A DNA stretch of 64,000 nt from Acidobacteriota bacterium (lineage in GTDB: Bacteria > Acidobacteriota > Thermoanaerobaculia > Multivoradales > Multivoraceae). The DNA is taken from the NCBI GenBank assembly GCA_028875725.1, contig JAPPCR010000006.1, positions 937,786-1,001,785 of the forward strand, written 5' to 3'. Shown here in pieces: positions 1 through 64,000 of this stretch. Numbering within the stretch: position 1 is the stretch's first letter; each line of letters starts with the position of its first letter. The notes beneath the pieces were generated by a model, which was given only the letters and a program-made list of their open reading frames with translations, made no database searches and had not been told where the DNA came from. Both the position numbers and the translations under genes were made by a program.

Positions 1-216
1 CTCGAAGCTCTCCGCGATCAGGCGGTCGACGAACAGGTCCTGCTCGAAGAACTCCGGCCGCCAGGTGGTCGGCGGCGTCTCCGCCTCCGCCATCAGGTCG
101 TGAAATTCGGTGCCGATCTCCCGGCCGAGAATCGCGAGGCCCAGCAGGTCCGTCAGAGCCTCCCGGTCGATGCCGAGAAAGGGCTCCCGGTTCAGGAGAT
201 CCGGGATCGGGATCAT
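1..216 (-). CDS. Hypothetical protein, N-terminal part (truncated by window edge)
   Basis: An open frame runs on the minus strand from an ATG at 216 to the window edge without a stop, giving the first 72 residues of a longer protein. The start lies 7 bases after the TAG of the DEAD-box helicase gene upstream, so the two are probably co-transcribed. The visible segment is acidic and helical in character (it begins MIPIPDLLNREPF and contains LLGLAILGREIG) and has no signal peptide or membrane segment. I do not recognise the family. That it is real is supported by helicase spacing and by normal codon use, with most third positions G or C; the rest of the gene lies outside this window. Confidence 0.6.
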   Translation of the reverse strand, partial: MIPIPDLLNREPFLGIDREALTDLLGLAILGREIGTEFHDLMAEAETPPTTWRPEFFEQDLFVDRLIAESFE

Positions 217-223
217 GGCGTTC

Positions 224-1489
224 CTAGCGGCGCAGGGGAGAGCGGCGGCGTCGTTCGTTGAGCGACCGCATTTCACGGTAGGGGGCCACTCCCTCGACTT
301 CGCTACGAGGCAGCGGATGACCGAGCGCGAGCTCTATCTGGCGGACGATCGGCTTGTCGAGCCAGGTACCGATCGACGACACGACCCCTTCGGCGGCGCC
401 GCGGGCGGTGCGGCCGGCGCGATGGATGTAGTCCTCCGCCGTGTCAGGCAGGTCGTAGTTCAGGATGTGCTCGATGCCCACAACGTCGATGCCGCGGGCG
501 GCGATGTTCGTCGCCACCAGGATGCGATGACGACCGGCGCGGAAACTCTCGAGAGCGTCGACGCGGTGCTTCTGCGAGCGGTCCGAGTGGATGCGGGCGA
601 CGCTATGCCGTCCTCGCTCCAGCACCCGGCACAGCCACTCGGCGTCGGAGCGGCGCTTGGTGAAGACGAGGGTCGATCCGGGGACCGAGTCGAGCAGCGC
701 CAGGGCGCAGCTCTTCTTGTCCTTCTCGTCGACCAGGTAGAGGCGGTGTTCGATTCCGGAAGCGGCGCCGCGGGGCGCGAGGTCGATCCGGAGCGGGTCG
801 TTCATGTAGCGCTGGGCCAGGCGCTCGATTGGGGGCGGCATGGTGGCCGAGAACAGCATCGTGTGCCGCCGGCTGGGCACCTGGGTCACGATCCGCTGCA
901 CCTGGGGCATGAAGCCGAGGTCGAGCATGTGGTCGGCTTCGTCCAGCACGAGTTCCTCGACGTTGCGAAGGCTCACCGTGCCCCGTTCGGTGTGGTCCAG
1001 GAGTCGCCCGGGCGTTACGACCAGGACGTCGGGGTCCTGGCGCAACTGGTCGAACTGGGGTCCGATCTTCACGCCTCCGATCAGGCAGGCTGAGTTGACT
1101 CGCAGCGGGCTCTTGCGGAAGACGTCGAGGAAGGCCTTGGTCTGCAGGGCGATCTCGCGCGTGGGACAGACGACGAGCGCGCGCACGCCCTTGCCCCGGC
1201 CGAGCCGCTGGATGATCGGCAGGACGAACGCGGCCGTCTTGCCGGAGCCGGTTTCGGCCAGGCCGATCAGGTCCTTGCCGGCGAGCGCATCGGGGATCAC
1301 GTCGGCTTGGATCGGCGTCGGATGTTCGAAGCCGATCCCGGCGAGTACCTCCAGGATCTCCGGGTTCAGTCCGAGGCTGCGGAAGTCCCGGTTCGTCGTC
1401 TCGACGTGGTGTTGGGGTATCGCCGGCTCAGCGGGTGAATCGCCGACGTTGTTCGGGGCGCTTGTACCGTTCGCCACGGTGGTCATCAT
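224..1489 (-). CDS. DEAD-box ATP-dependent RNA helicase (RhlE-like)
   Basis: ATP-dependent RNA unwinding in the cytoplasm, of the type used in ribosome assembly and RNA turnover. All superfamily 2 motifs are visible in order: Q motif (FRSLGLNPEILEVL...PTPIQ), motif I AETGSGKT at about residues 78-85, Ia PTREIALQ, TPGR, motif II DEAD, motif III SAT, ATNIAARGIDV and motif VI HRAGRTARG. The C-terminal tail is short and basic (RRRRSPLRR). I chose the ATG at 1489 because GAGGGG lies 8 bases before it and conserved sequence starts after it. An ATG at 1552 in the same frame overlaps the upstream stop as ATGA and would add 21 residues without a clear ribosome site. The precise subgroup (RhlE, DeaD or other) is not settled by motifs alone. 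Confidence 0.93.
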   Translation of the reverse strand: MMTTVANGTSAPNNVGDSPAEPAIPQHHVETTNRDFRSLGLNPEILEVLAGIGFEHPTPIQADVIPDALAGKDLIGLAETGSGKTAAFVLPIIQRLGRGKGVRALVVCPTREIALQTKAFLDVFRKSPLRVNSACLIGGVKIGPQFDQLRQDPDVLVVTPGRLLDHTERGTVSLRNVEELVLDEADHMLDLGFMPQVQRIVTQVPSRRHTMLFSATMPPPIERLAQRYMNDPLRIDLAPRGAASGIEHRLYLVDEKDKKSCALALLDSVPGSTLVFTKRRSDAEWLCRVLERGRHSVARIHSDRSQKHRVDALESFRAGRHRILVATNIAARGIDVVGIEHILNYDLPDTAEDYIHRAGRTARGAAEGVVSSIGTWLDKPIVRQIELALGHPLPRSEVEGVAPYREMRSLNERRRRSPLRR

Positions 1490-1548
1490 ACCAGTGCCCC
1501 TCGTGCCTGTAAGTGTTTGGTAGTCAGTGATTTCACGAGCGTGACAAG

Positions 1549-2934
1549 TCATTGGCGCCGAAGGCCGAGACGCTGCAGGAACCCGCGCCGCGCGGGTGCG
1601 AGCTGATCCGGCGGGTCGGCACTCCTCGCGATGCGGCCGCCACGGTCGGTCGCCTCGGCCCAGAACTGAAGGCTGCGGCCGCCGTGCTCGGCTTGCGTTA
1701 ACGTCGCCTCGAAGGCGATCTCGGCGGTTCTCCCGTTGCCCGCGCCGTCCGTGGCGGGCGACGGCTCAGGGTCGACCGATCTGAGTACCGCTTCGACGAT
1801 GTCGCCTTCCCCTCCGCGGTCGAACCAGCGCCAGAAGAAGCGCACCGAAACCACCTCGTAATCGTCCCGGGCACGAACCCGCAGCACCAGATCCTCACGA
1901 CGGTCGTACTCGACCTGATCCAGTCTCGAACCGTTCGCGGCCAGTATCTCGACGGCGGGGCTTCGCTGGTCGAGATCGTCCAGCAGGAACTTGAGGGTGG
2001 ATTCAACCTGGGCCAGACGGCGACGGTTCTCAGGCGTCCGCTCCATGGCGGCCAGAACCTCAAGCGCCTCGTGCGGTCGTTCCCGGCCCAGCACCTCGAT
2101 CTCGCGGATCGCGGCGTCCAGGTCGCTCCGGCGCCGGAAGACGGATTCGATGGAAGCCAGCCTGGCATCGACGGAACCGGCCTCCCTTGCCGCGTCGCCG
2201 CGGAGCGATCTGAGTTCGAGCAGCAGCGTTCGAGCCTCGTCCAGGCGGTTCGCCTCCATGAGCCGCCCGGCCGTGTCCTCGATCGCTTCGGCGGCGCGAT
2301 CCTCGAAGGCGAGGCCGACGGCGAATCGCGGGTGGCGCCGGGCGAAGTCCTGAGCCAGCCGGAGCGCCGCCAGACGGTCGCTGCCGAGCAGACCCTCGAT
2401 CGCGTCGACTTCCGCGGTCAGCCGCCGCGCGTCGTCGATGTAGCGGGATGCCTGCCGGTCGCGCCTGAGGGCGATCATCCCATCGCGCGACAGGGAGCCT
2501 AGGGTGCGCCGCAGACGGTCGAGGTCGGCATCCGCGAAGCCGCGTTCGAACTCCAGAGCGGCCAGTAGGGCAGGGTCGTTCCTGAGGCGCTCCAGCATCG
2601 CGGCCATCGTCTCGCGATGGTCAGGCAGCAGCTCCGTGGCGGCGGGACTGGCGTCGAAGCCAAGCATCAGGTGCTGCGCTTCACGGAGCCTTCCCTGGGC
2701 CATCAGGTCGAGGGCATCGCTGAGTTCGCGCGGCAGGGGTGGTGGCGGCTCGGGCTCCGGGCGGGACGGCAGGGGAGCCGGGACTCCGCGGGCTGCGTTG
2801 TCGGAGGCGGCGGTCTGGTGGTCCGACGCTGTCCACCTGAGGACCAGCAGTGCCGCCGCGACGCCGATCGCGGCCGCCGCCAGGATCTGCTTCGGTCGCG
2901 GCGGCGCGACCGTTGCGGATTCGGTTGGCGGCAT
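1549..2934 (-). CDS. Membrane-anchored helical repeat protein of unknown function
   Basis: A 461-residue protein with one N-terminal hydrophobic segment (about residues 16-34, AAAAIGVAAALLVL) preceded by a basic stretch, consistent with a signal anchor. A Pro/Glu-rich linker follows (residues 50-70), then a long Arg/Leu/Ala-rich helical region (about 75-310) suggestive of tetratricopeptide-like helical packing but without a clear TPR consensus. A C-terminal part of about 130 residues looks beta-rich (VEYDRREDLVLRVRARDDYEVVSVRFFWRWF). It sits directly upstream of the helicase gene on the same strand. No enzymatic motif is seen, so a structural or scaffold role at the membrane is only a guess. 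The ATG at 2934 has a plausible AGGATGG upstream. Confidence 0.72.
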   Translation of the reverse strand: MPPTESATVAPPRPKQILAAAAIGVAAALLVLRWTASDHQTAASDNAARGVPAPLPSRPEPEPPPPLPRELSDALDLMAQGRLREAQHLMLGFDASPAATELLPDHRETMAAMLERLRNDPALLAALEFERGFADADLDRLRRTLGSLSRDGMIALRRDRQASRYIDDARRLTAEVDAIEGLLGSDRLAALRLAQDFARRHPRFAVGLAFEDRAAEAIEDTAGRLMEANRLDEARTLLLELRSLRGDAAREAGSVDARLASIESVFRRRSDLDAAIREIEVLGRERPHEALEVLAAMERTPENRRRLAQVESTLKFLLDDLDQRSPAVEILAANGSRLDQVEYDRREDLVLRVRARDDYEVVSVRFFWRWFDRGGEGDIVEAVLRSVDPEPSPATDGAGNGRTAEIAFEATLTQAEHGGRSLQFWAEATDRGGRIARSADPPDQLAPARRGFLQRLGLRRQ

Positions 2935-3060
2935 CCGGCCATCCTACTTTCACGGTTCCCCGGCCCTGCCCCGGTCTCCTGTGCGCTGATAAGGTCGGTG
3001 CGTCTGTCGCTGCGAAGCGGCGATCGGCCCGCGAGGACACGGTTTAGGAGGCCCGCGACG

Positions 3061-3789
3061 ATGACGAAGAGACTTCTTTTCCCGCTCCTTTTCATCCCTC
3101 TGCTCGTGCTGGCGGTCCCGGTCCTAGCCCAGGATCCGGGCGCCGTCAACGTCGGCGGCGACCTGCGTGGCGGTGACGTGACCGGCGCGGTCGGCGGCCG
3201 GGACAACACCCGCGTGTTCGGCACGATCCTCGATTCGAGCGGGAACCCGCTGTCAGATGTGGACATCTGGTTCCAGAACGACAACATGCCCGCGCCGAGG
3301 CTGCGCGCCAAGGGCCGCAAGACCGGCACCTTCCTGCTCCGGAACATGGGCAGGATCTTCAGTCGGGAAGACTACGAGGGGATTACGGTTCGCATCACCT
3401 TCGAGCGCGACGGCTACCGGTCGGTAGTGACTCGGGTCGCCGTGCAACGCGATGGAACTCAGCAGGTCTATCCGATCCTCTTCCGGGAAGGCGAGTCGAT
3501 GGAGGAGCAGGGCGTCCGCACCGTCCTCACGGGAAGGGTCCAGGACAATCGGGGCAAGCCGGTCAAGGGCGGTGGCGAGGTGACGATCACGTCAGGCGAC
3601 GGCAGCTACCAGACGACCGGACCGATCGAGAAGAACGGCGAGTTCGCGGTCGTTCTCTGGGACGCTCCGGAGCGTGTGAACGCGTCCTTCAGGATGAACA
3701 AGGGCGGCGTTCGCGACGACATCATCGAGCTCAAGCCGTCGCCTCTCGAGGATGTCGCCGTGCCGCAGTTCTACTACCCGCAGATGTAG
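3061..3789 (+). CDS. Secreted protein with carboxypeptidase-regulatory/Ig-like domains
   Basis: A 242-residue exported protein. The signal peptide is clear (MTKRLLFPLLFIPLLVLAVP, cleavage likely after VLA at residue 24). A Gly/Asp-rich stretch (VGGDLRGGDVTGAVGG) follows, then two beta-sandwich-like units: one from about residue 50 (VFGTILDSSGNPLSDVDIWF) and one from about 155 (LTGRVQDNRGKPVKGGGEV). Both resemble carboxypeptidase-regulatory-like or CarbopepD domains, which act as binding or structural modules on secreted proteins. AGGAGG at 3046-3051 lies 9 bases before the ATG and decides the start, although the frame stays open upstream. No catalytic motif is visible. Confidence 0.8.
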   Translation: MTKRLLFPLLFIPLLVLAVPVLAQDPGAVNVGGDLRGGDVTGAVGGRDNTRVFGTILDSSGNPLSDVDIWFQNDNMPAPRLRAKGRKTGTFLLRNMGRIFSREDYEGITVRITFERDGYRSVVTRVAVQRDGTQQVYPILFREGESMEEQGVRTVLTGRVQDNRGKPVKGGGEVTITSGDGSYQTTGPIEKNGEFAVVLWDAPERVNASFRMNKGGVRDDIIELKPSPLEDVAVPQFYYPQM

Positions 3790-3808
3790 CGCGGGAGCGG
3801 GGCGGCTG

Positions 3809-4072
3809 CTACCAGCGGGGCCGGCGTTCCTCGCGCGGGCGGGCCTCGTTGACGCGGAGGGTGCGACCGCCGAACTGCTGCCGGTCCAGAGCGGAAATGG
3901 CCTCCTGGCCCCCGGACGCCATCTCGACGAAGCCGAAGCCCCGCGGCCGGCCGGTCTCACGGTCGTTGATCAGCGAAACTTCTGACACGTCGCCATGAGC
4001 CTGGAACAGCGCGCGAACCGCCTCTTCCGTCGTGTCGAAGGGGAGGTTCCCCACATAGATTCTCGTTGCCAT
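3809..4072 (-). CDS. Small RNA-binding protein with one RRM domain
   Basis: An 87-residue protein made almost entirely of one RNA recognition motif. RNP2 is IYVGNL at residues 5-10 and RNP1 is RGFGFVEM near residue 45. The C-terminal tail is Arg-rich (EARPREERRPRW) and could add nonspecific RNA affinity. Bacterial single-RRM proteins of this size bind single-stranded RNA and are often cold- or stress-related; nothing here shows the target. AGGAG lies 7 bases before the ATG. The 136 bases upstream, before the carboxylesterase stop, carry a short inverted repeat CTGCTAGCAG near 4196-4205 and are the likely site of its promoter. Confidence 0.93.
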   Translation of the reverse strand: MATRIYVGNLPFDTTEEAVRALFQAHGDVSEVSLINDRETGRPRGFGFVEMASGGQEAISALDRQQFGGRTLRVNEARPREERRPRW

Positions 4073-4208
4073 CTGCTGCTCCTGTTCTCGGCTCCGGGTT
4101 CCACATCAATCAACGCTCGAGAACGACAGGCGCATCCTGGTTCGCCGCGTGAGCTCTGCACCCACTGCCTGAAGGCGGGACGCTAGCACAAAGGCTGCTA
4201 GCAGGCTG

Positions 4209-5825
4209 CTAGCCGTTGTCGCGCAGGTCCTCATAGAACGCGTCGAAGGCGTCCAGGCGATCCTTGAGCAAGCCCTGGATGACGCCGATCTTGTCGCCCA
4301 GTTCGAGGACTCCGTCGGCGTCCGGGTCGTAGACGGGCCAGTCGGGCAGACCGTCGCCGTTGGGGTCGCCGGAGGTCGCGAAGTTCACCCAGTAGCTCGC
4401 CATCGTGTCCGCGAGCGCCCTGTCGGTGTCGTCCCAGGCGTGGTTGAAGGGGCCGATCTCGTCTCCCCCCAGTTCACGGCTCTTGTGCAGATTGTCGAAG
4501 GCGTAGACGATTTCCGCCGCGTGGTAGGAGCCGTAGGTTTCCGCTTCATCCCACGGCGGTACTCGGGAGAAGTAGTACATCCGGATGGGCTGCTCGCCCG
4601 TGTGGCTCTGCAACCTGGCCCAGGTGCGCATCTGCCAGGCGAAGAACTGGTCGGCGGTGTTCTCGTAGGCGGCGACGCGCGCCTGCTCGTCGTCCTCGGC
4701 GGGGTAGACCGCGAACATCGCGTCGGCGTGTTCGCCATACGTGCCCGCGAGCGCGTCGCGGTAGTCCGCGACGGTGATCCCGGCGGGGGCGGCGAATAGT
4801 GCCGTGCCTTCGTCGCTGTTGAAGCCGACGATCGTGTCGACGTCGTTCTGTTCGCCGGCCGCGAAGATGTCGTAGATGTCCCTCGGGAACACGTGGTCGT
4901 CGCGGATGCCCACGAAGGTGGGCAGCTCGGAAGCGCCGGCTGCCTCGTAGACCTCCTCGACGGTGGCGGCGCGCAGGGCCGTGAGGTCGCTCGCGCCGAG
5001 GCGCTTGGCCATGCCAGCACCCTCGGACTCCGCCTCTCCAAGCTGCGGCATGGGCCAGAAGATCCCGCCGCTGTGACCGATCGCGCGATGAAGAAGCCCG
5101 GCCGCGAGGGGCGTCGCGGTCAGGTAGTTCACGCTCCAGGAACCGGCCGACTCCCCGAAGATCGTGACCCGGCCCGGGTCCCCGCCAAAGGCGGCGATGT
5201 TCGCCTGCACCCACTGGAGTGCGGCGACCTGGTCCAGGATGCCGTAGTTGCCCGATGCTCCCGTCTCGCTCTCGGCCGAGAGTTCTGCATGAGCCAGGAA
5301 GCCCATCGGCCCGAGCCGGTAGTTGATCGTCACGAGTACGACGTCGCGGTTGGCCAGACTCTCGCCGTCGTACAGCAGCGTGCTGCCGGAGCCGGTCTGG
5401 AGGCCGCCTCCGTGGATCCACACCATGACCGGAAGAGCTGCTTCGGCGTGTTCGGCGCCGGTCCAGACGTTCAGGTAGAGACAGTCCTCGCTGCGCTCGA
5501 TGTCGCCGGAATCGTAGAAGGAGCCGGGCGGGGACAGGGGCTGCCAGCAGGAGGCGGAGAATTCCGTGGCGTCGCGGCTGCCCTCCCAGGCGGCGGCCGG
5601 TTGTGGCGGCCTCCAGCGGAGGTCGCCGACCGGCGGCGCCGCGAACGGGATGCCGGCGAACTTGAGGACTCCGGACTCGAGCGCCAGGCCCTCGACCGCG
5701 CCGAGTTCCGTGTTGACGGTTGTGGTCAGGGGCTCGACCTTCTCGCCCCCGCAGGCCAGCGTCAGTGCCAGGCCGGCGCCGAGGATCGCTCCGCCGGCGC
5801 GGCGGGTGGTCGCTTTGGTCGACAT
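4209..5825 (-). CDS. Carboxylesterase type B family lipoprotein
   Basis: An alpha/beta hydrolase of the cholinesterase/carboxylesterase type B family, 538 residues, expected to cleave carboxylic esters outside the inner membrane. The N-terminus has a lipoprotein signal with lipobox LTLAC (Cys25). Family hallmarks are GIPFAAPPVGDLRW, SEDCLYLNVW, the oxyanion-hole HGGG at about 138-141 and the nucleophile elbow GESAG with Ser226. A Glu/Asp and a His further on (YSYHAAEIVYAF region and PFNHAWDD) would complete the triad. The ATG lies 3 bases after the msrB stop, so the two genes form an operon. Substrate cannot be read from sequence. Confidence 0.92.
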   Translation of the reverse strand: MSTKATTRRAGGAILGAGLALTLACGGEKVEPLTTTVNTELGAVEGLALESGVLKFAGIPFAAPPVGDLRWRPPQPAAAWEGSRDATEFSASCWQPLSPPGSFYDSGDIERSEDCLYLNVWTGAEHAEAALPVMVWIHGGGLQTGSGSTLLYDGESLANRDVVLVTINYRLGPMGFLAHAELSAESETGASGNYGILDQVAALQWVQANIAAFGGDPGRVTIFGESAGSWSVNYLTATPLAAGLLHRAIGHSGGIFWPMPQLGEAESEGAGMAKRLGASDLTALRAATVEEVYEAAGASELPTFVGIRDDHVFPRDIYDIFAAGEQNDVDTIVGFNSDEGTALFAAPAGITVADYRDALAGTYGEHADAMFAVYPAEDDEQARVAAYENTADQFFAWQMRTWARLQSHTGEQPIRMYYFSRVPPWDEAETYGSYHAAEIVYAFDNLHKSRELGGDEIGPFNHAWDDTDRALADTMASYWVNFATSGDPNGDGLPDWPVYDPDADGVLELGDKIGVIQGLLKDRLDAFDAFYEDLRDNG

Positions 5826-5828
5826 CGT

Positions 5829-6326
5829 TCAGTCCTCCCTGCCTGGGGTGTTGGGTCGTGTCTCCCGGTCGCTTCCCGGCGCCGGCCGGAAGCGCAGGGC
5901 GACGCCGTTGTTGCAGTAGCGGAGGCCGGTTGGCGCCGGCCCGTCGCTGAAGACGTGGCCCTGGTGCCCGCCGCAGCGGGAGCAGTGGTACTCGGTTCGG
6001 GGAACGATCAGCTTGAAGTCCCGCTTCGTGTCGACGGCGCCGGCGATGGGCTCGAAGAAACTGGGCCAGCCCGTGCCGCTCTCGAACTTCGCATCCGACC
6101 GGAACAACTCGGCGCCGCAGCCGGCGCAGAGGAAGACACCGCTTCGGCGCTCCCGGTTGAGCGTCGAAGTGAAGGGGCGTTCGGTTGCCTCCCGCCGCAG
6201 GACACGGAACTCGTCGTGGCCGAGTCTTGCCCGCCACTCGGATTCCGGGAGGTCGAGCCGGTCGTTGTTCTCCATGTAGGGGGCGCCCGAATCGGGCGCC
6301 GGCGCTCGGCGATCCTCGGTCGTCAT
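5829..6326 (-). CDS. msrB: Peptide-methionine (R)-S-oxide reductase MsrB
   Basis: Reduces methionine-R-sulfoxide in proteins back to methionine. The 165-residue protein has the four zinc cysteines as two CxxC pairs (Cys67/Cys70 in CAGCG and Cys115/Cys118 in CSRCGG), the SGTGWPSF block, HQGHVFSDGP and the catalytic Cys138 in RYCNNGVALRF. The active residue is Cys, not selenocysteine. An alternative start at Met18 would give a more typical length. It lies upstream of the esterase gene in one operon and is divergent from the selenoprotein gene, with only 27 bases between start codons. No signal peptide is visible, so it is probably cytoplasmic. Confidence 0.95.
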   Translation of the reverse strand: MTTEDRRAPAPDSGAPYMENNDRLDLPESEWRARLGHDEFRVLRREATERPFTSTLNRERRSGVFLCAGCGAELFRSDAKFESGTGWPSFFEPIAGAVDTKRDFKLIVPRTEYHCSRCGGHQGHVFSDGPAPTGLRYCNNGVALRFRPAPGSDRETRPNTPGRED

Positions 6327-6353
6327 GCAGCGGGCATCCTATCTTGGGTCAGA

Positions 6354-7259
6354 ATGGACGCCATGACGACACGACGACCGCCGGTGGACCACATCGTTCG
6401 TACGCGCGACCTCTACTCGAGCCTGGGCCACGATCCCTATCGATGGGTGCGCAACGATGGCTCACCTCCGTGGACCGAGCTCACGAAACCCCTCCCGGAG
6501 TGTCGAGTGGGGCTGGTTGGCTCCGGTGGCGTGTACCGCGCGGGGCAGGTCGCCTTCCATCATCGGGACGACATCTCGCTGCGTGTGATCGATACGTCGG
6601 TTCCCGTCTCGGAACTGCGAACGAGCCACTTCGCCTACGACCAGACCGATGCGCGTATCGACCCGAACGTCGTCTTCCCGGTCGACACGCTGCACGCCCT
6701 CGTGGCCGAGGGCGTGATCGGTGAACTGTCGCCGCGGGCCTACGCCTTCATGGGGGGGATCTACTCGGCCCGCCGCGTTCGGGAGGTGGTGGCGCCGGAG
6801 ATCAGCCGCCGTCTCGCGGAGGATCAGGTCGACTTGGCCTTGCTGGTCCCCGTGTGACCGGTCTGCCATCAGTCCGTGGGACTGATTGCCCGTCGGGTTG
6901 AGGCGGATGGCATTCCGACGACGTCGCTGACCTCCGCGCTCTCGATCACCCGCTCGGTCGATCCTCCGCGCGCCGTCTTCCTCGACTACCCCCTTGGCCA
7001 TACCGCGGGCAAGGCGAAGGACCCGGAACTGCAGCGCGAGATCGTCGCCGCCGCGCTCGCGGCTGTGGACGAGCTCGAGCGCCCGGGCGCGGTGAAGATG
7101 CTGCCGTACCACTGGTCCCGCGACGACGACTGGAAGCGCGAGACGATGCTTGGCGGCGACACCCGGAGCCATCGCTCGAGGAGCGCGGAGTACCAGTGCG
7201 AAGCTGACCGGGCGCTCGCGGCAGCCGCCGGGGACTGTCCGACCTGCGTCTTTCTGTGA
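6354..7259 (+). CDS. Selenoprotein, GrdB/PrdB-like (glycine/betaine/D-proline reductase selenoprotein B family), UGA recoded
   Basis: One 301-residue protein if the in-frame TGA at 6855-6857 is read as selenocysteine (Sec168). Before the TGA the frame encodes family-typical blocks: DHIVRTRDLYSSLGHDPYRW, GLVGSGGVY, RTSHFAYDQTDARIDPNVVF, AYAFMGGIYSARRVRE and LALLVPV. After it the same frame continues PVCHQSVGLIAR, AVFLDYPLGHTAGKA and ends GDCPTCVFL. The Sec therefore sits in a U-x-x-C redox motif (Sec168, Cys171), with a second CxxC at the C-terminus. A SECIS-type hairpin follows the TGA. No GrdA, GrdC or PrdA partner is nearby, so the substrate is unknown; a stand-alone reductase role is inference. 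ATG 6354 or 6363 could start translation; neither has a strong ribosome site. A gene finder would split this gene at the TGA. Confidence 0.9.
6865..6889 (+). promoter_or_regulatory. Bacterial SECIS element for selenocysteine insertion
   Basis: Directly after the in-frame TGA (6855-6857) lies a hairpin with a perfect 8-bp upper stem, ATCAGTCC (6868-6875) with GGACTGAT (6879-6886), closed by the triloop GTG. Two further pairs lie below one C-U mismatch (6865-6866 with 6888-6889). The loop begins with G and starts 18 bases after the TGA; published bacterial SECIS models want a G in the first loop positions and a UGA-to-loop distance of about 16-37 bases. The element lies inside the coding region, as usual for SelB-dependent insertion in bacteria. 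Confidence 0.82.
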
Positions 7260-7262
7260 GGT

Positions 7263-7301
7263 GGCGCCGGGCAGTGCAACACGCTTGCACCACCCGGCGC
7301 C
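7263..7301 (+). terminator. Long GC-rich hairpin just after the selenoprotein stop
   Basis: Four bases past the stop codon is a near-perfect stem: 9 bp GGCGCCGGG/CCCGGCGCC (7263-7271 with 7293-7301), a symmetric CA/CA internal loop, then 6 bp GTGCAA/TTGCAC around the loop CACGC. There is no T-run right behind it; the nearest is TTTT at 7324-7327. It could stop transcription or protect the mRNA 3' end. The rest of 7302-7471 holds no gene I can support. Confidence 0.5.
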
Positions 7302-7471
7302 GAACGGGTCCGTGCCTTGCCCCTTTTGGGCGCGAACCCATTCATATCTACGAAGGGAAACCGCCGGGGTTCGACCCGGATTCCAGATTCTCGCCGCAGG
7401 GGGGAGGCCAGTGACCTGACCTCCGTCTGACGGGAATCTGACCGGCGCCCCTCAGCGCTCCTGCCAGGTCC

Positions 7472-7816
7472 TCAGAACGGCTTGTACAGCGAAAGGTACG
7501 CGGCGACCGCTGCCAGCAGCGGCAGGATGACGACCAGGGGCTTGGCCAGGGCCTGGCGGCGATACGGCAGCGTGAGGGCGGCTCCGAAGCACAACCAGAT
7601 GAGCAGCTTCGCCCAGGCCCAACCGGGCAGGCTGCCGCCGAGCATGCCGAAGCCGGCCACGATGCTCAGGATCAGCCCGACTCCGTGCATGGCGGCAAGC
7701 AGACCGCGCAGTTGGTTGTCCTCCCTGCGGCCGCCGTTCGCGGCATGCACCGCGACGCCGCCGGCCGCGGCAAGAACCATTACCGCTCCCAGCACGTGCA
7801 GGAGCTTGTAGACCAT
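7472..7816 (-). CDS. Small four-helix integral membrane protein (SirB/DUF2269-like)
   Basis: A 114-residue, strongly hydrophobic protein with four probable membrane segments (about residues 5-22, 42-62, 68-84 and 92-110). The first helix starts with [10 protein letters not shown], a pattern seen in SirB-like and DUF2269-like small membrane proteins in which a His lies in helix 1, and a second His lies in [10 protein letters not shown] cannot assign a function; the His positions would allow haem or metal contact but this is speculation. I prefer ATG at 7816, which has GAGAG 8 bases upstream, over GTG at 7825. It stands alone, divergent from the inositol oxygenase gene. Confidence 0.75.
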
Positions 7817-7881
7817 GTAGGGCACTCTCGGGTCGGATCCTCCCCATGTTGGTGGGGCGTCGGCCTGTTAGCGTATCGCCA

Positions 7882-8733
7882 ATGGAGCCGCTTGAGCGAC
7901 TCGACGACTGGGACGACTTCGTTGCCGAGCTCTATCCGACGCCGGTGGAGTCGGGCGGCAAGCGGCGGGAGGACTACCGGGACTTCGAGGCGCCTCCGCG
8001 GGACACCGTGCGCGAGTTCTACCGGCTGAACCACCGTCACCAGACCTGGGAGTTCGTCCAGTACAAGAAGGCGGAGTACCTCACACTCGACCGCGCTGAG
8101 CTGTCGGCCTGGGAGGCGCTGGAGTTTCTGAACACGCTGGTCGACGACTCGGATCCGGATCTGGACCTCTCGCAGCTCGATCACCTGCTGCAGACGGCCG
8201 AGGCGATCCGGGCCGACGGACACCCCGACTGGTTCGTGCTGGCCGGACTCGTACACGACCTGGGCAAGGTCCTTTGCCTGTGGGGCGAACCGCAGTGGGC
8301 CGTCGTCGGCGACACCTTCCCGGTCGGCTGCGCGTTCTCGGACCGGATCGTCTATCCGGAGCTGTTCGAGGGCAACCCGGACACGGCGCATTCGACCTAC
8401 TCGACGCCGCTCGGAGTGTACGAACCGGGCTGCGGCCTGGACCAGGTTCACCTGTCCTGGGGTCACGACGAGTACCTCTACCAGGTGCTCAACGACTACC
8501 TGCCGGAGCAGGCCCTCTACATGATCCGCTACCACTCGTTCTACGCGTGCCACCGCGAAGGCGCGTACCGGGAGCTGATGAACGACCGCGACCGCGAGAT
8601 GTTCGCCTGGGTCAGGCTGTTCAACGGCTACGACCTGTACTCCAAGAGCGACCGTCCGCCGGACGCCGCCGAGCTGCGGCCGTACTACCAGGGGCTGATC
8701 GACAAGTACCTGCCGGCGCAGTTGAATCTGTAG
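7882..8733 (+). CDS. Inositol oxygenase (myo-inositol to D-glucuronate), animal-like
   Basis: Di-iron oxygenase converting myo-inositol and O2 to D-glucuronate. The 283-residue protein aligns over its whole length with animal MIOX as I remember it, with shared blocks [23 protein letters not shown] and [13 protein letters not shown]. The six iron ligands of mouse MIOX have equivalents here: His101 ([12 protein letters not shown]), His125 and Asp126 (HDLGK), His195 (WGHDEY), His218 (YHSF) and Asp251 (NGYDLY). Length also matches (mouse 285). Start ATG 7882 is chosen by this alignment; an upstream ATG at 7846 adds unconserved residues. It converges on the YfcC-type carrier gene with a 9-base gap. 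The sugar importer 4 kb away may supply its substrate (inference). Confidence 0.94.
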
Positions 8734-8742
8734 CGGCAGCGA

Positions 8743-10128
<1,386 letters not shown>

Positions 10129-10150
10129 GACCGTTGTCGCCGGCAGGGCG

Positions 10151-12043
10151 TCAATTCGCGTGGCGGCGGCTGCGGGCTTCTCTCCGCTGCTGCTGGCGGC
10201 TTTCGATGTTGGCGATCGAATCGTCCGGGACCGCCTCGATCAGGCGGCGCGTGTACTCCTCGCGAGGTGTCATGTAGATCGCCTCGGACGGTCCCTGCTC
10301 GACGATCCTGCCGTCGAGCATGACGGCCATCATGTCCGACATGAACTTGACCACCGAGAGATCGTGGCTGATGAAGATGTACGTCAGGCCGCGTTCCTCC
10401 TGGAGGTCCTTGAGCAGGTTCAGGACCTGCGCCTGCACCGAGACGTCGAGGGCGGAGACCGACTCGTCGCAGATGATCAGCCTGGGTTGAACCGCCAGCG
10501 CCCGGGCGACCGATATCCGCTGGCGCTGGCCGCCGGAGAACTCGTGCGGGTAGCGCCTCAGATGGCCGGTCTCCATGCCGACTTCCTCGAGCAGCCGGGC
10601 CGCGCGGTCGCGGCGGTCGCTGCGACTGTCGCCGATCCGGTGGATCGCCATCGCCTCGCTGAGCATTGCCTCGACGGTCATCCGGGGATTGAGCGACGAG
10701 TAGGGATCCTGGAGGATGATCTGCATCTGTCCGCGCAGGGCGCGCAGGCGACCCGCCGGGATCGCCGTGACGTCCTGGTCCTCGAACCGGACCGTGCCGG
10801 CGGTGATGTCGATCAGGCGCAGCAGGGCCAGCCCGGTCGTCGTCTTGCCGCAGCCGGACTCTCCGACCAGTCCAAGCGTCTGACCCGGATAGACGTCGAA
10901 GGAGATGCCGTCGACGGCCTTGACGTCGCCCACCTGCCGCCGCAGGAAGCCGCTCCGGATCGGGTAGTAGACCTTGAGGTCGCGCACCTCGAGCAACGAT
11001 TCCGTGTCGTCCGGCACGAGTTCGCCCGGCCCCGGATCCTCCGCGTAGCCCAGACTCTCGAGCGCCGCGCGCGGATGGAGCAGGCGGCCGCGGCCGCGCC
11101 CGACGAGTTCGTTCAGGGACTCTTCGGTGATCTCGCGTTCCGTGATGCGGATCTCGCCTTCGTCGCCATCCTCTTCCACGTCCATGAAGTCCGCGACGGT
11201 GGGAAGGCGCCGGAAGTCGCGGTCGAGGTGCGGACGGCAGGCGAGCAGTCCCTTGGTATAGGGGTGCTGCGGGTCGTTGAACACCTGGGTCACCCGGCCG
11301 CGCTCGACGATCCGGCCCCGGAACATGACCGCGATCCGGTCGGCGATCTCGGCGATCACTCCCAGGTCGTGGCTGATGAACAGGATGGACATGGCGCGCT
11401 CGTCGCGCAGGCGGCGGATCAGGTCGAGGATCTGGGCCTGAATCGTCACGTCGAGCGCGGTCGTCGGTTCGTCGGCGATCAGGAGCTTCGGATTGCACGA
11501 CAGGGCCATGGCGATCATCACGCGCTGCTTCTGTCCGCCCGACATCTCGTGCGGATAGCTGTCCACGCGCCGTTCCGGTTCCGGGATGCCGACCTCTTCG
11601 AACAGCTCGATCGTCCGCCGGCGTGCTTCCTGGCGGCTCATGCCGAGATGGACGCGGAGCGCCTCCCCCACCTGGTCGCCGACCCGGAAGACCGGGTTCA
11701 GCGAGGTGCCCGGCTCCTGGAAGATCATCCCGATGTCCTTGCCGCGCAGATCCCGCATCTCGCGCTTGGGCAGGTGGACCAGATCGCGGCCGAACCAGGC
11801 GATCTCCCCCGTTTCGATGTTCGCGGTGCTCTCGAGCAGGCGCATCACCGATAGCGAGGTCACCGACTTGCCCGAGCCCGATTCGCCGACCAGCCCGAGC
11901 GTTTCGCCCTCCTCGATCGTCAGGTCGATGTCGTCGACGGCCCGGACCGTCTCGCGCTTGCCGTGGAACCAGGTCCGCAACTCGCGGATCTGGAGCAGGG
12001 GCGGCGCCGCGCCGGCCGGCGAGGGAGACTCAGGCTCGGTCAT
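10151..12043 (-). CDS. Dipeptide/oligopeptide ABC transporter, fused double ATP-binding protein (DppD-DppF type)
   Basis: A 630-residue fusion of two Opp/Dpp-type ATPases that would energise an inner-membrane peptide or nickel-type importer. Domain 1 has Walker A GESGSGKS (residues 53-60), signature [15 protein letters not shown] and Walker [13 protein letters not shown]. Domain 2 has Walker A GESGCGKT (about 389-396), signature [15 protein letters not shown] and [12 protein letters not shown]. Note Ser instead of Pro in the second Walker B loop, which is common in DppF. Between them lies an acidic linker of about 60 residues ([19 protein letters not shown] region), longer than in GsiA-like fusions I know. 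No permease or binding protein is adjacent, so its partners are elsewhere. Start ATG 12043 is 54 bases from the divergent sugar-binding-protein gene. Confidence 0.93.
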
Positions 12044-12097
12044 GTGGTGGCGACTCTATCCGGGCGTCTGACGAAGACGTGCCACAATCGGCGAATC

Positions 12098-13072
12098 GTG
12101 AAGCGCTTACTCGTGGCAACTGTGGCGGTAATCGTGTTGGCCGCGCTCGGCGCCTGTGGCGGCGCGGAGACGGGCGCGGGCGAAGGAGAGGACGTCGCGC
12201 GCGGCACGATTGGCTTCTCGGCGATGACGCTGAAGAACCCCTTCTTCAAGATCATCGCGGACACGATGACCGCGGAGGCCGAACGGCACGGTTTCGACGT
12301 GGTGGTCACCGATGCCGAGCGGGACGTGAACCGCCAGTCGCAGCAGGTCGACAACTTCCTGGCCTCCGGCGTCGCCGCGATCGTCCTCAACCCGGTGGAC
12401 CGGATCGCCATCGGTCCCGCGGTGCGGCGCGCGAACGAAGCCGGAGTGCCGGTGTTCACGTCCGACCTCCAGGCCGTCGCCGAAGGTGTCGAGATCGCCG
12501 GTCACGTCGGCACCGACAACTACCAGGGCGGGCTGCTTGCCGGCGAGGCGATGATCGAGGCGCTCGGCGAGGCCGGCGGCGAGGTGCTCGTGCTGCACTT
12601 CAAGCAGGCCAACTCCTGCGTCCTGCGCGTGGACGGCTTCCGCCAGGCGATCGGGGAGTACAACCGGGATCGGACCGAGGGCCGAATCGAGATCGTCGCC
12701 GAGCTCGAAGGCGGCGGCCTGCGCGACGAGGGTTACCGGGCGATGGCGGACGGCATCCAGGCCTACCCAGACCTCGCCGGGGTGTTTGCGATCAACGATC
12801 CCTCGGCGCTGGGCGCGCGCACCGCGCTCGAGCAGGCCGGGCGCGCCGACCAGGTGAAGATTGTGGGCTTCGACGGCGAGCTCGCGGGCAAGCAGGCGAT
12901 CCGGGACGGCAAGATCTACGCGGATCCGATCCAGTATCCGGACAGGATGGGCGTCATGACGGTACGGAACATCGTGAGCTACCTCGACGGCGAGGACTTC
13001 GAGCGCGTTCACCTGATCCCGACGGCGCTCTACCGGCAGTCCGACGCCGAGCAGGATCCGGCCCTCGACTGA
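12098..13072 (+). CDS. Sugar ABC transporter substrate-binding lipoprotein (ribose/inositol class)
   Basis: Type I periplasmic binding protein (RbsB-like), 324 residues, first gene of a three-gene importer operon. A lipoprotein signal ends in LGAC (Cys20). Characteristic segments are GTIGFSAMTLKNPFFKIIADTM, here opening the N-lobe, NFLASGVAAIVLNPVD, VFTSDLQA, GHVGTDNYQGGLLAG and AINDPSALGARTALEQAG. The start is GTG at 12098: upstream codons in frame are out of family, and the signal peptide VKRLLVATVAVIVLAALG begins there. Ligand is not determinable by eye; ribose, fructose or myo-inositol are the usual choices, and inositol fits the nearby oxygenase. The ATPase gene follows after 17 bases. 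Confidence 0.92.
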   Translation: MKRLLVATVAVIVLAALGACGGAETGAGEGEDVARGTIGFSAMTLKNPFFKIIADTMTAEAERHGFDVVVTDAERDVNRQSQQVDNFLASGVAAIVLNPVDRIAIGPAVRRANEAGVPVFTSDLQAVAEGVEIAGHVGTDNYQGGLLAGEAMIEALGEAGGEVLVLHFKQANSCVLRVDGFRQAIGEYNRDRTEGRIEIVAELEGGGLRDEGYRAMADGIQAYPDLAGVFAINDPSALGARTALEQAGRADQVKIVGFDGELAGKQAIRDGKIYADPIQYPDRMGVMTVRNIVSYLDGEDFERVHLIPTALYRQSDAEQDPALD

Positions 13073-13089
13073 AGCCGGCGTACAGCAAC

Positions 13090-14628
13090 TTGCTCGAACT
13101 CCAGCGGATCAGCAAGAGCTACCCGGGCGTGGACGCGCTTCGCGCCGTCAGCCTGGCAGTAGGCGCGGGCGAGGTGCTGGGACTGGTCGGGGAGAACGGC
13201 GCCGGCAAGAGCACGCTGATCCGGATCGTCTCGGGCGCGGAGCGGCCGGACGCCGGACGGATCGGGTTCGAGGGCGAGGCCGCGGCGTTCGCGTCGCCGG
13301 CGGATGCCCGCGAAAGAGGGATCGCGGTGATCCACCAGGAACTCAGCCTGGTGCCGCAACTGAGCGTGCGCGAGAACCTCTTTCTCGGCGCCGGCTGGTC
13401 CCGGCGGGGGATCGTCCGCCGGCGCTGGGAGGAGCGGGAGGCGCGGCGTCTGCTCGGGCTGCTCGAGATGGACATCGATCCGGACACCCGCTGCTCGGAG
13501 CTGTCTCTCGGTGCCCGCCAGGCGGTCGAGATCGCGAAGGCCCTGGCGCTCGAACCCCGGCTGCTGATCCTGGACGAGCCGACCGCGGCGCTGTCGCCAC
13601 GCGAGGCGCGTGCGCTGCTGTGCGAGGTGCGGGAACTGGCGCGCCGTGGGGCGGCCGCGATCTACATCAGCCACCGGCTGGAGGAGATCGAGGCCGTGGC
13701 CGACCGGGTCGCCGTGCTCCGCGACGGCGAACTCGTGCGGAGCATCGACCGGCGCGAACCGGCCAGCGGCGACGACGGGCTCGCGCCGCTCGATCGGGAC
13801 GAGCTGATCGAGGCCATGGTCGGTCGCAGCCTGAGCGCGGAGTTCCCGCCCCGACTACCGGCGGGAATCGGTGAACCCCGGCTCGAGGTCCGGGGACTGT
13901 CGGCCGGTCGGCGCGTCCGGGACGTGTCGTTCGACATCCGCCGCGGCGAGGTCCTGGGGCTCGCGGGCCTGGTGGGAGCGGGCCGGACCGAGGTGGCGCG
14001 GATGATCTTCGGCGCCGCTGCGCCCGACCGCGGCGAGGTGCGGCTCGACGGCACGCGGCTTGAGCTCCGGTCGCCGCGCCAGGCGATCAGGAACGGCATC
14101 TGCCTGTTGCCGGAGGATCGCAGGGGCCACGGCCTGGTGCTGAACCGGAGCGCGCGGGCCAACTTCGCGCTCCCCAACCTGGACCGTTTCCGGCGGCCTG
14201 GTGGTGTGGTCGATCGCCAGCGCGAGGGCCGCGCCTTCAGCCGGTGGCGGGAGCAACTGGACATTCGGCTTGTCCGGGCCGGTCAGCGGGTGGCGACGCT
14301 GTCGGGCGGTAACCAGCAGAAAGTCGTGATCGCCAGGTGGCTCGAACGCGGCGCCGGGGTCGTCCTCTGCGACGAGCCGACCCGGGGCATCGATGTCGGG
14401 GCGCGCTACGAGATCTACGAGTGGATCCGCCGCATGGCGTCGGAGGGCAAGGCCGTGCTTCTGATCAGCTCGGAGCTGGAGGAGGTTCTCGGCATGAGTG
14501 ACCGCGTGCTGGTCATGCACGGCGGGCGGATTCGGGGCGAGATCGCGGATCCGGCGCGCGCCGACCCGGCCGGCGTGCTGCGGATCGCCGCCGGTATCGA
14601 ACGCTCGGAGGAACCGTCCGTTGCCTGA
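13090..14628 (+). CDS. Sugar ABC transporter ATP-binding protein (RbsA/MglA type, two ATPase domains)
   Basis: Cytoplasmic energy-coupling subunit of the carbohydrate uptake transporter-2 family, 512 residues. Domain 1 carries Walker A GENGAGKS, signature LSLGARQAVEIAKAL and LLILDEPTAALS. The degenerate second domain has GLVGAGRTE in place of Walker A, the LPEDRRGHGL stretch typical of RbsA/MglA/XylG, signature LSGGNQQKVVIARWL and CDEPTRGIDVGA. The frame has no ATG before the family start; TTG at 13090 gives the normal N-terminus LLELQRISKSYPGV, so I use it. A CTG overlapping the previous stop is less likely. The permease ATG follows 16 bases after the stop. Confidence 0.92.
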   Translation: MLELQRISKSYPGVDALRAVSLAVGAGEVLGLVGENGAGKSTLIRIVSGAERPDAGRIGFEGEAAAFASPADARERGIAVIHQELSLVPQLSVRENLFLGAGWSRRGIVRRRWEEREARRLLGLLEMDIDPDTRCSELSLGARQAVEIAKALALEPRLLILDEPTAALSPREARALLCEVRELARRGAAAIYISHRLEEIEAVADRVAVLRDGELVRSIDRREPASGDDGLAPLDRDELIEAMVGRSLSAEFPPRLPAGIGEPRLEVRGLSAGRRVRDVSFDIRRGEVLGLAGLVGAGRTEVARMIFGAAAPDRGEVRLDGTRLELRSPRQAIRNGICLLPEDRRGHGLVLNRSARANFALPNLDRFRRPGGVVDRQREGRAFSRWREQLDIRLVRAGQRVATLSGGNQQKVVIARWLERGAGVVLCDEPTRGIDVGARYEIYEWIRRMASEGKAVLLISSELEEVLGMSDRVLVMHGGRIRGEIADPARADPAGVLRIAAGIERSEEPSVA

Positions 14629-14644
14629 GGAGAAGGGCGGGCGC

Positions 14645-16042
14645 ATGGGCCGGTGGCGTCACAGGCTGCTGGACCTCCTGGGCAGGAACCTCTCGGTCGT
14701 CGTGCTGGTCCTCCTCTGCCTGATCTCGAGTGCGGCGACCTGGCGCGAACAGAACCCGGTCACGAGTCGTTCCGGTGCCGCGGTCGCGCGGCAGGTGCTG
14801 GAGGCGTGCCAGGCGCCCTGCTCGGTACTCGTCGTGGCGCGGGACACGGAGGGCGACCGGGTGTTCGTGCAGGCGATCGAACAGGGCCTCGGCGCCGCCG
14901 GCGCCCGGATCGCCGGTCGCGTGTTCGGCCAGCCGCGGGACGTCCGGCTCGAGTTGGAGCGGATCGCCGGGACCGACGGTTCCTTCGACGCGATCGCTAC
15001 CCACCGGATCGCGTCCGAGTGGGGGCCGGTGCGAACCGCCGGGACGCCGGTATTCGCGCCGGGGAGCTACCACTGGCCAACGTTCCTGACCGCCCGCAAC
15101 CTCCTCAACGTGGTGAACCAGAACGCGGACATCGCGATCATCGCGCTCGGCATGACCCTGGTCATCCTGACCGCGGGCATCGATCTCTCCGTCGGCAGCC
15201 TGTTGGCGCTGGCAGGCGTGATCGCGGCGGTGACGGCACAGGAGTGGTTCGGAGGCGCCGCGGCCTCGCCGGCCGGCCTTCTGGCGGCCATGCTGTTGGG
15301 TGTCGCGGCAGCTGCTCTGGGCGGCCTCCTCAGCGGGACGATGGTCACCGCGTTCCGGGTGCCGCCATTCGTCGCCACGCTTGGCTTGATGATGCTGGCG
15401 CGCGGCCTGGCGCTGATTCTGGCCGTCGGTCATCAGCGGCGCCTGATGGGCGGGGGCGCCGAGGGTACGCCGGAGGCGGTGCGGGTCGACGCGGCCGTCT
15501 TCGCCTGGCTCGGCAACGGCGCCGTGCTGGGCGTGCCGAATCCGATCCTGCTCATGCTGGTCCTGTTCGTCGCCGCTCACCTGCTGATGACGCGAACCAT
15601 GTTCGGACGCTACGTCTACGCCGTCGGCGGCAACGTCGAGGCGGCGCGCCTCTCTGGCGTGCCGGTGACGGCGGTGCTGCTCGCCGTCTACTGCCTGTGC
15701 GGGGCGTTCGCCGGCCTCGCGGGCATCGTCGACGCTTCCCGCTTCGAGGGCGGACGGCCCAACGCCGGTGAGCTCTACGAGCTGCAGGTCATCGCCGCGG
15801 TCGTGGTCGGCGGCGCGAGCCTCGCGGGTGGCCGCGGCCGGATTGCGGGAACGCTGATCGGCGCGATGATCATCGCCGTCATCCAGAACGGCCTGAACAT
15901 CGCGGGTGTCGCGTCCTACGAGCAGAAGGTCGTGTTTGGGGCTCTGATCCTCGCCGCGGTGCTGCTCGACCGGCTTCAGCCGAAGATCGCCTCCAGGCGG
16001 GCCCGCATGACCCGGGCATCGACGTCGACCCCGGTCCAGTAG
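14645..16042 (+). CDS. Sugar ABC transporter permease (RbsC type) with an extra domain after TM1
   Basis: Inner-membrane channel subunit of the importer, 465 residues against about 320-340 for typical RbsC. The core from about residue 146 is standard: FLTARNLLNVVNQ, ALGMTLVILTAGIDLSVGS, VPPFVATLGLMMLARG, YAVGGNVEAARLSGV, GRIAGTLIGAMIIAVIQNGLN with the EAA-like loop. Between TM1 (about 16-32) and the core there is an extra stretch of about 110 residues with alternating strand/helix character (SVLVVARDTEGDRVFVQAIE, LELERIAGTDGSFDAI) and a CQAPC pair, resembling part of a periplasmic binding protein lobe. GAGGAGAAGG lies about 8 bases before ATG 14645. Its 3' end overlaps the convergent shikimate dehydrogenase gene by 67 bases. 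Confidence 0.9.
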   Translation: MGRWRHRLLDLLGRNLSVVVLVLLCLISSAATWREQNPVTSRSGAAVARQVLEACQAPCSVLVVARDTEGDRVFVQAIEQGLGAAGARIAGRVFGQPRDVRLELERIAGTDGSFDAIATHRIASEWGPVRTAGTPVFAPGSYHWPTFLTARNLLNVVNQNADIAIIALGMTLVILTAGIDLSVGSLLALAGVIAAVTAQEWFGGAAASPAGLLAAMLLGVAAAALGGLLSGTMVTAFRVPPFVATLGLMMLARGLALILAVGHQRRLMGGGAEGTPEAVRVDAAVFAWLGNGAVLGVPNPILLMLVLFVAAHLLMTRTMFGRYVYAVGGNVEAARLSGVPVTAVLLAVYCLCGAFAGLAGIVDASRFEGGRPNAGELYELQVIAAVVVGGASLAGGRGRIAGTLIGAMIIAVIQNGLNIAGVASYEQKVVFGALILAAVLLDRLQPKIASRRARMTRASTSTPVQ

Positions 16043-16842
16043 CGGATCCCGGCGACGCCCTGGTTGACGAGCATGCCGAGGCCGTCGAGCACGGTGCAGC
16101 CACGGGCGGCTGCCGCCGTGAGCAGGCGTGTGGCGGGTGGATTCGGAACCACGTCGGCGACCACCATGACGGGTTCGAGAGTGTCGACGTTGAGCGGCAC
16201 TGCCGCGTCGACATCCGGGTAAAGCCCGATCGACGTCGCGTTGATCACGATGTCGACGGCCTTCGGCAGGCGGTAGATACCGCGCCAGTGCACGAAGCGG
16301 ACTTGGGTCTCCGTACGGCCGGCGATGTGGGCCGCCAGTTCCTCGCCGCGTTCGCGGGTGCGGTTGACGATCGTGATCTCGGCTGCTCCCGCCAGCGCGA
16401 GTTCGACCGCGATCGCCCGCGCGGCGCCGCCGGCGCCGAAGATCACGACTCGCTTGCCGGCCGCCGGCATCACTTCCTCGAGTGAGCGGAGGAAGCCCTT
16501 GCCGTCCGTGTTCTCGCCGATGAATCGGCCGTCGCCGTCGCGGACGACGCAGTTCACCGCGCCGATCAGCCGGGCTGATTCGCCCAGCCCGTCGAGGTGC
16601 TCGATCACCGTGACCTTGTGGGGAAGCGAACAGTTGAATCCGGCCCAGCCCATGGCGCGGGCACCGGCCACCGCCGCCGCCAGACGGTCCGCCGGCACTT
16701 CGCAGTTCAGGTACCGCCAGTGCAGGCGGTGATGACGGAACGCGGCCTCGACCATTTCAACGGTCGGGTTCTCGGCCGCAGGGTCGGCGAAGGATCCAAC
16801 GATTCGGGGAAGAAAGTCCATCTCGGCGCCAGTCGAGGACAT
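15976..16842 (-). CDS. Shikimate dehydrogenase (NADP) family protein
   Basis: AroE-family oxidoreductase, 288 residues, normally reducing 3-dehydroshikimate to shikimate. The substrate domain has FNCSLPHKVTVI with the catalytic Lys, AVNCVV and GENTDGKGFLRSL; the Rossmann domain has FGAGGAARAIAVELALAGA, NRTRERGEELA and INATSIGLYPD; the C-terminus carries the usual DGLGMLVNQG block. The usual N-terminal SxSP site is replaced by GSFADPAAENPTVEM, which suggests a divergent subgroup, possibly quinate- or sugar-acid-related rather than the biosynthetic enzyme. It converges on and overlaps the sugar permease gene, so a catabolic link is possible but unproven. Start ATG 16842; Met8 (16821) is an alternative. 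Confidence 0.88.
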   Translation of the reverse strand: MSSTGAEMDFLPRIVGSFADPAAENPTVEMVEAAFRHHRLHWRYLNCEVPADRLAAAVAGARAMGWAGFNCSLPHKVTVIEHLDGLGESARLIGAVNCVVRDGDGRFIGENTDGKGFLRSLEEVMPAAGKRVVIFGAGGAARAIAVELALAGAAEITIVNRTRERGEELAAHIAGRTETQVRFVHWRGIYRLPKAVDIVINATSIGLYPDVDAAVPLNVDTLEPVMVVADVVPNPPATRLLTAAAARGCTVLDGLGMLVNQGVAGIRYWTGVDVDARVMRARLEAIFG

Positions 16843-16884
16843 AGTGTAGGGAGTCGCGGGTCAGATCAACGAGGGAGGGTCGAG

Positions 16885-17820
16885 ATGGACAGACGCTTCG
16901 GGTTCGCACTTCTGATCTTGGCGCTGGCTGCCTGTGGTGGCCGCGAGCAAGCCGATTCCGGCGCCGGCCACGTAGAGGAAGCCGCCGACGCCGAACCGAC
17001 CCACCTCGGAGGCTGCATCCTGCTGTCTCCGGTCGGTGAGGTCCCGGACGACGTGTATCAGCACGGCGACGTCGTCGCCACGGAGGCCATGCCGCCGTTC
17101 ACCAAGGAACTGCAGGTCTACGGGCTCAAGCTGGCGGCCCGCGACGACATCTCGGACGACTTCCTGCGGCTAGTGGCGAAGACGATTGCCGAGTCGTTTC
17201 CGCGGGACGCCGGCCTCGACGCCGATCTCCAGCGCGAAGTGCTCGCGAACCACTATCGGTACAGGGCCCTGATTCCGGTTCCGCTCGGCGACGACATGAG
17301 CTTCGCGGAGGAGAACGAGGAGCAGTGGGCCGAGATCGAGAAGAACAGCTCGGTGTGCGACATCATCATGCAGGACGGGCCGGTAGGGCCGGAGGGGCAG
17401 GTGATGGAGGTGGTCGAGCACATCCTCCACTACGTGACGGACATCGGCCTGCACTACACGTTCCCGGAGGTCTGGGGTATCTCGGAAGATTCGGAGCTCG
17501 CCCGCGCGATGAGGAAGGCCGACGACGAGGGCCACTACGTGTTGGACAAGTACCTCGACATCGGAGACGAGGAGGTCCGTTTCCGGGTCCAGATGCAGGA
17601 ATTCGCCTACTGGTTCATCTCGACGGCCTGGAACCTCCAGGCGCCCTACGGCCCCGTTTGGGAAGACGAGTGGACCATCGTCGACCAAGAGGACCTGCGC
17701 CGGAAGCTGCCGGAGATGTACGCGGCCTACGAGGAGACGGCGGCCCGCGTGATGGTCGCTCCCAGCCTGGAGACGTTGCAGGAGATCGGTCCGACCCGGG
17801 CGGAGGAACGGGGAAACTGA
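16885..17820 (+). CDS. Hypothetical lipoprotein
   Basis: A 311-residue protein with a lipoprotein signal (LILALAACGG, Cys17) and a well-placed ribosome site (GAGGGAGGG 6-10 bases before ATG 16885). The mature part is acidic, with Trp/Tyr/His-rich motifs such as EHILHYVTDIGLHYTFPEVW and MQEFAYWFISTAWNLQAPYG, plus CILLSPVG and SSVCDIIMQDGP with single cysteines that could pair. I do not recognise the family. The ordered His and Glu residues would suit metal binding, but this is only an impression. Neighbours (AroE-like gene divergent, carboxylase downstream) give no functional clue. Confidence 0.78.
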   Translation: MDRRFGFALLILALAACGGREQADSGAGHVEEAADAEPTHLGGCILLSPVGEVPDDVYQHGDVVATEAMPPFTKELQVYGLKLAARDDISDDFLRLVAKTIAESFPRDAGLDADLQREVLANHYRYRALIPVPLGDDMSFAEENEEQWAEIEKNSSVCDIIMQDGPVGPEGQVMEVVEHILHYVTDIGLHYTFPEVWGISEDSELARAMRKADDEGHYVLDKYLDIGDEEVRFRVQMQEFAYWFISTAWNLQAPYGPVWEDEWTIVDQEDLRRKLPEMYAAYEETAARVMVAPSLETLQEIGPTRAEERGN

Positions 17821-17917
17821 GCCTCGTTCCGGGCGCGGAGGAATAGCGCCGGAACCGGCCAAGTTACACGTTGCCGGCCCTTTACCGTCCGTTGACCGGG
17901 TAGAGTATGCCGTTTGT

Positions 17918-20900
17918 ATGACGATTCTGCTCCAGAGCCAGCCGGAGCCTTCGCGGGGCGATGTCGACCCGCTGTTTCGCGAGGCGGAGCAGCGCGCGCG
18001 CGCGTTCTCCCTGTTTCCCGAGCCGGGTGACACGCGGGTCGGCGGAGGCGCCGGGCGCATCTCGGGGCTGATCTCCGAGCGGCGCATCCGCCAGACGCTC
18101 AAGCGACTCGCCAGGCTGGAAGTAGACGAGTACATTCGCCGCACGGTGGCCCCGGCCGAGGATCCGGGTCGCGTCGGTACCGGCGCGGTGCTGGCCGCGA
18201 CGACCTGGGAGCTGGTTGAAGAGCGCAATCACGGTCCGCTCTACGCCGCCGTGTTCGAGACCGGGATCGACGGCCACAGGCGGCGTTTCGGCTTGCTGGC
18301 GCAGGAGCGCTCGGTGCAGAACGGCGTATGGATGCCGGAGCACCACGAGCTCGCTGTCGAGGCAATCCGCTCCTTTGCCCGCCGGGCTCTCCCCGTGGTT
18401 GCCCTGATGGACACGCCCGGGGCGGACGCGGGCGAGGAGGCGAACCGCGGCAACCAGGCCCACTCGATCTCGAGACTGATCGCCGAGATGGCGCAGCTCC
18501 ACGTGCCGACGGTAGGGATCGTGCTCGGCAACGGCTACTCGGGTGGAGCGATCCCGCTGGCCACGACGAATGTCCTGCTGTCGGTCCGGGACGGCGTGTT
18601 CAACACGATCCAGCCGCGCGGGCTGGCGAACATCGTCCGTCGCTACGATCTGTCCTGGGAAGAGTGCGCCAAGGCCGTCGGCGTCTCGGCCTACGAGCTC
18701 TACGAGCAGGGTTATCTCGACGGCGTGATCGACTTCGTTCCCGGCGAGGGCGGCGATCGATTGGCCTGTTTCGAGGACGCGGTAGCCACTTCGATCGCCT
18801 TGGTGGAGCAGCGGGCGAAGCTGTTCGTGCGCGACGAACCGGCGGTACTCGAGCACTACCGCCGCAACACGGGGCGCTACGTCGAGCCCTCCCGTAGTCT
18901 CTCCGTGCTCGAGGAGTTCGCCCACCTGTCACGCCTGCACAGCCCGGCGGAGCAGGCGAACGTGTTCGGTCTCGCGTTCCGTTACCTGCGCTATCTGGGA
19001 TTGCGACGCCGCCTGAGTTCGGCGACAGTGTCGGGCTACGGTCGTCTGGCCGCCGCCGAGGTGCCGGCCGGAGCGGCCAGGGCGCGCCGGGAGCGGCAGC
19101 GCCGGGCCTCGTTCGAACGTTGGCTCGAAAATCCGCTGGCGGTTCGCTATGACGACGTTCTGAGCCGGACCTACAAACGGTACGCTGCCGCTCGAGACTC
19201 GCTGCACGAAGGTCGGGGCCGGCTCGCGTCCTTCCTGCTCGGCAGCCGCGAGTACCACTTCAACCGTGCCCGGGCCGAACTGCTGCTGGAGTACGGCTTC
19301 CATCTGTACAACCAGTGGAAGGACGGGGCGGAAGACAACTTCGGGCGCCTGCTCGCGGTCATGCGGACGGTCGAGGAGGAAGGGATCGAAGGAGGGAACT
19401 CGGCTTCCGAACCGGGCCTGGTCTCGCAGGCCGCCGACCTCACGGTGCTCGACGTGATCCTCCAGCCGCAACTCCTGCGGCTGTTCCGGCGCGAGTGCGA
19501 GAACTTCATCTGCTTCGACCGGCTCTACGACCACATCTTCCTGCACCTGCGCGAGATCGCCAGCGAGGCGCGCGAGGAGAACGTGATTGCGCGCGAGTCG
19601 GTTCACCTCCTCCTGCGCCATTCGCTGAACGCGGCGATGGGGGAGCTGACGGCGGGGCTCGAGGGTGACGCGGCGGAGGAAGCCGAGGCCCGCCTGCGGA
19701 GGCAGTTCCGTTCCTGGTTGCGCCACTTCTCGCGGCACCCGCGGCGCGGCCGGCTGCTCAAGGCGGTGGCCGAGTGGAAACGGCTCCAGATGCCGCGGAT
19801 CTCGGAACCGCTCTTCGGCCTGGTGACGTTCCTGTTCGAACGCTTGCTGCCGAACTTCTACGAGGACGAACAGGGGATCCGCGGCTACGACGGTCGCATC
19901 TCGCCCCGCAATATCGGAATCAAGGACTTCTGGAACCGTCTCGACGCCGCTTACCGCGACCTCTTGCTCGAGGATGTTCTGTCCGAGCAGAAACGGAACA
20001 CTCCGCGCCGGCCTCAGGCGGTCCTCGATCGCTTCTTCTACGACGTGCAGGAGATCGAAGCGGACCGGATGACCGCCGATCCGGTGAGCTTCCCGGGACT
20101 GCGGGTTTCGATCGAGCGGGCGCTCGAGCAGGGCGTCACGCCGTGCGGGACGGTAGCGGCTCTGGCCCGAATCCGTACCGGCGCCCTGACCGACGGCGAG
20201 GACGGCGGCGCCGCGGGGAACCGGGTGGGAGTACTGGTCTCCAACCTCGCGTTCCAGGCCGGTTCGTTCGACATGGCGAGCGCGGAGAAGTTCTGCAAGC
20301 TCCTGCTTCGTTGTGCGGAGGAACGTCTTCCGGTCGTGTGTTTCATCTCCTCGGGCGGCATGCTGACCAAGGAAGGCGCCGGCGCCCTGTTCTCGATGTC
20401 GATCGTCAACGACCGGATCACGCGCTTCGTCCGCGAGAACGGCCTGCCGGTGATCTGCTTCGGCTACGGCGACTGCACGGGTGGCGCCCAGGCCAGTTTG
20501 GTTACCCATCCCCTGGTCCAGACCTACTACTTCTCGGGCACGAACATGCCTTTCGCCGGGCAGATCGTCGTGCCTTCGCATCTGCCGATGGCTTCGACGC
20601 TCTCGAACTACCTGAGCGAGGTCGAGGGTTCGATGCACGGGCTCGTCGAGCACCCCTTCGGCGAGGAGCTCGATGAGCAGTTACGTCAGGTCGATTCGCA
20701 GATTCCGGTTCCCGAGGACACGGTCGATGCCGTTCTCCAGCGGCTGCTCCAGGAGGAGCGACGCGTCGAGTTCCTGACTTCCCGCCGCCGCCGGCGGGAG
20801 GAGGCGGAGGTGAACGAGCCTGTGCCTTCGGTTGCTCCGCGCCAGGTGCGGCGGGCCCTGATCCACGCGCGGGGTTGCACCGCCGTGAAGCTCGTGCGGG

Positions 20901-22579
20901 TCGCTCAGAGGGCCGGCGTCGAGGTGATCCTGGTGCAATCCGACCCGGACGTCGACTCGCCGGCGGCGACGATGCTGCGTGAGCGCGACACGCTCGTCTG
21001 CATCGGCGGCAGCACGCCGGACGAGAGCTACCTGAATGCTCATTCGGTAATCCGCATCGCCGAGCGGGAAGGGGCCGACGCCCTCCATCCCGGAATCGGA
21101 TTCCTGTCCGAGAGCGCTTCCTTCGCCGACCTTTGCCGGGGTCACGGGCTGAACTTCATCGGTCCGACCGGCGATGCGATGCGGCGGATGGGCAACAAGT
21201 CGAACGCGATCCAGACCGCGGTGCAGGTGGGCGTGCCCGTGGTGCCCGGCAGCGAGGGCATCCTGACGGACGCGGACACGGCGCTCGCCGTCGCCGAGTC
21301 GATCGGTTTCCCGGTCATGCTCAAAGCGGTTCATGGCGGTGGTGGCAAGGGCATTCGGCGGGTGGACCGGGCGGAGGACTTCCGGGAAGCGTTCGCGCAG
21401 ATTCGCGTCGAGGCGGAGAGCGCCTTCGGCAACGCGGACTGCTATCTCGAGAAGTGCGTCGTGTCGTTGCGCCACGTCGAGGTGCAGGTTCTATGCGACC
21501 AGCACGGCACGGTGCGGGTGCTCGGCCTGCGCGACTGCAGCGTCCAGCGCAACAACCAGAAACTGATCGAGGAATCGGGGTCGACGGCGTTGCCGGAGGC
21601 GCTACGCGACGAGAGCTTCCGCTACGCGGCGGCGATCGCCTCGGAGATCGGCTATGTCGGCGCGGGCACCGTGGAGTTCATCTTCGACCTCGAGGACCAG
21701 AAGCTCTACTTCATGGAGATGAACACGCGGCTTCAGGTCGAGCACCCGGTGACCGAGGCGGTCACCGGCACGGACATCGTCAAGGCCCAGTTCGAGATCG
21801 CCGGCGGGACGAGGATCGCCGAGTCGCCCTTCGCGGAGGAGGGCTACGCGATGGAGGTCCGGATCAACGCGGAGCGCGCCTCCCTCTCGGCGGACGGGAT
21901 CGATCTCCTGCCCTCGCCCGGGACGGTGACGCGCTGCGACTTCCCGCAGCGTGCGGACATCGACGTGCTGGCGGCGATCGACACGGGCGCCGTCGTGTCG
22001 CCCTACTACGACAGCCTCGTCGCGCAGGTCGTGTGCCACGGCAGGGACCGCGCGGACACGATCGCTCGCCTCATCTCCTACCTGGAAGAGGTCGCCATCG
22101 AGGGCGTGTGCACGAACCTGCCGCTGCTGGGCCGCATCCTGGGCGACGAGCAGTTCCAGTCAGGCGACTACGACACGCGCTTTCTCACGGACTTCCTCGA
22201 CCGTACTTCCGGCGACGAGCTGGTGGACGAAGTCGAGCGCTTCGCGGGTGTCGGCCGAAACGCCGACCGGGCCGACATCGAGATCGAGGGCAGCGACGAG
22301 CTCAAGGTCAAGGCGCCGTCCGGCGGTCTCTTCTACGCCGCGTCCTCCCCGAACGATCCTCCCTTTGTTCGCGCGGGGGACATCGTGAGCCGGGAGAAGA
22401 CGCTGTGCCTGATCGAGGCGATGAAACTGTTCAGGCCGGTGTCCCTCGCGTCGCTTGACGGCGGCGCGGAGCTGTTCGACGGCCATTCCCGCTATGAGGT
22501 GATGCGAGTCAACGCGGCGAACGGCCAGGTCGTGAATCAGGGCGATCTGCTCTTCGTCGTGAGGCCGGCGGAAGGCTGA
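17918..22579 (+). CDS. Single-chain biotin-dependent acyl-CoA carboxylase (CT-alpha, CT-beta, BC, BCCP)
   Basis: A 1553-residue protein carrying all parts of a biotin-dependent acyl-CoA carboxylase. Residues about 60-290 resemble AccA (MDTPGADAGEEANRGNQAHS, GNGYSGGA near 205, QPRGLANI). A helical middle region of about 400 residues has no match I know. Residues about 750-900 resemble AccD (ISSGGMLTKEGAGALFSM, GYGDCTGGAQ near 851). Residues about 975-1440 are biotin carboxylase with the ATP-grasp loop GGGGKG at 1140-1145 and EMNTRLQVEHPVTE. The C-terminal carrier domain has the biotinylation motif EAMKL with Lys1503. The order alpha-beta-BC-BCCP differs from the eukaryotic BC-BCCP-CT order. 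The acyl substrate (acetyl or longer) is unknown. No strong ribosome site precedes ATG 17918. Confidence 0.92.
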   Translation: MTILLQSQPEPSRGDVDPLFREAEQRARAFSLFPEPGDTRVGGGAGRISGLISERRIRQTLKRLARLEVDEYIRRTVAPAEDPGRVGTGAVLAATTWELVEERNHGPLYAAVFETGIDGHRRRFGLLAQERSVQNGVWMPEHHELAVEAIRSFARRALPVVALMDTPGADAGEEANRGNQAHSISRLIAEMAQLHVPTVGIVLGNGYSGGAIPLATTNVLLSVRDGVFNTIQPRGLANIVRRYDLSWEECAKAVGVSAYELYEQGYLDGVIDFVPGEGGDRLACFEDAVATSIALVEQRAKLFVRDEPAVLEHYRRNTGRYVEPSRSLSVLEEFAHLSRLHSPAEQANVFGLAFRYLRYLGLRRRLSSATVSGYGRLAAAEVPAGAARARRERQRRASFERWLENPLAVRYDDVLSRTYKRYAAARDSLHEGRGRLASFLLGSREYHFNRARAELLLEYGFHLYNQWKDGAEDNFGRLLAVMRTVEEEGIEGGNSASEPGLVSQAADLTVLDVILQPQLLRLFRRECENFICFDRLYDHIFLHLREIASEAREENVIARESVHLLLRHSLNAAMGELTAGLEGDAAEEAEARLRRQFRSWLRHFSRHPRRGRLLKAVAEWKRLQMPRISEPLFGLVTFLFERLLPNFYEDEQGIRGYDGRISPRNIGIKDFWNRLDAAYRDLLLEDVLSEQKRNTPRRPQAVLDRFFYDVQEIEADRMTADPVSFPGLRVSIERALEQGVTPCGTVAALARIRTGALTDGEDGGAAGNRVGVLVSNLAFQAGSFDMASAEKFCKLLLRCAEERLPVVCFISSGGMLTKEGAGALFSMSIVNDRITRFVRENGLPVICFGYGDCTGGAQASLVTHPLVQTYYFSGTNMPFAGQIVVPSHLPMASTLSNYLSEVEGSMHGLVEHPFGEELDEQLRQVDSQIPVPEDTVDAVLQRLLQEERRVEFLTSRRRRREEAEVNEPVPSVAPRQVRRALIHARGCTAVKLVRVAQRAGVEVILVQSDPDVDSPAATMLRERDTLVCIGGSTPDESYLNAHSVIRIAEREGADALHPGIGFLSESASFADLCRGHGLNFIGPTGDAMRRMGNKSNAIQTAVQVGVPVVPGSEGILTDADTALAVAESIGFPVMLKAVHGGGGKGIRRVDRAEDFREAFAQIRVEAESAFGNADCYLEKCVVSLRHVEVQVLCDQHGTVRVLGLRDCSVQRNNQKLIEESGSTALPEALRDESFRYAAAIASEIGYVGAGTVEFIFDLEDQKLYFMEMNTRLQVEHPVTEAVTGTDIVKAQFEIAGGTRIAESPFAEEGYAMEVRINAERASLSADGIDLLPSPGTVTRCDFPQRADIDVLAAIDTGAVVSPYYDSLVAQVVCHGRDRADTIARLISYLEEVAIEGVCTNLPLLGRILGDEQFQSGDYDTRFLTDFLDRTSGDELVDEVERFAGVGRNADRADIEIEGSDELKVKAPSGGLFYAASSPNDPPFVRAGDIVSREKTLCLIEAMKLFRPVSLASLDGGAELFDGHSRYEVMRVNAANGQVVNQGDLLFVVRPAEG

Positions 22580-22637
22580 TCGGCGGCTTGCGGCGGGCGG
22601 ACCACACTTCAGGAGCGCTATCGGCCGGGAGGTCCGC

Positions 22638-23933
22638 GTGCTGAATCGCATCTTCCATCTCGACCGCCACCAGACGACGGTCAGGAGAGAGGTCGCCGCC
22701 GGCGTCACGACTTACCTGACGATGGCCTACGTCGCCGTCGTCAACCCGCAGATCCTCAGCGAGGCGGGGATGGACCGGGGGGCGGTCTTCGTCGCCACCT
22801 GTCTCGCCGCGGCGATTGCCTGCGCCGCGATGGGTCTGTACGCGAACTACCCGATCGCGCTGGCGCCGGGAATGGGGATCAACGCCTACTTCACGTACGG
22901 CGTCGTGCTGGGGATGGGGCACCCCTGGCAGGTCGCGCTGGGAGCGCTGTTCATCTCCGGCGTCTGTTTCGTTCTCATTTCTGTGTTTCCTATCCGGGCC
23001 TGGATCGTGAACGCCTTCCCGCGTTCCCTCAAGATGGCGACGGCCGCGGGCATCGGCTTCTTCCTCGCCCTCATTGCGATGCGGAACGCCGGCATGGTGG
23101 TCACCAACGAGGCGACGCTGGTCGGACTCGGCGACGTGACGTCCTGGAGCGTCATCCTGGCCGTCGTGGGCCTGGTGCTGATCGCGGCGCTCGATACCCT
23201 GAGGAAGGCAGGGGCCGTGCTGATCGGGATCCTCGCCGTGACCCTGATCGGCATCGTCGTCGGTGAGGCGAGCTGGCAGGGAGTGGTGTCGACCGTACCG
23301 TCGCTGGCCCCCACGTTTTGGCAACTGGACATCCTTGCCGCCTTCGACGCGGCCTTCATCGGGATCATCTTCGCCTTCCTGTTTACGGATCTGTTCGACA
23401 CCTCGGGTACTCTGATCGCGGTCTCGAAGCAGGGAAACCTGCTCGACGGGGACGGCAACCTGCCGCGGCTGAGGCACGCCGTCATCGTCGATTCCGGTGC
23501 TTCCGTGCTCGGGTCGGTTCTGGGGACGTCCTCGGTAACGAGCTACGTCGAGAGCGCCGCCGGCGTGAAGGCGGGCGGACGCACCGGCCTGACCTCCGTT
23601 ACGGTCGCGGCGCTGTTCGTGCTGACCCTCTTCCTGTCGCCGCTGGCGGCGACGATCCCGCCGTTCGCGACGGCGGCCGCCCTGCTTTTCGTTGCCAGCG
23701 TGATGGTCCGCAACATGATCGAGATCGACTGGAGCGACGCGACCGAGTACGTGCCGGCGGTGGTGCTCGCCGTGACCATCCCGTTCAGCTTCTCGATCGC
23801 TCACGGCATAGCGGCCGGCTTCATCACCTACACGGCGATCAAGCTGCTGGCCGGTCGAATCGGTCAACTGCGCCCGGCAGTGGCGGTTCTCGCCGTGGTG
23901 TTCATCATCAAGATCGCCCTTCTGGGCACCTGA
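22638..23933 (+). CDS. NCS2-family purine permease (AzgA/PbuG-like)
   Basis: Inner-membrane uptake of hypoxanthine, guanine or adenine is the known role of the AzgA branch of nucleobase:cation symporter-2. The 431-residue protein shows the branch hallmarks: REVAAGVTTYLTMAYVAVVNPQIL, APGMGINAYFTYGVV, the FAFLFTDLFDTSGTLIAV segment and GTSSVTSYVESAAGVKAGGRTGL. About 12-14 membrane segments are visible. The start is GTG 22638, with GGGAGG 5 bases upstream. It follows the carboxylase by 58 bases and may share its transcript, though no functional link is apparent. Confidence 0.94.
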   Translation: MLNRIFHLDRHQTTVRREVAAGVTTYLTMAYVAVVNPQILSEAGMDRGAVFVATCLAAAIACAAMGLYANYPIALAPGMGINAYFTYGVVLGMGHPWQVALGALFISGVCFVLISVFPIRAWIVNAFPRSLKMATAAGIGFFLALIAMRNAGMVVTNEATLVGLGDVTSWSVILAVVGLVLIAALDTLRKAGAVLIGILAVTLIGIVVGEASWQGVVSTVPSLAPTFWQLDILAAFDAAFIGIIFAFLFTDLFDTSGTLIAVSKQGNLLDGDGNLPRLRHAVIVDSGASVLGSVLGTSSVTSYVESAAGVKAGGRTGLTSVTVAALFVLTLFLSPLAATIPPFATAAALLFVASVMVRNMIEIDWSDATEYVPAVVLAVTIPFSFSIAHGIAAGFITYTAIKLLAGRIGQLRPAVAVLAVVFIIKIALLGT

Positions 23934-23945
23934 CGGAGCCAGACG

Positions 23946-25094
23946 ATGCGAATGGCGGTTTCGATCCTGTTCGTTGTGGGCGTCCTGGCGGCCTGGCCGC
24001 TGTCGGCGCAGCCTTCCGGCGTCTGCGAGACGGACGAGACGTACCAGGCGCTCGACTTCCTGGTCGGCGAATGGCGGCTGGTGTCCGGTGGTGAAGTCGT
24101 TGGCAGCAGCAGCGTCGAGAAGCTGGCGGACGGCTGCCTGATCGCGGAAACCTGGACGTTCGCCGATGGCCGATCAGGGCGCACTTACAGCGCGTTCGAC
24201 GTTGCCGCGGGCGTATGGCGCCGTTTCAGCGTCTCGAACGGTGGCGCGCTGGTGCGGTCGGAAGGCAAGCCGGAGGATAGTGAGCTGGTCCTCACGGGCG
24301 AGTTCCTTTCCGCTGACGGACGGCGCTCGATCTGGCGGGAGCGGCTGAGGCGAGACGCCGCTGGCCGGATCAGTGCGATCTCGGGCTACTCGCGGCGTGC
24401 GGGACGTGGCGATCGCCCGTCCACCGTCGTCTTCGAGGGGATCTACGAGCCGGTGGGTCCGCCCGTTGCCGATCCGCCGGCGCCGGTCGAAACCGCCGCC
24501 AGGCCGCCCGCACTGGTCGAAGAGAGACCGTCAGCCGTTGAACACGTGCCGGACGACCCGGCGCCGGCCGAGCCTCGGCCGGCCCCTGCTCCGGTGCCGG
24601 CGGCCGGTGAAGTGACGGCCGAGTCGGCCCGGGCCGACGACGCGGCGGCGATCGAACGCATTGCCATGGCGTCGCCCATGGTGCTTCGCCTTCCGCTGGG
24701 GAAGGTCGAGTCGCTTCCCGAAGGCTACGGTTGGATCACGCGGGACACCGCTCCTTACCTATGCGAGGGGATAACGATCGAGAGTGTGCAGGTCGAACGT
24801 CGCGTTCGCCGCGGCCGGGTCGAGCTCGGCGTGGAGTTGGCCGTCCACGGTACGCGGGCGGCCCGGCGGGTCAGCGTCGGCGTCGAGCTTCGCCGGGGCG
24901 GTCGCCCGGATGCCGATGACGCGGTCGCCTCGGGCGCCGTCGCGGGCCCGGTCGGCCGCACCATTCCCGCGCAGATCGAACACGGCTCAGTGGCGCTCGA
25001 GATTCCCCTGGCGATGGACGCCGACGCTTTCGACGAGATCGTCGGGGACGCTGAGCGGCCGGAGCTCGTCATCACGCTGACGGTCGGCAGGTGA
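23946..25094 (+). CDS. Secreted two-part protein of unknown function (DUF1579-like N-terminus)
   Basis: A 382-residue exported protein: signal peptide to about residue 21 (LAAWPLSAQ), then about 130 residues starting YQALDFLVGEWRLVSGG that resemble the DUF1579-type lipocalin-like fold, then a Pro/Ala/Glu-rich linker (about 175-235), then a C-terminal beta-rich domain (VESVQVERRVRRGRVELGVEL-like strands near 280-300). The second domain is not one I know. It lies 12 bases after the purine permease gene and its TGA overlaps the GTG of the ABC exporter as GTGA, so the three are likely one transcript with translational coupling to the exporter. Confidence 0.8.
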   Translation: MRMAVSILFVVGVLAAWPLSAQPSGVCETDETYQALDFLVGEWRLVSGGEVVGSSSVEKLADGCLIAETWTFADGRSGRTYSAFDVAAGVWRRFSVSNGGALVRSEGKPEDSELVLTGEFLSADGRRSIWRERLRRDAAGRISAISGYSRRAGRGDRPSTVVFEGIYEPVGPPVADPPAPVETAARPPALVEERPSAVEHVPDDPAPAEPRPAPAPVPAAGEVTAESARADDAAAIERIAMASPMVLRLPLGKVESLPEGYGWITRDTAPYLCEGITIESVQVERRVRRGRVELGVELAVHGTRAARRVSVGVELRRGGRPDADDAVASGAVAGPVGRTIPAQIEHGSVALEIPLAMDADAFDEIVGDAERPELVITLTVGR

Positions 25095-26899
25095 GTCTCT
25101 CGGGGCTCGAAGCGGATGAGCCGTCTTCCGCGGCGGTGCCGTTCCGGCGGCTGTACGGTCTGGCCCGGCCGTATCTCGCGCCGCTGATCTCCGCGACCGT
25201 GCTGTTGCTGGTCGGCAGCGGCGTCAGTCTCCTGTGGCCGTTTCTGGCCGGACGAATCGTCGACACCGCCCTCGACGTGGACGCGCGGAGTCGGTTGGCG
25301 CAGTTGGTCGGCGGCTTGATCGTGCTGTTTGCGGGCGTCGGCACGTTGTACTTCTTCCAGATCTGGCTTCTGGGAGGGGCTGGAGCTCGCCTTCTGCGGG
25401 ATCTCCGCCAGCGCCTGTTCGGGCACCTGGTCGGCCTGTCCGTGGACTTCTACGACCAAAGACGCGTTGGCGAACTCCTGTCGCGGATGGGGTCCGACCT
25501 CACTGTGGTCCAGACCGCTTTGACGGAGCAGATCCCTTCCGGGCTCCAGGCCCTGGTGCGGCTGGTTGGAGTGTTGACCATCCTCCTCGTTCTCAACACG
25601 CGGCTGACGCTGGTCGCGCTGCTGGTCGTTCCACCGGTCGTGGTGCTGGCGACAGTCTTCGGTCGACGACTCGAGAGGGTGGCTCGCCAGGAAGTCGACG
25701 CGGTGGCCGAAACCTCGGCCTGGGCGGAGGAGGCTCTCTCAGGCGTTCGGACCCTGCAGGCATTCTCGGCCGAGGAGCAGGCCCGCGAGCGATACCGGGG
25801 GCGGCTCTCCCACCTGCTCGCCGTCCAGCTCCGGAACGTCCTCCTGTACGCCACGTTTGGCGGGTTGATGACCTTCGGTGGCTACACGGCCTTCGCGCTG
25901 GTCTTCGGCTATGGCGCCGGGTTGATGTACGAAGGTTCGCTCACCGCGGGGGAACTGTCGACGTTCCTGCTCTACACGTTCATGATCGCGCTTTCCGTGG
26001 GACAGCTGGGTTCCCTCTACGCCGGCTATCGGCGACTGCGCGGCTCGAGTGAGCGGGTGTTCGAACTGCTGGACCGGGAATCCGCGATCATCGACTCGCC
26101 GTCGTCCGCTCCCTTGTTCGAGAGCGCTTCCGGGCTGAGCGTTCGCTCGGTCGGCTTCCGCTACGAAACCGCTGAGCAACCGGCGCTCACCGACGTGTCG
26201 CTGGAAGTGGAGTCAGGGGAGCTGGCCGCCTTGGTCGGACCTTCGGGTTCGGGGAAGAGCACGCTCTTCTCACTGCTGTTGCGCTTCTATGAACCCCAGC
26301 AGGGCGAAGTGCTGCTCGATGGCCGGTCTCTTCGCGACATCGCGCTGGGCGATCTGCGTCGCCGGATGGCCCTGGTGCCGCAGGAGATCTTCCTGTTCTC
26401 CGGCTCCGTGGCCGAGAACATTCGTCTGGCCAAGCCCGCGGCGGGCGACGCCGAGGTCCGTGCCGCCGCCGAGGCTGCGGGTGCGGCGTCCTTCATCGAA
26501 AGCCTCGATGAGGGTTTCGCGACGGAGGTTGGCGAGCGCGGCGTGCGCCTCTCGGCTGGCCAGCGCCAGCGGATCGCGATCGCTCGCGCGTTCCTGCGCG
26601 ACCCGCAGATCCTCCTGCTGGACGAGGCGACGAGCTCTCTCGACCCGGACTCGGAGGCGACGGTCCAGCGCGCGATCGAGCAGTTGCTCGAGGGCAGGAC
26701 GACGATCGTCATCGCCCACCGCCTGGCCACCGCGCGCCGGGCCCGGCGCATCCACGTCCTGGACCAGGGTCGGCTGGTCGCCGCCGGCAGCCACGAGGAG
26801 CTGTACGCGGCGAACGAACTCTACCGCCGCTACTGGTTGCTCCAGAGCCTGGAAAGGCAACAGCCGCCCGCGCCGATCCAGTCGGCGGCGGGCGGCTGA
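25091..26899 (+). CDS. ABC exporter, fused permease and ATPase (MsbA-like)
   Basis: A 602-residue half-transporter: six membrane segments in about residues 20-310 (type IV exporter fold) followed by an ATPase domain with Walker A GPSGSGKST (about 383-391), Q-loop LVPQEIFLFSGSVAENI, signature LSAGQRQRIAIARAF, Walker B LLLDEATSSLD and H-loop IVIAHRLATARRA. It should act as a homodimer exporting a lipid, peptide or drug; the substrate cannot be inferred. The GTG start at 25091 overlaps the previous stop by 4 bases. A palindrome after its stop (26923-26938) may end the transcript. Confidence 0.94.
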   Translation: MSLSGLEADEPSSAAVPFRRLYGLARPYLAPLISATVLLLVGSGVSLLWPFLAGRIVDTALDVDARSRLAQLVGGLIVLFAGVGTLYFFQIWLLGGAGARLLRDLRQRLFGHLVGLSVDFYDQRRVGELLSRMGSDLTVVQTALTEQIPSGLQALVRLVGVLTILLVLNTRLTLVALLVVPPVVVLATVFGRRLERVARQEVDAVAETSAWAEEALSGVRTLQAFSAEEQARERYRGRLSHLLAVQLRNVLLYATFGGLMTFGGYTAFALVFGYGAGLMYEGSLTAGELSTFLLYTFMIALSVGQLGSLYAGYRRLRGSSERVFELLDRESAIIDSPSSAPLFESASGLSVRSVGFRYETAEQPALTDVSLEVESGELAALVGPSGSGKSTLFSLLLRFYEPQQGEVLLDGRSLRDIALGDLRRRMALVPQEIFLFSGSVAENIRLAKPAAGDAEVRAAAEAAGAASFIESLDEGFATEVGERGVRLSAGQRQRIAIARAFLRDPQILLLDEATSSLDPDSEATVQRAIEQLLEGRTTIVIAHRLATARRARRIHVLDQGRLVAAGSHEELYAANELYRRYWLLQSLERQQPPAPIQSAAGG

Positions 26900-26928
26900 G
26901 GCAGGTCGAACGCTGAGATCGGGAGCTT

Positions 26929-29628
<2,700 letters not shown>

Positions 29629-29786
29629 GGGAAGGGCTCCTTTGTTCGATTGCACGTCGACCGCGCCGAGACTACAACAACTCTTGCGGCCGGAACGAGC
29701 CGAAACCCGATTCGCCGGCCTCAGATTCCCTTTGGCTGGCGAAGTTAGTGCCCGCCCCACACCCGGCTGCTACCGTCCTGCCCGGT

Positions 29787-31517
29787 ATGGAGGGAGCCTC
29801 GGGCAGCGGGAAAGGGTGGCGATGCATCGCTGCGCCGACCTGGCAGCGGGCAGTGCTCTGGGTCCTCCTGCTCGCGCTGGCGGCCGGCGCGGCCGTCTTC
29901 GATCCGTCCGACTGGCCCTACACGGTGGGCGACGAGGGCGTCTACGCGATGCAGGCCCAGAGCCTGGCGTTCGACTTCGACCGGCGCTACGAAGAAGCCG
30001 ACTTTCGGCGCTACCAGCGGTTGACGGGCAAGGTGCCCGACCCGTTGATCCTTCAGAGTGTCGACGACGGAGCGACCCTGGTCTACGCCAAGCCGGTCTT
30101 CTACTCGCTGTACCTGGCTCCATTCGTCCGCGCGGCGCCGCAACGAGGGCCGATTCTGGCCAACCTGCTGCTGCTCGTCGCGGCGGCGCTGCTGCTCGAC
30201 TGCCTGTTGACCACCCGGATCGGGGCCGATGGGCCAGTGGTGGCGGCGTTCCTGCTCTTCTTCTCGGTCACCTTCGGTCATGTCTTCTGGGTCCACGCGG
30301 ACCTCCTCTACCTGGTCGTCGCGGCCCTCGGACTCTGCTGCCTCGACCCCTGGCTCGAGGGCGTGAAGCTCCGTCCGGCGCGGCTGGTGGCCGGGGGCTT
30401 CCTGCTGGCCGTGGCCGGGGCCGGCAGGCCGTTCTACCTCGCGATACTGGCGGCGATGCTGGTGGCCGCGGCGCCGACTCTTCGCCGGAACTGGGGCCGT
30501 CGATCGGCTGCTTTGGCGGCGTCGGGAGCGATCCTGCTGCTGCTCGGCTCAGCCTGGTTCCACCGCGCGAGCGGCGGCGCCTGGACTCCCTACGTGAGCG
30601 AACGGCAGGGATTCAGCAGCGCGACGGGCTATCCGGACGTCGATTTCGAGCGGCAGCGCTGGCCCGAGCTGCTGTCCGTGCGCGGCGACGCGTCCTGGGT
30701 CCGCGAGGGCTTCCTGCTGCCCGACCTCGACGCGGCGCTGCTCGGCCACAACCTGGTCTACGCGTTGATCGGTCGAAGCATCGGCATCGTTCCGTACTTC
30801 CTGCCGCTGCTTGTAGCCTGCGCCTGCCTGCGGCCGGGCTCGCGGCGCCGCTGGCTGCTTCTCGGCATCGCCGTCGGTCTCCTGGCCTTCCTGATCAAGA
30901 ATCCGTACAACTTCTACGGCGGAGCGGGAGCGATCGCGAACCGCTGGTTCCTGCCCCTCTACGCTGCCTGCTGGTTCCTGATCGAGCGCCCGCCGTCCAG
31001 GCGCTGGCTCGCGGCGATGTCGGTGGCAGCGGCGCTGTTCGTCCTGCCGCTGTGGCGGACGGCGGCCTCCTTCCCGCTGGAGATCGATCCCGAGCAGGGA
31101 GCGCGGCGGCTGCGCTACGTGTCGGCCGCGGCGAAGAGCCTCCTGCCGCTCGAGACGTCCCAGATTCACCTCGGATCGGCCCCGGCGGAAATCCAGCACG
31201 GTGACCTGCGCGTCCGGCTGATCGGCGATGGTGTCTGGCGACAGGGTCCGGACGGGATCCGCTATCGACCATCGGCCGACGGCGAACTCCTGGTCGGGTC
31301 GCCGGTACGGCTTGCCCGTCTGACGGTGACCCTGGCGCCTGTCGCCGGCGGTACGGGTCAGGCAACGACGCGCCATGTTCTCGAGCGGCCGACCCGAATC
31401 GCCCGGCACCGCTACTGGTACGGCGGGATTCCACTGAACTACTACCGCCTGCGCCTGCCGGAGCTGATGGGGGGCGACCGGGAGGTCGTCCTGACGCCCG
31501 AGTTCGACTGGCGCTGA
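29787..31517 (+). CDS. GT-C fold membrane glycosyltransferase-like protein (ArnT/PMT-like)
   Basis: A 576-residue polytopic membrane protein. After TM1 the first outer loop holds SDWPYTVGDEGVYAMQAQS, with the acidic DE pair plus Tyr that marks GT-C enzymes such as ArnT and PMT, which use lipid-phosphate sugar donors on the periplasmic side. About nine to ten further membrane segments follow to residue 430, then a soluble C-terminal domain of about 130 residues (LRVRLIGDGVWRQGPDGIRY region). Donor and acceptor are unknown. The ATG at 29787 is preferred over GTG 29748 by position of the first helix; the gene is divergent from the receptor gene with 158 bases between start codons, where both promoters must lie. 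Confidence 0.8.
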   Translation: MEGASGSGKGWRCIAAPTWQRAVLWVLLLALAAGAAVFDPSDWPYTVGDEGVYAMQAQSLAFDFDRRYEEADFRRYQRLTGKVPDPLILQSVDDGATLVYAKPVFYSLYLAPFVRAAPQRGPILANLLLLVAAALLLDCLLTTRIGADGPVVAAFLLFFSVTFGHVFWVHADLLYLVVAALGLCCLDPWLEGVKLRPARLVAGGFLLAVAGAGRPFYLAILAAMLVAAAPTLRRNWGRRSAALAASGAILLLLGSAWFHRASGGAWTPYVSERQGFSSATGYPDVDFERQRWPELLSVRGDASWVREGFLLPDLDAALLGHNLVYALIGRSIGIVPYFLPLLVACACLRPGSRRRWLLLGIAVGLLAFLIKNPYNFYGGAGAIANRWFLPLYAACWFLIERPPSRRWLAAMSVAAALFVLPLWRTAASFPLEIDPEQGARRLRYVSAAAKSLLPLETSQIHLGSAPAEIQHGDLRVRLIGDGVWRQGPDGIRYRPSADGELLVGSPVRLARLTVTLAPVAGGTGQATTRHVLERPTRIARHRYWYGGIPLNYYRLRLPELMGGDREVVLTPEFDWR

Positions 31518-31597
31518 CCGTCCTTCCGTCGTGTGAGCGTCCTCCTCGACTTCCTGGGCGTTGTTTCCCAGACTCTGCGTGTTGGTAGTCTGACGCC

Positions 31598-32389
31598 GTG
31601 AATGCCGCCGGGGGGATCTTGAAGTGGGCGGTTCCTGTGCTGGCCGTTGCGGCTCTGGCCGCCGCCGCGTCGGCGCAGGATCCGTGCATCGACTGCCACG
31701 CCGCGCAGGAACTCGACGAGGTAGCCGAAGTCCACCTGCGGCAGTTCCGCGACTCGGCGCACGCCTCGGCCGGTGTCTCCTGCGCGGACTGTCATGGCGG
31801 CAACCCCTCGACGTTCGTTGAGCTGCGCGCCCACAAGGGAGTGCTCAACAGCGCCCACCGCGATAGCCCGACCAATCACTGGAACCTGCCGCAGACCTGC
31901 GGCCGCTGCCACGACGCGGAGTACGGGGCGCTGCAGCAGAGCGCCCACTACGCGCTGCTCGAGCGTCGCGTTCGCGCGGCTCCTACCTGTCGCACCTGCC
32001 ACGGAAGCGTTGCGGCGCAGTCGCTGGGAGTCGAGGGCGGTCTACAGGGGCGTTGCAATCGCTGCCACGGCCCGGACGCCGATCACGACGAGGTGGGCAT
32101 TCCCGGTGAAGCAGGCCAGGAAGCGCTCGCGCGGGGCGGCCGCAATCTGGCGAGGCTCCGGACCCTGGGCCAACAGCGGGCCGAGGTGAGTCGAGCCGTT
32201 CTGCGGCTCAGGGACCCCTCGAAGCGCCATGAGGCGGCCAACGCGCTGTTCGCGATCGACGGCTCGTGGGACGAGGCGATCGAGGCCGGACACGCTTTCC
32301 ACTGGTCGGACTGGGAGAACGCGCTCGACGCGATGGCGAACTCCATCGCTGAACTCAGGTCGGCGCTGGGGTCCGGCGCCGACCACTGA
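31598..32389 (+). CDS. Pentaheme c-type cytochrome, periplasmic
   Basis: A 263-residue exported multihaem protein. The signal peptide runs to about residue 26 (AALAAAASAQ). Five CxxCH haem sites are present: CIDCH, CADCH, CGRCH, CRTCH and CNRCH, all within the first 170 residues, with spacings and extra His residues (NHWNLPQ, SAHYALL, DSAHAS) able to give bis-His ligation. The last 95 residues have no haem site and look helical (DSWENALDAMANSIAELRSAL-like). Periplasmic electron transfer is the expected role; no terminal reductase or quinol dehydrogenase lies next to it. The start is GTG 31598 and no strong ribosome site is visible. Confidence 0.9.
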   Translation: MNAAGGILKWAVPVLAVAALAAAASAQDPCIDCHAAQELDEVAEVHLRQFRDSAHASAGVSCADCHGGNPSTFVELRAHKGVLNSAHRDSPTNHWNLPQTCGRCHDAEYGALQQSAHYALLERRVRAAPTCRTCHGSVAAQSLGVEGGLQGRCNRCHGPDADHDEVGIPGEAGQEALARGGRNLARLRTLGQQRAEVSRAVLRLRDPSKRHEAANALFAIDGSWDEAIEAGHAFHWSDWENALDAMANSIAELRSALGSGADH

Positions 32390-32436
32390 ACGGCTTCGAC
32401 TGTCGGCCGCGAGGGAGTGTCGGCTCCTCGGGCGGG

Positions 32437-33978
32437 TCAGGTCTCGGACTCGCGGTCCGCTTCCCGAAGCGAGCGCATCAGGGACACCGCCATGAGCGCT
32501 CCGACGACGAGGAGAGGCAGCGAGACGACCAGGGTGGCCGACTGGATGACTCGCAGTTGGTTGTTGCCGCCCTCCTGGCCGATGAACATCAACGTGACTG
32601 GCAGAATGCCGACCGCAACGGCCCAGAACAGCCGATGCCACCGGGCCGGATGGGTTCCTTCCGGCAGGTTGCGGGTGGCAGACGCCGCCAGGCAGTAGGA
32701 CGCGGAGTCGTAGGTCGTGGCAATGAAGACGATCGCCACGAGCGCGAAGACGGCGAGGACGAGGGTCCCGAGCGGCAGAAAGCCGATGCTCTGGGCGATC
32801 GCGGTCTCGCTGCCGGCCTGAGCGGCGATGTCGCGCACGGGAAGCGCTCCCGACAGGTCCAGGTGCATGCTGTAGTTGCCGAGCACGGCGTAGAAGAGGG
32901 CGCAGCCGAGCGTGCCCAGCACCAGCATGCCGAGGATCAGTTGGCGCACCGTCCGGCCCCGGGAGATGCGGGTCACGAACAGGCCCATGAAGGGTCCGTA
33001 GGCAATCCACCAGGCCCAGTAGAAGACGGTCATGTCCTCTATGAAGCCGGTGCGCGCCACAGGGTCCGTCCAGGTGTTCAGCCGGATGAAGTTCTCGAGC
33101 ATCAAACCGATGGAGTTGGTGCCGCTGCGAAGAAGGAAGTTCGTCGGGCCGACGATCAGGATGAAGGCGAGCAGGACGATCGCGGCGAGGACCGAGCCGT
33201 CGGACAGCGGCTTGATGCCTCGTTCGAGTCCGAGGTAGACGCTGGCCGCGAACAGCGTGACGCAGACGAGCAGGATCGTCACCTGAAGTCCGAAGGTCTG
33301 TTCGATGCCCAGGACTTCGCTGACGCAGGCCGCCACCATCGGCGTTCCCAGCCCGAGTGAAGTGCCGGTACCGCCGACAAGGGCCAGGATGAACAGGACG
33401 TCGACGACCCGCGCAGGGGGGCGGTCGTAGCCGTCGCGGCCGATCAGCGCGTGCAGGCCTGTGCTCAGGCGGAGTACCGGCGCGTGCTGCCGGTAGTAGG
33501 GGATCGCGATCGCCACGGCCGGGAAGCAGTACAGCGCCCAGGCCGAGATGCCCCAGTGGAAGATGCCGTAGGTCGCCGCCCATTCGACCGCCTCGGTGGA
33601 GTTCGGGGCGAGTTCGAAGGGAGGCTTGTCGAGGTATGTCACCCATTCGATCGTCGACCAGTAGAGGAGTCCTGCCCCGATGCCGGCGCAGAAGAGCATC
33701 GCCATCCAACTGAAGATGTTGAAGTCCGGCCGGCTATCTTCGTGGCCGAGCCTTCGCTTGCCGTGGTGGCTGAAGGCGAGCCAGACCAGGAAGACGGTGA
33801 CCGCCAGCGTCGCCCACTGGTAGATGAGGCCGAAGCGCTCGGTCAGTGACTCGTAGGCCTGGACCACCAGGGCGCCGCCTGCCTGGGGCGACAGCGCGAG
33901 GGGAGCGCAGACCAGCACGATCAGCGCGACGCTGACGCCGAAGGCGGTGCGGTCGATGCGGGGTGGGCGAGGAGCCAC
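32437..33978 (-). CDS. BCCT-family transporter (betaine/choline/carnitine class)
   Basis: A 513-residue inner-membrane symporter of the betaine-carnitine-choline family with 12 membrane segments. Family signatures are MAMLFCAGIGAGLLYWSTIEW, GIFHWGISAWALYC, TFGLQVTILL, VFYWAWWIAYGPFMGLFVTRISRGRTVRQ split over TM8 and its loop, and TTYDSASYCLAA. The Trp-rich TM8 (WAWWIAYGPF) contains the quaternary-amine aromatic box of the family. The ATG lies 4 bases after the lysK stop, so it is translated from the tail of the lysW operon, an unusual position for an osmolyte or amine transporter. Confidence 0.94.
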   Translation of the reverse strand: MAPRPPRIDRTAFGVSVALIVLVCAPLALSPQAGGALVVQAYESLTERFGLIYQWATLAVTVFLVWLAFSHHGKRRLGHEDSRPDFNIFSWMAMLFCAGIGAGLLYWSTIEWVTYLDKPPFELAPNSTEAVEWAATYGIFHWGISAWALYCFPAVAIAIPYYRQHAPVLRLSTGLHALIGRDGYDRPPARVVDVLFILALVGGTGTSLGLGTPMVAACVSEVLGIEQTFGLQVTILLVCVTLFAASVYLGLERGIKPLSDGSVLAAIVLLAFILIVGPTNFLLRSGTNSIGLMLENFIRLNTWTDPVARTGFIEDMTVFYWAWWIAYGPFMGLFVTRISRGRTVRQLILGMLVLGTLGCALFYAVLGNYSMHLDLSGALPVRDIAAQAGSETAIAQSIGFLPLGTLVLAVFALVAIVFIATTYDSASYCLAASATRNLPEGTHPARWHRLFWAVAVGILPVTLMFIGQEGGNNQLRVIQSATLVVSLPLLVVGALMAVSLMRSLREADRESET

Positions 33979-33982
33979 GCGG

Positions 33983-35227
33983 TCAGCCGGTGACCGGCAT
34001 GGCCGCGGCGAGATTCCTCAGCGCAAGTTCCACGGTGTCGACCGCCAGCAGGTACTCGTTCAGATCCAGGTGCTCGTTCGGTGTGTGGTCGAGTGTACTG
34101 TCCCCCGGGCCGTAGGCAAGGATGGGACAGCGCCAGACGGGCCAGACGATGTTCATGTCGCAGGTGCCGGTCTTGACGACGAACTTCGGCGCGACCTGCG
34201 GGCCGCCGACCGCGCGAATGGCGGCGAGGAACGCGCGGACCAGGGGCGAGTGCCGGTCGGCCCGGACCCCGATCTCGTAGCCGCGCAGGCTCAGTTCCAG
34301 GCCGGCATGCCCCTGCTCGCAGCGGATCGTGCCGGTGCCGCGCTCCGGGTCGAGGTCCGAGAACAGCGGCCCGTCGATGTCCGCCGCCGCGCCGCCAAAC
34401 CAGTCCGTCAGTTCCTCGACCAGTGCGGAGACGTCGAAGTCGACGGGGAGCCTCAGGCCGTAGTCGGCGCGAACAGTGTCATAGAGACCGTCGCTCGTCG
34501 TCCCGATCGAGCGCAGGCTGGGCAGCACACGCTCGAAGGGTGTCCGGCCTCCGTGGCGCTCCGCCACCTGTTCCAGGCGCCGCCAGAGGTCGAACGCGGT
34601 GATGCCGACGCCGACCTCCGGGCCGGCGGTGTGGCTGCTCGGCCGCCGGGCCATCAGGTCGATCAGCAGGCGTCCCTTGTAACCGAGCGTCACCCGGTGC
34701 CAGTGGCTGGGCTCGCCGATGATGCAAAAGTCGGGCGCCGGCTCGTCGCGGCCGTTCAGCCGCTTCAGCAGGAAGTGGGCGCCGCGGGAGGTCGCAGCTT
34801 CCTCTTCCGTCGCGCCGGCGACGATCACCCGCAGGTCGTGGGCGCGGGCCCAGTCTCCACCGAGTCGCGCCGCCGCCGCCACGAAGCTGGCGAGCGGCCC
34901 CTTCGCGTCGACCGAACCCCGGCCATGCAGGACGCCGTGAGGCGATCCGTCGTCCTCGATCCGGACCGGGATGTTCCCCGGCACAGTGTCGATGTGCCCG
35001 AGCAGGACGACCAGGCGGGAGGCCGCGGGGTCGCCCAGTTCGCCGACGGCGTTCAGCGCGCCGTCGACGTGGCAGCGTTCGAGGCCCCGCGCGGCCATCT
35101 GTTCGGAGAGCCAGCCGCTGGCGGCCGCTTCGTGCCGCGACAGCGAAGGCACCGCGACGAGTCCCTGCACCAGCTCGATCTCGGCGCGGTGGCGGCCGGC
35201 GTCGACGGTCCCGGTGTCCACGATCAT
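33983..35227 (-). CDS. lysK: [LysW]-lysine/ornithine hydrolase LysK
   Basis: Last step of the carrier-protein pathway: releases lysine (or ornithine) from the C-terminal Glu of LysW. The 414-residue M20-family metallohydrolase shows the metal-site motifs LLGHIDTVPG (His, Asp), GRGSVDAKGPLA (Asp bridging ligand), GATEEEAATSRGA (catalytic Glu plus ligand Glu), CIIGEPS and the C-terminal DHTPNEHLDL (His). The ATG overlaps the lysJ stop as ATGA. The protein is somewhat longer than Thermus LysK (about 360). The order and overlap with lysJ make the assignment firm; lysine versus ornithine specificity is not visible. Confidence 0.93.
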   Translation of the reverse strand: MIVDTGTVDAGRHRAEIELVQGLVAVPSLSRHEAAASGWLSEQMAARGLERCHVDGALNAVGELGDPAASRLVVLLGHIDTVPGNIPVRIEDDGSPHGVLHGRGSVDAKGPLASFVAAAARLGGDWARAHDLRVIVAGATEEEAATSRGAHFLLKRLNGRDEPAPDFCIIGEPSHWHRVTLGYKGRLLIDLMARRPSSHTAGPEVGVGITAFDLWRRLEQVAERHGGRTPFERVLPSLRSIGTTSDGLYDTVRADYGLRLPVDFDVSALVEELTDWFGGAAADIDGPLFSDLDPERGTGTIRCEQGHAGLELSLRGYEIGVRADRHSPLVRAFLAAIRAVGGPQVAPKFVVKTGTCDMNIVWPVWRCPILAYGPGDSTLDHTPNEHLDLNEYLLAVDTVELALRNLAAAMPVTG

Positions 35228-36396
35228 TCTCCTCCGAGCACGGCCTGGATCGCCTCGGCGCCGCGTTCGAGTTCGTCGTCCGAGACGATCAACGGAGGCA
35301 GCAGGCGGATCACGTTCGGACCAGCGGGCAGGGCCAGGATCCGGTGTTCGGTAGCGAGGCGAGCGATGTGGCGTCCCGCGCGTTCACGCAGGACGACACC
35401 GATCAGCAGGCCGCGTCCCCGAACTTCCCGCACCCGCGGGTTCGAGCCGAAGCGGCTCCTGAGGGAATCGGCGAAACGCCCGCCCACCGTCGCTGCCCTC
35501 TCGGGCAGGTCGAGACGTCGGAGCGTCTCGATCACGGCCAGGCCGACCGCGCAGGCGAGCGGGTTGCCGCCGTAGGTCGAGCCGTGGCTTCCGGGGCGGA
35601 GCGCCTCGGCGACCCGGCCGCCGTAGGCGATCGCTCCGAGCGGAAAGCCGCTGCCGATGCCCTTCGCCATCGCCATCACGTCGGGCTCGAGTCCGGGCGT
35701 GTGCTGATGGGCGAACCAGTTGCCGCAGCGGCCGAAGCCCGTCTGCACTTCGTCGAAGATGAGCATGGCGCCGTGCCGGTCGCAGGCGCGGCGCGCAGCC
35801 AGGAGGAGATCGTCGGTGAGCACGTTGACGCCGCCTTCGCCCTGCACGGGTTCGAGGACGACCGCGGCCGTCTCTTCGGTGACCGCCTGGTCGATCGCCT
35901 CGGCCTCCGACTGAACGAAGACGGCATCGTGAAGCAGGCCGTCGTAGGGCCTGCGGGCAGCGGGGTTCCAGGTCATCGCCAGTGCGCCCAGGGTGCGGCC
36001 GTGAAAGCTGTTCCGGAGCGCTACGGTCCGGCTTCTTCCCGTGACCAGCGCCGCGAACTTGATCGCGCCCTCGACCGCCTCCGTGCCGCTGTTGCACAGG
36101 AACACGCGGTCGAGCGGTGCGGGCAGGACGGCGGCCAGCGCCTCGACGTACTCCGCCCGGACGGCGCTCGACACGTTGAGCGGACAGAAGGTGAGCCGCT
36201 CCGCCTGCTGCCTGATGGCGTCGACGATTGCCTGGTGGTTGTAGCCCAGGCAGCAGACGCCGTAGCCGGCGGTCAGATCCAGATAGCGGTCGCCGTTCTC
36301 CGCAATCAGTTCACAGCCCTCGCCACCGACGATGGGCGGAGTGGGCCGGCGCGGCGCCCAGGTCCCGAGGCGGCGATCCTCGGCGCTGGCACTCAT
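35224..36396 (-). CDS. lysJ: [LysW]-aminoadipate semialdehyde/glutamate semialdehyde transaminase LysJ
   Basis: Class III PLP aminotransferase, 390 residues, which aminates the LysW-bound semialdehyde with glutamate as donor. Visible motifs are LDLTAGYGVCCLGYNH, FLCNSGTEAVEGAIKFA, NSFHGRTLGALAMTW, LIFDEVQTGFGRCG (PLP Asp) and AMAKGIGSGFPLGA with the Schiff-base Lys. It is the ArgD-like member of the operon. Start ATG 36396 overlaps the lysZ stop by one base (TGATG), so it is translationally coupled. A much longer open frame upstream is out of family. Confidence 0.95.
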   Translation of the reverse strand: MSASAEDRRLGTWAPRRPTPPIVGGEGCELIAENGDRYLDLTAGYGVCCLGYNHQAIVDAIRQQAERLTFCPLNVSSAVRAEYVEALAAVLPAPLDRVFLCNSGTEAVEGAIKFAALVTGRSRTVALRNSFHGRTLGALAMTWNPAARRPYDGLLHDAVFVQSEAEAIDQAVTEETAAVVLEPVQGEGGVNVLTDDLLLAARRACDRHGAMLIFDEVQTGFGRCGNWFAHQHTPGLEPDVMAMAKGIGSGFPLGAIAYGGRVAEALRPGSHGSTYGGNPLACAVGLAVIETLRRLDLPERAATVGGRFADSLRSRFGSNPRVREVRGRGLLIGVVLRERAGRHIARLATEHRILALPAGPNVIRLLPPLIVSDDELERGAEAIQAVLGGE

Positions 36397-37295
36397 CACG
36401 AATCCTCCCGCGGGTTCGACGTTCGGACGACGATGTGAGTGCCCGCTCCGTCGAGGGCCGCCTGCACGGGCCGCTCGATCCGGCCGTCGGCGAAGATGAC
36501 CCGGTCGGCCCCGCCGCGGAGCGCCTCGGCGGCGCCGAGCACCTTCTTCTTCATCCGGTCTTCTGCCGCGGCCGCCAGAGGTTCGACTCCAGCGTCCGGG
36601 GCGGCGCCGGAGAGCGCGCCGCGCGCGACTTCGAAGCGGGGAATCAGGGAGTCCTCGTCGGGGAAGTCGGCGAGCAGTCCCGGAGCGCCGGAGAGGTAGA
36701 CGAGGGTCGGGGCACCAAGGGCAGTCGTGATGGCGGCGGCCGCGCGATCCCCGTCCACGTTCACGGCTTCGCCGTCGAAGGAGGCGCCGGGGGGCGTCAG
36801 CACCGGCAGGTAGCCGCCGTCGAGCAGCAGGCGCAGAAGTTCTTCGTTCACCTTCTCGACGGTGCCGGTCCAGTCGTCGCGCAGCACCATTCGCCGGCCG
36901 CCGTGCCGGATGCGCAGCCTGTCCTTGCGGCGCCCCTCGAACAGCCGGCCGTCGAGTCCGGACAGCCCGACTGCTGCAACGCCCTGGCGCTGGAGGAGTT
37001 CGACCCAGCGTTTGTTCACCAGGCCGCAATAGACCATCTCGAAGATCTCGAGCGTGCGGCGGTCGGTCCGGCGGCTGCTGTAGCCGCTTTCGCTGGTCAC
37101 GAACTGTGGTGGGTGTCCCAACTGCTCGGCGACTTCGTTCGTCGTCTCCGCCCCGCCGTGCACCAGGACGACGAGCCGGCCGGCTCGCCACAGGGATCCG
37201 ACATCGGCCACGATGGCCTCGAGGTCGAGCGCCTTGCCGCCGCCGGCCTTGATCACCAGCGGCTGGCCGCTGGGGTTCGGAGTGGGGTCGGACAT
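36396..37295 (-). CDS. lysZ: [LysW]-aminoadipate/glutamate kinase LysZ
   Basis: Amino-acid kinase family protein, 299 residues, phosphorylating the distal carboxylate of LysW-bound aminoadipate or glutamate. It opens with VIKAGGGKALDLEAIVADVG, followed by LVVLVHGGAETTNEVA (HGGG-type loop), the SGLDGRLFEGRR segment, LTPPGASFDGEAVNVDGDRAAAA with NVDGD, and KKKVLGAAEALRGG. These correspond to the ArgB-type substrate and ATP sites. Six bases separate its start from the lysY stop, which belongs to the preceding cistron. The assignment rests on fold plus operon context. Confidence 0.94.
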   Translation of the reverse strand: MSDPTPNPSGQPLVIKAGGGKALDLEAIVADVGSLWRAGRLVVLVHGGAETTNEVAEQLGHPPQFVTSESGYSSRRTDRRTLEIFEMVYCGLVNKRWVELLQRQGVAAVGLSGLDGRLFEGRRKDRLRIRHGGRRMVLRDDWTGTVEKVNEELLRLLLDGGYLPVLTPPGASFDGEAVNVDGDRAAAAITTALGAPTLVYLSGAPGLLADFPDEDSLIPRFEVARGALSGAAPDAGVEPLAAAAEDRMKKKVLGAAEALRGGADRVIFADGRIERPVQAALDGAGTHIVVRTSNPREDS

Positions 37296-37301
37296 GAGCT
37301 T

Positions 37302-38384
37302 CTAAACGGGGTGAAGCCCGAGGAAACCGAGGCCCCGGGTCTCTCCGTAGCCGCACATCAGGTTGGCGCACTGGACCGCGTTGCCGGCCGCGCCCTTCAT
37401 CAGGTTGTCGATGGCGCAGATGACCACCAGGCGCCCGGTCTTTGGATCCAGGTCGAAACCGACCTCGGCGTGATTGCTGCCGGCGAGGATCTTCGGCTCG
37501 GGATAGCGGTGGATGCCGCGCCGGTCCTTGACCAGACGAATGAAGGGATGCTGCTGGCAGAAGGAGCGGTAGGTCCGGAAGAGCTCGCGCTCGGCGGCCC
37601 TGGCATTCGTCGCGTCGGCAAGGAAGATGTGGCTGGTCGCGAGAACGCCGCGCACCATCTCGACGGCCGTCACCGAGAGGTGGACGTCGCCGGCAACGTC
37701 GACGCCGCGGCTGGCGAACGCCTGTTCGACCTCGGCGGTGTGCCGGTGGCCCGTCGGCCGGAAGCTGCGAACCACGCCCGACCGCTCCGGGTGGTGGGAG
37801 GCATCGGACGACGACGCGCCGCCTTCGCTGCTGCCGACTTTCAGTTCGGTGACGACGCCCCGGCTCCAGTCGACGAGATCGTTCTCCACGGGTCCGGGTT
37901 CGAGCAGTGGAAGCAGACCGAGCAGGGTCGCGGTCGCATTGCATCCGACACCGCTCGCGAGGTCGGCGCCGGCCACTGCCTCGCGGTCCAGCTCGGGCAG
38001 GCCGTACACGAAACGGTCGAGCCACAGCGGAGCGACATGGGCGGTGCCGTACCAATCCCCCCAGGCCCCGGCCGAACGAAGCCGGAAGTCCGCCGAGAGA
38101 TCGACGACTTTCGGTGCGAGTTCGGAGTAGAGGTCGATGTGCCTGGCCGCGTTGCCGTGCGGGAGGCAGAGGAAGAGCAGGTCGCAGCGCTCGAGTTCGT
38201 CCACGGTGGAGAAACGCAGATCGGTGTGACCGCGGAGGTTGGGGTGGGTGAAGTGCACGAAGGAGCCGGCCAGCCGGCGCGAAGTGATCTGCGCGACCTC
38301 GAATCCGGGGTGACCGAGCAGCAGCCGCAGCAACTCGCCGCCGGCGTAACCGGACCCGCCGACGATCGATGCTCGGAGAGTCAT
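37302..38384 (-). CDS. lysY: [LysW]-aminoadipate/glutamyl phosphate reductase LysY
   Basis: NADPH-dependent reductase of the ArgC type, 360 residues, giving the LysW-bound semialdehyde. The Rossmann start is [28 protein letters not shown] follows; the catalytic Cys is in [16 protein letters not shown], where ArgC usually has GCYPTA, and the typical LysY/ArgC blocks [11 protein letters not shown] (His) and [10 protein letters not shown] are present. Start ATG 38384 overlaps the lysX stop as ATGA. The same frame stays open for another kilobase upstream but is antisense-like noise there. Confidence 0.94.
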
Positions 38385-39271
38385 ACCGTCTCCGGTTCCT
38401 GGGCCTCGTCCCATCCCACGGCGCCCACCCGTTCGACGAAGTCGATCATGCGCGCGGGAATGTCGACGCCGGTGGGTGCGATCGAGTTGCGGAATTCCAT
38501 CGTGTGGTTGACTTCCAGCACCAGCAGACCGCGGTCGCGGTCTTCCACCAGGTCGACCGCCACGAGGCCGCCCCCGACGGCTCGCGAGGCTCGCCGGCAA
38601 AGGTCGTCGATCTCCGCCGTCACCGGGCAGTTCTCGGTGGAAGCGCCGCGCGCCGTGTTGGTGATCCAGTGCGGCGCCCGGCGGTAGATCGCGCAGAGGG
38701 TCCGGCCGCCGGCTATGAAGGCGCGGATGTCCCGCTCCGGCTTCTCGACGTGACGTTGCAGGTAGAAGATGGAGTGCTGGTAGGAGCCGAGAGTGCTCTT
38801 GTGCTCGAGCAGCGCCTCGGCGGCGTCCCGGTCGTTGATGCGCGCGATCAGGCGGCCCCAGGATCCGACGGTCGGCTTCATGACAACCGGATAGCCGAGT
38901 TCCTCGATCGCGAGCAGAGCCGCCTCGGGCGTCGAGGCCACCCGGGTTTCGGGCGTCGGCACCGAGGCCGCCTGGAGCAGGCTCGACGTGCGGACCTTGT
39001 CTCCGCAGTTCTCGATCACGCGGGCTGGATTGACCGTGGCTACGCCGCGGTCGGCGAGGACGCGCAGGTTGGCCAGAGCCCGGCTGTAGCTGAGCGAGCG
39101 GTCGAAGACGACGTCGAAGTCGAAGGGCGGCTCGAGTGCGCTGCTGCCGCCGAGTGCGAGGACAACCCTGCGGTCGTCGATCAACTCGACGTCGGCCGGC
39201 CGACGCTCGAGCTCGGCAAACAGCAGCTTCTCTTCGGGCCGGACCCGGCTGTATAGGACTCCGATGCGCAT
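38381..39271 (-). CDS. lysX: [LysW]-aminoadipate/glutamate ligase LysX (RimK-like ATP-grasp)
   Basis: ATP-grasp ligase, 296 residues, joining the alpha-amino group of aminoadipate or glutamate to the C-terminal Glu of LysW. Motifs include [43 protein letters not shown], the ATP-lid region [17 protein letters not shown] and the metal site [13 protein letters not shown]. LysX, ArgX and bifunctional enzymes differ in a short loop near the ATP-grasp C-lobe (here [13 protein letters not shown]); I cannot call specificity from it with confidence. It lies 12 bases after lysW. Confidence 0.94.
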
Positions 39272-39283
39272 TTCCGGTTCCTG

Positions 39284-39469
39284 CTACTCGCCCCAGTCCT
39301 CTTCTTCTTCCGGCGCGAGCTCCAGGGCGACGGGGTCGAGTTCGATTACTTCCAGGTCGACGCCGCAGCCGGCGCACTGGACGATCTCATGCTGCATGAC
39401 CGCCTTGAGGCTCACGGCCTCGAAACACTCGGGGCACTCGCTGTCGGCATCGACGGTCTGGAGTTCCAT
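39284..39469 (-). CDS. lysW: Amino-group carrier protein LysW
   Basis: A 61-residue acidic carrier whose C-terminal Glu binds the alpha-amino group of the growing amino acid. Four zinc cysteines form two CxxC knuckles (Cys12/Cys15, Cys32/Cys35), the middle is acidic ([14 protein letters not shown]), and the protein ends in the diagnostic EDWGE with Glu61 as last residue. GGAG lies 8 bases before the ATG. It is the first gene of lysW-X-Y-Z-J-K and is preceded by a leader with an intrinsic terminator. Confidence 0.97.
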
Positions 39470-39510
39470 TGCGATGTCTCCTTCGGTGGGTTTGCGCTTC
39501 CAGGAAAGTG

Positions 39511-39541
39511 AAAAGCCGGCTCATCCCTCTGGATGGCCGGC
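39511..39541 (-). terminator. Intrinsic terminator in the lysW leader (candidate attenuator)
   Basis: On the minus strand an 11-bp stem, GCCGGCCATCC with GGATG(A)GCCGGC carrying one bulged A, closes the loop AGAG and is followed immediately by TTTTC. This is a textbook intrinsic terminator, yet it lies 42 bases upstream of the lysW start and downstream of the promoter candidate, so it would stop the operon's own transcript unless disrupted. CATCCAG (39529-39535) in its 5' arm can instead pair with CTGGGTG (39576-39582). Confidence 0.7.
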
Positions 39542-39574
39542 CTCTAGGAGAAGATGCGTTCTCGATCTACCAGG

Positions 39575-39664
39575 TCACCCAGGATCCTGTCCCGGACGCT
39601 TCGCGCCGCGGCAGTGACCCTTCGCGAGCGGAGCGGTCGAGGCGAAGGTGAGGAGGACGAACAT
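39575..39664 (-). CDS. Possible 29-residue leader peptide of the lysW operon
   Basis: A short ORF starts at ATG 39664 and ends at TGA 39575-39577, between the promoter candidate and the attenuator. The peptide starts MFVLLTFASTAPLAKGHC and ends RGAKRPGQDPG, with Lys/Arg at positions 15, 19, 22 and 23. Its last codons (CCT GGG TGA) contain the segment CTGGGTG that can pair with the terminator 5' arm. A ribosome halted at the Arg/Lys codons would leave this segment free. The ribosome site is weak (ACAAG), and Lys/Arg codons are not in a run, so this is a hypothesis only. Confidence 0.35.
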   Translation of the reverse strand: MFVLLTFASTAPLAKGHCRGAKRPGQDPG

Positions 39665-39692
39665 CTTGTGTAGCGGTATTGAACGGGCGCAG

Positions 39693-39721
39693 AGGGTAAG
39701 GAATCAGCACCTTGCTGTCAA
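39693..39721 (-). promoter_or_regulatory. Sigma70-like promoter candidate for the lysW operon
   Basis: On the minus strand a perfect -35 box TTGACA (39716-39721) is followed after 17 bases by TACCCT (39693-39698), which keeps the key T, A and final T of the -10 box. Transcription would begin near 39686, giving a leader of about 215 bases before lysW. The whole 39470-39750 interval otherwise holds only the leader elements described here. Confidence 0.5.
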
Positions 39722-39750
39722 GCAGGGCAGGGGCGCCCGTGCCGCCGCCG

Positions 39751-40158
39751 TTACCTGGGTTCCCGGCCGTCCTCCGTCCGCAGCACGGGCGCATCGGCTT
39801 TCTTCCAGGCCGTGAAGCCTCCGCCGATGTGGGACACTGGCGCGAGCCCCATGTCATGGACCGCTTTCGTCGCGAGCGCGGAGCGCCAGCCGCTGGCGCA
39901 GTGGAAGATGAACTCCCGCTCCTCGCCGAAGGCCTCCTTGAAGTAGGGGCTGTCGGGATCCACCCAGAACTCGATCATGCCCCGGGGGGCGTGGAAGGAG
40001 CCGGGAATGAAGCCCTCGCGGGCCCGCTCGCGGATGTCGCGCAGGTCGATGATGAGGGCACCGTTCTGCTGTCGTTCAAGCGCGTCCGCGGCCGTGACCG
40101 TTTCGACCGCGGCGTCGGCCTCGGCGACGAGTTGCCGGACTCCCCTGGTGATCGCCAC
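39751..40158 (-). CDS. Rhodanese-like domain protein
   Basis: A single rhodanese domain of 135 residues, expected to transfer or carry sulfane sulfur on the active-site Cys87 in the loop HCASGWRSA. Other typical segments are ALIIDLRDIRERAREGFIPGSFHAPRG and HIGGGFTAWKKADAP. There is no signal peptide. The start is GTG 40158, 5 bases after the stop of the MOSC gene, so the two are coupled; MOSC and rhodanese proteins both handle sulfur, which makes the pairing sensible. Confidence 0.9.
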   Translation of the reverse strand: MAITRGVRQLVAEADAAVETVTAADALERQQNGALIIDLRDIRERAREGFIPGSFHAPRGMIEFWVDPDSPYFKEAFGEEREFIFHCASGWRSALATKAVHDMGLAPVSHIGGGFTAWKKADAPVLRTEDGREPR

Positions 40159-40163
40159 CGGCG

Positions 40164-40745
40164 TCAGTCCACTTTCTCGATCGGGTCGCCGGCCCGCACC
40201 GCTCCGGGCTCGACGACGCGGGCGTAGATGCCGCGCAGGTGGCGCGACCTGCCCTCCGGCGTGGCGGTGAACTTGAGCGCCTCCAGCCCGAATCGCTGCC
40301 GGTACTTGCTGCAGCCGGTGTGGGGGAGGGCCGTGATCTCGATGGTCGCTTCGCCGATGCGGAGCCTGGTGCCCGTCGGCAGGTTGTCCTCGCTCAGGTC
40401 GAGGTCGACGTAGAGCTGGTCTCCGGCAAGCGGCCACCGGTCCCGCGCACCCGCGATCAGGTCGGCGAACCGCGCGTTGGTCAGGGTGATCTGCGCGTCC
40501 GGGTCGGGTGAGCCGTCGGGAAGGGAGTAGCCGCGGCGGGCTTTCCAGGAATCTCCCTCGAGGCCTTCCTCGGTGGTGAGCCTTCCCTCATCGAGGGTCT
40601 CTCGCTGATCGACTGCGGGCCGCCTGACGATCATCTCCAGGGTGCCGCCGTCGGCGGGGGAGGCCAGGACATGGCCGAAGCCGGCGGTCAGCTCGGCCTC
40701 GGTGAGGTGAGCGGGTCCGGGGGTGCTTTCAAGGTCAGCGCACAC
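40164..40745 (-). CDS. MOSC domain protein
   Basis: A 193-residue MOSC (molybdenum cofactor sulfurase C-terminal) protein. The core is visible as RRPAVDQRETLDEGRLTTEEGLEGDSW, QITLTNARFADLIAG, GDQLYVDLDLSEDNLPTGTRL, LRIGEATIEIT and the conserved Cys in HTGCSKYRQRFG. MOSC domains bind molybdopterin or relay sulfur in metal-cluster chemistry. The start is GTG 40745, overlapping the 3' end of the VWFA gene by 11 bases; upstream codons in this frame are not family-like. Confidence 0.88.
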   Translation of the reverse strand: MCADLESTPGPAHLTEAELTAGFGHVLASPADGGTLEMIVRRPAVDQRETLDEGRLTTEEGLEGDSWKARRGYSLPDGSPDPDAQITLTNARFADLIAGARDRWPLAGDQLYVDLDLSEDNLPTGTRLRIGEATIEITALPHTGCSKYRQRFGLEALKFTATPEGRSRHLRGIYARVVEPGAVRAGDPIEKVD

Positions 40746-42546
40746 TGAATTCTCTCCTGATGTAAGAACCGTTGCCGCCGTTCTCGTCCCAGAGGCCGAT
40801 GGCGACCCGATGGCTACCGCGCGGAATGGGGTACTCGAAGCTGACCGCGAAGAACTGGTCCCGGGCCTCCGACCAGTCACGGTCGGGGATGGCGAGGGGG
40901 AGGACGATGTGGCTAGGCGCCAACTGCTCGCCGTCCTCGGTGAGAACGACGGCGACCACGCGGACCTGGTCGGTGCGCTGTCCGGCCTGCTCGATCATGA
41001 TGAGCTTGTCGAGGGGCACGGAAACGGTGAAGTCGACGTCGTAGAAGCCGCCGCCGCCGGTGTCCCACTGGATGCTGTCAATGTGAAGTCCGTGAGGGTT
41101 CTCGGTCCAGCCGAGCAACAGGGCGCCGACAGTCCGCTCGGCCAGCCGCTCGCGGAGAGATCTTGCCACGTAGCTCGTCCGGTGGCGCAGCCGCAGGTTC
41201 CGCGGCCGGGGCCTGATGCGGACCTCGTGGATCGAACCCTCCACGAACTCGTCGAGCACGTAGCCGAGCGAGTAGTAGGAACCGAGGTCCGCCGCCACCT
41301 GGTCGAAGAAAGTGCCCACGTTGCGGCCGGAAACCCAGGAGCGGCCGCCGGTGTCGTGGGCAAGGCCGTTCAGCACGCCGCGGAGGTCGGAGAGGTAGGT
41401 GAGCTTCTGCTGGTCCGATACGCGTTCGGACAGAGCCGCCGCGGCGACTTCGACCTCGGGCGGCTTGAAGGCGTAGAAGGAGACGCGGTGCGAGTTCGCG
41501 CGCGCGGCCAGGCCGGCGTACCGGGCACTGAGATCGAAGGTGGACAGGTCTTGCTGGAAGGACGTTGTCGTGAGCGCGGCGGTGCCCTGGATGTTCGAGT
41601 TCCTCGTGTACAGGTTGTTCGGTGCGTCGAAGCCCTCCGGCGCGTCGACCTCGCGGCTCTGCATCAGCTCGGTGCCGGTTTCTTCCCGGCGACCGGCCAC
41701 GCGCTTCTGCACGTTCTGGAGCAGGCGGTCGAACGGCCGGGACGCGAAGCCGTCGCTGATCAGGAAGAAGGCCTTGCGTCCGGGAACGAGGGCCAGCGAC
41801 TCGACGACATCCTCGATCGCGTCGGCGGTGCGGGCGCTGTCCTGATGCACGACGCGCGCGTAGGCGAGCAACTCGGCGAGCGTCGCGCGCAGAGCGCCGA
41901 TGCTGCCGGCCGACTCCTGGCGCCGGGCGTTCAACTGGTTCATCAACTGGAGGAAACTCTCCTGCGACCTGCGCTTGAGCCCCTGGGCCTCCGTGAAGAC
42001 CTGGTGCGCGGCTTCGGCCCGGTTCAGCCCCTGGGCCAGGGCGATGTAGTCCGTCGTCAGGTCCTGGAGCAGCCGCAACTCGCCGTCGAATGCGACCACC
42101 ATCGCGTAGACGGGGACGTCCCGGTCGCCGGTTTCAAGCTGGCCACGGGCGAAGTCCTTGATCTGGTCCATCACCGCGGAGCGGCTGGCGACGGTGAGAT
42201 GGGTGTTGTCGAAGAAGAACGCGATCGACAGGGGCTCCCGCACGAGTTCCGGGTCCGAGTCTCCGGCACTGCCGCCGCGGCCGAAGTAGTTGAGCTCGAC
42301 CGGCGCGCCGTTGTCGAAGACCCGGAAGTTCTGGCGCGACAGGTCTTCCGCCGGGCGCCCGTTGCGGTCGGTGGCGATGACGTCCACGTTGACGACCGTC
42401 ACCTCGACCACGTCGCTCAGTGCACCGACGCCGCGGCCGAGCGGGCCCTCCGGGAGGTTTTCAGCCTGCCGGGCCTGGGTCGGTGTGGCCGCCCCCGGTG
42501 GAGTCCCCAGTGCCAGGACCGCTCCGAGCAGAGTTGCTCCGATCAT
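40735..42546 (-). CDS. Secreted VWFA-domain protein of the acidobacterial type
   Basis: A 603-residue exported protein with a signal peptide (TLLGAVLALGTPPGAA). A domain starts VVEVTVVNVDVIATDRNGRPAEDLSRQNFRVFDNG, which is the hallmark N-terminus of Acidobacteriota VWFA-related proteins, followed by a von Willebrand factor A domain (SIAFFFDNTHLTVASRS). The MIDAS is degenerate: DxSxS reads DNTHL, as in many members. The C-terminal about 250 residues are beta-rich and probably bind protein or cell-envelope ligands. Function is unknown. It ends in an 11-base overlap with the MOSC gene. Confidence 0.85.
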   Translation of the reverse strand: MIGATLLGAVLALGTPPGAATPTQARQAENLPEGPLGRGVGALSDVVEVTVVNVDVIATDRNGRPAEDLSRQNFRVFDNGAPVELNYFGRGGSAGDSDPELVREPLSIAFFFDNTHLTVASRSAVMDQIKDFARGQLETGDRDVPVYAMVVAFDGELRLLQDLTTDYIALAQGLNRAEAAHQVFTEAQGLKRRSQESFLQLMNQLNARRQESAGSIGALRATLAELLAYARVVHQDSARTADAIEDVVESLALVPGRKAFFLISDGFASRPFDRLLQNVQKRVAGRREETGTELMQSREVDAPEGFDAPNNLYTRNSNIQGTAALTTTSFQQDLSTFDLSARYAGLAARANSHRVSFYAFKPPEVEVAAAALSERVSDQQKLTYLSDLRGVLNGLAHDTGGRSWVSGRNVGTFFDQVAADLGSYYSLGYVLDEFVEGSIHEVRIRPRPRNLRLRHRTSYVARSLRERLAERTVGALLLGWTENPHGLHIDSIQWDTGGGGFYDVDFTVSVPLDKLIMIEQAGQRTDQVRVVAVVLTEDGEQLAPSHIVLPLAIPDRDWSEARDQFFAVSFEYPIPRGSHRVAIGLWDENGGNGSYIRREFSVR

Positions 42547-42565
42547 CTGGTTCCCCTTCGGATGG

Positions 42566-43285
42566 CTACGGCGTGTGCCGCTCCAGGAACGCTCTCACCT
42601 GGGCCGCCGCTGCCCTTGCCGCCTCCGCGCTCTTCCACTCGAGGATCATCTCGTTGTTGGGCGCCAGGGCGGCGATCTCCTCGGCGATCGGCCGGGGATG
42701 GTAGGCGTCGTCGCCGGCCAGAATCAGGAGCGGCGTCTCGATTCCGGCCACGAAGTCGCGGTCCACGTTGAACGTGAAGTCGCCGCCGTACATCCGCGCC
42801 CGGAAGGGCGGCAGGGCCGCGGGATCCACGTCGTCCCGGTGCTCGAGCAGGGTGTCGGCCCAGGTGTCGAACATCTCGTAGAACAGGTCCTGGTTCTCGT
42901 GATGGCCGATCGGGTTCTGGAGCACGGCGGCGCCGACCCGGGATGCGTCGGCCTGGAGAACGCCGAGGCAGTAGGAGGAGCCGATGCAGCCGCCCATCAG
43001 GTGACAGCGCTCGACGCCCAGATGATCGAGCAGCGCGACGTGATCGTCCGTGTACGAATGCCAGCCGTCCGCGGCGGTTACCGGCGCCGTGGACCCGCCG
43101 GCGTTGCGCTGGTCCATCGAGATGACCCGAAACGACTTCGAGAGCGCCTCGCGCGGGTCGAACGGGCTCGTTCCCCAGATCTCGGCCGCCGAGCGCATGC
43201 CGCCCGGCGCGAACAGCAGCACGGGAAAGCCCTCGCCGGCTTCCCACCACTCGATCCGCGTATTGCCCCGTTCGAAGACCGGCAT
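42566..43285 (-). CDS. Alpha/beta-hydrolase fold protein with Cys in the nucleophile elbow
   Basis: A 239-residue alpha/beta-hydrolase fold protein. PVLLFAPGG and the SMDQRNAGGST segment match the fold, as in HLGVERCHLMGGCIGSSY, where the nucleophile elbow G-x-S-x-G reads G-G-C100-I-G. An acid is available at GDDAYHP (Asp192/193). The usual His near the C-terminus (typically GH-P) is not evident; His196 or His237 are the only late candidates. The protein may therefore be a cysteine-dependent hydrolase or a non-hydrolytic member. It is transcribed away from the small membrane protein gene. Confidence 0.82.
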   Translation of the reverse strand: MPVFERGNTRIEWWEAGEGFPVLLFAPGGMRSAAEIWGTSPFDPREALSKSFRVISMDQRNAGGSTAPVTAADGWHSYTDDHVALLDHLGVERCHLMGGCIGSSYCLGVLQADASRVGAAVLQNPIGHHENQDLFYEMFDTWADTLLEHRDDVDPAALPPFRARMYGGDFTFNVDRDFVAGIETPLLILAGDDAYHPRPIAEEIAALAPNNEMILEWKSAEAARAAAAQVRAFLERHTP

Positions 43286-43402
43286 GGCTCAAGCGTACCA
43301 GCGGAATGCGGGCCGAGCCGGTGACGGGTTGGCGGCGAAAGCGAGGCGGATGGAACCTCACCGGCTGATCGTGCGTAGAGTGCAGCAGGGAGGAACGACT
43401 TC

Positions 43403-44032
43403 ATGGAACATGACGAGATGAACGACGACACCTCTTCGCCTGCAGGCTCAGCCACCGAATCGTCGACCTCCGTCGAGCCGCCGGAACCGCCGGCGCAACC
43501 GCCGGAGCCTCCGGCGGCGGACGCGGGCCCCGGTCTGGCCGGCCAGGTTGCAGCCGGTCTGGCCCTGATCGTGCTGGGCGGGGCCTTGCTGGCGCTGGAG
43601 CGACTGGACGGCTCACCCGACCATCTGTTTCTGATCCTGGTCGGCGGGATTTTCATGGCGGGCTACTTCTACAAGAGGGCGTTCGGGCTGCTGATTCCAG
43701 GGGGAATCCTGATCGGACTCGGTGCCGGGCTGGTGTACGACGACATGTACTCGGAGTCGTTGTTTCTCATCGAAGGCGAAAGCGCCGCCTTCGGCATCGG
43801 CGTCGGCTTCCTGCTGATCTACGCCATCTCCCTGGTCTACGAGAGGGTGCACCGCTGGTGGCCGTTGATCCCCGGCGGATTCCTCGTCATCGCGGGCCTT
43901 CCGGACTTCGTCTGGGTGGACGACGTCCTCGACTTCTGGCCGCTCGCCGTCATGGCGGTTGGCGTTCTCCTGCTCTTCCGCGGCGTGGTCTCACGCCAGA
44001 GGGAGGGAGAAGCCCGGCGAGTCGATCCCTGA
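43403..44032 (+). CDS. Integral membrane protein with Pro-rich N-terminal tail
   Basis: A 209-residue protein with a cytoplasmic-type acidic, Pro-rich N-terminus (EPPEPPAQPPEPPA) and about five to six membrane segments from residue 48 (LAGQVAAGLALIVLGGALLAL) to 195. GGAGG lies 9 bases before ATG 43403. The repeated LIPGG(I/F)L(I/V)I motifs at about residues 97 and 158 suggest an internal duplication. No family is recognised; DUF5668- or LiaI-like small membrane proteins have a similar layout. Confidence 0.75.
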   Translation: MEHDEMNDDTSSPAGSATESSTSVEPPEPPAQPPEPPAADAGPGLAGQVAAGLALIVLGGALLALERLDGSPDHLFLILVGGIFMAGYFYKRAFGLLIPGGILIGLGAGLVYDDMYSESLFLIEGESAAFGIGVGFLLIYAISLVYERVHRWWPLIPGGFLVIAGLPDFVWVDDVLDFWPLAVMAVGVLLLFRGVVSRQREGEARRVDP

Positions 44033-44097
44033 CGGCGCCTTCCCGCGAGTCGCTGGCGGATAACATCCGCCGCCACGACGATCAGAGGAGGGCTGTT

Positions 44098-44499
44098 TTG
44101 GGCGTAGAACTGACGAAGGATTCGATCGATCTCGGCATCGTGGTGCGCGACGCGGAGGCGTCGCTTCACTTCTACCGTGACATTCTGGGGCTCGACGATC
44201 AGGGCGAGATGCCGATGCCGGGCGGAACGATGCACCGCCTGCTCTGCGGTACGAGCCTGATCAAGCTCGTGTCGCTGTCGAGGGCGCCGGCGGCGTCGTC
44301 GCCGCCAGGAGGCATCGGAGGAGCGACGGGCTACCGGTACTGGACGTTGTCAGTCTCGAACCTGGACGAGGCTACGGCTCAGGCGGAGGAGGCGGGGCGC
44401 AAGATCGTCATCTCGCCGCGCGAGATTCGTCCCGGCATCAAGATCTCGATGATCGAGGATCCGGACGGCAACTGGGTCGAATTGCTCCAGGTCGACTGA
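44098..44499 (+). CDS. VOC/glyoxalase-like protein
   Basis: A 133-residue vicinal-oxygen-chelate domain protein. The start DLGIVVRDAEASLHFYRDILGLD and the end MIEDPDGNWVELLQ (metal-ligand Glu) are typical of glyoxalase I and related dioxygenase or resistance proteins. MHRLLCGTSLIKL supplies the second strand with its His. The start is TTG 44098, because AGAGGAGGG lies 6-9 bases before it and no ATG is in frame nearby. The substrate is unknown. It is followed after 14 bases by the M23 peptidase gene. Confidence 0.88.
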   Translation: MGVELTKDSIDLGIVVRDAEASLHFYRDILGLDDQGEMPMPGGTMHRLLCGTSLIKLVSLSRAPAASSPPGGIGGATGYRYWTLSVSNLDEATAQAEEAGRKIVISPREIRPGIKISMIEDPDGNWVELLQVD

Positions 44500-44513
44500 C
44501 GGGCCGCCGGATC

Positions 44514-45926
44514 TTGGCGCTTTCGGGAAGGGAGGCCGTTCGCCTGGAACCGCGCCGGCGAGGCCGGCCGCCGTGGGCGGCGATGGCGGCGATCCTCGTT
44601 GCGGCCCTGGTTGCCGCCGGCGCGGTGCTCTGGGTTCGGATCGGACCGGAACCCGTCGTCACGATCAGGTCCGACCTGCCCGGGATCGGCCCCAGGACGG
44701 TCGTGACGTCCGTGGCGGAAGCCGGCGGCCGCGGTCTCGGTTCGATTCGGGTCGAGTTGATCCAGGGCGGAGAGTCCGTGCTGCTCGAAGAGCGGAGCCA
44801 CCGTCCGCCCGGCCCGTGGTCGCTTGGCGGCAATCCGGTGTCCGAGGCGACGCTCGAGGTCGAAGTGGGCAGTTTGCCGACGCCCAGCCTGGCCGAAGGC
44901 GAGGCGACGGTGCGTGTCACGGTCGAACGCCCCGGGACTCTGCTGCGCCGGCCCCGGCCCAGGGTGGCGGAGCTCACATTGCCGGTCCGGTTCCGGCCGC
45001 CGGAGCTGAGCTCGGTGCGGGTGACGGCGACGCCCACGCAGTCCGGCAGCGGAGTGCTGCGCTACCTGGTCAGCGACAGCGCCGTCGAGAGCGGCGTGGA
45101 GGCAGGCCCTTACAAGTTCCCTGGTCATCCGCTTGCCGGCGGCGGGCCCCAGGAGCGCTTCGTCCTGTTCGGCGTTCCGTACGACAGCGCCGATCCATCG
45201 CCTTTCAGGCTGGTCGCGCGCGACGAGCTCGGCAACGAGTCGAGCGTGCGGTTCCTGGGCCAGGTGGAGCCGTCCCCACTCCGGTCGTCGACCATCCGGC
45301 TGAGCGACGGTTTCATGGCCCGCGTGGTGCCGGCGATCATGTCCCGGACGCCGGAACTCGAGGACCGTGGCAGCCTGCTTGAGAACTACCTCATGCTGAA
45401 CGGGGATCTCCGGCGGATGAACGCGGAGAGGCTGGTCGAGGTCGCTTCCAGCTCGGTGCCGCGTCAGCTCTGGAGCGGCGCGTTCCTGCAGATGCGTAAC
45501 ACCCAGGTCATGGACCAGTTCGCGACCCGCAGGCAGTACGTCTACGAGGGCCGCGTCGTCGATACGCAGGACCATCTCGGCTTCGATCTCGCTTCGCGTG
45601 TGCAGGACGACGTCCCGGCCGCGAACTCAGGCATAGTCGTTATGACGGAGTACTTCGGCATCTACGGCAACACCGTGATCGTCGATCACGGCTACGGCCT
45701 GCAGACCCTCTACTCCCACCTGTCCCGGATCGATGTCGAGGTCGGTCAGACGGTCGGCACCGGCCAGCGTCTGGGACTCAGCGGCGAGACCGGCCTCGCC
45801 GGCGGCGATCACCTGCACTTCGCCGTGCTGCTGGGCGGCCTGCCGGTCGACCCCCTGGAGTGGTTCGACGCGAAGTGGATCCGGGATCATGTCGGGGCGG
45901 TCCTGCCGCTTCAGGGCAGCGGCTGA
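44514..45926 (+). CDS. M23-family metallopeptidase, membrane-anchored
   Basis: A 470-residue protein with an N-terminal membrane anchor (about residues 23-42, AAMAAILVAALVAAGAVLWV), a beta-rich middle region without clear homology (about 45-340) and a C-terminal LytM-type peptidase domain. The zinc site is complete: HxxxD in HLGFD, then HLS in YSHLSR and the HxH of GDHLHFAV. It should cleave peptidoglycan cross-links or act as an envelope-remodelling regulator. The start is TTG 44514, as no ATG fits; a start at Met24 would remove the basic leader. Confidence 0.88.
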   Translation: MALSGREAVRLEPRRRGRPPWAAMAAILVAALVAAGAVLWVRIGPEPVVTIRSDLPGIGPRTVVTSVAEAGGRGLGSIRVELIQGGESVLLEERSHRPPGPWSLGGNPVSEATLEVEVGSLPTPSLAEGEATVRVTVERPGTLLRRPRPRVAELTLPVRFRPPELSSVRVTATPTQSGSGVLRYLVSDSAVESGVEAGPYKFPGHPLAGGGPQERFVLFGVPYDSADPSPFRLVARDELGNESSVRFLGQVEPSPLRSSTIRLSDGFMARVVPAIMSRTPELEDRGSLLENYLMLNGDLRRMNAERLVEVASSSVPRQLWSGAFLQMRNTQVMDQFATRRQYVYEGRVVDTQDHLGFDLASRVQDDVPAANSGIVVMTEYFGIYGNTVIVDHGYGLQTLYSHLSRIDVEVGQTVGTGQRLGLSGETGLAGGDHLHFAVLLGGLPVDPLEWFDAKWIRDHVGAVLPLQGSG

Positions 45927-46009
45927 GGCGGCCGAAGAATGGTAGGGTGTTACAAGTTCTTGAGCGAGTTGCCAGCCACCCTGGTGCGCGGTGGCGGAAG
46001 GGGATAGGG

Positions 46010-48457
46010 ATGAAGCAGAATCGCATTGCGGTCGCGACGTTGCCGTTCGTCCTGCTCGTGCCCGCCGTCGGATCGCAGGAGACCACGGAGACCGCCGGAT
46101 TCTTCGAGGGCGTGGCGCCGCTGGTCGACCGTTCCTGTATCCGCTGCCACGGAAACCGGACCGCCACGCCGCTCAGCATCACCCGCCTGAGCCACGATCT
46201 GACGGACGCGAGGACGTTCCGCACCTGGCAGCGCATTCATGATCGGATCGCCAACGGCGAGATGCCGCCTCCGGAGGCGCCGAAGCCCGAGGCGGAACTG
46301 ATCTCGGCGGCACTGGAGTCGCTCAAGGGGGCTCTGGCCGAAGCCAATCTGGCCGCCCGCGGAGACCAGCGCGTTCCGTTGCGGCGCCTGACCCGGCTGG
46401 AGTACGCCTACACGATCCAGGATCTGCTCGCCATCGACGAGGCGGTGGCGATGGAACTGAGCCAGTCGCTGCCGGCGGAGGCCGACTCGGGCGGCTTCGA
46501 CACGGTGGCGGCGAACCAGAGCATGTCGCCTCTGCACGTCCGCAGCTATCTCGAAGTGGCGGACCGGGCGCTCGACGCGGCGATCAAGATCGGGCCGCGG
46601 CCGGTTACCGGGAGGCGCGAGATCGCCTACGCCGACTCGACCTACCTCACCTACATGAGCAAGGCGGAGATCCTGGGCGGCGGGATCACGAAGATGCTGG
46701 ACGATGCGGCCGTCATGTTCGTCGACGGCGGGTCCACGTACCTGATGCACTCCGAGACCGAGGGCTACAACGTGCCCTACGCCGGCCGCTATCGGGCGAC
46801 GATCGAGGGCTGGGCGTACCAGCCGCGCGGCCCGGTAACGCTGACTGTGTATCGGGGATCGAAGCAGGCTGCTGCCGCCTCGCTCGACGAGCTGATCGCC
46901 TCCTGGGATCTGGTTGGCGAGACGCCGCGGACGGTGCAGTTCGAGACCTTCCTTCGCCCGGGAGACCTCCTCGCTCCCTCGCTCGCCGAGGCGGATCCGC
47001 CGCCGGGCGAGTACTTCGACTACTACTCACCCGACAGGAACGTCGAGAACTACAAGGGCGAGGGGATTGCGCTCCGGTCGCTCGTGATCGAGGGTCCGCT
47101 GTTCGAAGACTGGCCGCCGCCGAGCACCCGGAAGCTGCTGGCCGGCGTCGACTTCGACGATGCCGGCGATGTCGTCCTGACGAAGGCGCCGTACGAGCAC
47201 GTCGTGGACGTCGTTGCGGGTTTCGGGCCGCGGGCCTTCCGCCGCCCGCTCGCTGAAGGCGAGCTCAAGGCCTATGCGAGTCTGGCCCAACCGCTTCTCG
47301 AGAACGGTCGGCCGTTCATCGAAGCGGTGCGCATCCCGCTCCGCGCCATGCTCAGCGCTCCCCCGTTCCTGTTCCAGACCGGCGATCCGGGACGGCTGGA
47401 CGATCACGCGCTGGCGTCTCGCCTCTCCTACTTTCTCTGGCGGAGCCTGCCGGACGATGAACTGCTGGCCAGCGCCGGCGACGGCAGCCTCTCCGACCCG
47501 GGGGTCCTGGCGTCTCAGGTAGAGCGTCTGCTCGACGATCCCAGGTCCGAGCGCTTCGTCCACGACTTCGCGGGCCAGGCGTTCAGGCTCTACGAGATGA
47601 AGGCGACGAACCCGGACTCCGGGCTCTATCCGGAGTACGACGACCGCCTGGGGCAGGCGATGGCCAGGGAGACCCAACTGTTCCTGGCCGAGTTGATCGA
47701 CGGGGACCACGGCGTGGGCAGTCTGATCGACGCCGACTTCACGTTCCTCAACCGGCGTCTGGCCGACCACTACGGCATCCCGGAGGTCGAGGGACAGCAC
47801 ATGCGCAAGGTGACGTTGCCGCCGGACAGCGTGCGCGGCGGGCTGATCACCCAGGCGAGCATCCACAAGATCACGGCCAACGGCACGATCACGTCGCCGA
47901 TTCCGCGCGGGAACTTCGTGCTGGCCAATTTGCTCGGCCAGCCGGCGCCGCCTCCGCCCGAGAGCGTCGAGGCTCTCGAACCGGACACCCGGGGTGCCGT
48001 GACCATCCGCGAGCAGTTGGCGAAGCACCGCAATGAGCCCGTCTGCAACAGTTGTCACCGGGTGATCGATCCGCCGGGCTTCGCTCTCGAGTCCTTCGAC
48101 GTGATCGGCGGCTTCCGCACGAGGTACCGCGCGGCGGGCGGCGAGGGCACGACGCCGGACGGATTCGTCTATCCGATGCCGTACAAGCAGGGACCTCCGG
48201 TGGATGCCTCGGGAGTCACGGCCGACGGTGAGGCCTTCGCCGGGATCGCGGAGTACAAGGAACTGCTCGGCAGGGACGTGGAACAGGTGGCGCGTCACCT
48301 CGTGTCCCGGCTTCTCGTCTACTCCACCGGCGCCGAGATCGAGTTCGCGGACCGGGACGGCGTCGAGGATGTCGTGGCGAAGCTCAGCGACGACGAGTAT
48401 CCGTTCAGAACGATGATCCACGAGGTCACGAAGAGCGACCTCTTCAGGACGAGGTAG
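46010..48457 (+). CDS. DUF1592-family secreted c-type cytochrome-like protein
   Basis: An 815-residue exported protein of the DUF1587/1592/1588/1585 multi-domain family known from Planctomycetes, Verrucomicrobia and Acidobacteriota. A signal peptide (ATLPFVLLVPAVGSQ) leads into a cytochrome-c-like domain with haem site CIRCH. DUF1587 follows (LRRLTRLEYAYTIQDLL), then a carbohydrate-binding-like region, DUF1592 (GFGPRAFRRPLAEGELKAY, RLSYFLWRSLPDDELL) and DUF1588 (RGNFVLANLLGQPAPPPP), which carries a second CxxCH (CNSCH). The molecular function is unknown; partners usually are DUF1552 proteins, as here. AGGGGATAGGG precedes ATG 46010 by 1-8 bases. Confidence 0.92.
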   Translation: MKQNRIAVATLPFVLLVPAVGSQETTETAGFFEGVAPLVDRSCIRCHGNRTATPLSITRLSHDLTDARTFRTWQRIHDRIANGEMPPPEAPKPEAELISAALESLKGALAEANLAARGDQRVPLRRLTRLEYAYTIQDLLAIDEAVAMELSQSLPAEADSGGFDTVAANQSMSPLHVRSYLEVADRALDAAIKIGPRPVTGRREIAYADSTYLTYMSKAEILGGGITKMLDDAAVMFVDGGSTYLMHSETEGYNVPYAGRYRATIEGWAYQPRGPVTLTVYRGSKQAAAASLDELIASWDLVGETPRTVQFETFLRPGDLLAPSLAEADPPPGEYFDYYSPDRNVENYKGEGIALRSLVIEGPLFEDWPPPSTRKLLAGVDFDDAGDVVLTKAPYEHVVDVVAGFGPRAFRRPLAEGELKAYASLAQPLLENGRPFIEAVRIPLRAMLSAPPFLFQTGDPGRLDDHALASRLSYFLWRSLPDDELLASAGDGSLSDPGVLASQVERLLDDPRSERFVHDFAGQAFRLYEMKATNPDSGLYPEYDDRLGQAMARETQLFLAELIDGDHGVGSLIDADFTFLNRRLADHYGIPEVEGQHMRKVTLPPDSVRGGLITQASIHKITANGTITSPIPRGNFVLANLLGQPAPPPPESVEALEPDTRGAVTIREQLAKHRNEPVCNSCHRVIDPPGFALESFDVIGGFRTRYRAAGGEGTTPDGFVYPMPYKQGPPVDASGVTADGEAFAGIAEYKELLGRDVEQVARHLVSRLLVYSTGAEIEFADRDGVEDVVAKLSDDEYPFRTMIHEVTKSDLFRTR

Positions 48458-48459
48458 TG

Positions 48460-49728
48460 ATGAACCTGAGACAGCCATTGGACCGCCGCACGTTCCTGCG
48501 CGCCTCGGGTGTCGCTCTCGCCTTGCCGATGCTCGAGTCGATGACCCCGGGGCTGGCGCACGCAGCGGCTGGCGGGCCCCGGCGAATGGTCAACATCTGC
48601 AACACGCTCGGTCTCTACAAGGAGGCCTGGTTTCCCAAGACGGCCGGCGCCGGCTACGAGACGACCGAGTATCTGTCGCTGCTCGAGAAGCACCGGGAGA
48701 ACTTCACGCTGTTCTCCGGGTTCTCGCACGAGGAGCAGACCGGCCGCCAGCCGCACAACTCCGAGATCACCTTCCTGACGGCCGCCCGGCGACCCGGTCT
48801 CGACGGTTTCCGGAACACGATCTCGATGGACCAGGTGGCCGCGAATCATCTCGGGTACACGACCCGCTTCCCGTCCGTCGTGCTCGGCACGGCGGCTCCG
48901 CAGAGTCAGTCATACACCAGGAGCGGCGCCATGGTGCCGGCCCAGACGAGCCCGGCGAACCTGTTCCGGCAGTTGTTCCTGCAGGGCACCCCGGAGGAGG
49001 TCGAGCGCGAGAAGCAGAGCCTGAACGACGGCGGCAGCATCCTCGATCGGCTCAAGTCGCAGACTTCGGCGCTGCGACGGCGGGTGAGCCTGGCCGACCA
49101 GGTGAAGCTGGACTCCTACTTCAACGCGGTGCGCACGGCCGAACTCGACCTCGCCGAGGTCAAGGCCTGGCAGCAGAAGCCGAAGCCGGTGGTCGATGTC
49201 GAGCCGCCGGTCGACATTCCGTCGCGCTCGGATCTGATCGGCCGCATCAAGCTGATGTTCCGGATGATCCCGCTGATTCTGGAGACCGACTCGTCTCGCG
49301 TCATCAGCCTGATGATCCAGGATCACGGCGTTGTGATCGACGTCCCGGGCGTCAACTTCGATCAGCACAGCCTGTCGCATCACGGCCAGGATCCGGCGAA
49401 GATCGCGCAGCTCAAGAAGATCGAGACCGAGATCGTCGAGAGTTTCGACGATCTCCTGACCGACCTGGGGGAGCGCGGTGACGGCAACGGTTCGCTGCTC
49501 GATAACACGGCGGTGCTGTTCGGCAGCAACCTTGGCAACGCGAACTCCCACGAGCCGAAGGACCTGCCGATCCTGGTCGCCGGCGGCGGCTTCAGCCACG
49601 GCCAGCACATCGTCCACGAGGGCGGGCACAACGCGCCGCTCTGCAACCTGTACGTGACCTTGTTGCAGTCGATGGGCGTCGAGACGGACTCCTTCGGTCA
49701 GAGTTCCGGCACGCTGACCTGGGCCTAG
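48460..49728 (+). CDS. DUF1552-family Tat-exported protein
   Basis: A 422-residue protein with a Tat signal (LDRRTFLRASGVALALPML) followed by a conserved DUF1552 body: RRMVNICNTLGLYKEAWFP, LFSGFSHEEQTGRQPHNSEITFLT, SLSHHGQDPAKIAQLKKIE and LFGSNLGNANSHEPKDLPILVAGG. The fold is related to DUF1501 and sulfatase-like phosphatase/hydrolase domains, with conserved His residues, but its activity is unknown. It follows the DUF1592 gene with a 2-base gap; ATG 48460 is used since GAGG is 6 bases upstream, while the GTG one codon earlier overlaps the stop. Confidence 0.92.
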   Translation: MNLRQPLDRRTFLRASGVALALPMLESMTPGLAHAAAGGPRRMVNICNTLGLYKEAWFPKTAGAGYETTEYLSLLEKHRENFTLFSGFSHEEQTGRQPHNSEITFLTAARRPGLDGFRNTISMDQVAANHLGYTTRFPSVVLGTAAPQSQSYTRSGAMVPAQTSPANLFRQLFLQGTPEEVEREKQSLNDGGSILDRLKSQTSALRRRVSLADQVKLDSYFNAVRTAELDLAEVKAWQQKPKPVVDVEPPVDIPSRSDLIGRIKLMFRMIPLILETDSSRVISLMIQDHGVVIDVPGVNFDQHSLSHHGQDPAKIAQLKKIETEIVESFDDLLTDLGERGDGNGSLLDNTAVLFGSNLGNANSHEPKDLPILVAGGGFSHGQHIVHEGGHNAPLCNLYVTLLQSMGVETDSFGQSSGTLTWA

Positions 49729-49858
49729 CTCTGATCTACCGCTCCCAGCAGATCCGTGGTGAACGAGGAAAGCGCGGTAAGTTCACCGCATTGGGCCGGG
49801 TTGTTCACCGCCAAACCGTCGGAGACGTCGATCTGCGAACCGGCGCTCTCGAGAACTC

Positions 49859-51157
49859 CTAACGGGCCGATCTCGCCCGTCGTAGGCGCTCGACCTCTGC
49901 GGTCTCGAGTCCGGCGAGGTCGGCTGCGGCGCGCTGCACCTTGAGCACGGCTTCGACGATGTCGTCGACGTCGGTCTCCGTGCCGAGCAGGACTTGGTGG
50001 GGCAACCAGACGGACTCGCGGTACGCGGCGCGCTCGGCGTTCGGGCAGTCTGCTGTCGGCGCGTTCACCAGAGCCGCGCTCCACGTCGGGTAGCGGTCCG
50101 GGTCGGGGCGAAGAAGTTCGCTCATGGGCAGCGACTCGTAGAAGCGCCCGTCGGCCGGAACGCCTTCGGCCTGAAGGGCCGCGACGAAGACGTCGCGGTC
50201 GATGCCGCTGAAGGCGTTGCTGTCGAAACGGAACACAAACTGGTAGATGGCCTGGGTCGTCACGCGAGAGTCGATGCCGAGATTCGTGAGCCCGTCGATG
50301 TCCTCGATCGCCGCGCGCAGACGCTGGGCGTTGGCGGCGCGGACCTCGTGCTGGTGGTCGAGCCGCTCGAGCTGCACTTCCAGGATCGCCGCCTGCAGAT
50401 CGGTCATCCGGTAGTTGTGGCCGATCACCGCGGCGGGCTCCGCGGCTCCAGAACGCTGACGGCCGCAGTTCACCAAGGCGTGGAGGCCGTCGAGCACCGC
50501 GTCGTCAGACGTGGTCACGATGCCACCCTCGCCCGCGGTCATCAGCTTCGAGGTCTGGAAGCTGAAGGAGCCGGCATCGCCCCAGGAGCCGACGCCGCGC
50601 CCGCGCCAGCGGGCGCCGTGGGCGTGGGCGCAGTCCTCGAGCACGGCCAGTCCGTGCTTCTCGGCGAGCGACGCGATCGCATCGAGGTCGGCGATCGTCA
50701 TCGCCAGATGCACCGGCACGATCGCCTGGGTGCGCTCCGTGACCAGGTTCGCGGCCGACTCGACATCGATGCACCAGGTCTCCTGGTCGATGTCGGCGAA
50801 CACCGGCACGCAGCCCGCGAACAGGGCGGCCGAGGCGGTCGCCTCGAAGGTGTAGGCCGGCACGATGACCTCGGCGCCCGGTTCAACGCCCATCGCCTGG
50901 AGCGCGACTTCGAGCGAGACCGTACCGTTCGCCACGCACAGGGCGTGTTCGCTGTCGTGGCGTTCGGCGAAGGCGGCGGCGAAGGCGGCCGAGCGCTCGT
51001 TCGGCAGCGGGAAGCCGCCCCAGTCGCCGTCCCGGAGCGCCTCGATCAGGGCCCGCTCCTCATCCGCGCCGCGAGCCGGCCATTGGGGCCACGCCTCGGC
51101 GCGGACCGGAGTGCCGCCGAGCAGGGCGAGCTTGGTGGAGGATCCGCGGCCGGCCAC
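49859..51157 (-). CDS. DegT/DnrJ/EryC1/StrS aminotransferase (scyllo-inosose aminotransferase-like)
   Basis: PLP-dependent sugar or cyclitol aminotransferase, 432 residues. Key sites are NGTVSLEVALQAMGVEPGAEVIVPAYTF, split around the family NGT loop, LEDCAHAHGARW with the PLP-binding Asp175, and SFSFQTSKLMTAGEGG with the Schiff-base Lys204. The SFQ-SK-(L/M)TAGEGG form and the late NAPTADCPNAERAAY block resemble L-glutamine:scyllo-inosose aminotransferases (StsC-like) more than perosamine synthases; this is recalled similarity. It is the last gene of an ABC exporter-PfkB-DegT cluster, with 9 bases to the kinase gene upstream. The start is GTG 51157. Confidence 0.9.
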   Translation of the reverse strand: MAGRGSSTKLALLGGTPVRAEAWPQWPARGADEERALIEALRDGDWGGFPLPNERSAAFAAAFAERHDSEHALCVANGTVSLEVALQAMGVEPGAEVIVPAYTFEATASAALFAGCVPVFADIDQETWCIDVESAANLVTERTQAIVPVHLAMTIADLDAIASLAEKHGLAVLEDCAHAHGARWRGRGVGSWGDAGSFSFQTSKLMTAGEGGIVTTSDDAVLDGLHALVNCGRQRSGAAEPAAVIGHNYRMTDLQAAILEVQLERLDHQHEVRAANAQRLRAAIEDIDGLTNLGIDSRVTTQAIYQFVFRFDSNAFSGIDRDVFVAALQAEGVPADGRFYESLPMSELLRPDPDRYPTWSAALVNAPTADCPNAERAAYRESVWLPHQVLLGTETDVDDIVEAVLKVQRAAADLAGLETAEVERLRRARSAR

Positions 51158-51166
51158 GCGGCGACG

Positions 51167-52090
51167 CTACCAGCGCGCGAAGGAGGTCTGCGTGCCGTGC
51201 CTGGTCACGGAGTCGCTGGCGTAGCGGACGCCGAAGGCCGCGGCCTCGTGGCTACCGGAGGTGGCAAGCATGGCGGCGGCGAAGGCGCCGTTGAAGGCGT
51301 CGCCGGCACCGGTCGTGTCGACCGCGTCGACCTGCGGCGCGGGGATCAACTCCGCCGGCGACCCCGGCTTCGCGACCAGGACTCCGGCCGGGCCCAGGGT
51401 CAGGATCGCGCCGCGGTAGCCGAGCCTGAGCAACTCGGCCGCGGCGTCGGCGGCGCTGCCGGCGTCGATCCGCTCACCGGTCCGGCCCAACAGCACCGCG
51501 CACTCCACTTCGTTCGGTGTGATCCAGTCGATGTGCCGGGGATCGAGTCCCGGGTCGCTCGCCTCGTCGATGGGCGCCGGGTTCCAGATCACCGGTACGC
51601 CCGCGCCGTGAGCGCGTTCGACGGCGCTCCGGACACCGTCTGCCGGGGTTTCGTTCTGGATCAGGAGCAGCCCCGCTTCCTCGATCGGCGTCGCGGCCAG
51701 CGCGTCCGCAGTCAGCCGGCTGTTCGCCCCTGGCGAGTTCATGATCCGGTTGTCGCCGGTGCCGGCCTCGACCCAGACGGCTGAGAGACCGGTGTGGCAG
51801 TCGTCGAGGACGAGAAGGTAGCGGGTGTCGAGTTCGTCTTCTTCAAAGACGCGCCGTTGGGCTGCGGCGTGGGCGTCGTTGCCGACCGCGCCGCCGAAGA
51901 GAACGGGCGGTGCGGCGTTGCCGAGGTGGCCGCGGCAACGCACGGCGGCCACCGCCTGGTTCGCGCCCTTGCCGCCGCAGGACTCGAACAGCTCGGTGCC
52001 GGAGATCGTCTCGCCGGCCTGGGGCAGGCGAGCATGCCGGAAGATCAGGTCGTAGTTGACCGAGCCGATGACGAGCAGGGGGCCGGCCAA
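51167..52090 (-). CDS. PfkB-family sugar kinase (ribokinase-like)
   Basis: ATP-dependent sugar kinase, 307 residues. N-terminal GSVNYDLIFRHARLPQAGETI and CGGKGANQAVAAVR (sugar-binding GGKGANQ) are typical of RbsK-like enzymes, as is the C-terminal motif DTTGAGDAFNGAFAAA with the catalytic Asp of GAGD. NPAPIDEA and TPNEVECAVLLG are conserved blocks. The start is TTG 52090, 4 bases after the permease stop, inside a tight operon. Whether ribose or another sugar is phosphorylated is open; the partner aminotransferase suggests a sugar or cyclitol route (inference). Confidence 0.93.
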   Translation of the reverse strand: MAGPLLVIGSVNYDLIFRHARLPQAGETISGTELFESCGGKGANQAVAAVRCRGHLGNAAPPVLFGGAVGNDAHAAAQRRVFEEDELDTRYLLVLDDCHTGLSAVWVEAGTGDNRIMNSPGANSRLTADALAATPIEEAGLLLIQNETPADGVRSAVERAHGAGVPVIWNPAPIDEASDPGLDPRHIDWITPNEVECAVLLGRTGERIDAGSAADAAAELLRLGYRGAILTLGPAGVLVAKPGSPAELIPAPQVDAVDTTGAGDAFNGAFAAAMLATSGSHEAAAFGVRYASDSVTRHGTQTSFARW

Positions 52091-52094
52091 GAGT

Positions 52095-53375
52095 TCAGCC
52101 CGTGTCCCAGCGCAGGCGCGTGGCGCCGATCGAAAAGGCGACGACTCCGATGGCCACCAGCACGGCGCAGGGCAATAGCATCTCGCTCAGCGTGAAGCCG
52201 CGCCAGATCGCGCCCTCGTACGCCATCAGCGTCCACTTCATCGGGCTGACGTTGCCGAGGGTCTGCATCCACTCCGGCATCAGGAACAAGGGCACCATGC
52301 CGCCGCCGAGCATGGTGAAGGGAAGCGCGATGCCCCATCCGACTCCGGCGGCCGCCTGCTCCGTGCGACCGATGACGCTGAGCACCATCATGATTCCGCA
52401 GAAGCAGATCGAGCCGCAGAGAAGGGCCAGAGCGAGAAGTGGATAGGAAGTGGGCGTCACGTCGAACACGGTGATACCGAGCGTGATCAGGGCGGAGCTC
52501 GTGAACAGGGTTGCGCCGAGGCAGGCCAGTCCCTTGGCGGCCAGGAGTTGACGGGCCGTGATCGGTGCCACCAGCAGCCGCATCAGCGTGCCGCGGCTCC
52601 GCTCGATCGCGATCGACATGCTGAAGGACACGGAACCGCCGATCAGGGTCCAGAGCATGGCCTGCGCGAAGGAGGTGGCGTAGGAGTTGGTGGGTCCACG
52701 TCTCTGCGCCTGGACCTGGGTCTGTTCGATCTCGAGTGGAGGGCCGAATCCGCCGGTCGCGCCCGTCGTGACCGAGTCCAGCCCCGCTTCGTCGATCAGC
52801 ACCGGAATGCGGGGGATCTGGTCGAGAACGTTCAGGAGGTCGTCGCGGGCCTCCGAGGGAGGGCTGAACTGCTCGATCAGGCGCCGGTTCTGCTCGTTGG
52901 TTACGGACATGCGGGAGGGATCGCTCATGAACGCCTGCAGTTCGGCTCCGGCCGCTTCGAGCAGGACGCCGCGGACCATCCCGGCAGCGGCGAACTGCGT
53001 TGGATCGACGCTCATCTCGACTTCGGGTGTCGCCACGAAGGGATTGTCCAGGGCGGCCCCGAAGCCGGGCCTCAAGGTGACCAGGACGGCGGTCTGGCCC
53101 CGGCGCACCTGCTCCAGCGCCTGGTCGCCTGGAATCCGCTCGATGGCGAGTCCGCCGGCGGCCTCGAGCCTCCCGACGAAGCGCGCTGAACCGGCGGTCC
53201 TGTCCGCGTCGACCAGGGCGATCGGAATACTCGCCGGTCCGCGGCTCAGGCCGGCGAACATGGCGCCGAAGAAGATCGCCATCATCAACGGGAAGAAGAT
53301 CGTGAAGAAGAAGCCCAGCTTGTCCCGGAAGAGGATGTGGATGTCCTTCGCGGCCATTGCGACGATCTTGTTCAC
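52095..53375 (-). CDS. ABC-2 type transporter permease
   Basis: A 426-residue permease of the ABC-2 export type. The N-terminus (KIVAMAAKDIHILFRDKLGFFFTIFFPLMMAIFFG) is the usual amphipathic entry plus TM1, then a large extracytoplasmic domain (about residues 50-250) and five further membrane segments (LIGGSVSFSMSIAIERSRGTLMRLLV includes the conserved ERSRGTL loop). It pairs with the ATPase gene just upstream (19 bases between). GGAG lies 6 bases before GTG 53375, and the frame upstream is not family-like. The substrate is unknown; drug, lipid or polymer export is typical. Confidence 0.92.
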   Translation of the reverse strand: MNKIVAMAAKDIHILFRDKLGFFFTIFFPLMMAIFFGAMFAGLSRGPASIPIALVDADRTAGSARFVGRLEAAGGLAIERIPGDQALEQVRRGQTAVLVTLRPGFGAALDNPFVATPEVEMSVDPTQFAAAGMVRGVLLEAAGAELQAFMSDPSRMSVTNEQNRRLIEQFSPPSEARDDLLNVLDQIPRIPVLIDEAGLDSVTTGATGGFGPPLEIEQTQVQAQRRGPTNSYATSFAQAMLWTLIGGSVSFSMSIAIERSRGTLMRLLVAPITARQLLAAKGLACLGATLFTSSALITLGITVFDVTPTSYPLLALALLCGSICFCGIMMVLSVIGRTEQAAAGVGWGIALPFTMLGGGMVPLFLMPEWMQTLGNVSPMKWTLMAYEGAIWRGFTLSEMLLPCAVLVAIGVVAFSIGATRLRWDTG

Positions 53376-53394
53376 GGTGTTCTCCCTGGCGGCT

Positions 53395-54249
53395 CTAGTC
53401 CCGCAGCGCTCTGCCGGTGAGATTGAGGAAGACTGTTTCCAAATCCGGCGGCAGGTACTGGAAGTGGTCCACCGCCTGCCGGGCCTGGAGTTCGGCGAGC
53501 GTTGCGAGCGGATCGGTCGTCTCGTGGCGTGACTCGCCGTCGCCGGTCCGGACCTCCAGGTTGCCGGGACCGCCATGGGCCGCGATCAGTGCCGGCACCG
53601 TGTCGAGTGCCATCAGCCGGCCGTGATCGATGATTGCGACCCGGTCGCAGAGACGCTGGGCCTCTTCCATGTAGTGGGTGGTGTAGACGACCTGCTTGCC
53701 TCCGTCCCTGAGCTGTTCGACGCGCTCGAAGATCGCGTTCCTCGATTGGGGATCGACGCCGACCGTCGGCTCGTCGAGGAGCACGAGCTCCGGGTCGTGG
53801 ATGATCGCGACCGCCAGGTTGAGTCGCCGCTGCATGCCGCCGGAGTACTTGGATACGACTTTCTTCCCGACGTCCGTCAGATCGGCGAAGTCGAGGCAGG
53901 CGGCGACGCGTTCTTCCAGGTCGGTTCCCCGGAGACCGTGCAGGCGGCCGAAGAAGCGCAGGTTGTCGGCGCCGCTGATCTGCTCATAGAGGGCGATCGA
54001 CTGCGGGGCCAGACCCAGGGACCTGCGGTTCTCCGCGTCGCGCGGGTTCCGGTCGAAGGCCTCGTCCGCGAAACGGACCACCCCTTCGTCCGGTTCGAGC
54101 AGACCGACCGCCATGTTGATCGCCGTCGTCTTGCCGGCGCCGTTGGGCCCAAGCAGCCCGAACACTTCGCCGGCCTCGAGTTCGAAGGACAGGTCGTCGA
54201 CCGCGCGCAGGTCGCCGAAGCACTTGCTGACATGGTCGAACACGAGCAT
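53395..54249 (-). CDS. ABC-2 type transporter ATP-binding protein
   Basis: ATPase of the exporter, 284 residues: Walker A GPNGAGKT (residues 34-41), Q-loop LAPQSIALYEQISGADNLRFFG, signature YSGGMQRRLNLAVAI, Walker B LVLLDEPTVGVDPQSR and the H-loop TTHYMEEAQRL. The YSGGM signature and NRRSLGLAPQ segment are common in NatA/DrrA-like exporters. It is the first gene of the exporter-kinase-aminotransferase cluster. The TAG stop is followed by the permease GTG after 19 bases. Confidence 0.94.
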   Translation of the reverse strand: MLVFDHVSKCFGDLRAVDDLSFELEAGEVFGLLGPNGAGKTTAINMAVGLLEPDEGVVRFADEAFDRNPRDAENRRSLGLAPQSIALYEQISGADNLRFFGRLHGLRGTDLEERVAACLDFADLTDVGKKVVSKYSGGMQRRLNLAVAIIHDPELVLLDEPTVGVDPQSRNAIFERVEQLRDGGKQVVYTTHYMEEAQRLCDRVAIIDHGRLMALDTVPALIAAHGGPGNLEVRTGDGESRHETTDPLATLAELQARQAVDHFQYLPPDLETVFLNLTGRALRD

Positions 54250-54337
54250 GACGTCGTCAGCTTCCTGTTACGGAAGGCTGCGTTGCTTGTTGCGGCCGGG
54301 TCACGATTGGCGTGACCGCGGCGAAAGGCATCCGCGG

Positions 54338-55006
54338 TCAGATGGCGAGCGTATCGCCCGGCGCCATGACCTTGACTTCGACGCCGGCTGGCGCGAAGTC
54401 GGCAGGGTCCTGCGCGATCGGCGGCCAGGTTCCGTAGTGGATCGGGATCGCTACCGGCGCGCCGATCAGTTCGGCTGCCTTCGTTGCCAGTTCCGGACCC
54501 ATCGTGAAGCGGTCGCCGATCGGTACGCAGGCGGCGTCCGGCCTGTAGATCTCGCCGATCAGCTTCATGTCGCCGAAGAGCCCCGTGTCGCCGCAGTGGT
54601 AGACCGTCTTGCCGCCCATGTGAACGACCAGGCCGCAGGGCATCCCCATGTACTGCCCTTCGAAGGACGAGGAGTGAAAGGCGTGGGTGAAGGCGACCCA
54701 GCCGAACGGCGCCTCGATCCTGCCGCCGGGGTTGCCGGGGTTCACGTTGTCGTGCCCCTGCTCCTGCAGGTAGTTGCACATCTCGAACGCGGCGATCACG
54801 TTCGCGTTGTTGGCCTGGGCGATGGCCAAGGTGTCGCCGAAGTGGTCCGCGTGGCCGTGGGTGAGGGCGATGGCGTCGCACCTGACGTCGCCGGCCGCCA
54901 TCGTCGCTACCGGATTGCCGGTGAGGAAGGGGTCGATGGCCAGAGTGTGCTCCCCGTCGCTCATCAGGAAGCCGGAATGGCCGAGGAAGGTGAGTTCGAG
55001 CGTCAT
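54338..55006 (-). CDS. UPF0173-type metal-dependent hydrolase
   Basis: A 222-residue metallo-beta-lactamase-fold hydrolase of the UPF0173 type. The metal motif HGHADHFGDTL (HxHxDH) is at about residues 50-60, and later ligands are HAFHSSS, GDTG and HYGTWP. Substrate and role are unknown for the family. GGGAGG lies 9 bases before ATG 55006. It is flanked by the ferredoxin gene upstream (50-base gap) on the same strand. Confidence 0.92.
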   Translation of the reverse strand: MTLELTFLGHSGFLMSDGEHTLAIDPFLTGNPVATMAAGDVRCDAIALTHGHADHFGDTLAIAQANNANVIAAFEMCNYLQEQGHDNVNPGNPGGRIEAPFGWVAFTHAFHSSSFEGQYMGMPCGLVVHMGGKTVYHCGDTGLFGDMKLIGEIYRPDAACVPIGDRFTMGPELATKAAELIGAPVAIPIHYGTWPPIAQDPADFAPAGVEVKVMAPGDTLAI

Positions 55007-55055
55007 GGCGTGGTTCCTCCCTTGGGGGGCGGCGTTCGTTGGACGGGCGGTCGCT

Positions 55056-55379
55056 CTACTCCGCCTGTTCGGCGGGTAGATGGACGACCAGGCCGTCCAG
55101 TTCCTCGGTCACTCGGATCTGGCAGCTCAGGCGGCTCGTGGGGCGCACGTCGATGCCGTACTCGAGCGTGAACTCTTCCTCCTCGTGGCGGGGACCGACC
55201 GCCTTGACCCAGGCTTCGTCGATGTAGACGTGGCAGGTGCTGCAGGAGCAGTTGCCGCCGCAGGCCGCGACGATGCCGTCGATGTCATTGTCGACCGCGC
55301 TTTCCATGACGGAGTCTCCGACCGGCGCGTCGACCACGCGCGAGCCGCCGTCCTGGTCGATGTAGGTGATCTTCGGCAT
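55056..55379 (-). CDS. [2Fe-2S] ferredoxin, adrenodoxin type
   Basis: A 107-residue soluble electron carrier. Cluster ligands follow the adrenodoxin spacing exactly: Cys40, Cys46, Cys49 and Cys86 (C-x5-C-x2-C-x36-C) in ACGGNCSCSTCHVYI and RLSCQIRV; Cys44 is extra. It would serve a P450, Rieske oxygenase or Fe-S assembly system, none of which is next to it. ATG 55379 starts with MPKITYIDQDGG; an upstream extension is not family-like. Confidence 0.93.
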   Translation of the reverse strand: MPKITYIDQDGGSRVVDAPVGDSVMESAVDNDIDGIVAACGGNCSCSTCHVYIDEAWVKAVGPRHEEEEFTLEYGIDVRPTSRLSCQIRVTEELDGLVVHLPAEQAE

Positions 55380-55485
55380 CTGGCCCGTCCGCGTCGTTGA
55401 TGGGCGGAGGCAACTGCCGCCGCCGACGGATCGGGAGTCTATTCGACCGGCCGGTCGTTCGGGGGGCCTCGATCGCGGCGGCGAC

Positions 55486-56937
55486 TCAGTCGACGAAGCG
55501 CTGGGCGATCCAGCTTCCAATCAGATCGAGAACCTCGGGCGCCATCGTCTCCTCGATCTGGGCGTACTCGTTGGGTGATCCACTGCCGGCGGTCTGGAAC
55601 AGGTGGTTCATCTCCGGAAAGCGGCGCACGGTGATGTCCCGGTTGCCGGAGCCGGCGAACGCGGTTTCCATGGCGGACTGGTTCTGATCGGCGTCTACCT
55701 GGGTGTCCTTGCCGCCGAACAGGGCGAGCGTCGGCACGGCGAGCCCTCCCAGGGCGGGCTGCGGGTCGTAGCGGATGAAGAACCGGAACCAGGGACTGAG
55801 GTTCGTTTCGACTGCGGCCGACAGGGCAGTTTCCAGGTCCTCGCCGCTGAGTTGGGCGGTCTCGGGCGAGGCCGCCATCTGCTCTTCCGCGACCTGTCGC
55901 AGAGCGGCTTCCGCCTCGGCGCGAGGCATGTCGGAGGCGATGATCTGAAGTCCCTTGTCCTGAAGGGCGGCGAGTTCCTCGATCATCTCCGCCGGGGCGC
56001 CGTCCGCCGCCGCGATTCTCCGGAGCTGCTGGCGCAGCAGGTCGCCGCCGGGCACCCCCGGTCCGGCCAGCAGGACGGCGTACGCGATCGTGCCGGGCTC
56101 GACCCGGTTGAGCGCCAGCGGGGCCACGAGACCGCCCTCGGAGATGCCGATCAAGCCGACGCGCTCCGGGTCGATCCGGTCGTGACCGCGCAGGAAACGC
56201 ACGCCGAAGAGAACGTCGTTCGCCTTGTCCCGGGATGTCGACTGCCAGGTGCTGCCGGTTGAACCGCCGATGCCGCGGTCGTCGACCCGCAGGACGGCGA
56301 TGCCGAGCCGGGTCAGGTGATCCGCGAGCACGAGGAAGGGCTTGTGGCCGGCGAGTTCGAGATCGCGGTTCAGGGCGCCGCTGCCGCTGATCAGCAGCGC
56401 GGCCGGGACCTCTTCGTCGCCCGGCGGCAGGGTGAGGGTGCCGGCGATCTTCACGTCCCGGGCTGTGTACTCGACTTCCTCGGCGTCGTACGGGAAGGGC
56501 GGCTCCGGCTCCTGCGGACGCGACGGCGCCTTGACCTCGACCGCTTCCCGCCCCAGTCTGAACGGGAGCCGGGCCGGGCCCTGGCTGAACTCTCCCGTGA
56601 TCTCGCCGGCGGCCAGCGTGCCTTCGAAGGTCGGCTCGCCGGGTACGCCTTGCATCGTGAAACGGACCGCGCCGCTGTCAGTGTCCACGCTGACGTCCGA
56701 CAGCGGCAAGCCGTCGGCGCCCTGGGCGGGGATGTCGATGGTCCCCGACCATGCGCCGTCGGTCTCCGCCAGGTCCACCATGACGACGAGCGCCTGGCCA
56801 GGAGTCTCGATCGAACCTTCCCAGTGGCCCGCGGCGTCGACGGTCTGGGCCGCGAGCGGCATCACGGTAGCCAGCACTGACGTGAGTGCGACGGGGACGG
56901 CCGTCTCTACGATCCGGCAGATTCGGACTGCGATCAT
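55486..56937 (-). CDS. Secreted alpha/beta hydrolase
   Basis: A 483-residue exported hydrolase. After a signal peptide (ALTSVLATVMPLAAQ) there is a beta-sandwich-like region (about residues 35-140, DAAGHWEGSIETPG...MVDL) and then an alpha/beta-hydrolase domain with nucleophile elbow GISEGG, acid in LFGGKDTQVD and His in EMNHLFQ. Similar architecture occurs in secreted esterase/peptidase-like proteins with a DUF3887- or lipocalin-like front part. The substrate is unknown. Confidence 0.88.
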   Translation of the reverse strand: MIAVRICRIVETAVPVALTSVLATVMPLAAQTVDAAGHWEGSIETPGQALVVMVDLAETDGAWSGTIDIPAQGADGLPLSDVSVDTDSGAVRFTMQGVPGEPTFEGTLAAGEITGEFSQGPARLPFRLGREAVEVKAPSRPQEPEPPFPYDAEEVEYTARDVKIAGTLTLPPGDEEVPAALLISGSGALNRDLELAGHKPFLVLADHLTRLGIAVLRVDDRGIGGSTGSTWQSTSRDKANDVLFGVRFLRGHDRIDPERVGLIGISEGGLVAPLALNRVEPGTIAYAVLLAGPGVPGGDLLRQQLRRIAAADGAPAEMIEELAALQDKGLQIIASDMPRAEAEAALRQVAEEQMAASPETAQLSGEDLETALSAAVETNLSPWFRFFIRYDPQPALGGLAVPTLALFGGKDTQVDADQNQSAMETAFAGSGNRDITVRRFPEMNHLFQTAGSGSPNEYAQIEETMAPEVLDLIGSWIAQRFVD

Positions 56938-57008
56938 GGGGCGCTCCTTTTCGGTTCTCGGAATCGTAGACGCGCTCGAAGCACTTCAGGTTGCAAGTCG
57001 CGTACGTG

Positions 57009-58295
57009 CTAGTGCGACTCTTCGATCCGATACAGATGCGTGCCGGTGCGGACGAGGAAGGCGCCGTCCGAGACGGCGATGGAGGCAAGGGTCGAGCCGT
57101 CGATTTCGTTGCGGGCCAGCTGCTCGAACTCGGGGCCGGGTTCGATGACCGTAGTGACCCCTTCCTCGTTCTGGAAGTAGATCCGGCCTCCGGCGAAGAC
57201 CGGTGAAGCGGAGTGGTTGCCGCCGAGCCGCTGTTGCCAGTGGATGTCGCCGGTCAAGGCGTCGATGCAGGTGGCGATGCCGGAGTCGGTCACGGTGTAG
57301 AGCTCATCGCCGACCAGAATCGGCGACACCGTCAGCGGGGCGCCGCGGCGGAGGCGCCACGCGACCTCCGAGTCCGTCACGTCCCCTTTGCCGGTCGGGC
57401 GGACCGCGAGCAGCACGGGTTCGTTGAAGCCGGTCGACAGGTAGACGAGGCCGTGGCCGTGGACCGGCCGGGAGACGTTGGAGAAGCCGCCCGGATACTC
57501 GACTTGCCAGATCTCACGGCCGGTCGCCGGCTCGTGCGCCGAGGCGCGGAAAGCGCTGACGTTGACGATCTGCGGTGTGTCCCCCACCTCGATCGCGAGC
57601 GGCGTGGAGTAGGCCTGCGAGATCGGCGAAGGCCTCACGGATCGCCAGCGCTCCTCGCCGGTCTCGGCGTCTACCGCGACCAGGAAAGCGGTGTCGTAGC
57701 CGTCGATGCTGACGATGAGCAGCCCGTCGTGGAGGATCGGCGAGCCGCCGTTTCCGTGTTGCGACGTGTAGGGAAAGCGGGTTCGCCAGAGCACTCCGTC
57801 TCTCCGCTCGCCGGCGACGGCGACTGCCGCCGTGCCCCGGGGGCCGAAGTGGACGTAAACGCGTTCGCCATCCGGATCGATGACCGGCGTGGGAGAGGCG
57901 AAGCTGTTCTTCTGGTTGAGGAGCGTCGTGTCGGGAATCGCGAACACCTCGACGTCCATCGCGGTGGCGCCGCGGGCCACGTCGTACGCGAGCAGTCGCA
58001 GCGATGTTCCGGCGTCGCGATCGGTCACCGCCGTTGTCAGCCAGGCCCGACCGCCACCGATCACCGGCGACGACCAGCCGCGGCCCGGGACCGGCACTTT
58101 CCAGGCGATATTCTTCGTCTCGCTCCAGGTCAGAGGCACCGACTCGTCCGGCGCGTGCCCCTGCCCGGTCGGTCCCCGGAACTGCGGCCAGTCACCGGCG
58201 TAAGCGGAGGCAACCGCGGACAGGGCCAGTGCCGTACCGAGCGCCGTTCGGACGCTCAGCGCAGGTTTTCCGCGAGCGCTTTGCATTCCTTCCAT
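57009..58295 (-). CDS. PQQ-like beta-propeller repeat protein, secreted
   Basis: A 428-residue exported beta-propeller. A signal peptide (TALGTALALSAVASAYAG) is followed by DWPQFRGPTGQGHAPDESVPLTW, the signature start of outer-membrane-associated PQQ-like (PQQ_2) proteins, and blades with W/GR motifs such as NIAWKVPVPGRGWSSPVI, GREIWQVEYPGG and GDIHWQQRLGG. No PQQ-dehydrogenase catalytic site is visible, so a binding or assembly role is likelier. Start choices are ATG 58295 and ATG 58286; both overlap the tag gene by 31-40 bases. Confidence 0.87.
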   Translation of the reverse strand: MEGMQSARGKPALSVRTALGTALALSAVASAYAGDWPQFRGPTGQGHAPDESVPLTWSETKNIAWKVPVPGRGWSSPVIGGGRAWLTTAVTDRDAGTSLRLLAYDVARGATAMDVEVFAIPDTTLLNQKNSFASPTPVIDPDGERVYVHFGPRGTAAVAVAGERRDGVLWRTRFPYTSQHGNGGSPILHDGLLIVSIDGYDTAFLVAVDAETGEERWRSVRPSPISQAYSTPLAIEVGDTPQIVNVSAFRASAHEPATGREIWQVEYPGGFSNVSRPVHGHGLVYLSTGFNEPVLLAVRPTGKGDVTDSEVAWRLRRGAPLTVSPILVGDELYTVTDSGIATCIDALTGDIHWQQRLGGNHSASPVFAGGRIYFQNEEGVTTVIEPGPEFEQLARNEIDGSTLASIAVSDGAFLVRTGTHLYRIEESH

Positions 58296-58846
58296 CGAAA
58301 GCACGTCGTCGTGTGGTCGTTCACCATGCCCACGGCCTGCATGAAGGCATAGCAGATCGTCGGACCAACGAAGCGGAATCCGAGCTTCTTGAGCGCCTTG
58401 CTCATCGCCTCGGAGGCCGGGGTCGCCGCGGGAACGTCCTCGAGCCGGCGCCAGGCGTTGATGACGGGCTTGCCGCCGGTGAAGTCCCACAGGAAGTCCG
58501 AGAACTGCACGCCCGATTCGCGGAGGTCCAGCCACACGCGTGCATTCGAGATCGCCGCGTTCACCTTGAGGCGGTTGCGCACGATGCCGGGATCCTGCAG
58601 GAGCGACGCGACCTTCTTCTCGTCGTAGCGCGCGACGCGCTCCGGATCGAACTCGTCGAACGCGCGCCGGTACCCTTCACGCTTCCTGAGGATCGTGTAC
58701 CAGCTCAGCCCGGCCTGGGCGCCCTCCAGCACCAGCATCTCGAAGAGCCGGCGGTCGTCGTGAAGCGGAACGCCCCACTCCTCGTCGTGGTAAGCGATGT
58801 AGAGCGGGTCGTCGTTGACCCAGTCGCAGCGTGTACGCCCCGACAC
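58256..58846 (-). CDS. tag: DNA-3-methyladenine glycosylase I
   Basis: Base-excision repair enzyme removing 3-methyladenine. The 196-residue protein shows the HhH-GPD superfamily Tag signature RCDWVNDDPLYIAYHDEEWG. The four zinc ligands match the E. coli spacing: Cys7, His20, His178 and Cys182 (NDHTTTC). FEMLVLEGAQAGLSW contains the conserved active-site Glu. The start is GTG 58846, sharing one base with the stop of the upstream VWFA gene (TAGTG). Confidence 0.95.
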   Translation of the reverse strand: MSGRTRCDWVNDDPLYIAYHDEEWGVPLHDDRRLFEMLVLEGAQAGLSWYTILRKREGYRRAFDEFDPERVARYDEKKVASLLQDPGIVRNRLKVNAAISNARVWLDLRESGVQFSDFLWDFTGGKPVINAWRRLEDVPAATPASEAMSKALKKLGFRFVGPTICYAFMQAVGMVNDHTTTCFRWKECKALAENLR

Positions 58847-61503
58847 TACGGGTAGTAACCGCGAATCGTTCGCGCCCTCGCGCCCCTCTCGTCGATCACG
58901 ACTTCGACCCGGCGGAAGGCATCGGAGGGCGCCGTGCTCGAGGACTGGTAGGCGAGGAAGTACTTCGAGCGCAGTTCAAGGCCGATCTGGTCGTACACGG
59001 CGGCGAGTTCGCTCGTGTTCTCCACGAAGAAGGCGCGGCCGCCGGTCTCCAGCGCCAGCTGTTCCAGCACCTTCTTCGGGCTCTCCTTCGCCTTCCTGGG
59101 GAGGGCCAGGCCGATCGCGTAGATGGCGGCTTCCGAGCGGCGGGCGTACTCCAGGGCGTCGTCGAGGTCGTAGCGGCTGTGTTCGTCGACGCCGTCCGAG
59201 AGCAGTAGCACGGCGCGCTGGCCGGGCAGCCCGTTCAGGTGGTACAGGGTGAAGATGAGGCTGTCGTAGAGCGCCGTGCCGCGCTCGGCGCGAAGCCCCA
59301 TCAGGCCCTTGGCGAACTCGATCCGGTCGCGGGTGAAGGGCGAAGCGAGGTGCGGCCGGTCGTTGAAGGTCACGATGGAGAGTTCGTCGCGTTCGGTGAT
59401 CACCTGCTGGAAGAAGTCGGCGGCGGCCTTGACCGACTCGGCGAGGCGTTCCTCCATCGAGGCCGAGACGTCGAGCAGGATGGTCCCCACGAGCGGCGTG
59501 TCGTCGACCCGTTCGAATCGGAGGATCTCCTGGGGCACGCCGTCTTCCAGCACCTGGAAAGCGCCCTGGCCGAGGTCGAGCAGTGGCCGGCGGTCGCGGT
59601 CGTCGACCGTTGTGTAGAGCTCGACGAAGTCGACCTGGACTTCTTCGAGGGTCGCCGGTCCGTTGATGATCGCCGTGTCCTCGACGAAGGCCGCCGGCCC
59701 TTCGGCGTCGAGCAGCTTGCCGACGATCCGGATGATCGTGAGCTCCCGTCCGCCGGGCAGTTCGATGGGGACGCTGAAGGGCTCCTCGTAGAGCGTGGCC
59801 ACCTGGTCGGCGTTGCGGAAGACCTGGAGCTCCTCCAGGCTGCGGCCCTCGGGTACGGTGACCTGCGCTCGCATGCGAAGGCTGTTGCTGTAGTCATTGC
59901 CGGGGATCGGTTCGATGATCCGGACGTCGAAGCGGTGAGGAGAACCGTTGATCAGGTAGGAGTCGCTGGCGATCTGGCTGCGTTCGACGTCGTAGGCGAT
60001 CGCGCGCAGCATCTGGCTGCGGGGAAGTTCGCCGAGCCGCACGTCGACGCTGTAGGGCGCCCGCCTGGTCGTGAACAGGTCCTTGTCGTCGAGCGTGAAG
60101 CGCACCCTGTCGACCGGGCCGGTGACCGCCGTGTCGAAGCGCAGGTAGCCGGAGACGAGTTCGCCACCCGGCGGGATGATCCGGATCGTCGGCTCGCCGG
60201 AGGCCAGCGAACGGTTCGCCTCGGCGAAGATCGGCTCCAGGTCGGCCTCCGTCCAGCCCGCGGCCGCTTCGACCCTCGGCACCTCGAGCGGTTCGGCGTG
60301 GCGCCATACCGCGTCGCCGTTCAGGTCGTCGACGCGCAGGATCAGCTTGTACTCGCCGGGGCGCAGATAGCGCTGGGCGACGAGCGGCATGGCCGGCTGC
60401 GTTTCACCGGTGGCCTCGCCGCCTTCGACCGGGAACTCGAACCGGTAGCGGAAGCTCTCGAACAGGCGGTCGGCGCCGGTGTCCGTGTCCGCCCGCAGGA
60501 CCTCCCCGATCAGCTCGAAGGCGTAGGAGCGGGCGCCGGCTAGGTCGGCGAGGGTTGCGCCTTCCGCCTCGACCTGAACCAGGGTCTGGACCACGGTCCT
60601 GCTCTCCTTGCGGCCCGGGAAGGAGACGTCGAGCGCTGCGGCCAGTTCCGGCGCGCCCGAGGGCAGGTCGGTCGAGTAGGACTCGAACGTCCGCAGCCAC
60701 TCGTCGGACGGCGCTTCGATCGGTTCCAGTTTCTCGCCGATCATCCGCTCGTAGAAGAAGCCGAGCATGCCGCCCCAGTCGTTCAGGATCTGGATGATCC
60801 GGAGCGCGTATCCGAGTTCCTCCTCCTTGCAGCCGGCGCCGAGGTCCTCCCGGCGGAGACCGCCGATGCCGGCGCCCGGCAGGTCGAGCCGGCCGCCGGG
60901 CTGGAGGGACGAGATGCTGAGTTCTTCGCTTGGGTACCACGCCCGCCAGGGGCCAACGCCGAGCCGCCGGTAGAAGATGACCGCGTACTGGTCCGGCCGC
61001 AGCCGGCGGGAGAAGATCGCGCCCATCACCTCGCTCAGGTCCTGGAAGCCGTAGAACCAGGCCTCGATGCTCGTCGCCGAGCGCCTGGGACAGATTTCCA
61101 CGTGGACACCGGGCGGTCCGTTCAGCAGGTAGTAGCGCGCCCGTTCGTCATCGGTGTTCTCGAACAACTGGCGGACCATGGACAGTCGCTCGCTCCAGTG
61201 CTCGCGGAACTCGTTGCGGGCCGTGTCGGGATAGGGGTCGCGCGCCTTCCAGAACTCGGCGATGAAGGCGTCCCGCTGGTAGTCCTGGGACAGGCAGAGG
61301 AAGGACTGGATCTCCTCGTCGCTGAGCAGCAGGGCGACTTCCTCGGTCCATTGCCGGTGGTGGGGCGGCAGGTTCTCGACCGCGGGTTGGCGGCCGTCCT
61401 GGCAGGGCGGCCGCTTCTTCCTGGCGGCCGATGCCGTGCCGCTGGCGAGGATCAGCGCGACGATTGCGATGAGGAAGGCTCGGATGAGGACGCGGCTGCG
61501 CAC
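58846..61503 (-). CDS. GWxTD-domain and VWFA-domain secreted protein
   Basis: An 885-residue exported protein. The signal peptide (FLIAIVALILASGTASA) leads into a GWxTD-type domain (QWTEEVALLLSDEEIQSFLCL, AFIAEFWKARDPYPDTARNEF), then beta-rich regions, then a VWFA domain with an intact MIDAS (TILLDVSASMEE). The VWFA part is of the Acidobacteriota kind (VVDFVELYTTVDDRDRRPLLDLGQGAFQVLEDG-like entry, here FVELYTTVDDRDRRPLL). Function is unknown; cell-envelope adhesion or assembly is plausible. It ends overlapping the tag start by one base. Confidence 0.87.
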   Translation of the reverse strand: MRSRVLIRAFLIAIVALILASGTASAARKKRPPCQDGRQPAVENLPPHHRQWTEEVALLLSDEEIQSFLCLSQDYQRDAFIAEFWKARDPYPDTARNEFREHWSERLSMVRQLFENTDDERARYYLLNGPPGVHVEICPRRSATSIEAWFYGFQDLSEVMGAIFSRRLRPDQYAVIFYRRLGVGPWRAWYPSEELSISSLQPGGRLDLPGAGIGGLRREDLGAGCKEEELGYALRIIQILNDWGGMLGFFYERMIGEKLEPIEAPSDEWLRTFESYSTDLPSGAPELAAALDVSFPGRKESRTVVQTLVQVEAEGATLADLAGARSYAFELIGEVLRADTDTGADRLFESFRYRFEFPVEGGEATGETQPAMPLVAQRYLRPGEYKLILRVDDLNGDAVWRHAEPLEVPRVEAAAGWTEADLEPIFAEANRSLASGEPTIRIIPPGGELVSGYLRFDTAVTGPVDRVRFTLDDKDLFTTRRAPYSVDVRLGELPRSQMLRAIAYDVERSQIASDSYLINGSPHRFDVRIIEPIPGNDYSNSLRMRAQVTVPEGRSLEELQVFRNADQVATLYEEPFSVPIELPGGRELTIIRIVGKLLDAEGPAAFVEDTAIINGPATLEEVQVDFVELYTTVDDRDRRPLLDLGQGAFQVLEDGVPQEILRFERVDDTPLVGTILLDVSASMEERLAESVKAAADFFQQVITERDELSIVTFNDRPHLASPFTRDRIEFAKGLMGLRAERGTALYDSLIFTLYHLNGLPGQRAVLLLSDGVDEHSRYDLDDALEYARRSEAAIYAIGLALPRKAKESPKKVLEQLALETGGRAFFVENTSELAAVYDQIGLELRSKYFLAYQSSSTAPSDAFRRVEVVIDERGARARTIRGYYP

Positions 61504-61543
61504 GCGGGACTAGAGTACACCGGACCTGAGAGAGGAGGGAGGA

Positions 61544-63121
61544 GTGACATTCGTCGACAAGAGCCCTGAACGGATCGCCGAGTTGGAGCAGGAAGTAGGT
61601 CATCTGAGGCGCCGGATCGATCAGTTGAAGGCCCGCGACGTCCACGGCTACCTGTTGTCGGACGCGGCTCAGGAGGACTGGTTCGACCTTCGTCGTATCC
61701 CGGACGTCGGTCTTTCCGCCGAGGCGGCTCGCCTGATGGTGGAGAACGCGCATTCACTCGACTTCGATCAGAGGCTGAATACGTCGTCGTACGTGAACGT
61801 GGCGCTCGATGAGGAAGAGGCTGCGATCGTGCTGATGGGAATGCAGGTGAATCTGGCTGATCAGACCGTGTATCCGCAGTCCTACAAGCTGCACGATACG
61901 ACCGTGAACGTGATCGCCGACCTGTGGAACTGCCCGAAGCCTGACGATTTCGACGACTACGGCGTATTCCCCGGCGCGGGCACCGTCGGTTCGACCGAGG
62001 CGTGCCTCCTCGCCGGTCTCGCGCTCAAGTTCCGTTGGCGTCATTGGTACGCCCGGCACAAGCGGACCACCGTCGATCGAATCCTCGGTGTACGGCCGAA
62101 TCTGGTCATCTCGACCTGTTTCCAGGCCGCATGGGAGAAGCTCTTCAAGTACATGGACATCGAACCGCGCCTGTTGGAGCCGTCAGTCGGGAGCTTCGTC
62201 CTTGACCCGGAGCGTGTTCGAGAGGCGATGGACGACCGGACGATCGGCGTCGTGTGCATCATGGGCAATCACTACGGTGGGCAGTACGACCCTGTCCACG
62301 TGGTGGACAGGGTCGTGGAGGAGGTGAACCGGGAGCGCGGTTTCCGCGTCGGCATCCACGTCGATGCCGCTTCCGGAGGCTTCGTGGCTCCGTTCCAGGA
62401 TGGCCTTCCGCCATGGGACTTCCGGCTGAAGAACGTTCTGTCGATCTCTGCAAGCGGCCACAAGTACGGGGAGTCCTGCTGCGGCACCGGCTGGGTCGTC
62501 TGGCGCGAGCGAAGCGACCTGAGCGAGCACGTGGGAATCTCAGTGACGTACCTGGGCGGCAAGGCGCATTCGTACGCCCTGAACTTCTCGCGGCCGGCGA
62601 GCGGTGTCTATGACCAGTACTACAAGCTGATCCACTTCGGCCGGGAGGGTTACGAGCGCGTCACGAAGAACATGATGGAGAACGCCAGGTTCATCCGCGA
62701 CGGGCTGAAGTCGATGACCTGCAACGGGATGCCGCGGTTCCTGCTTCTCGACGATGGCGACGAGCGTTGCCTGCCGGTGGTCAGCGCGATGTTGAATCCG
62801 GATTGCGGGTTGGACTATGACGCGACCGATCTCCAGCACGCGGTCTCCCAACATCATTGGTACGTCGGCAGCTACCCGATGGGGTACGGCCATCCGGTAA
62901 CTGGTGAGCAGTTGCCGCTGTTCCACGACGCCGACCCGGAACAGTCGATGTTCCGGGTTGTCGTCAAGAGCAATCTCACCCGCAATCTGGCCGGACATCT
63001 CCTCGAGTCCTTGGAGCACGCGCTGGAGACGCTCGACACGGTCAGCGCTTCAGGGACACGGAGCTTCGAGTGGCACAGGCTGCGCCACAAGGATCAGCGT
63101 CGCTTCACTGATCACTGCTGA
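61544..63121 (+). CDS. PLP-dependent decarboxylase, glutamate decarboxylase-like
   Basis: A 525-residue group II PLP decarboxylase. Similarity to GadA/GadB is strong: NCPKPDDFDDYGVFPGAGTVGSTEA as the substrate and PLP region, IHVDAASGGFVAPF (PLP Asp), and SASGHKYG with the Schiff-base Lys307. The N-terminus holds a coiled-coil-like segment (ELEQEVGHLRRRIDQLKA, residues 8-25) not usual in GadB. GGAGG precedes GTG 61544. Activity on glutamate is probable but unproven; no GadC antiporter lies nearby. The gene is divergent from the VWFA gene with 40 bases between starts. Confidence 0.9.
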   Translation: MTFVDKSPERIAELEQEVGHLRRRIDQLKARDVHGYLLSDAAQEDWFDLRRIPDVGLSAEAARLMVENAHSLDFDQRLNTSSYVNVALDEEEAAIVLMGMQVNLADQTVYPQSYKLHDTTVNVIADLWNCPKPDDFDDYGVFPGAGTVGSTEACLLAGLALKFRWRHWYARHKRTTVDRILGVRPNLVISTCFQAAWEKLFKYMDIEPRLLEPSVGSFVLDPERVREAMDDRTIGVVCIMGNHYGGQYDPVHVVDRVVEEVNRERGFRVGIHVDAASGGFVAPFQDGLPPWDFRLKNVLSISASGHKYGESCCGTGWVVWRERSDLSEHVGISVTYLGGKAHSYALNFSRPASGVYDQYYKLIHFGREGYERVTKNMMENARFIRDGLKSMTCNGMPRFLLLDDGDERCLPVVSAMLNPDCGLDYDATDLQHAVSQHHWYVGSYPMGYGHPVTGEQLPLFHDADPEQSMFRVVVKSNLTRNLAGHLLESLEHALETLDTVSASGTRSFEWHRLRHKDQRRFTDHC

Positions 63122-63145
63122 GGCGTCACACCGGGAGCGCGGTGC

Positions 63146-64000
63146 TCAGGGCCGGTAAGTGAAGGCCTGGCGGCCGACCGGCACGGACTCCGCGACCAGG
63201 TTGGCCCAGCGGCAGAGGATCGGCCGCGTGTCCCGCGGGTCGATGATCTCCTCGATCTCGAAGTACTCGGCCGAGCGGAACGGCGAGCGGACGCGGTTCA
63301 GGCGCTCCTTGATCCGGGCCAAGTGGGCGTCGTAGTCCTCCGCTTCGGCGAGTTCCGCCTTGTAGGCGACCTCGATGCCGCCTTCGATCGGCAGCGAGCC
63401 CCAGTCGCCTGAGGGCCAGGCGTAGCGAAAATGGTGGCTGCCCGGTTTGTGGTTGGCGCCGCCGGCGACGCCGAAGGCCTTTCGGATCACCACGCAGCAG
63501 AAGGGCGTCGTGCACTGTCCCAGCGCCGCCAGGACCTGGGAGCCGAAACGGATCGTGGCTGTGTGTTCGGATTCGCGGCCGATCAGGAAGCCCGGACAGT
63601 CCTCGAGGTGGAGCAGCGGCAGGTGGAAGGTCGATGCCAGGTCGATCAGCCGGGACAGCTTGCGGCAGGAGTCAGCGTCCCAGCCGCCGCCGTAGACGTT
63701 CACGTCCTCGGCGAAGATCGCGATCGGCCAGCCGTCCAGGCGCGCCAGACCGGTGATGATGGACCGGCCCCAGTCGCGGCCGATCTCGAAGAAGGAGCCG
63801 CGGTCCACTATCCGGCCGAGCAGTTCGCGCATCCGGTAGGTGCGCTTCGGGTCGCGCGGCACGAAGTCGAGCAGTTCCGGGTCGCGGCGCTCCGGGTCGT
63901 CGCCGCGCTCCGATTCGGGAAGCCGCGGCGGCAGTTGATCGACGTTGGTCGGCAGGTAGGAGAGGAACCGGCGGGCGCGGTCGAACGCCTCGACCTCGGT
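63146..64000 (-). CDS. Acyl-CoA carboxylase carboxyltransferase subunit, C-terminal part (cut by window edge)
   Basis: The frame is open to 64000, so the start lies outside; about 284 residues are visible. It matches the C-terminal half of propionyl-/methylcrotonyl-CoA carboxylase beta subunits and GCDB-like carboxyltransferases: SFFEIGRDWGRSIITGLARLDGWP, GFLIGRESEHTATIRFG, the CCVVIRKAFGVAGGANHKPG loop and the C-terminal ILCRWANLVAESVPVGRQAF. Residues near IEEIIDPRDTRPIL are conserved in the family. It should transfer carboxyl from biotin to an acyl-CoA. It is separate from the single-chain carboxylase at 18-22.6 kb. Confidence 0.9.
   Translation of the reverse strand, partial: TEVEAFDRARRFLSYLPTNVDQLPPRLPESERGDDPERRDPELLDFVPRDPKRTYRMRELLGRIVDRGSFFEIGRDWGRSIITGLARLDGWPIAIFAEDVNVYGGGWDADSCRKLSRLIDLASTFHLPLLHLEDCPGFLIGRESEHTATIRFGSQVLAALGQCTTPFCCVVIRKAFGVAGGANHKPGSHHFRYAWPSGDWGSLPIEGGIEVAYKAELAEAEDYDAHLARIKERLNRVRSPFRSAEYFEIEEIIDPRDTRPILCRWANLVAESVPVGRQAFTYRP

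Follow-up and report, generated by a model that had tools for sequence, protein, structure and literature searches.

The gene described here lies in a window (the whole stretch of DNA that was analysed, 64,000 nucleotides) of a 4.54-Mb genome that is 98% complete. The closest public genomes are Thermoanaerobaculia/Acidobacteriota MAGs, including 'Candidatus Multivorans thiocomprendens', and from isolate names and general knowledge we take the host to be sponge-associated. The features of the locus, in window coordinates, are as follows.

6363..7259, + strand: coding sequence of a PrdB/GrdB-like selenoprotein, 298 aa, with Sec as residue 165
6855..6857, + strand: in-frame TGA, read as selenocysteine
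6855..6866, + strand: redox motif UPVC, placed by the predicted model at the N-terminal tip of a helix
6868..6886, + strand: SECIS-like hairpin ATCAGTCC-GTG-GGACTGAT (from covariation)
7236..7247, + strand: C-terminal CPTC, a CxxC pair of the near clade
5829..6326, - strand: msrB, a divergent neighbour with genus-only synteny, not counted in the system

The frame at 6354-7259 (+) is interrupted once, by the TGA at 6855-6857, whose surrounding residues read VPV-U-PVC. A first-pass annotation had read one frame across this TGA with a UPVC motif, and the genus bears this out, as all 21 of its 21 aligned genomes have one TGA at the same codon with homology on either side. One genome from another genus of the family also keeps exactly one TGA there. 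Aligning homologues for U or C at this position, a check proposed in that annotation, gives TGA in 68 distinct sequences and TGC or TGT (Cys) in 10, and [U/C]-P-x-C is found at the site in all of these TGA and Cys versions. In the contig search, the TGA loci come from Binatota, Acidimicrobiia, Gammaproteobacteria, Deltaproteobacteria-labelled sequences and Chloroflexota, and the Cys-codon versions from Desulfobacteraceae, Burkholderiales and Rhizobiaceae. Beyond the TGA, dN/dS is ~0.06-0.26 (Nei-Gojobori, against 19 congeners), which argues that the tail is translated and constrained by purifying selection. The start is probably ATG 6363 rather than 6354, since one congener (L061) has an in-frame stop immediately 5' of the codon matching ATG 6363, and in most congeners the homologous stretch starts with MTTRRPPVD. 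Thus, Sec is more likely residue 165 of 298 than residue 168 of 301, the numbering that follows from the earlier start at 6354.

The hairpin begins 10 nt 3' of the UGA and has its apical loop at 18-20 nt. Across 41 distinct Sec sites, 89% of its cells pair, compared with 9-51% after shifting the partner 1-3 columns. Double-sided changes occur in 21 cells, affecting four pairs, versus 7.1 in shuffles (0/500). The folding energy of the window's copy is below that of all 300 codon-preserving shuffles (z -2.7). The mean folding z over all Sec sites is -1.8 and several Acidimicrobiia are near 0, so the hairpin signal differs between clades. In the Cys versions, two of the inner hairpin pairs are mostly broken. 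A search of the same genome for the selenocysteine machinery, as had also been proposed, finds all four components: selA, selB (two pieces that share an 812-codon frame and jointly score 350.5 bits), selD and the tRNA-Sec gene selC with anticodon UCA. All 21 genus genomes have selA, which is marginal in one fragmented assembly (G012) and in two pieces in two others (G013, G016). At the level of sequence, the conserved TGA, the exchange with Cys, the purifying selection, the covarying hairpin and the presence of selA, selB, selD and tRNA-Sec demonstrate that this member of the PrdB/GrdB superfamily is a selenoprotein gene with a UGA-encoded Sec.

The same evidence bears on the reading in which the TGA terminates translation, leaving the ORF from GTG 6876 as a gene of its own or a decayed tail, or in which the TGA is a sequencing error. 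Gene callers would be expected to give two ORFs here. However, the TGA is kept in 21 congeners and in other phyla, Sec and Cys are exchanged at the site, a SECIS-like hairpin follows, dN/dS stays low beyond the codon, and the genome has the full Sec machinery. We consider this reading refuted by these sequence data and give it next to no probability.

The genome also encodes a second, distant Sec paralogue (35% identity). This GrdB/PrdB-like gene with an in-frame TGA (G000:C23:567162-567797, - strand; L118:9120-10490) has the motif CPV-U-PNC and its own strong post-TGA hairpin, CCGCGCC-GTG-GGCGCGG. It is divergent from an aldehyde dehydrogenase gene and is retained in many congeners. In a gammaproteobacterial contig, a partial copy (L079:4252-4707) that comprises the C-terminal half with a CPGC tail and no UGA part is found ~1.6 kb downstream of the complete gene, and is perhaps a decayed duplicate.

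The gene is indeed divergent from msrB, as the first-pass annotation described. The gap of 27 bases given there becomes 36 when counted from the msrB start at 6326 to ATG 6363. The block from a DEAD-box gene to MIOX, which includes msrB and the selenoprotein gene, is syntenic throughout the genus, and msrB adjoins the gene in no locus found outside it. A meaningful link to msrB is therefore not upheld, and the adjacency is genus-level synteny. The MIOX gene, a bacterial myo-inositol oxygenase (PF05153, 1.3e-110), lies downstream at 7876-8733 (+) of the window and is conserved in the genus. We also looked for a partner through the neighbourhood, and rejected this route because the tested loci have unrelated neighbours with no family common across clades; these include a hydrolase, an ion channel, a methyltransferase, a SufB-like protein, an aminopeptidase, an enoyl-CoA hydratase, an exonuclease-type protein, an FAD oxidoreductase and an SDR. 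The only shared neighbour is a class III CoA-transferase (PF02515) that is limited to Cys forms, adjoining them in Desulfobacteraceae (L092:4817-5971) and Burkholderiales (L110:7118-8311 and L113:6902-8302). It is possible that this neighbour hints at the substrate class of the Cys forms. A phage origin was considered and set aside, with one weak match only.

The predicted model has a mean pLDDT of 94.8 and a pTM of 0.93. In this model, a helix (residues 169-184) starts directly after Sec, and a Cys lies three residues past Sec. Foldseek with the model gives nothing at E <= 0.001, and no sequence relative was found in the PDB. The best VIA-align match is microcystinase C (Z 8.0, rmsd 4.0, 157 aligned), which stands among many Rossmann-like rows and is at background level; we therefore claim no fold relatives.

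By profile, the protein scores 41.3 bits against the GRDB superfamily PF07355, above the Pfam gathering cut-off of 22. Its score with the PrdB model TIGR04483 (169.3 bits, 9e-50, 219 residues aligned) is below the curated cut-off of 300. The scores with the GrdB models TIGR01917 (57.7 versus 602.2) and TIGR01918 (61 versus 65.45) are also below cut-off, and with these the C-terminal part alone aligns. In the tree, clostridial PrdB falls outside all stand-alone sequences (SH-aLRT 96), and a clade of 52 rows (support 94) takes in the window protein's congeners together with all loci that have the C-terminal CxxC. This is a quick tree with a long branch to GrdB, and its deeper order is unsure. 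The protein belongs to a clade that is separate from clostridial PrdB and spread over several phyla.

The C-terminal CPTC had been proposed as a resolving pair. As a conserved clade feature it stands, since 57 of 60 near-clade Sec members have the CxxC (the exceptions are L095, L097 and L099). However, it tracks the clade and not Sec as such, being found in 0/10 Cys forms and in 0/9 Sec forms of other branches. Only one Cys form, L092, branches within the near clade. It is without the CxxC, but as a single event this proves nothing on coupling between Sec and the tail. Beyond the redox motif, the residues AYDQTDAR, PLGHT and FMGGIYS are strongly conserved.

In the known reductases, the GrdB- and PrdB-type subunits work with partner proteins, and the first-pass annotation had stated that no other complex gene is present in the window. 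This holds and can be extended to the whole genome. The search for PF09338, the family of both PrdA and GrdE, covered 29 distinct genomes that carry the gene; PF09338 is absent from the genome of the window (G000) and from all tested congeners, and was detected in the positive controls, the P. acidaminophilum megaplasmid and a Terrisporobacter plasmid. In the megaplasmid record (L120), a PrdA-like frame (PF09338) at NZ_CP007453.1:258999-260039, missing from the gene table that was used, lies directly upstream of the listed prdB. GrdA (PF04723), sought in a smaller set of genomes than PF09338, is likewise absent from the genome of the window and from the congeners tested, with its positive controls detected. 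In two distant carriers (the genomes of L087 and L091), GrdA and PF09338 proteins are encoded elsewhere. COX1, a haem-copper oxidase, is found in 10 of the 10 carrier genomes tested, which indicates that the carriers, in contrast to classical Stickland fermenters, have the equipment to respire oxygen. Because of the sub-cut-off scores, the absence of PrdA/GrdE and GrdA, and the haem-copper oxidases of the hosts, the protein is neither a D-proline nor a glycine reductase of the known kind.

It could still be a subunit of a complex like D-proline, glycine or betaine reductase, with a pyruvoyl partner encoded elsewhere and too divergent to detect. The PrdB homology (9e-50) fits such a role, as do the PF09338 proteins of the two distant carriers and the example of FarE, a partner able to lose the pyruvoyl cysteines (PMC10838667). 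We nonetheless regard it as quite improbable, as PF09338 is missing from the own genome and the congeners under a search that detects true PrdA and GrdE, GrdA is missing too, the carriers have haem-copper oxidases, and a conserved neighbour is lacking. Against stand-alone action also stands the chance that a partner of an unknown family is encoded elsewhere.

Since the fermentation partner proteins are missing from the genome, the reaction is probably a different reduction from those of proline and glycine reductase. An undescribed redox reaction had been suggested in the first-pass annotation. Such a reaction is likely, but the family is not itself undescribed, because UxxC 'PrdB' proteins have been in surveys since 2005 (PMC1088965, PMC2398784). 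We put at roughly even the chance that the protein acts by itself as a Sec reductase on an electrophilic small molecule; it would need neither a Stickland complex nor a pyruvoyl group and would be recycled by thioredoxin via the C-terminal pair. This proposal draws on what has been put forward for PrdB, where the PrdA pyruvoyl holds the substrate, Sec attacks the alpha carbon, and a PrdB cysteine frees the product to give a mixed selenide-sulphide that PrdC reduces (PMC3091704); in glycine reductase, thioredoxin is the reductant (PMC3091704). If the same Sec/Cys chemistry proceeds minus pyruvoyl activation, the substrate would be electrophilic by itself. The enzyme would work outside a Stickland complex, and the selenolate of U165 (168 in the earlier numbering), at the helix tip, would attack an electrophilic small molecule without pyruvoyl activation. 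The Cys of UPVC would then complete the reaction to give a selenenyl-sulphide. From its conservation, the C-terminal CPTC is the candidate to take over this bond, and it may in turn be reduced by a thioredoxin-type donor. A proposed precedent for a role beyond amino acids, with a partner that is without the pyruvoyl-forming cysteines, is FarB with FarE, for which C-F cleavage has been proposed (PMC10838667).

The main rival to a metabolic reductase is a selenol peroxidase or general antioxidant, in which U would reduce peroxides, UPVC and CPTC would recycle it, and the protein would protect the aerobic cell and convert no metabolite. The hosts are aerobic, the UxxC with a second CxxC resembles thiol-peroxidase recycling, msrB is a neighbour within the genus, and a paper appears by its title, 'Peroxidase activity of selenoprotein GrdB', among the citations of PMC3091704. 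Yet the model has no clear thioredoxin- or peroxiredoxin-like match, the msrB adjacency is confined to synteny within the genus, and the strong conservation of AYDQTDAR, PLGHT and FMGGIYS suggests a specific substrate. We hold the peroxidase role to be rather unlikely.

The kind of protein is already known, as UxxC 'PrdB' ranks with the most frequent selenoprotein families in published marine surveys. In the Sargasso Sea data, it was third by abundance among known selenoprotein families, with 42 genes (PMC1088965), and the GOS report gives 235 Sec and 110 Cys 'PrdB' members (PMC2398784). 'Proline reductase' makes up 6.4% of 4,324 selenoprotein genes in a later survey (PMC9402790), and another later one also repeats the 'PrdB' family (PMC9312934). 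On 'GrdB-like' and 'PrdB-like' proteins, our literature search, of incomplete coverage, found only work on fluoroacetate and on rumen Synergistota. We suggest that the naming of the family is probably wrong. It is an evenly balanced proposition that this clade, from oxygen-respiring Acidobacteriota, Binatota, Acidimicrobiia, Gammaproteobacteria and Chloroflexota, constitutes a selenoenzyme of its own that needs no pyruvoyl group. Tallied under 'proline reductase' in marine selenoproteomes for twenty years, it would in fact carry out another reduction, using a C-terminal CxxC relay. If, as here, the carriers of many marine 'PrdB' genes respire and have no PrdA, a sizeable part of marine selenium use has been assigned the wrong reaction. 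For finding the substrate, there is a good base in a conserved clade, a clear SECIS and a model of high confidence.

Among known systems, PrdB of Clostridia (TIGR04483) shares ~215 homologous residues with the protein, at 35-36% identity to the Terrisporobacter and P. acidaminophilum sequences. Both have U-x-x-C with Sec and both are without the N-terminal half of GrdB. They differ in the motif, UGTCHRS in PrdB versus UPVCHQS here, in two additions of the present protein, a PYRW region at the N terminus and a CxxC tail at the C terminus, and in the setting, a genome with no PrdA and hosts with terminal oxidases. In GrdB, GrdF and GrdH (glycine, sarcosine and betaine reductase; PF07355), the C-terminal part around UxxC matches, whereas the protein here is without the N-terminal half and without UxxCxxC, in a genome with no GrdA or GrdE. 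The proteobacterial Cys forms (L022, L023, L110, L113), relatives that go by the NCBI name 'glycine/sarcosine/betaine reductase selenoprotein B family protein', belong to the same superfamily and have a stand-alone gene with CP[VI]CHQ, but they have Cys for Sec, the C-terminal CxxC is missing, and the inner SECIS pairs are mostly broken. The fluoroacetate reductase FarB/FarE of Cloacibacillus (PMC10838667) is likewise a case of a GrdB-like Sec protein outside amino-acid reduction. However, FarB is encoded with FarE in an anaerobe, and no PF09338 partner was found here. The 'Proline reductase PrdB' of the Sargasso Sea and GOS data, as the available parts of both reports present it, also has Sec, UxxC and pfam07355, is common in marine bacteria, and was named by homology only (PMC1088965, PMC2398784); those parts contain no discussion of an absent PrdA, of a C-terminal CxxC or of how the clades are structured. 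Judged by these descriptions, this set very likely includes the present clade.

Follow-up and report, generated by a model that had tools for sequence, protein, structure and literature searches.

The reading frame from 6354 to 7259 on the forward strand of the window (the whole 64,000-nucleotide stretch of Acidobacteriota DNA that was analysed) contains a single internal TGA, at 6855-6857, with a hairpin immediately downstream. The locus therefore raises the question of whether the UGA is decoded as selenocysteine (Sec) under the direction of a bacterial SECIS, as the initial annotation proposed, or whether the codon and its hairpin have another explanation.

The gene and its in-frame UGA

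The gene opens with ATG 6354 or ATG 6363 and closes with the TGA at 7257-7259. When the internal TGA is translated as Sec (U), the product has 301 amino acids, with Sec at residue 168 in the motif VPV-U-PVC, and this translation, the PF07355 and TIGR04483 models and the in-frame relatives place it in the PrdB/GrdB family. The PF07355 GRDB domain scores 41.3 bits, above the gathering cut-off of 22, and the frame continues beyond the TGA; the hairpin is thus located inside coding sequence that fits the protein family, as had been claimed from the letters alone. The terminal TGA is read as a stop, the gene end at this codon being common to all 21 genus orthologues; in the next homologue, L065, the stop is TAG, 137 codons past Sec versus 134. 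The protein terminates in CPTCVFL, whose CPTC (residues 295-298, 7236-7247 of the forward strand) matches a C-terminal CxxC present in 22 of the 22 closest homologues (L044-L065) and in 22 of the 98 UGA homologues with a stop in hand. An annotation closing the gene at 6857, or opening a second gene at 6876, would be wrong. Directly past the terminal TGA, a long stem of about -30 kcal/mol occupies 7263-7301 of the window; since neither of the first two loop positions is a G, this stem would more likely serve two convergent genes as a terminator than act as a SECIS.

The in-frame search yielded matches in 32 of 60 relatives, in 58 of 148 class-level genomes and in 101 of 396 genomes of the phylum sample, and the Sec codon was mapped in 161 of 162 Acidobacteriota loci. 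Of the 161 homologues, 112 have TGA at this position, among them those of all 21 genomes of the genus, while the others encode Cys (17), Ser (27) or Asp/Glu (5). The counts leave aside L125 (a duplicate of L081), the unmapped L114 and small fragments (G048, G035, G267:C174, G361:C221 and two G216 pieces). The 27 Ser-form loci, among L168-L204 (family code f36), constitute one Acidobacteriota clade, which has lost the hairpin; their motif is ASRLCHQ, with the second Cys kept. One locus, L150 (G344:C91), reads UPIUHQ, with two TGA codons three apart and a possible UxxU motif, and was left out of the C-terminal CxxC counts and of the comparison of Sec-UGA with terminal UGA given below.

Geometry and stability of the hairpin

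Bacterial SECIS elements are located in the coding region directly 3' of the UGA, according to the available text of PMC13188914, from which the following rules were coded: a loop of 3-9 nt with a G in the first two places, at 16-37 nt from the UGA, a stem of at least 4 and an energy of -7.5 kcal/mol or lower. The hairpin, at 6868-6886 of the forward strand, has an 8-bp stem formed by the arms ATCAGTCC (6868-6875) and GGACTGAT (6879-6886), closed by the loop GTG (GUG in the RNA; 6876-6878); the stem starts 10 nt past the TGA and the UGA-to-loop distance is 18 nt. Direct reading of the letters agrees exactly with the perfect stem, triloop and spacing initially described. A repeat finder extends the arms to 6865-6875/6879-6889, which are 91% complementary with 3 nt between them; this extended hairpin (6865-6889, forward strand) adds to the 8-bp stem a mismatch, 6867/6887, and two more pairs (10 bp with one mismatch), and has an energy of -12.4 kcal/mol by our own scoring routine. 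It follows the SECIS model, as far as that is set out in the available text of PMC13188914, in position, 3-nt loop, 8-bp stem, distance of 18 nt, energy below -7.5 kcal/mol and a loop opening with G and then U; nothing essential differs, the present loop being among the shortest allowed, and the claimed fit to the published constraints holds in spacing, loop, stem and energy. The hairpin itself encodes codons +4 to +10, HQSVGLI. A search of Rfam gave nothing near cut-off at the hairpin, and only six weak matches to unrelated families in 6300-7400.

RNA folding upheld the structure in part. RNAfold forms the hairpin in stretches of 40 nt (-15.9 kcal/mol, z -2.07, equalled by 5 of 200 shuffles), 51 nt (z -1.39, 21 of 200) and 71 nt (z -1.48, 14 of 200), but in a 56-nt stretch, 6855-6910, a different and longer fold of -27.7 kcal/mol is preferred.

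Taken alone, the hairpin is weak evidence, being only mildly beyond chance in this GC-rich window. A hairpin satisfying the rules as coded follows 258 of the 1357 TGAs on both strands, and in 57 of the 1357, this one included, the hairpin equals or exceeds the present one in stability; the window contains 7 perfect 8-bp stems closed by a 3-nt loop, versus 1-6 in ten dinucleotide shuffles, and an equally stable hairpin arose in 102 of 3000 synonymous redraws with the amino acids fixed. The initial argument that a chance stop mutation would lack such a structure is accordingly a weak one, because about one fifth of TGAs in this GC-rich DNA pass the same rules; for the same reason hairpin statistics were rejected as stand-alone proof. 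Hairpins of this kind are common enough in the window that proof must come from the homologues.

Selenocysteine machinery

The genome encodes the complete set of tRNA-Sec (74.1 bits), SelA (443 bits), SelD (253 bits) and SelB (319 bits, or 350 with neighbours), the last with SelB-wing_2 and SelB-wing_3 domains. In the phylum sample, by hand count, selA was found in 62 of 64 UGA-form genomes versus 276 of 396 overall; the two UGA-form genomes with no selA match, G243 and G350, are both fragmented drafts. A strong selA match was also counted by hand in 23 of the 27 Ser-form genomes.

These data bear on the best surviving alternative, i.e. that the hairpin drives plain stop-codon readthrough with a near-cognate tRNA instead of Sec insertion. 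Downstream RNA structures can raise stop-codon readthrough in general; however, the complete Sec gene set of this genome, the presence of selA in nearly all genomes with the UGA form, and a Roseomonas relative (L210, on plasmid p546-2) with Cys at the Sec place (CPVCHQ, giving the common pattern U/C-P-V-C) all argue against this explanation, which is very improbable. The Roseomonas Cys-form gene adjoins selO, which is redox-linked.

Association of the hairpin with the UGA

The rules given above are satisfied by 97 of the 112 UGA homologues versus 9 of the 49 with Cys, Ser, Asp or Glu (Cys 3/17, Ser 6/27, Asp/Glu 0/5), whereas synonymous redraws of the UGA homologues pass at a mean rate of 0.203. 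Stem conservation in homologues having UGA at the same codon, on which the initial annotation had staked its claim, is thus observed. Of the 15 UGA homologues that fail the rules as coded, some belong to a GGUPxVCHR subgroup, some miss the energy threshold narrowly (-6.7 to -7.4 kcal/mol) and a few are of other kinds. A comparison inside single genes was provided by 60 that contain a terminal UGA besides the Sec-UGA: the rules hold after the Sec-UGA in 53 and after the terminal one in 19, the discordant genes being 36 versus 2 in favour of the Sec-UGA. By these counts, and by the covariation described below, the structure goes far beyond chance and is kept with the UGA and lost without it.

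Covariation and silent sites

Covariation was analysed in an ungapped alignment of 64 UGA rows at class level, 61 of them distinct, phylum rows not being included. Stem cells are paired in 93.4% of cases, versus 77.8% after shuffling and 18-47% in slid registers, and double-changed cells number 83 versus 28.8 in shuffles, none of 500 being as high; in the same alignment, no excess over shuffles was seen in how many pairs carry a double change (5 versus 4.6) or in how many pair types occur (11 versus 10.9). RNAalifold, unaided, found the inner six pairs, joining columns 15-20 with 26-31. Pair 15-31 is U-A in 34 rows and C-G in 22, pair 17-29 is A-U in 44, G-C in 11 and G-U in 6, pair 18-28 is mostly G-C (48) or C-G (9), and pair 19-27 is A-U in 24, U-A in 23, G-C in 12 and U-G in 1. 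The last pair is the telling one, because base 27 occupies the third, silent position of a Gly codon and has its partner in codon +6. The stem covariation that the initial annotation had proposed to look for in homologues was found, with compensatory and codon-silent changes.

The silent base also speaks to the second alternative, namely that the hairpin simply results from conservation of the peptide HQ(S/T)VGL and has no RNA role. The pass rate of the synonymous redraws indicates that the peptide itself favours a hairpin; however, the silent Gly third base is paired in 84 of 85 ungapped UGA homologues, 82 of them by Watson-Crick pairs and 2 by G-U, when the Gly codon usage of these genes predicts only 18.2 Watson-Crick pairs of 85, whereas pairing is seen in 2 of 20 Ser homologues (4.4 expected), whose peptide, SRLCHQTLG, is almost identical. 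These column counts omit 7 of the 112 UGA rows, which have a one-codon shift or no second Cys, and 14 of the 17 Cys rows. In the genus, moreover, stem codons with an invariant amino acid are more uniform than those elsewhere, with a mean of 1.0 of 21 sequences deviating versus 4.2, the TSHFAYD stretch being equally uniform. An origin of the hairpin from the peptide alone is, on this evidence, even less probable than plain readthrough.

The relatedness of the homologues limits the covariation evidence. On a tree of 157 rows (4 of the 161 were too short), a minimum of 7 changes is required at base 19 and of 10 at base 27, but fully independent covarying pairs are 2 on the starred branches and 3 to 5 on all branches; nearly all are in the expected direction and none is opposed, a number too small for a sign test. 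A covariance model of the hairpin recovers from the genome, at E below 0.2, only its two PrdB-like genes, both of which were in the training set.

The least probable alternative, in which a nonsense mutation in a gene that once had Cys, or a sequencing error, produced the UGA and the hairpin arose by chance, can appeal to the one fifth of window TGAs followed by such a hairpin and to the 102 synonymous redraws as good as the native sequence, but it is contradicted by TGA in 112 of 161 homologues and throughout the genus, by a frame intact on both sides and by the co-occurrence of hairpin and UGA.

Homologue conservation, covariation and the Sec genes of the genome thus support the proposal of a SECIS-type element for this UGA, and we assign a probability of about 0.94 to the reading in which 6868-6886 is a bacterial SECIS, SelB drives Sec insertion at UGA 6855 and the product is a 301-residue UxxC selenoenzyme of the PrdB/GrdB family. 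By analogy with the known bacterial system, SelB carrying Sec-tRNA and GTP would hold the mRNA hairpin through its winged-helix domains and, with the ribosome at UGA 6855, would bring Sec ahead of the release factor; translation would then run through the hairpin codons to the terminal UGA at 7257, which lacks a conserved hairpin. The locus represents a clean comparative SECIS case from sequence alone, combining silent covariation, Cys and Ser forms as natural controls, and the gene's own stop UGA.

Relation to known PrdB and GrdB proteins

Since PrdB proteins with UxxC and a predicted SECIS have already been reported, the gene is a further, well-supported member of a known group of PrdB/GrdB-family selenoproteins. 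The available text of two environmental surveys counts them among the commonest selenoproteins, with 42 genes in the Sargasso Sea (PMC1088965) and 235 in GOS (PMC2398784), and a 2006 count put the selenoprotein families of Acidobacteria at three (available part of PMC1794560). The present gene shares with the Sargasso Sea and GOS family pfam07355, UxxC and a predicted SECIS; it differs in that those were environmental sequences, whereas here whole genomes and orthologues from one genus were compared, and in its C-terminal CxxC, which is not described in the available portions of those reports. Among the matches listed in a search of the open-licence literature, none dealt with this gene or with silent covariation in bacterial SECIS elements.

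Because its TIGR04483 (D-proline reductase PrdB) score of 169.3 bits is below the cut-off of 300 and no match to PF09338, the PrdA partner, was found in the draft genome, the protein is classified from sequence as PrdB-like and, by score, outside the D-proline reductase PrdB proteins. Terrisporobacter PrdB, used as positive control, scores 424.7 bits on TIGR04483. This protein resembles the present one in UxxC (there UGTC), in the in-frame TGA and in sequence (36% identity over 72% of the query), but it differs in its TIGR04483 score, and prdA is near prdB in Terrisporobacter, whereas PF09338 had no match in the genome of the window (G000, a 98% complete draft), nor in any of 14 control genomes; the Terrisporobacter record with prdA was matched, as a positive control. 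GrdB of glycine reductase shares the PF07355 domain and a UxxC-type Sec motif (available text of PMC13188914); the present protein is shorter and is under the cut-offs of TIGR01918 (61.0 bits versus 65.45) and TIGR01917 (57.7 versus 602.2). The family emerges as a widespread PrdB-like selenoprotein without PrdA.

Structure, neighbourhood and possible function

An AlphaFold2 model, built from an alignment of 95 sequences (the window protein and 94 of 135 eligible homologues), has a pLDDT of 93.5 and a pTM of 0.93; in it a strand leads to Sec 168, directly followed by helix 169-184. Many CxxC-type redox sites are likewise placed where a strand gives way to a helix. Foldseek returned no PDB match to the model at E of 0.001 or lower, and the best VIA-align hit, microcystinase C (154 residues, rmsd 4.0), has a Z of 8.1, a level common without kinship; a sequence search of solved structures yielded no more than one marginal match and a match over 31 residues to a designed protein.

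Upstream, at a distance of 27 bp, is a divergent msrB gene (5829-6326, reverse strand; PF01641 150.4 bits, TIGR00357 142.1 bits, over cut-off); the two genes are close to each other in all 21 loci of the genus. From its UxxC motif, its CxxC at the C-terminus and the neighbouring msrB, the protein is likely to have a thiol/selenol redox role, perhaps as a stand-alone enzyme and perhaps using the C-terminal CPTC, a possible redox partner of the UxxC site. More speculatively, and with the odds against it, the protein could be a PrdA-independent, stand-alone selenoenzyme whose UxxC is recycled by its own CPTC and which partners MsrB in the repair of oxidised thiols or methionine rather than serving Stickland fermentation; the SECIS would then be inside a conserved active-site helix, with RNA and protein needs shaping the same codons.

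Other conserved neighbours, besides msrB, are a small membrane-like protein (7472-7825), present in 21 of 21 genus loci, and a myo-inositol oxygenase (7846-8733), present in 20 of 21. A second PrdB-like UxxC gene with an in-frame TGA is found in the same genome (L096, G000:C23:567162-567797); its hairpin, GCGCC-GTG-GGCGC, differs in sequence from the one described here.
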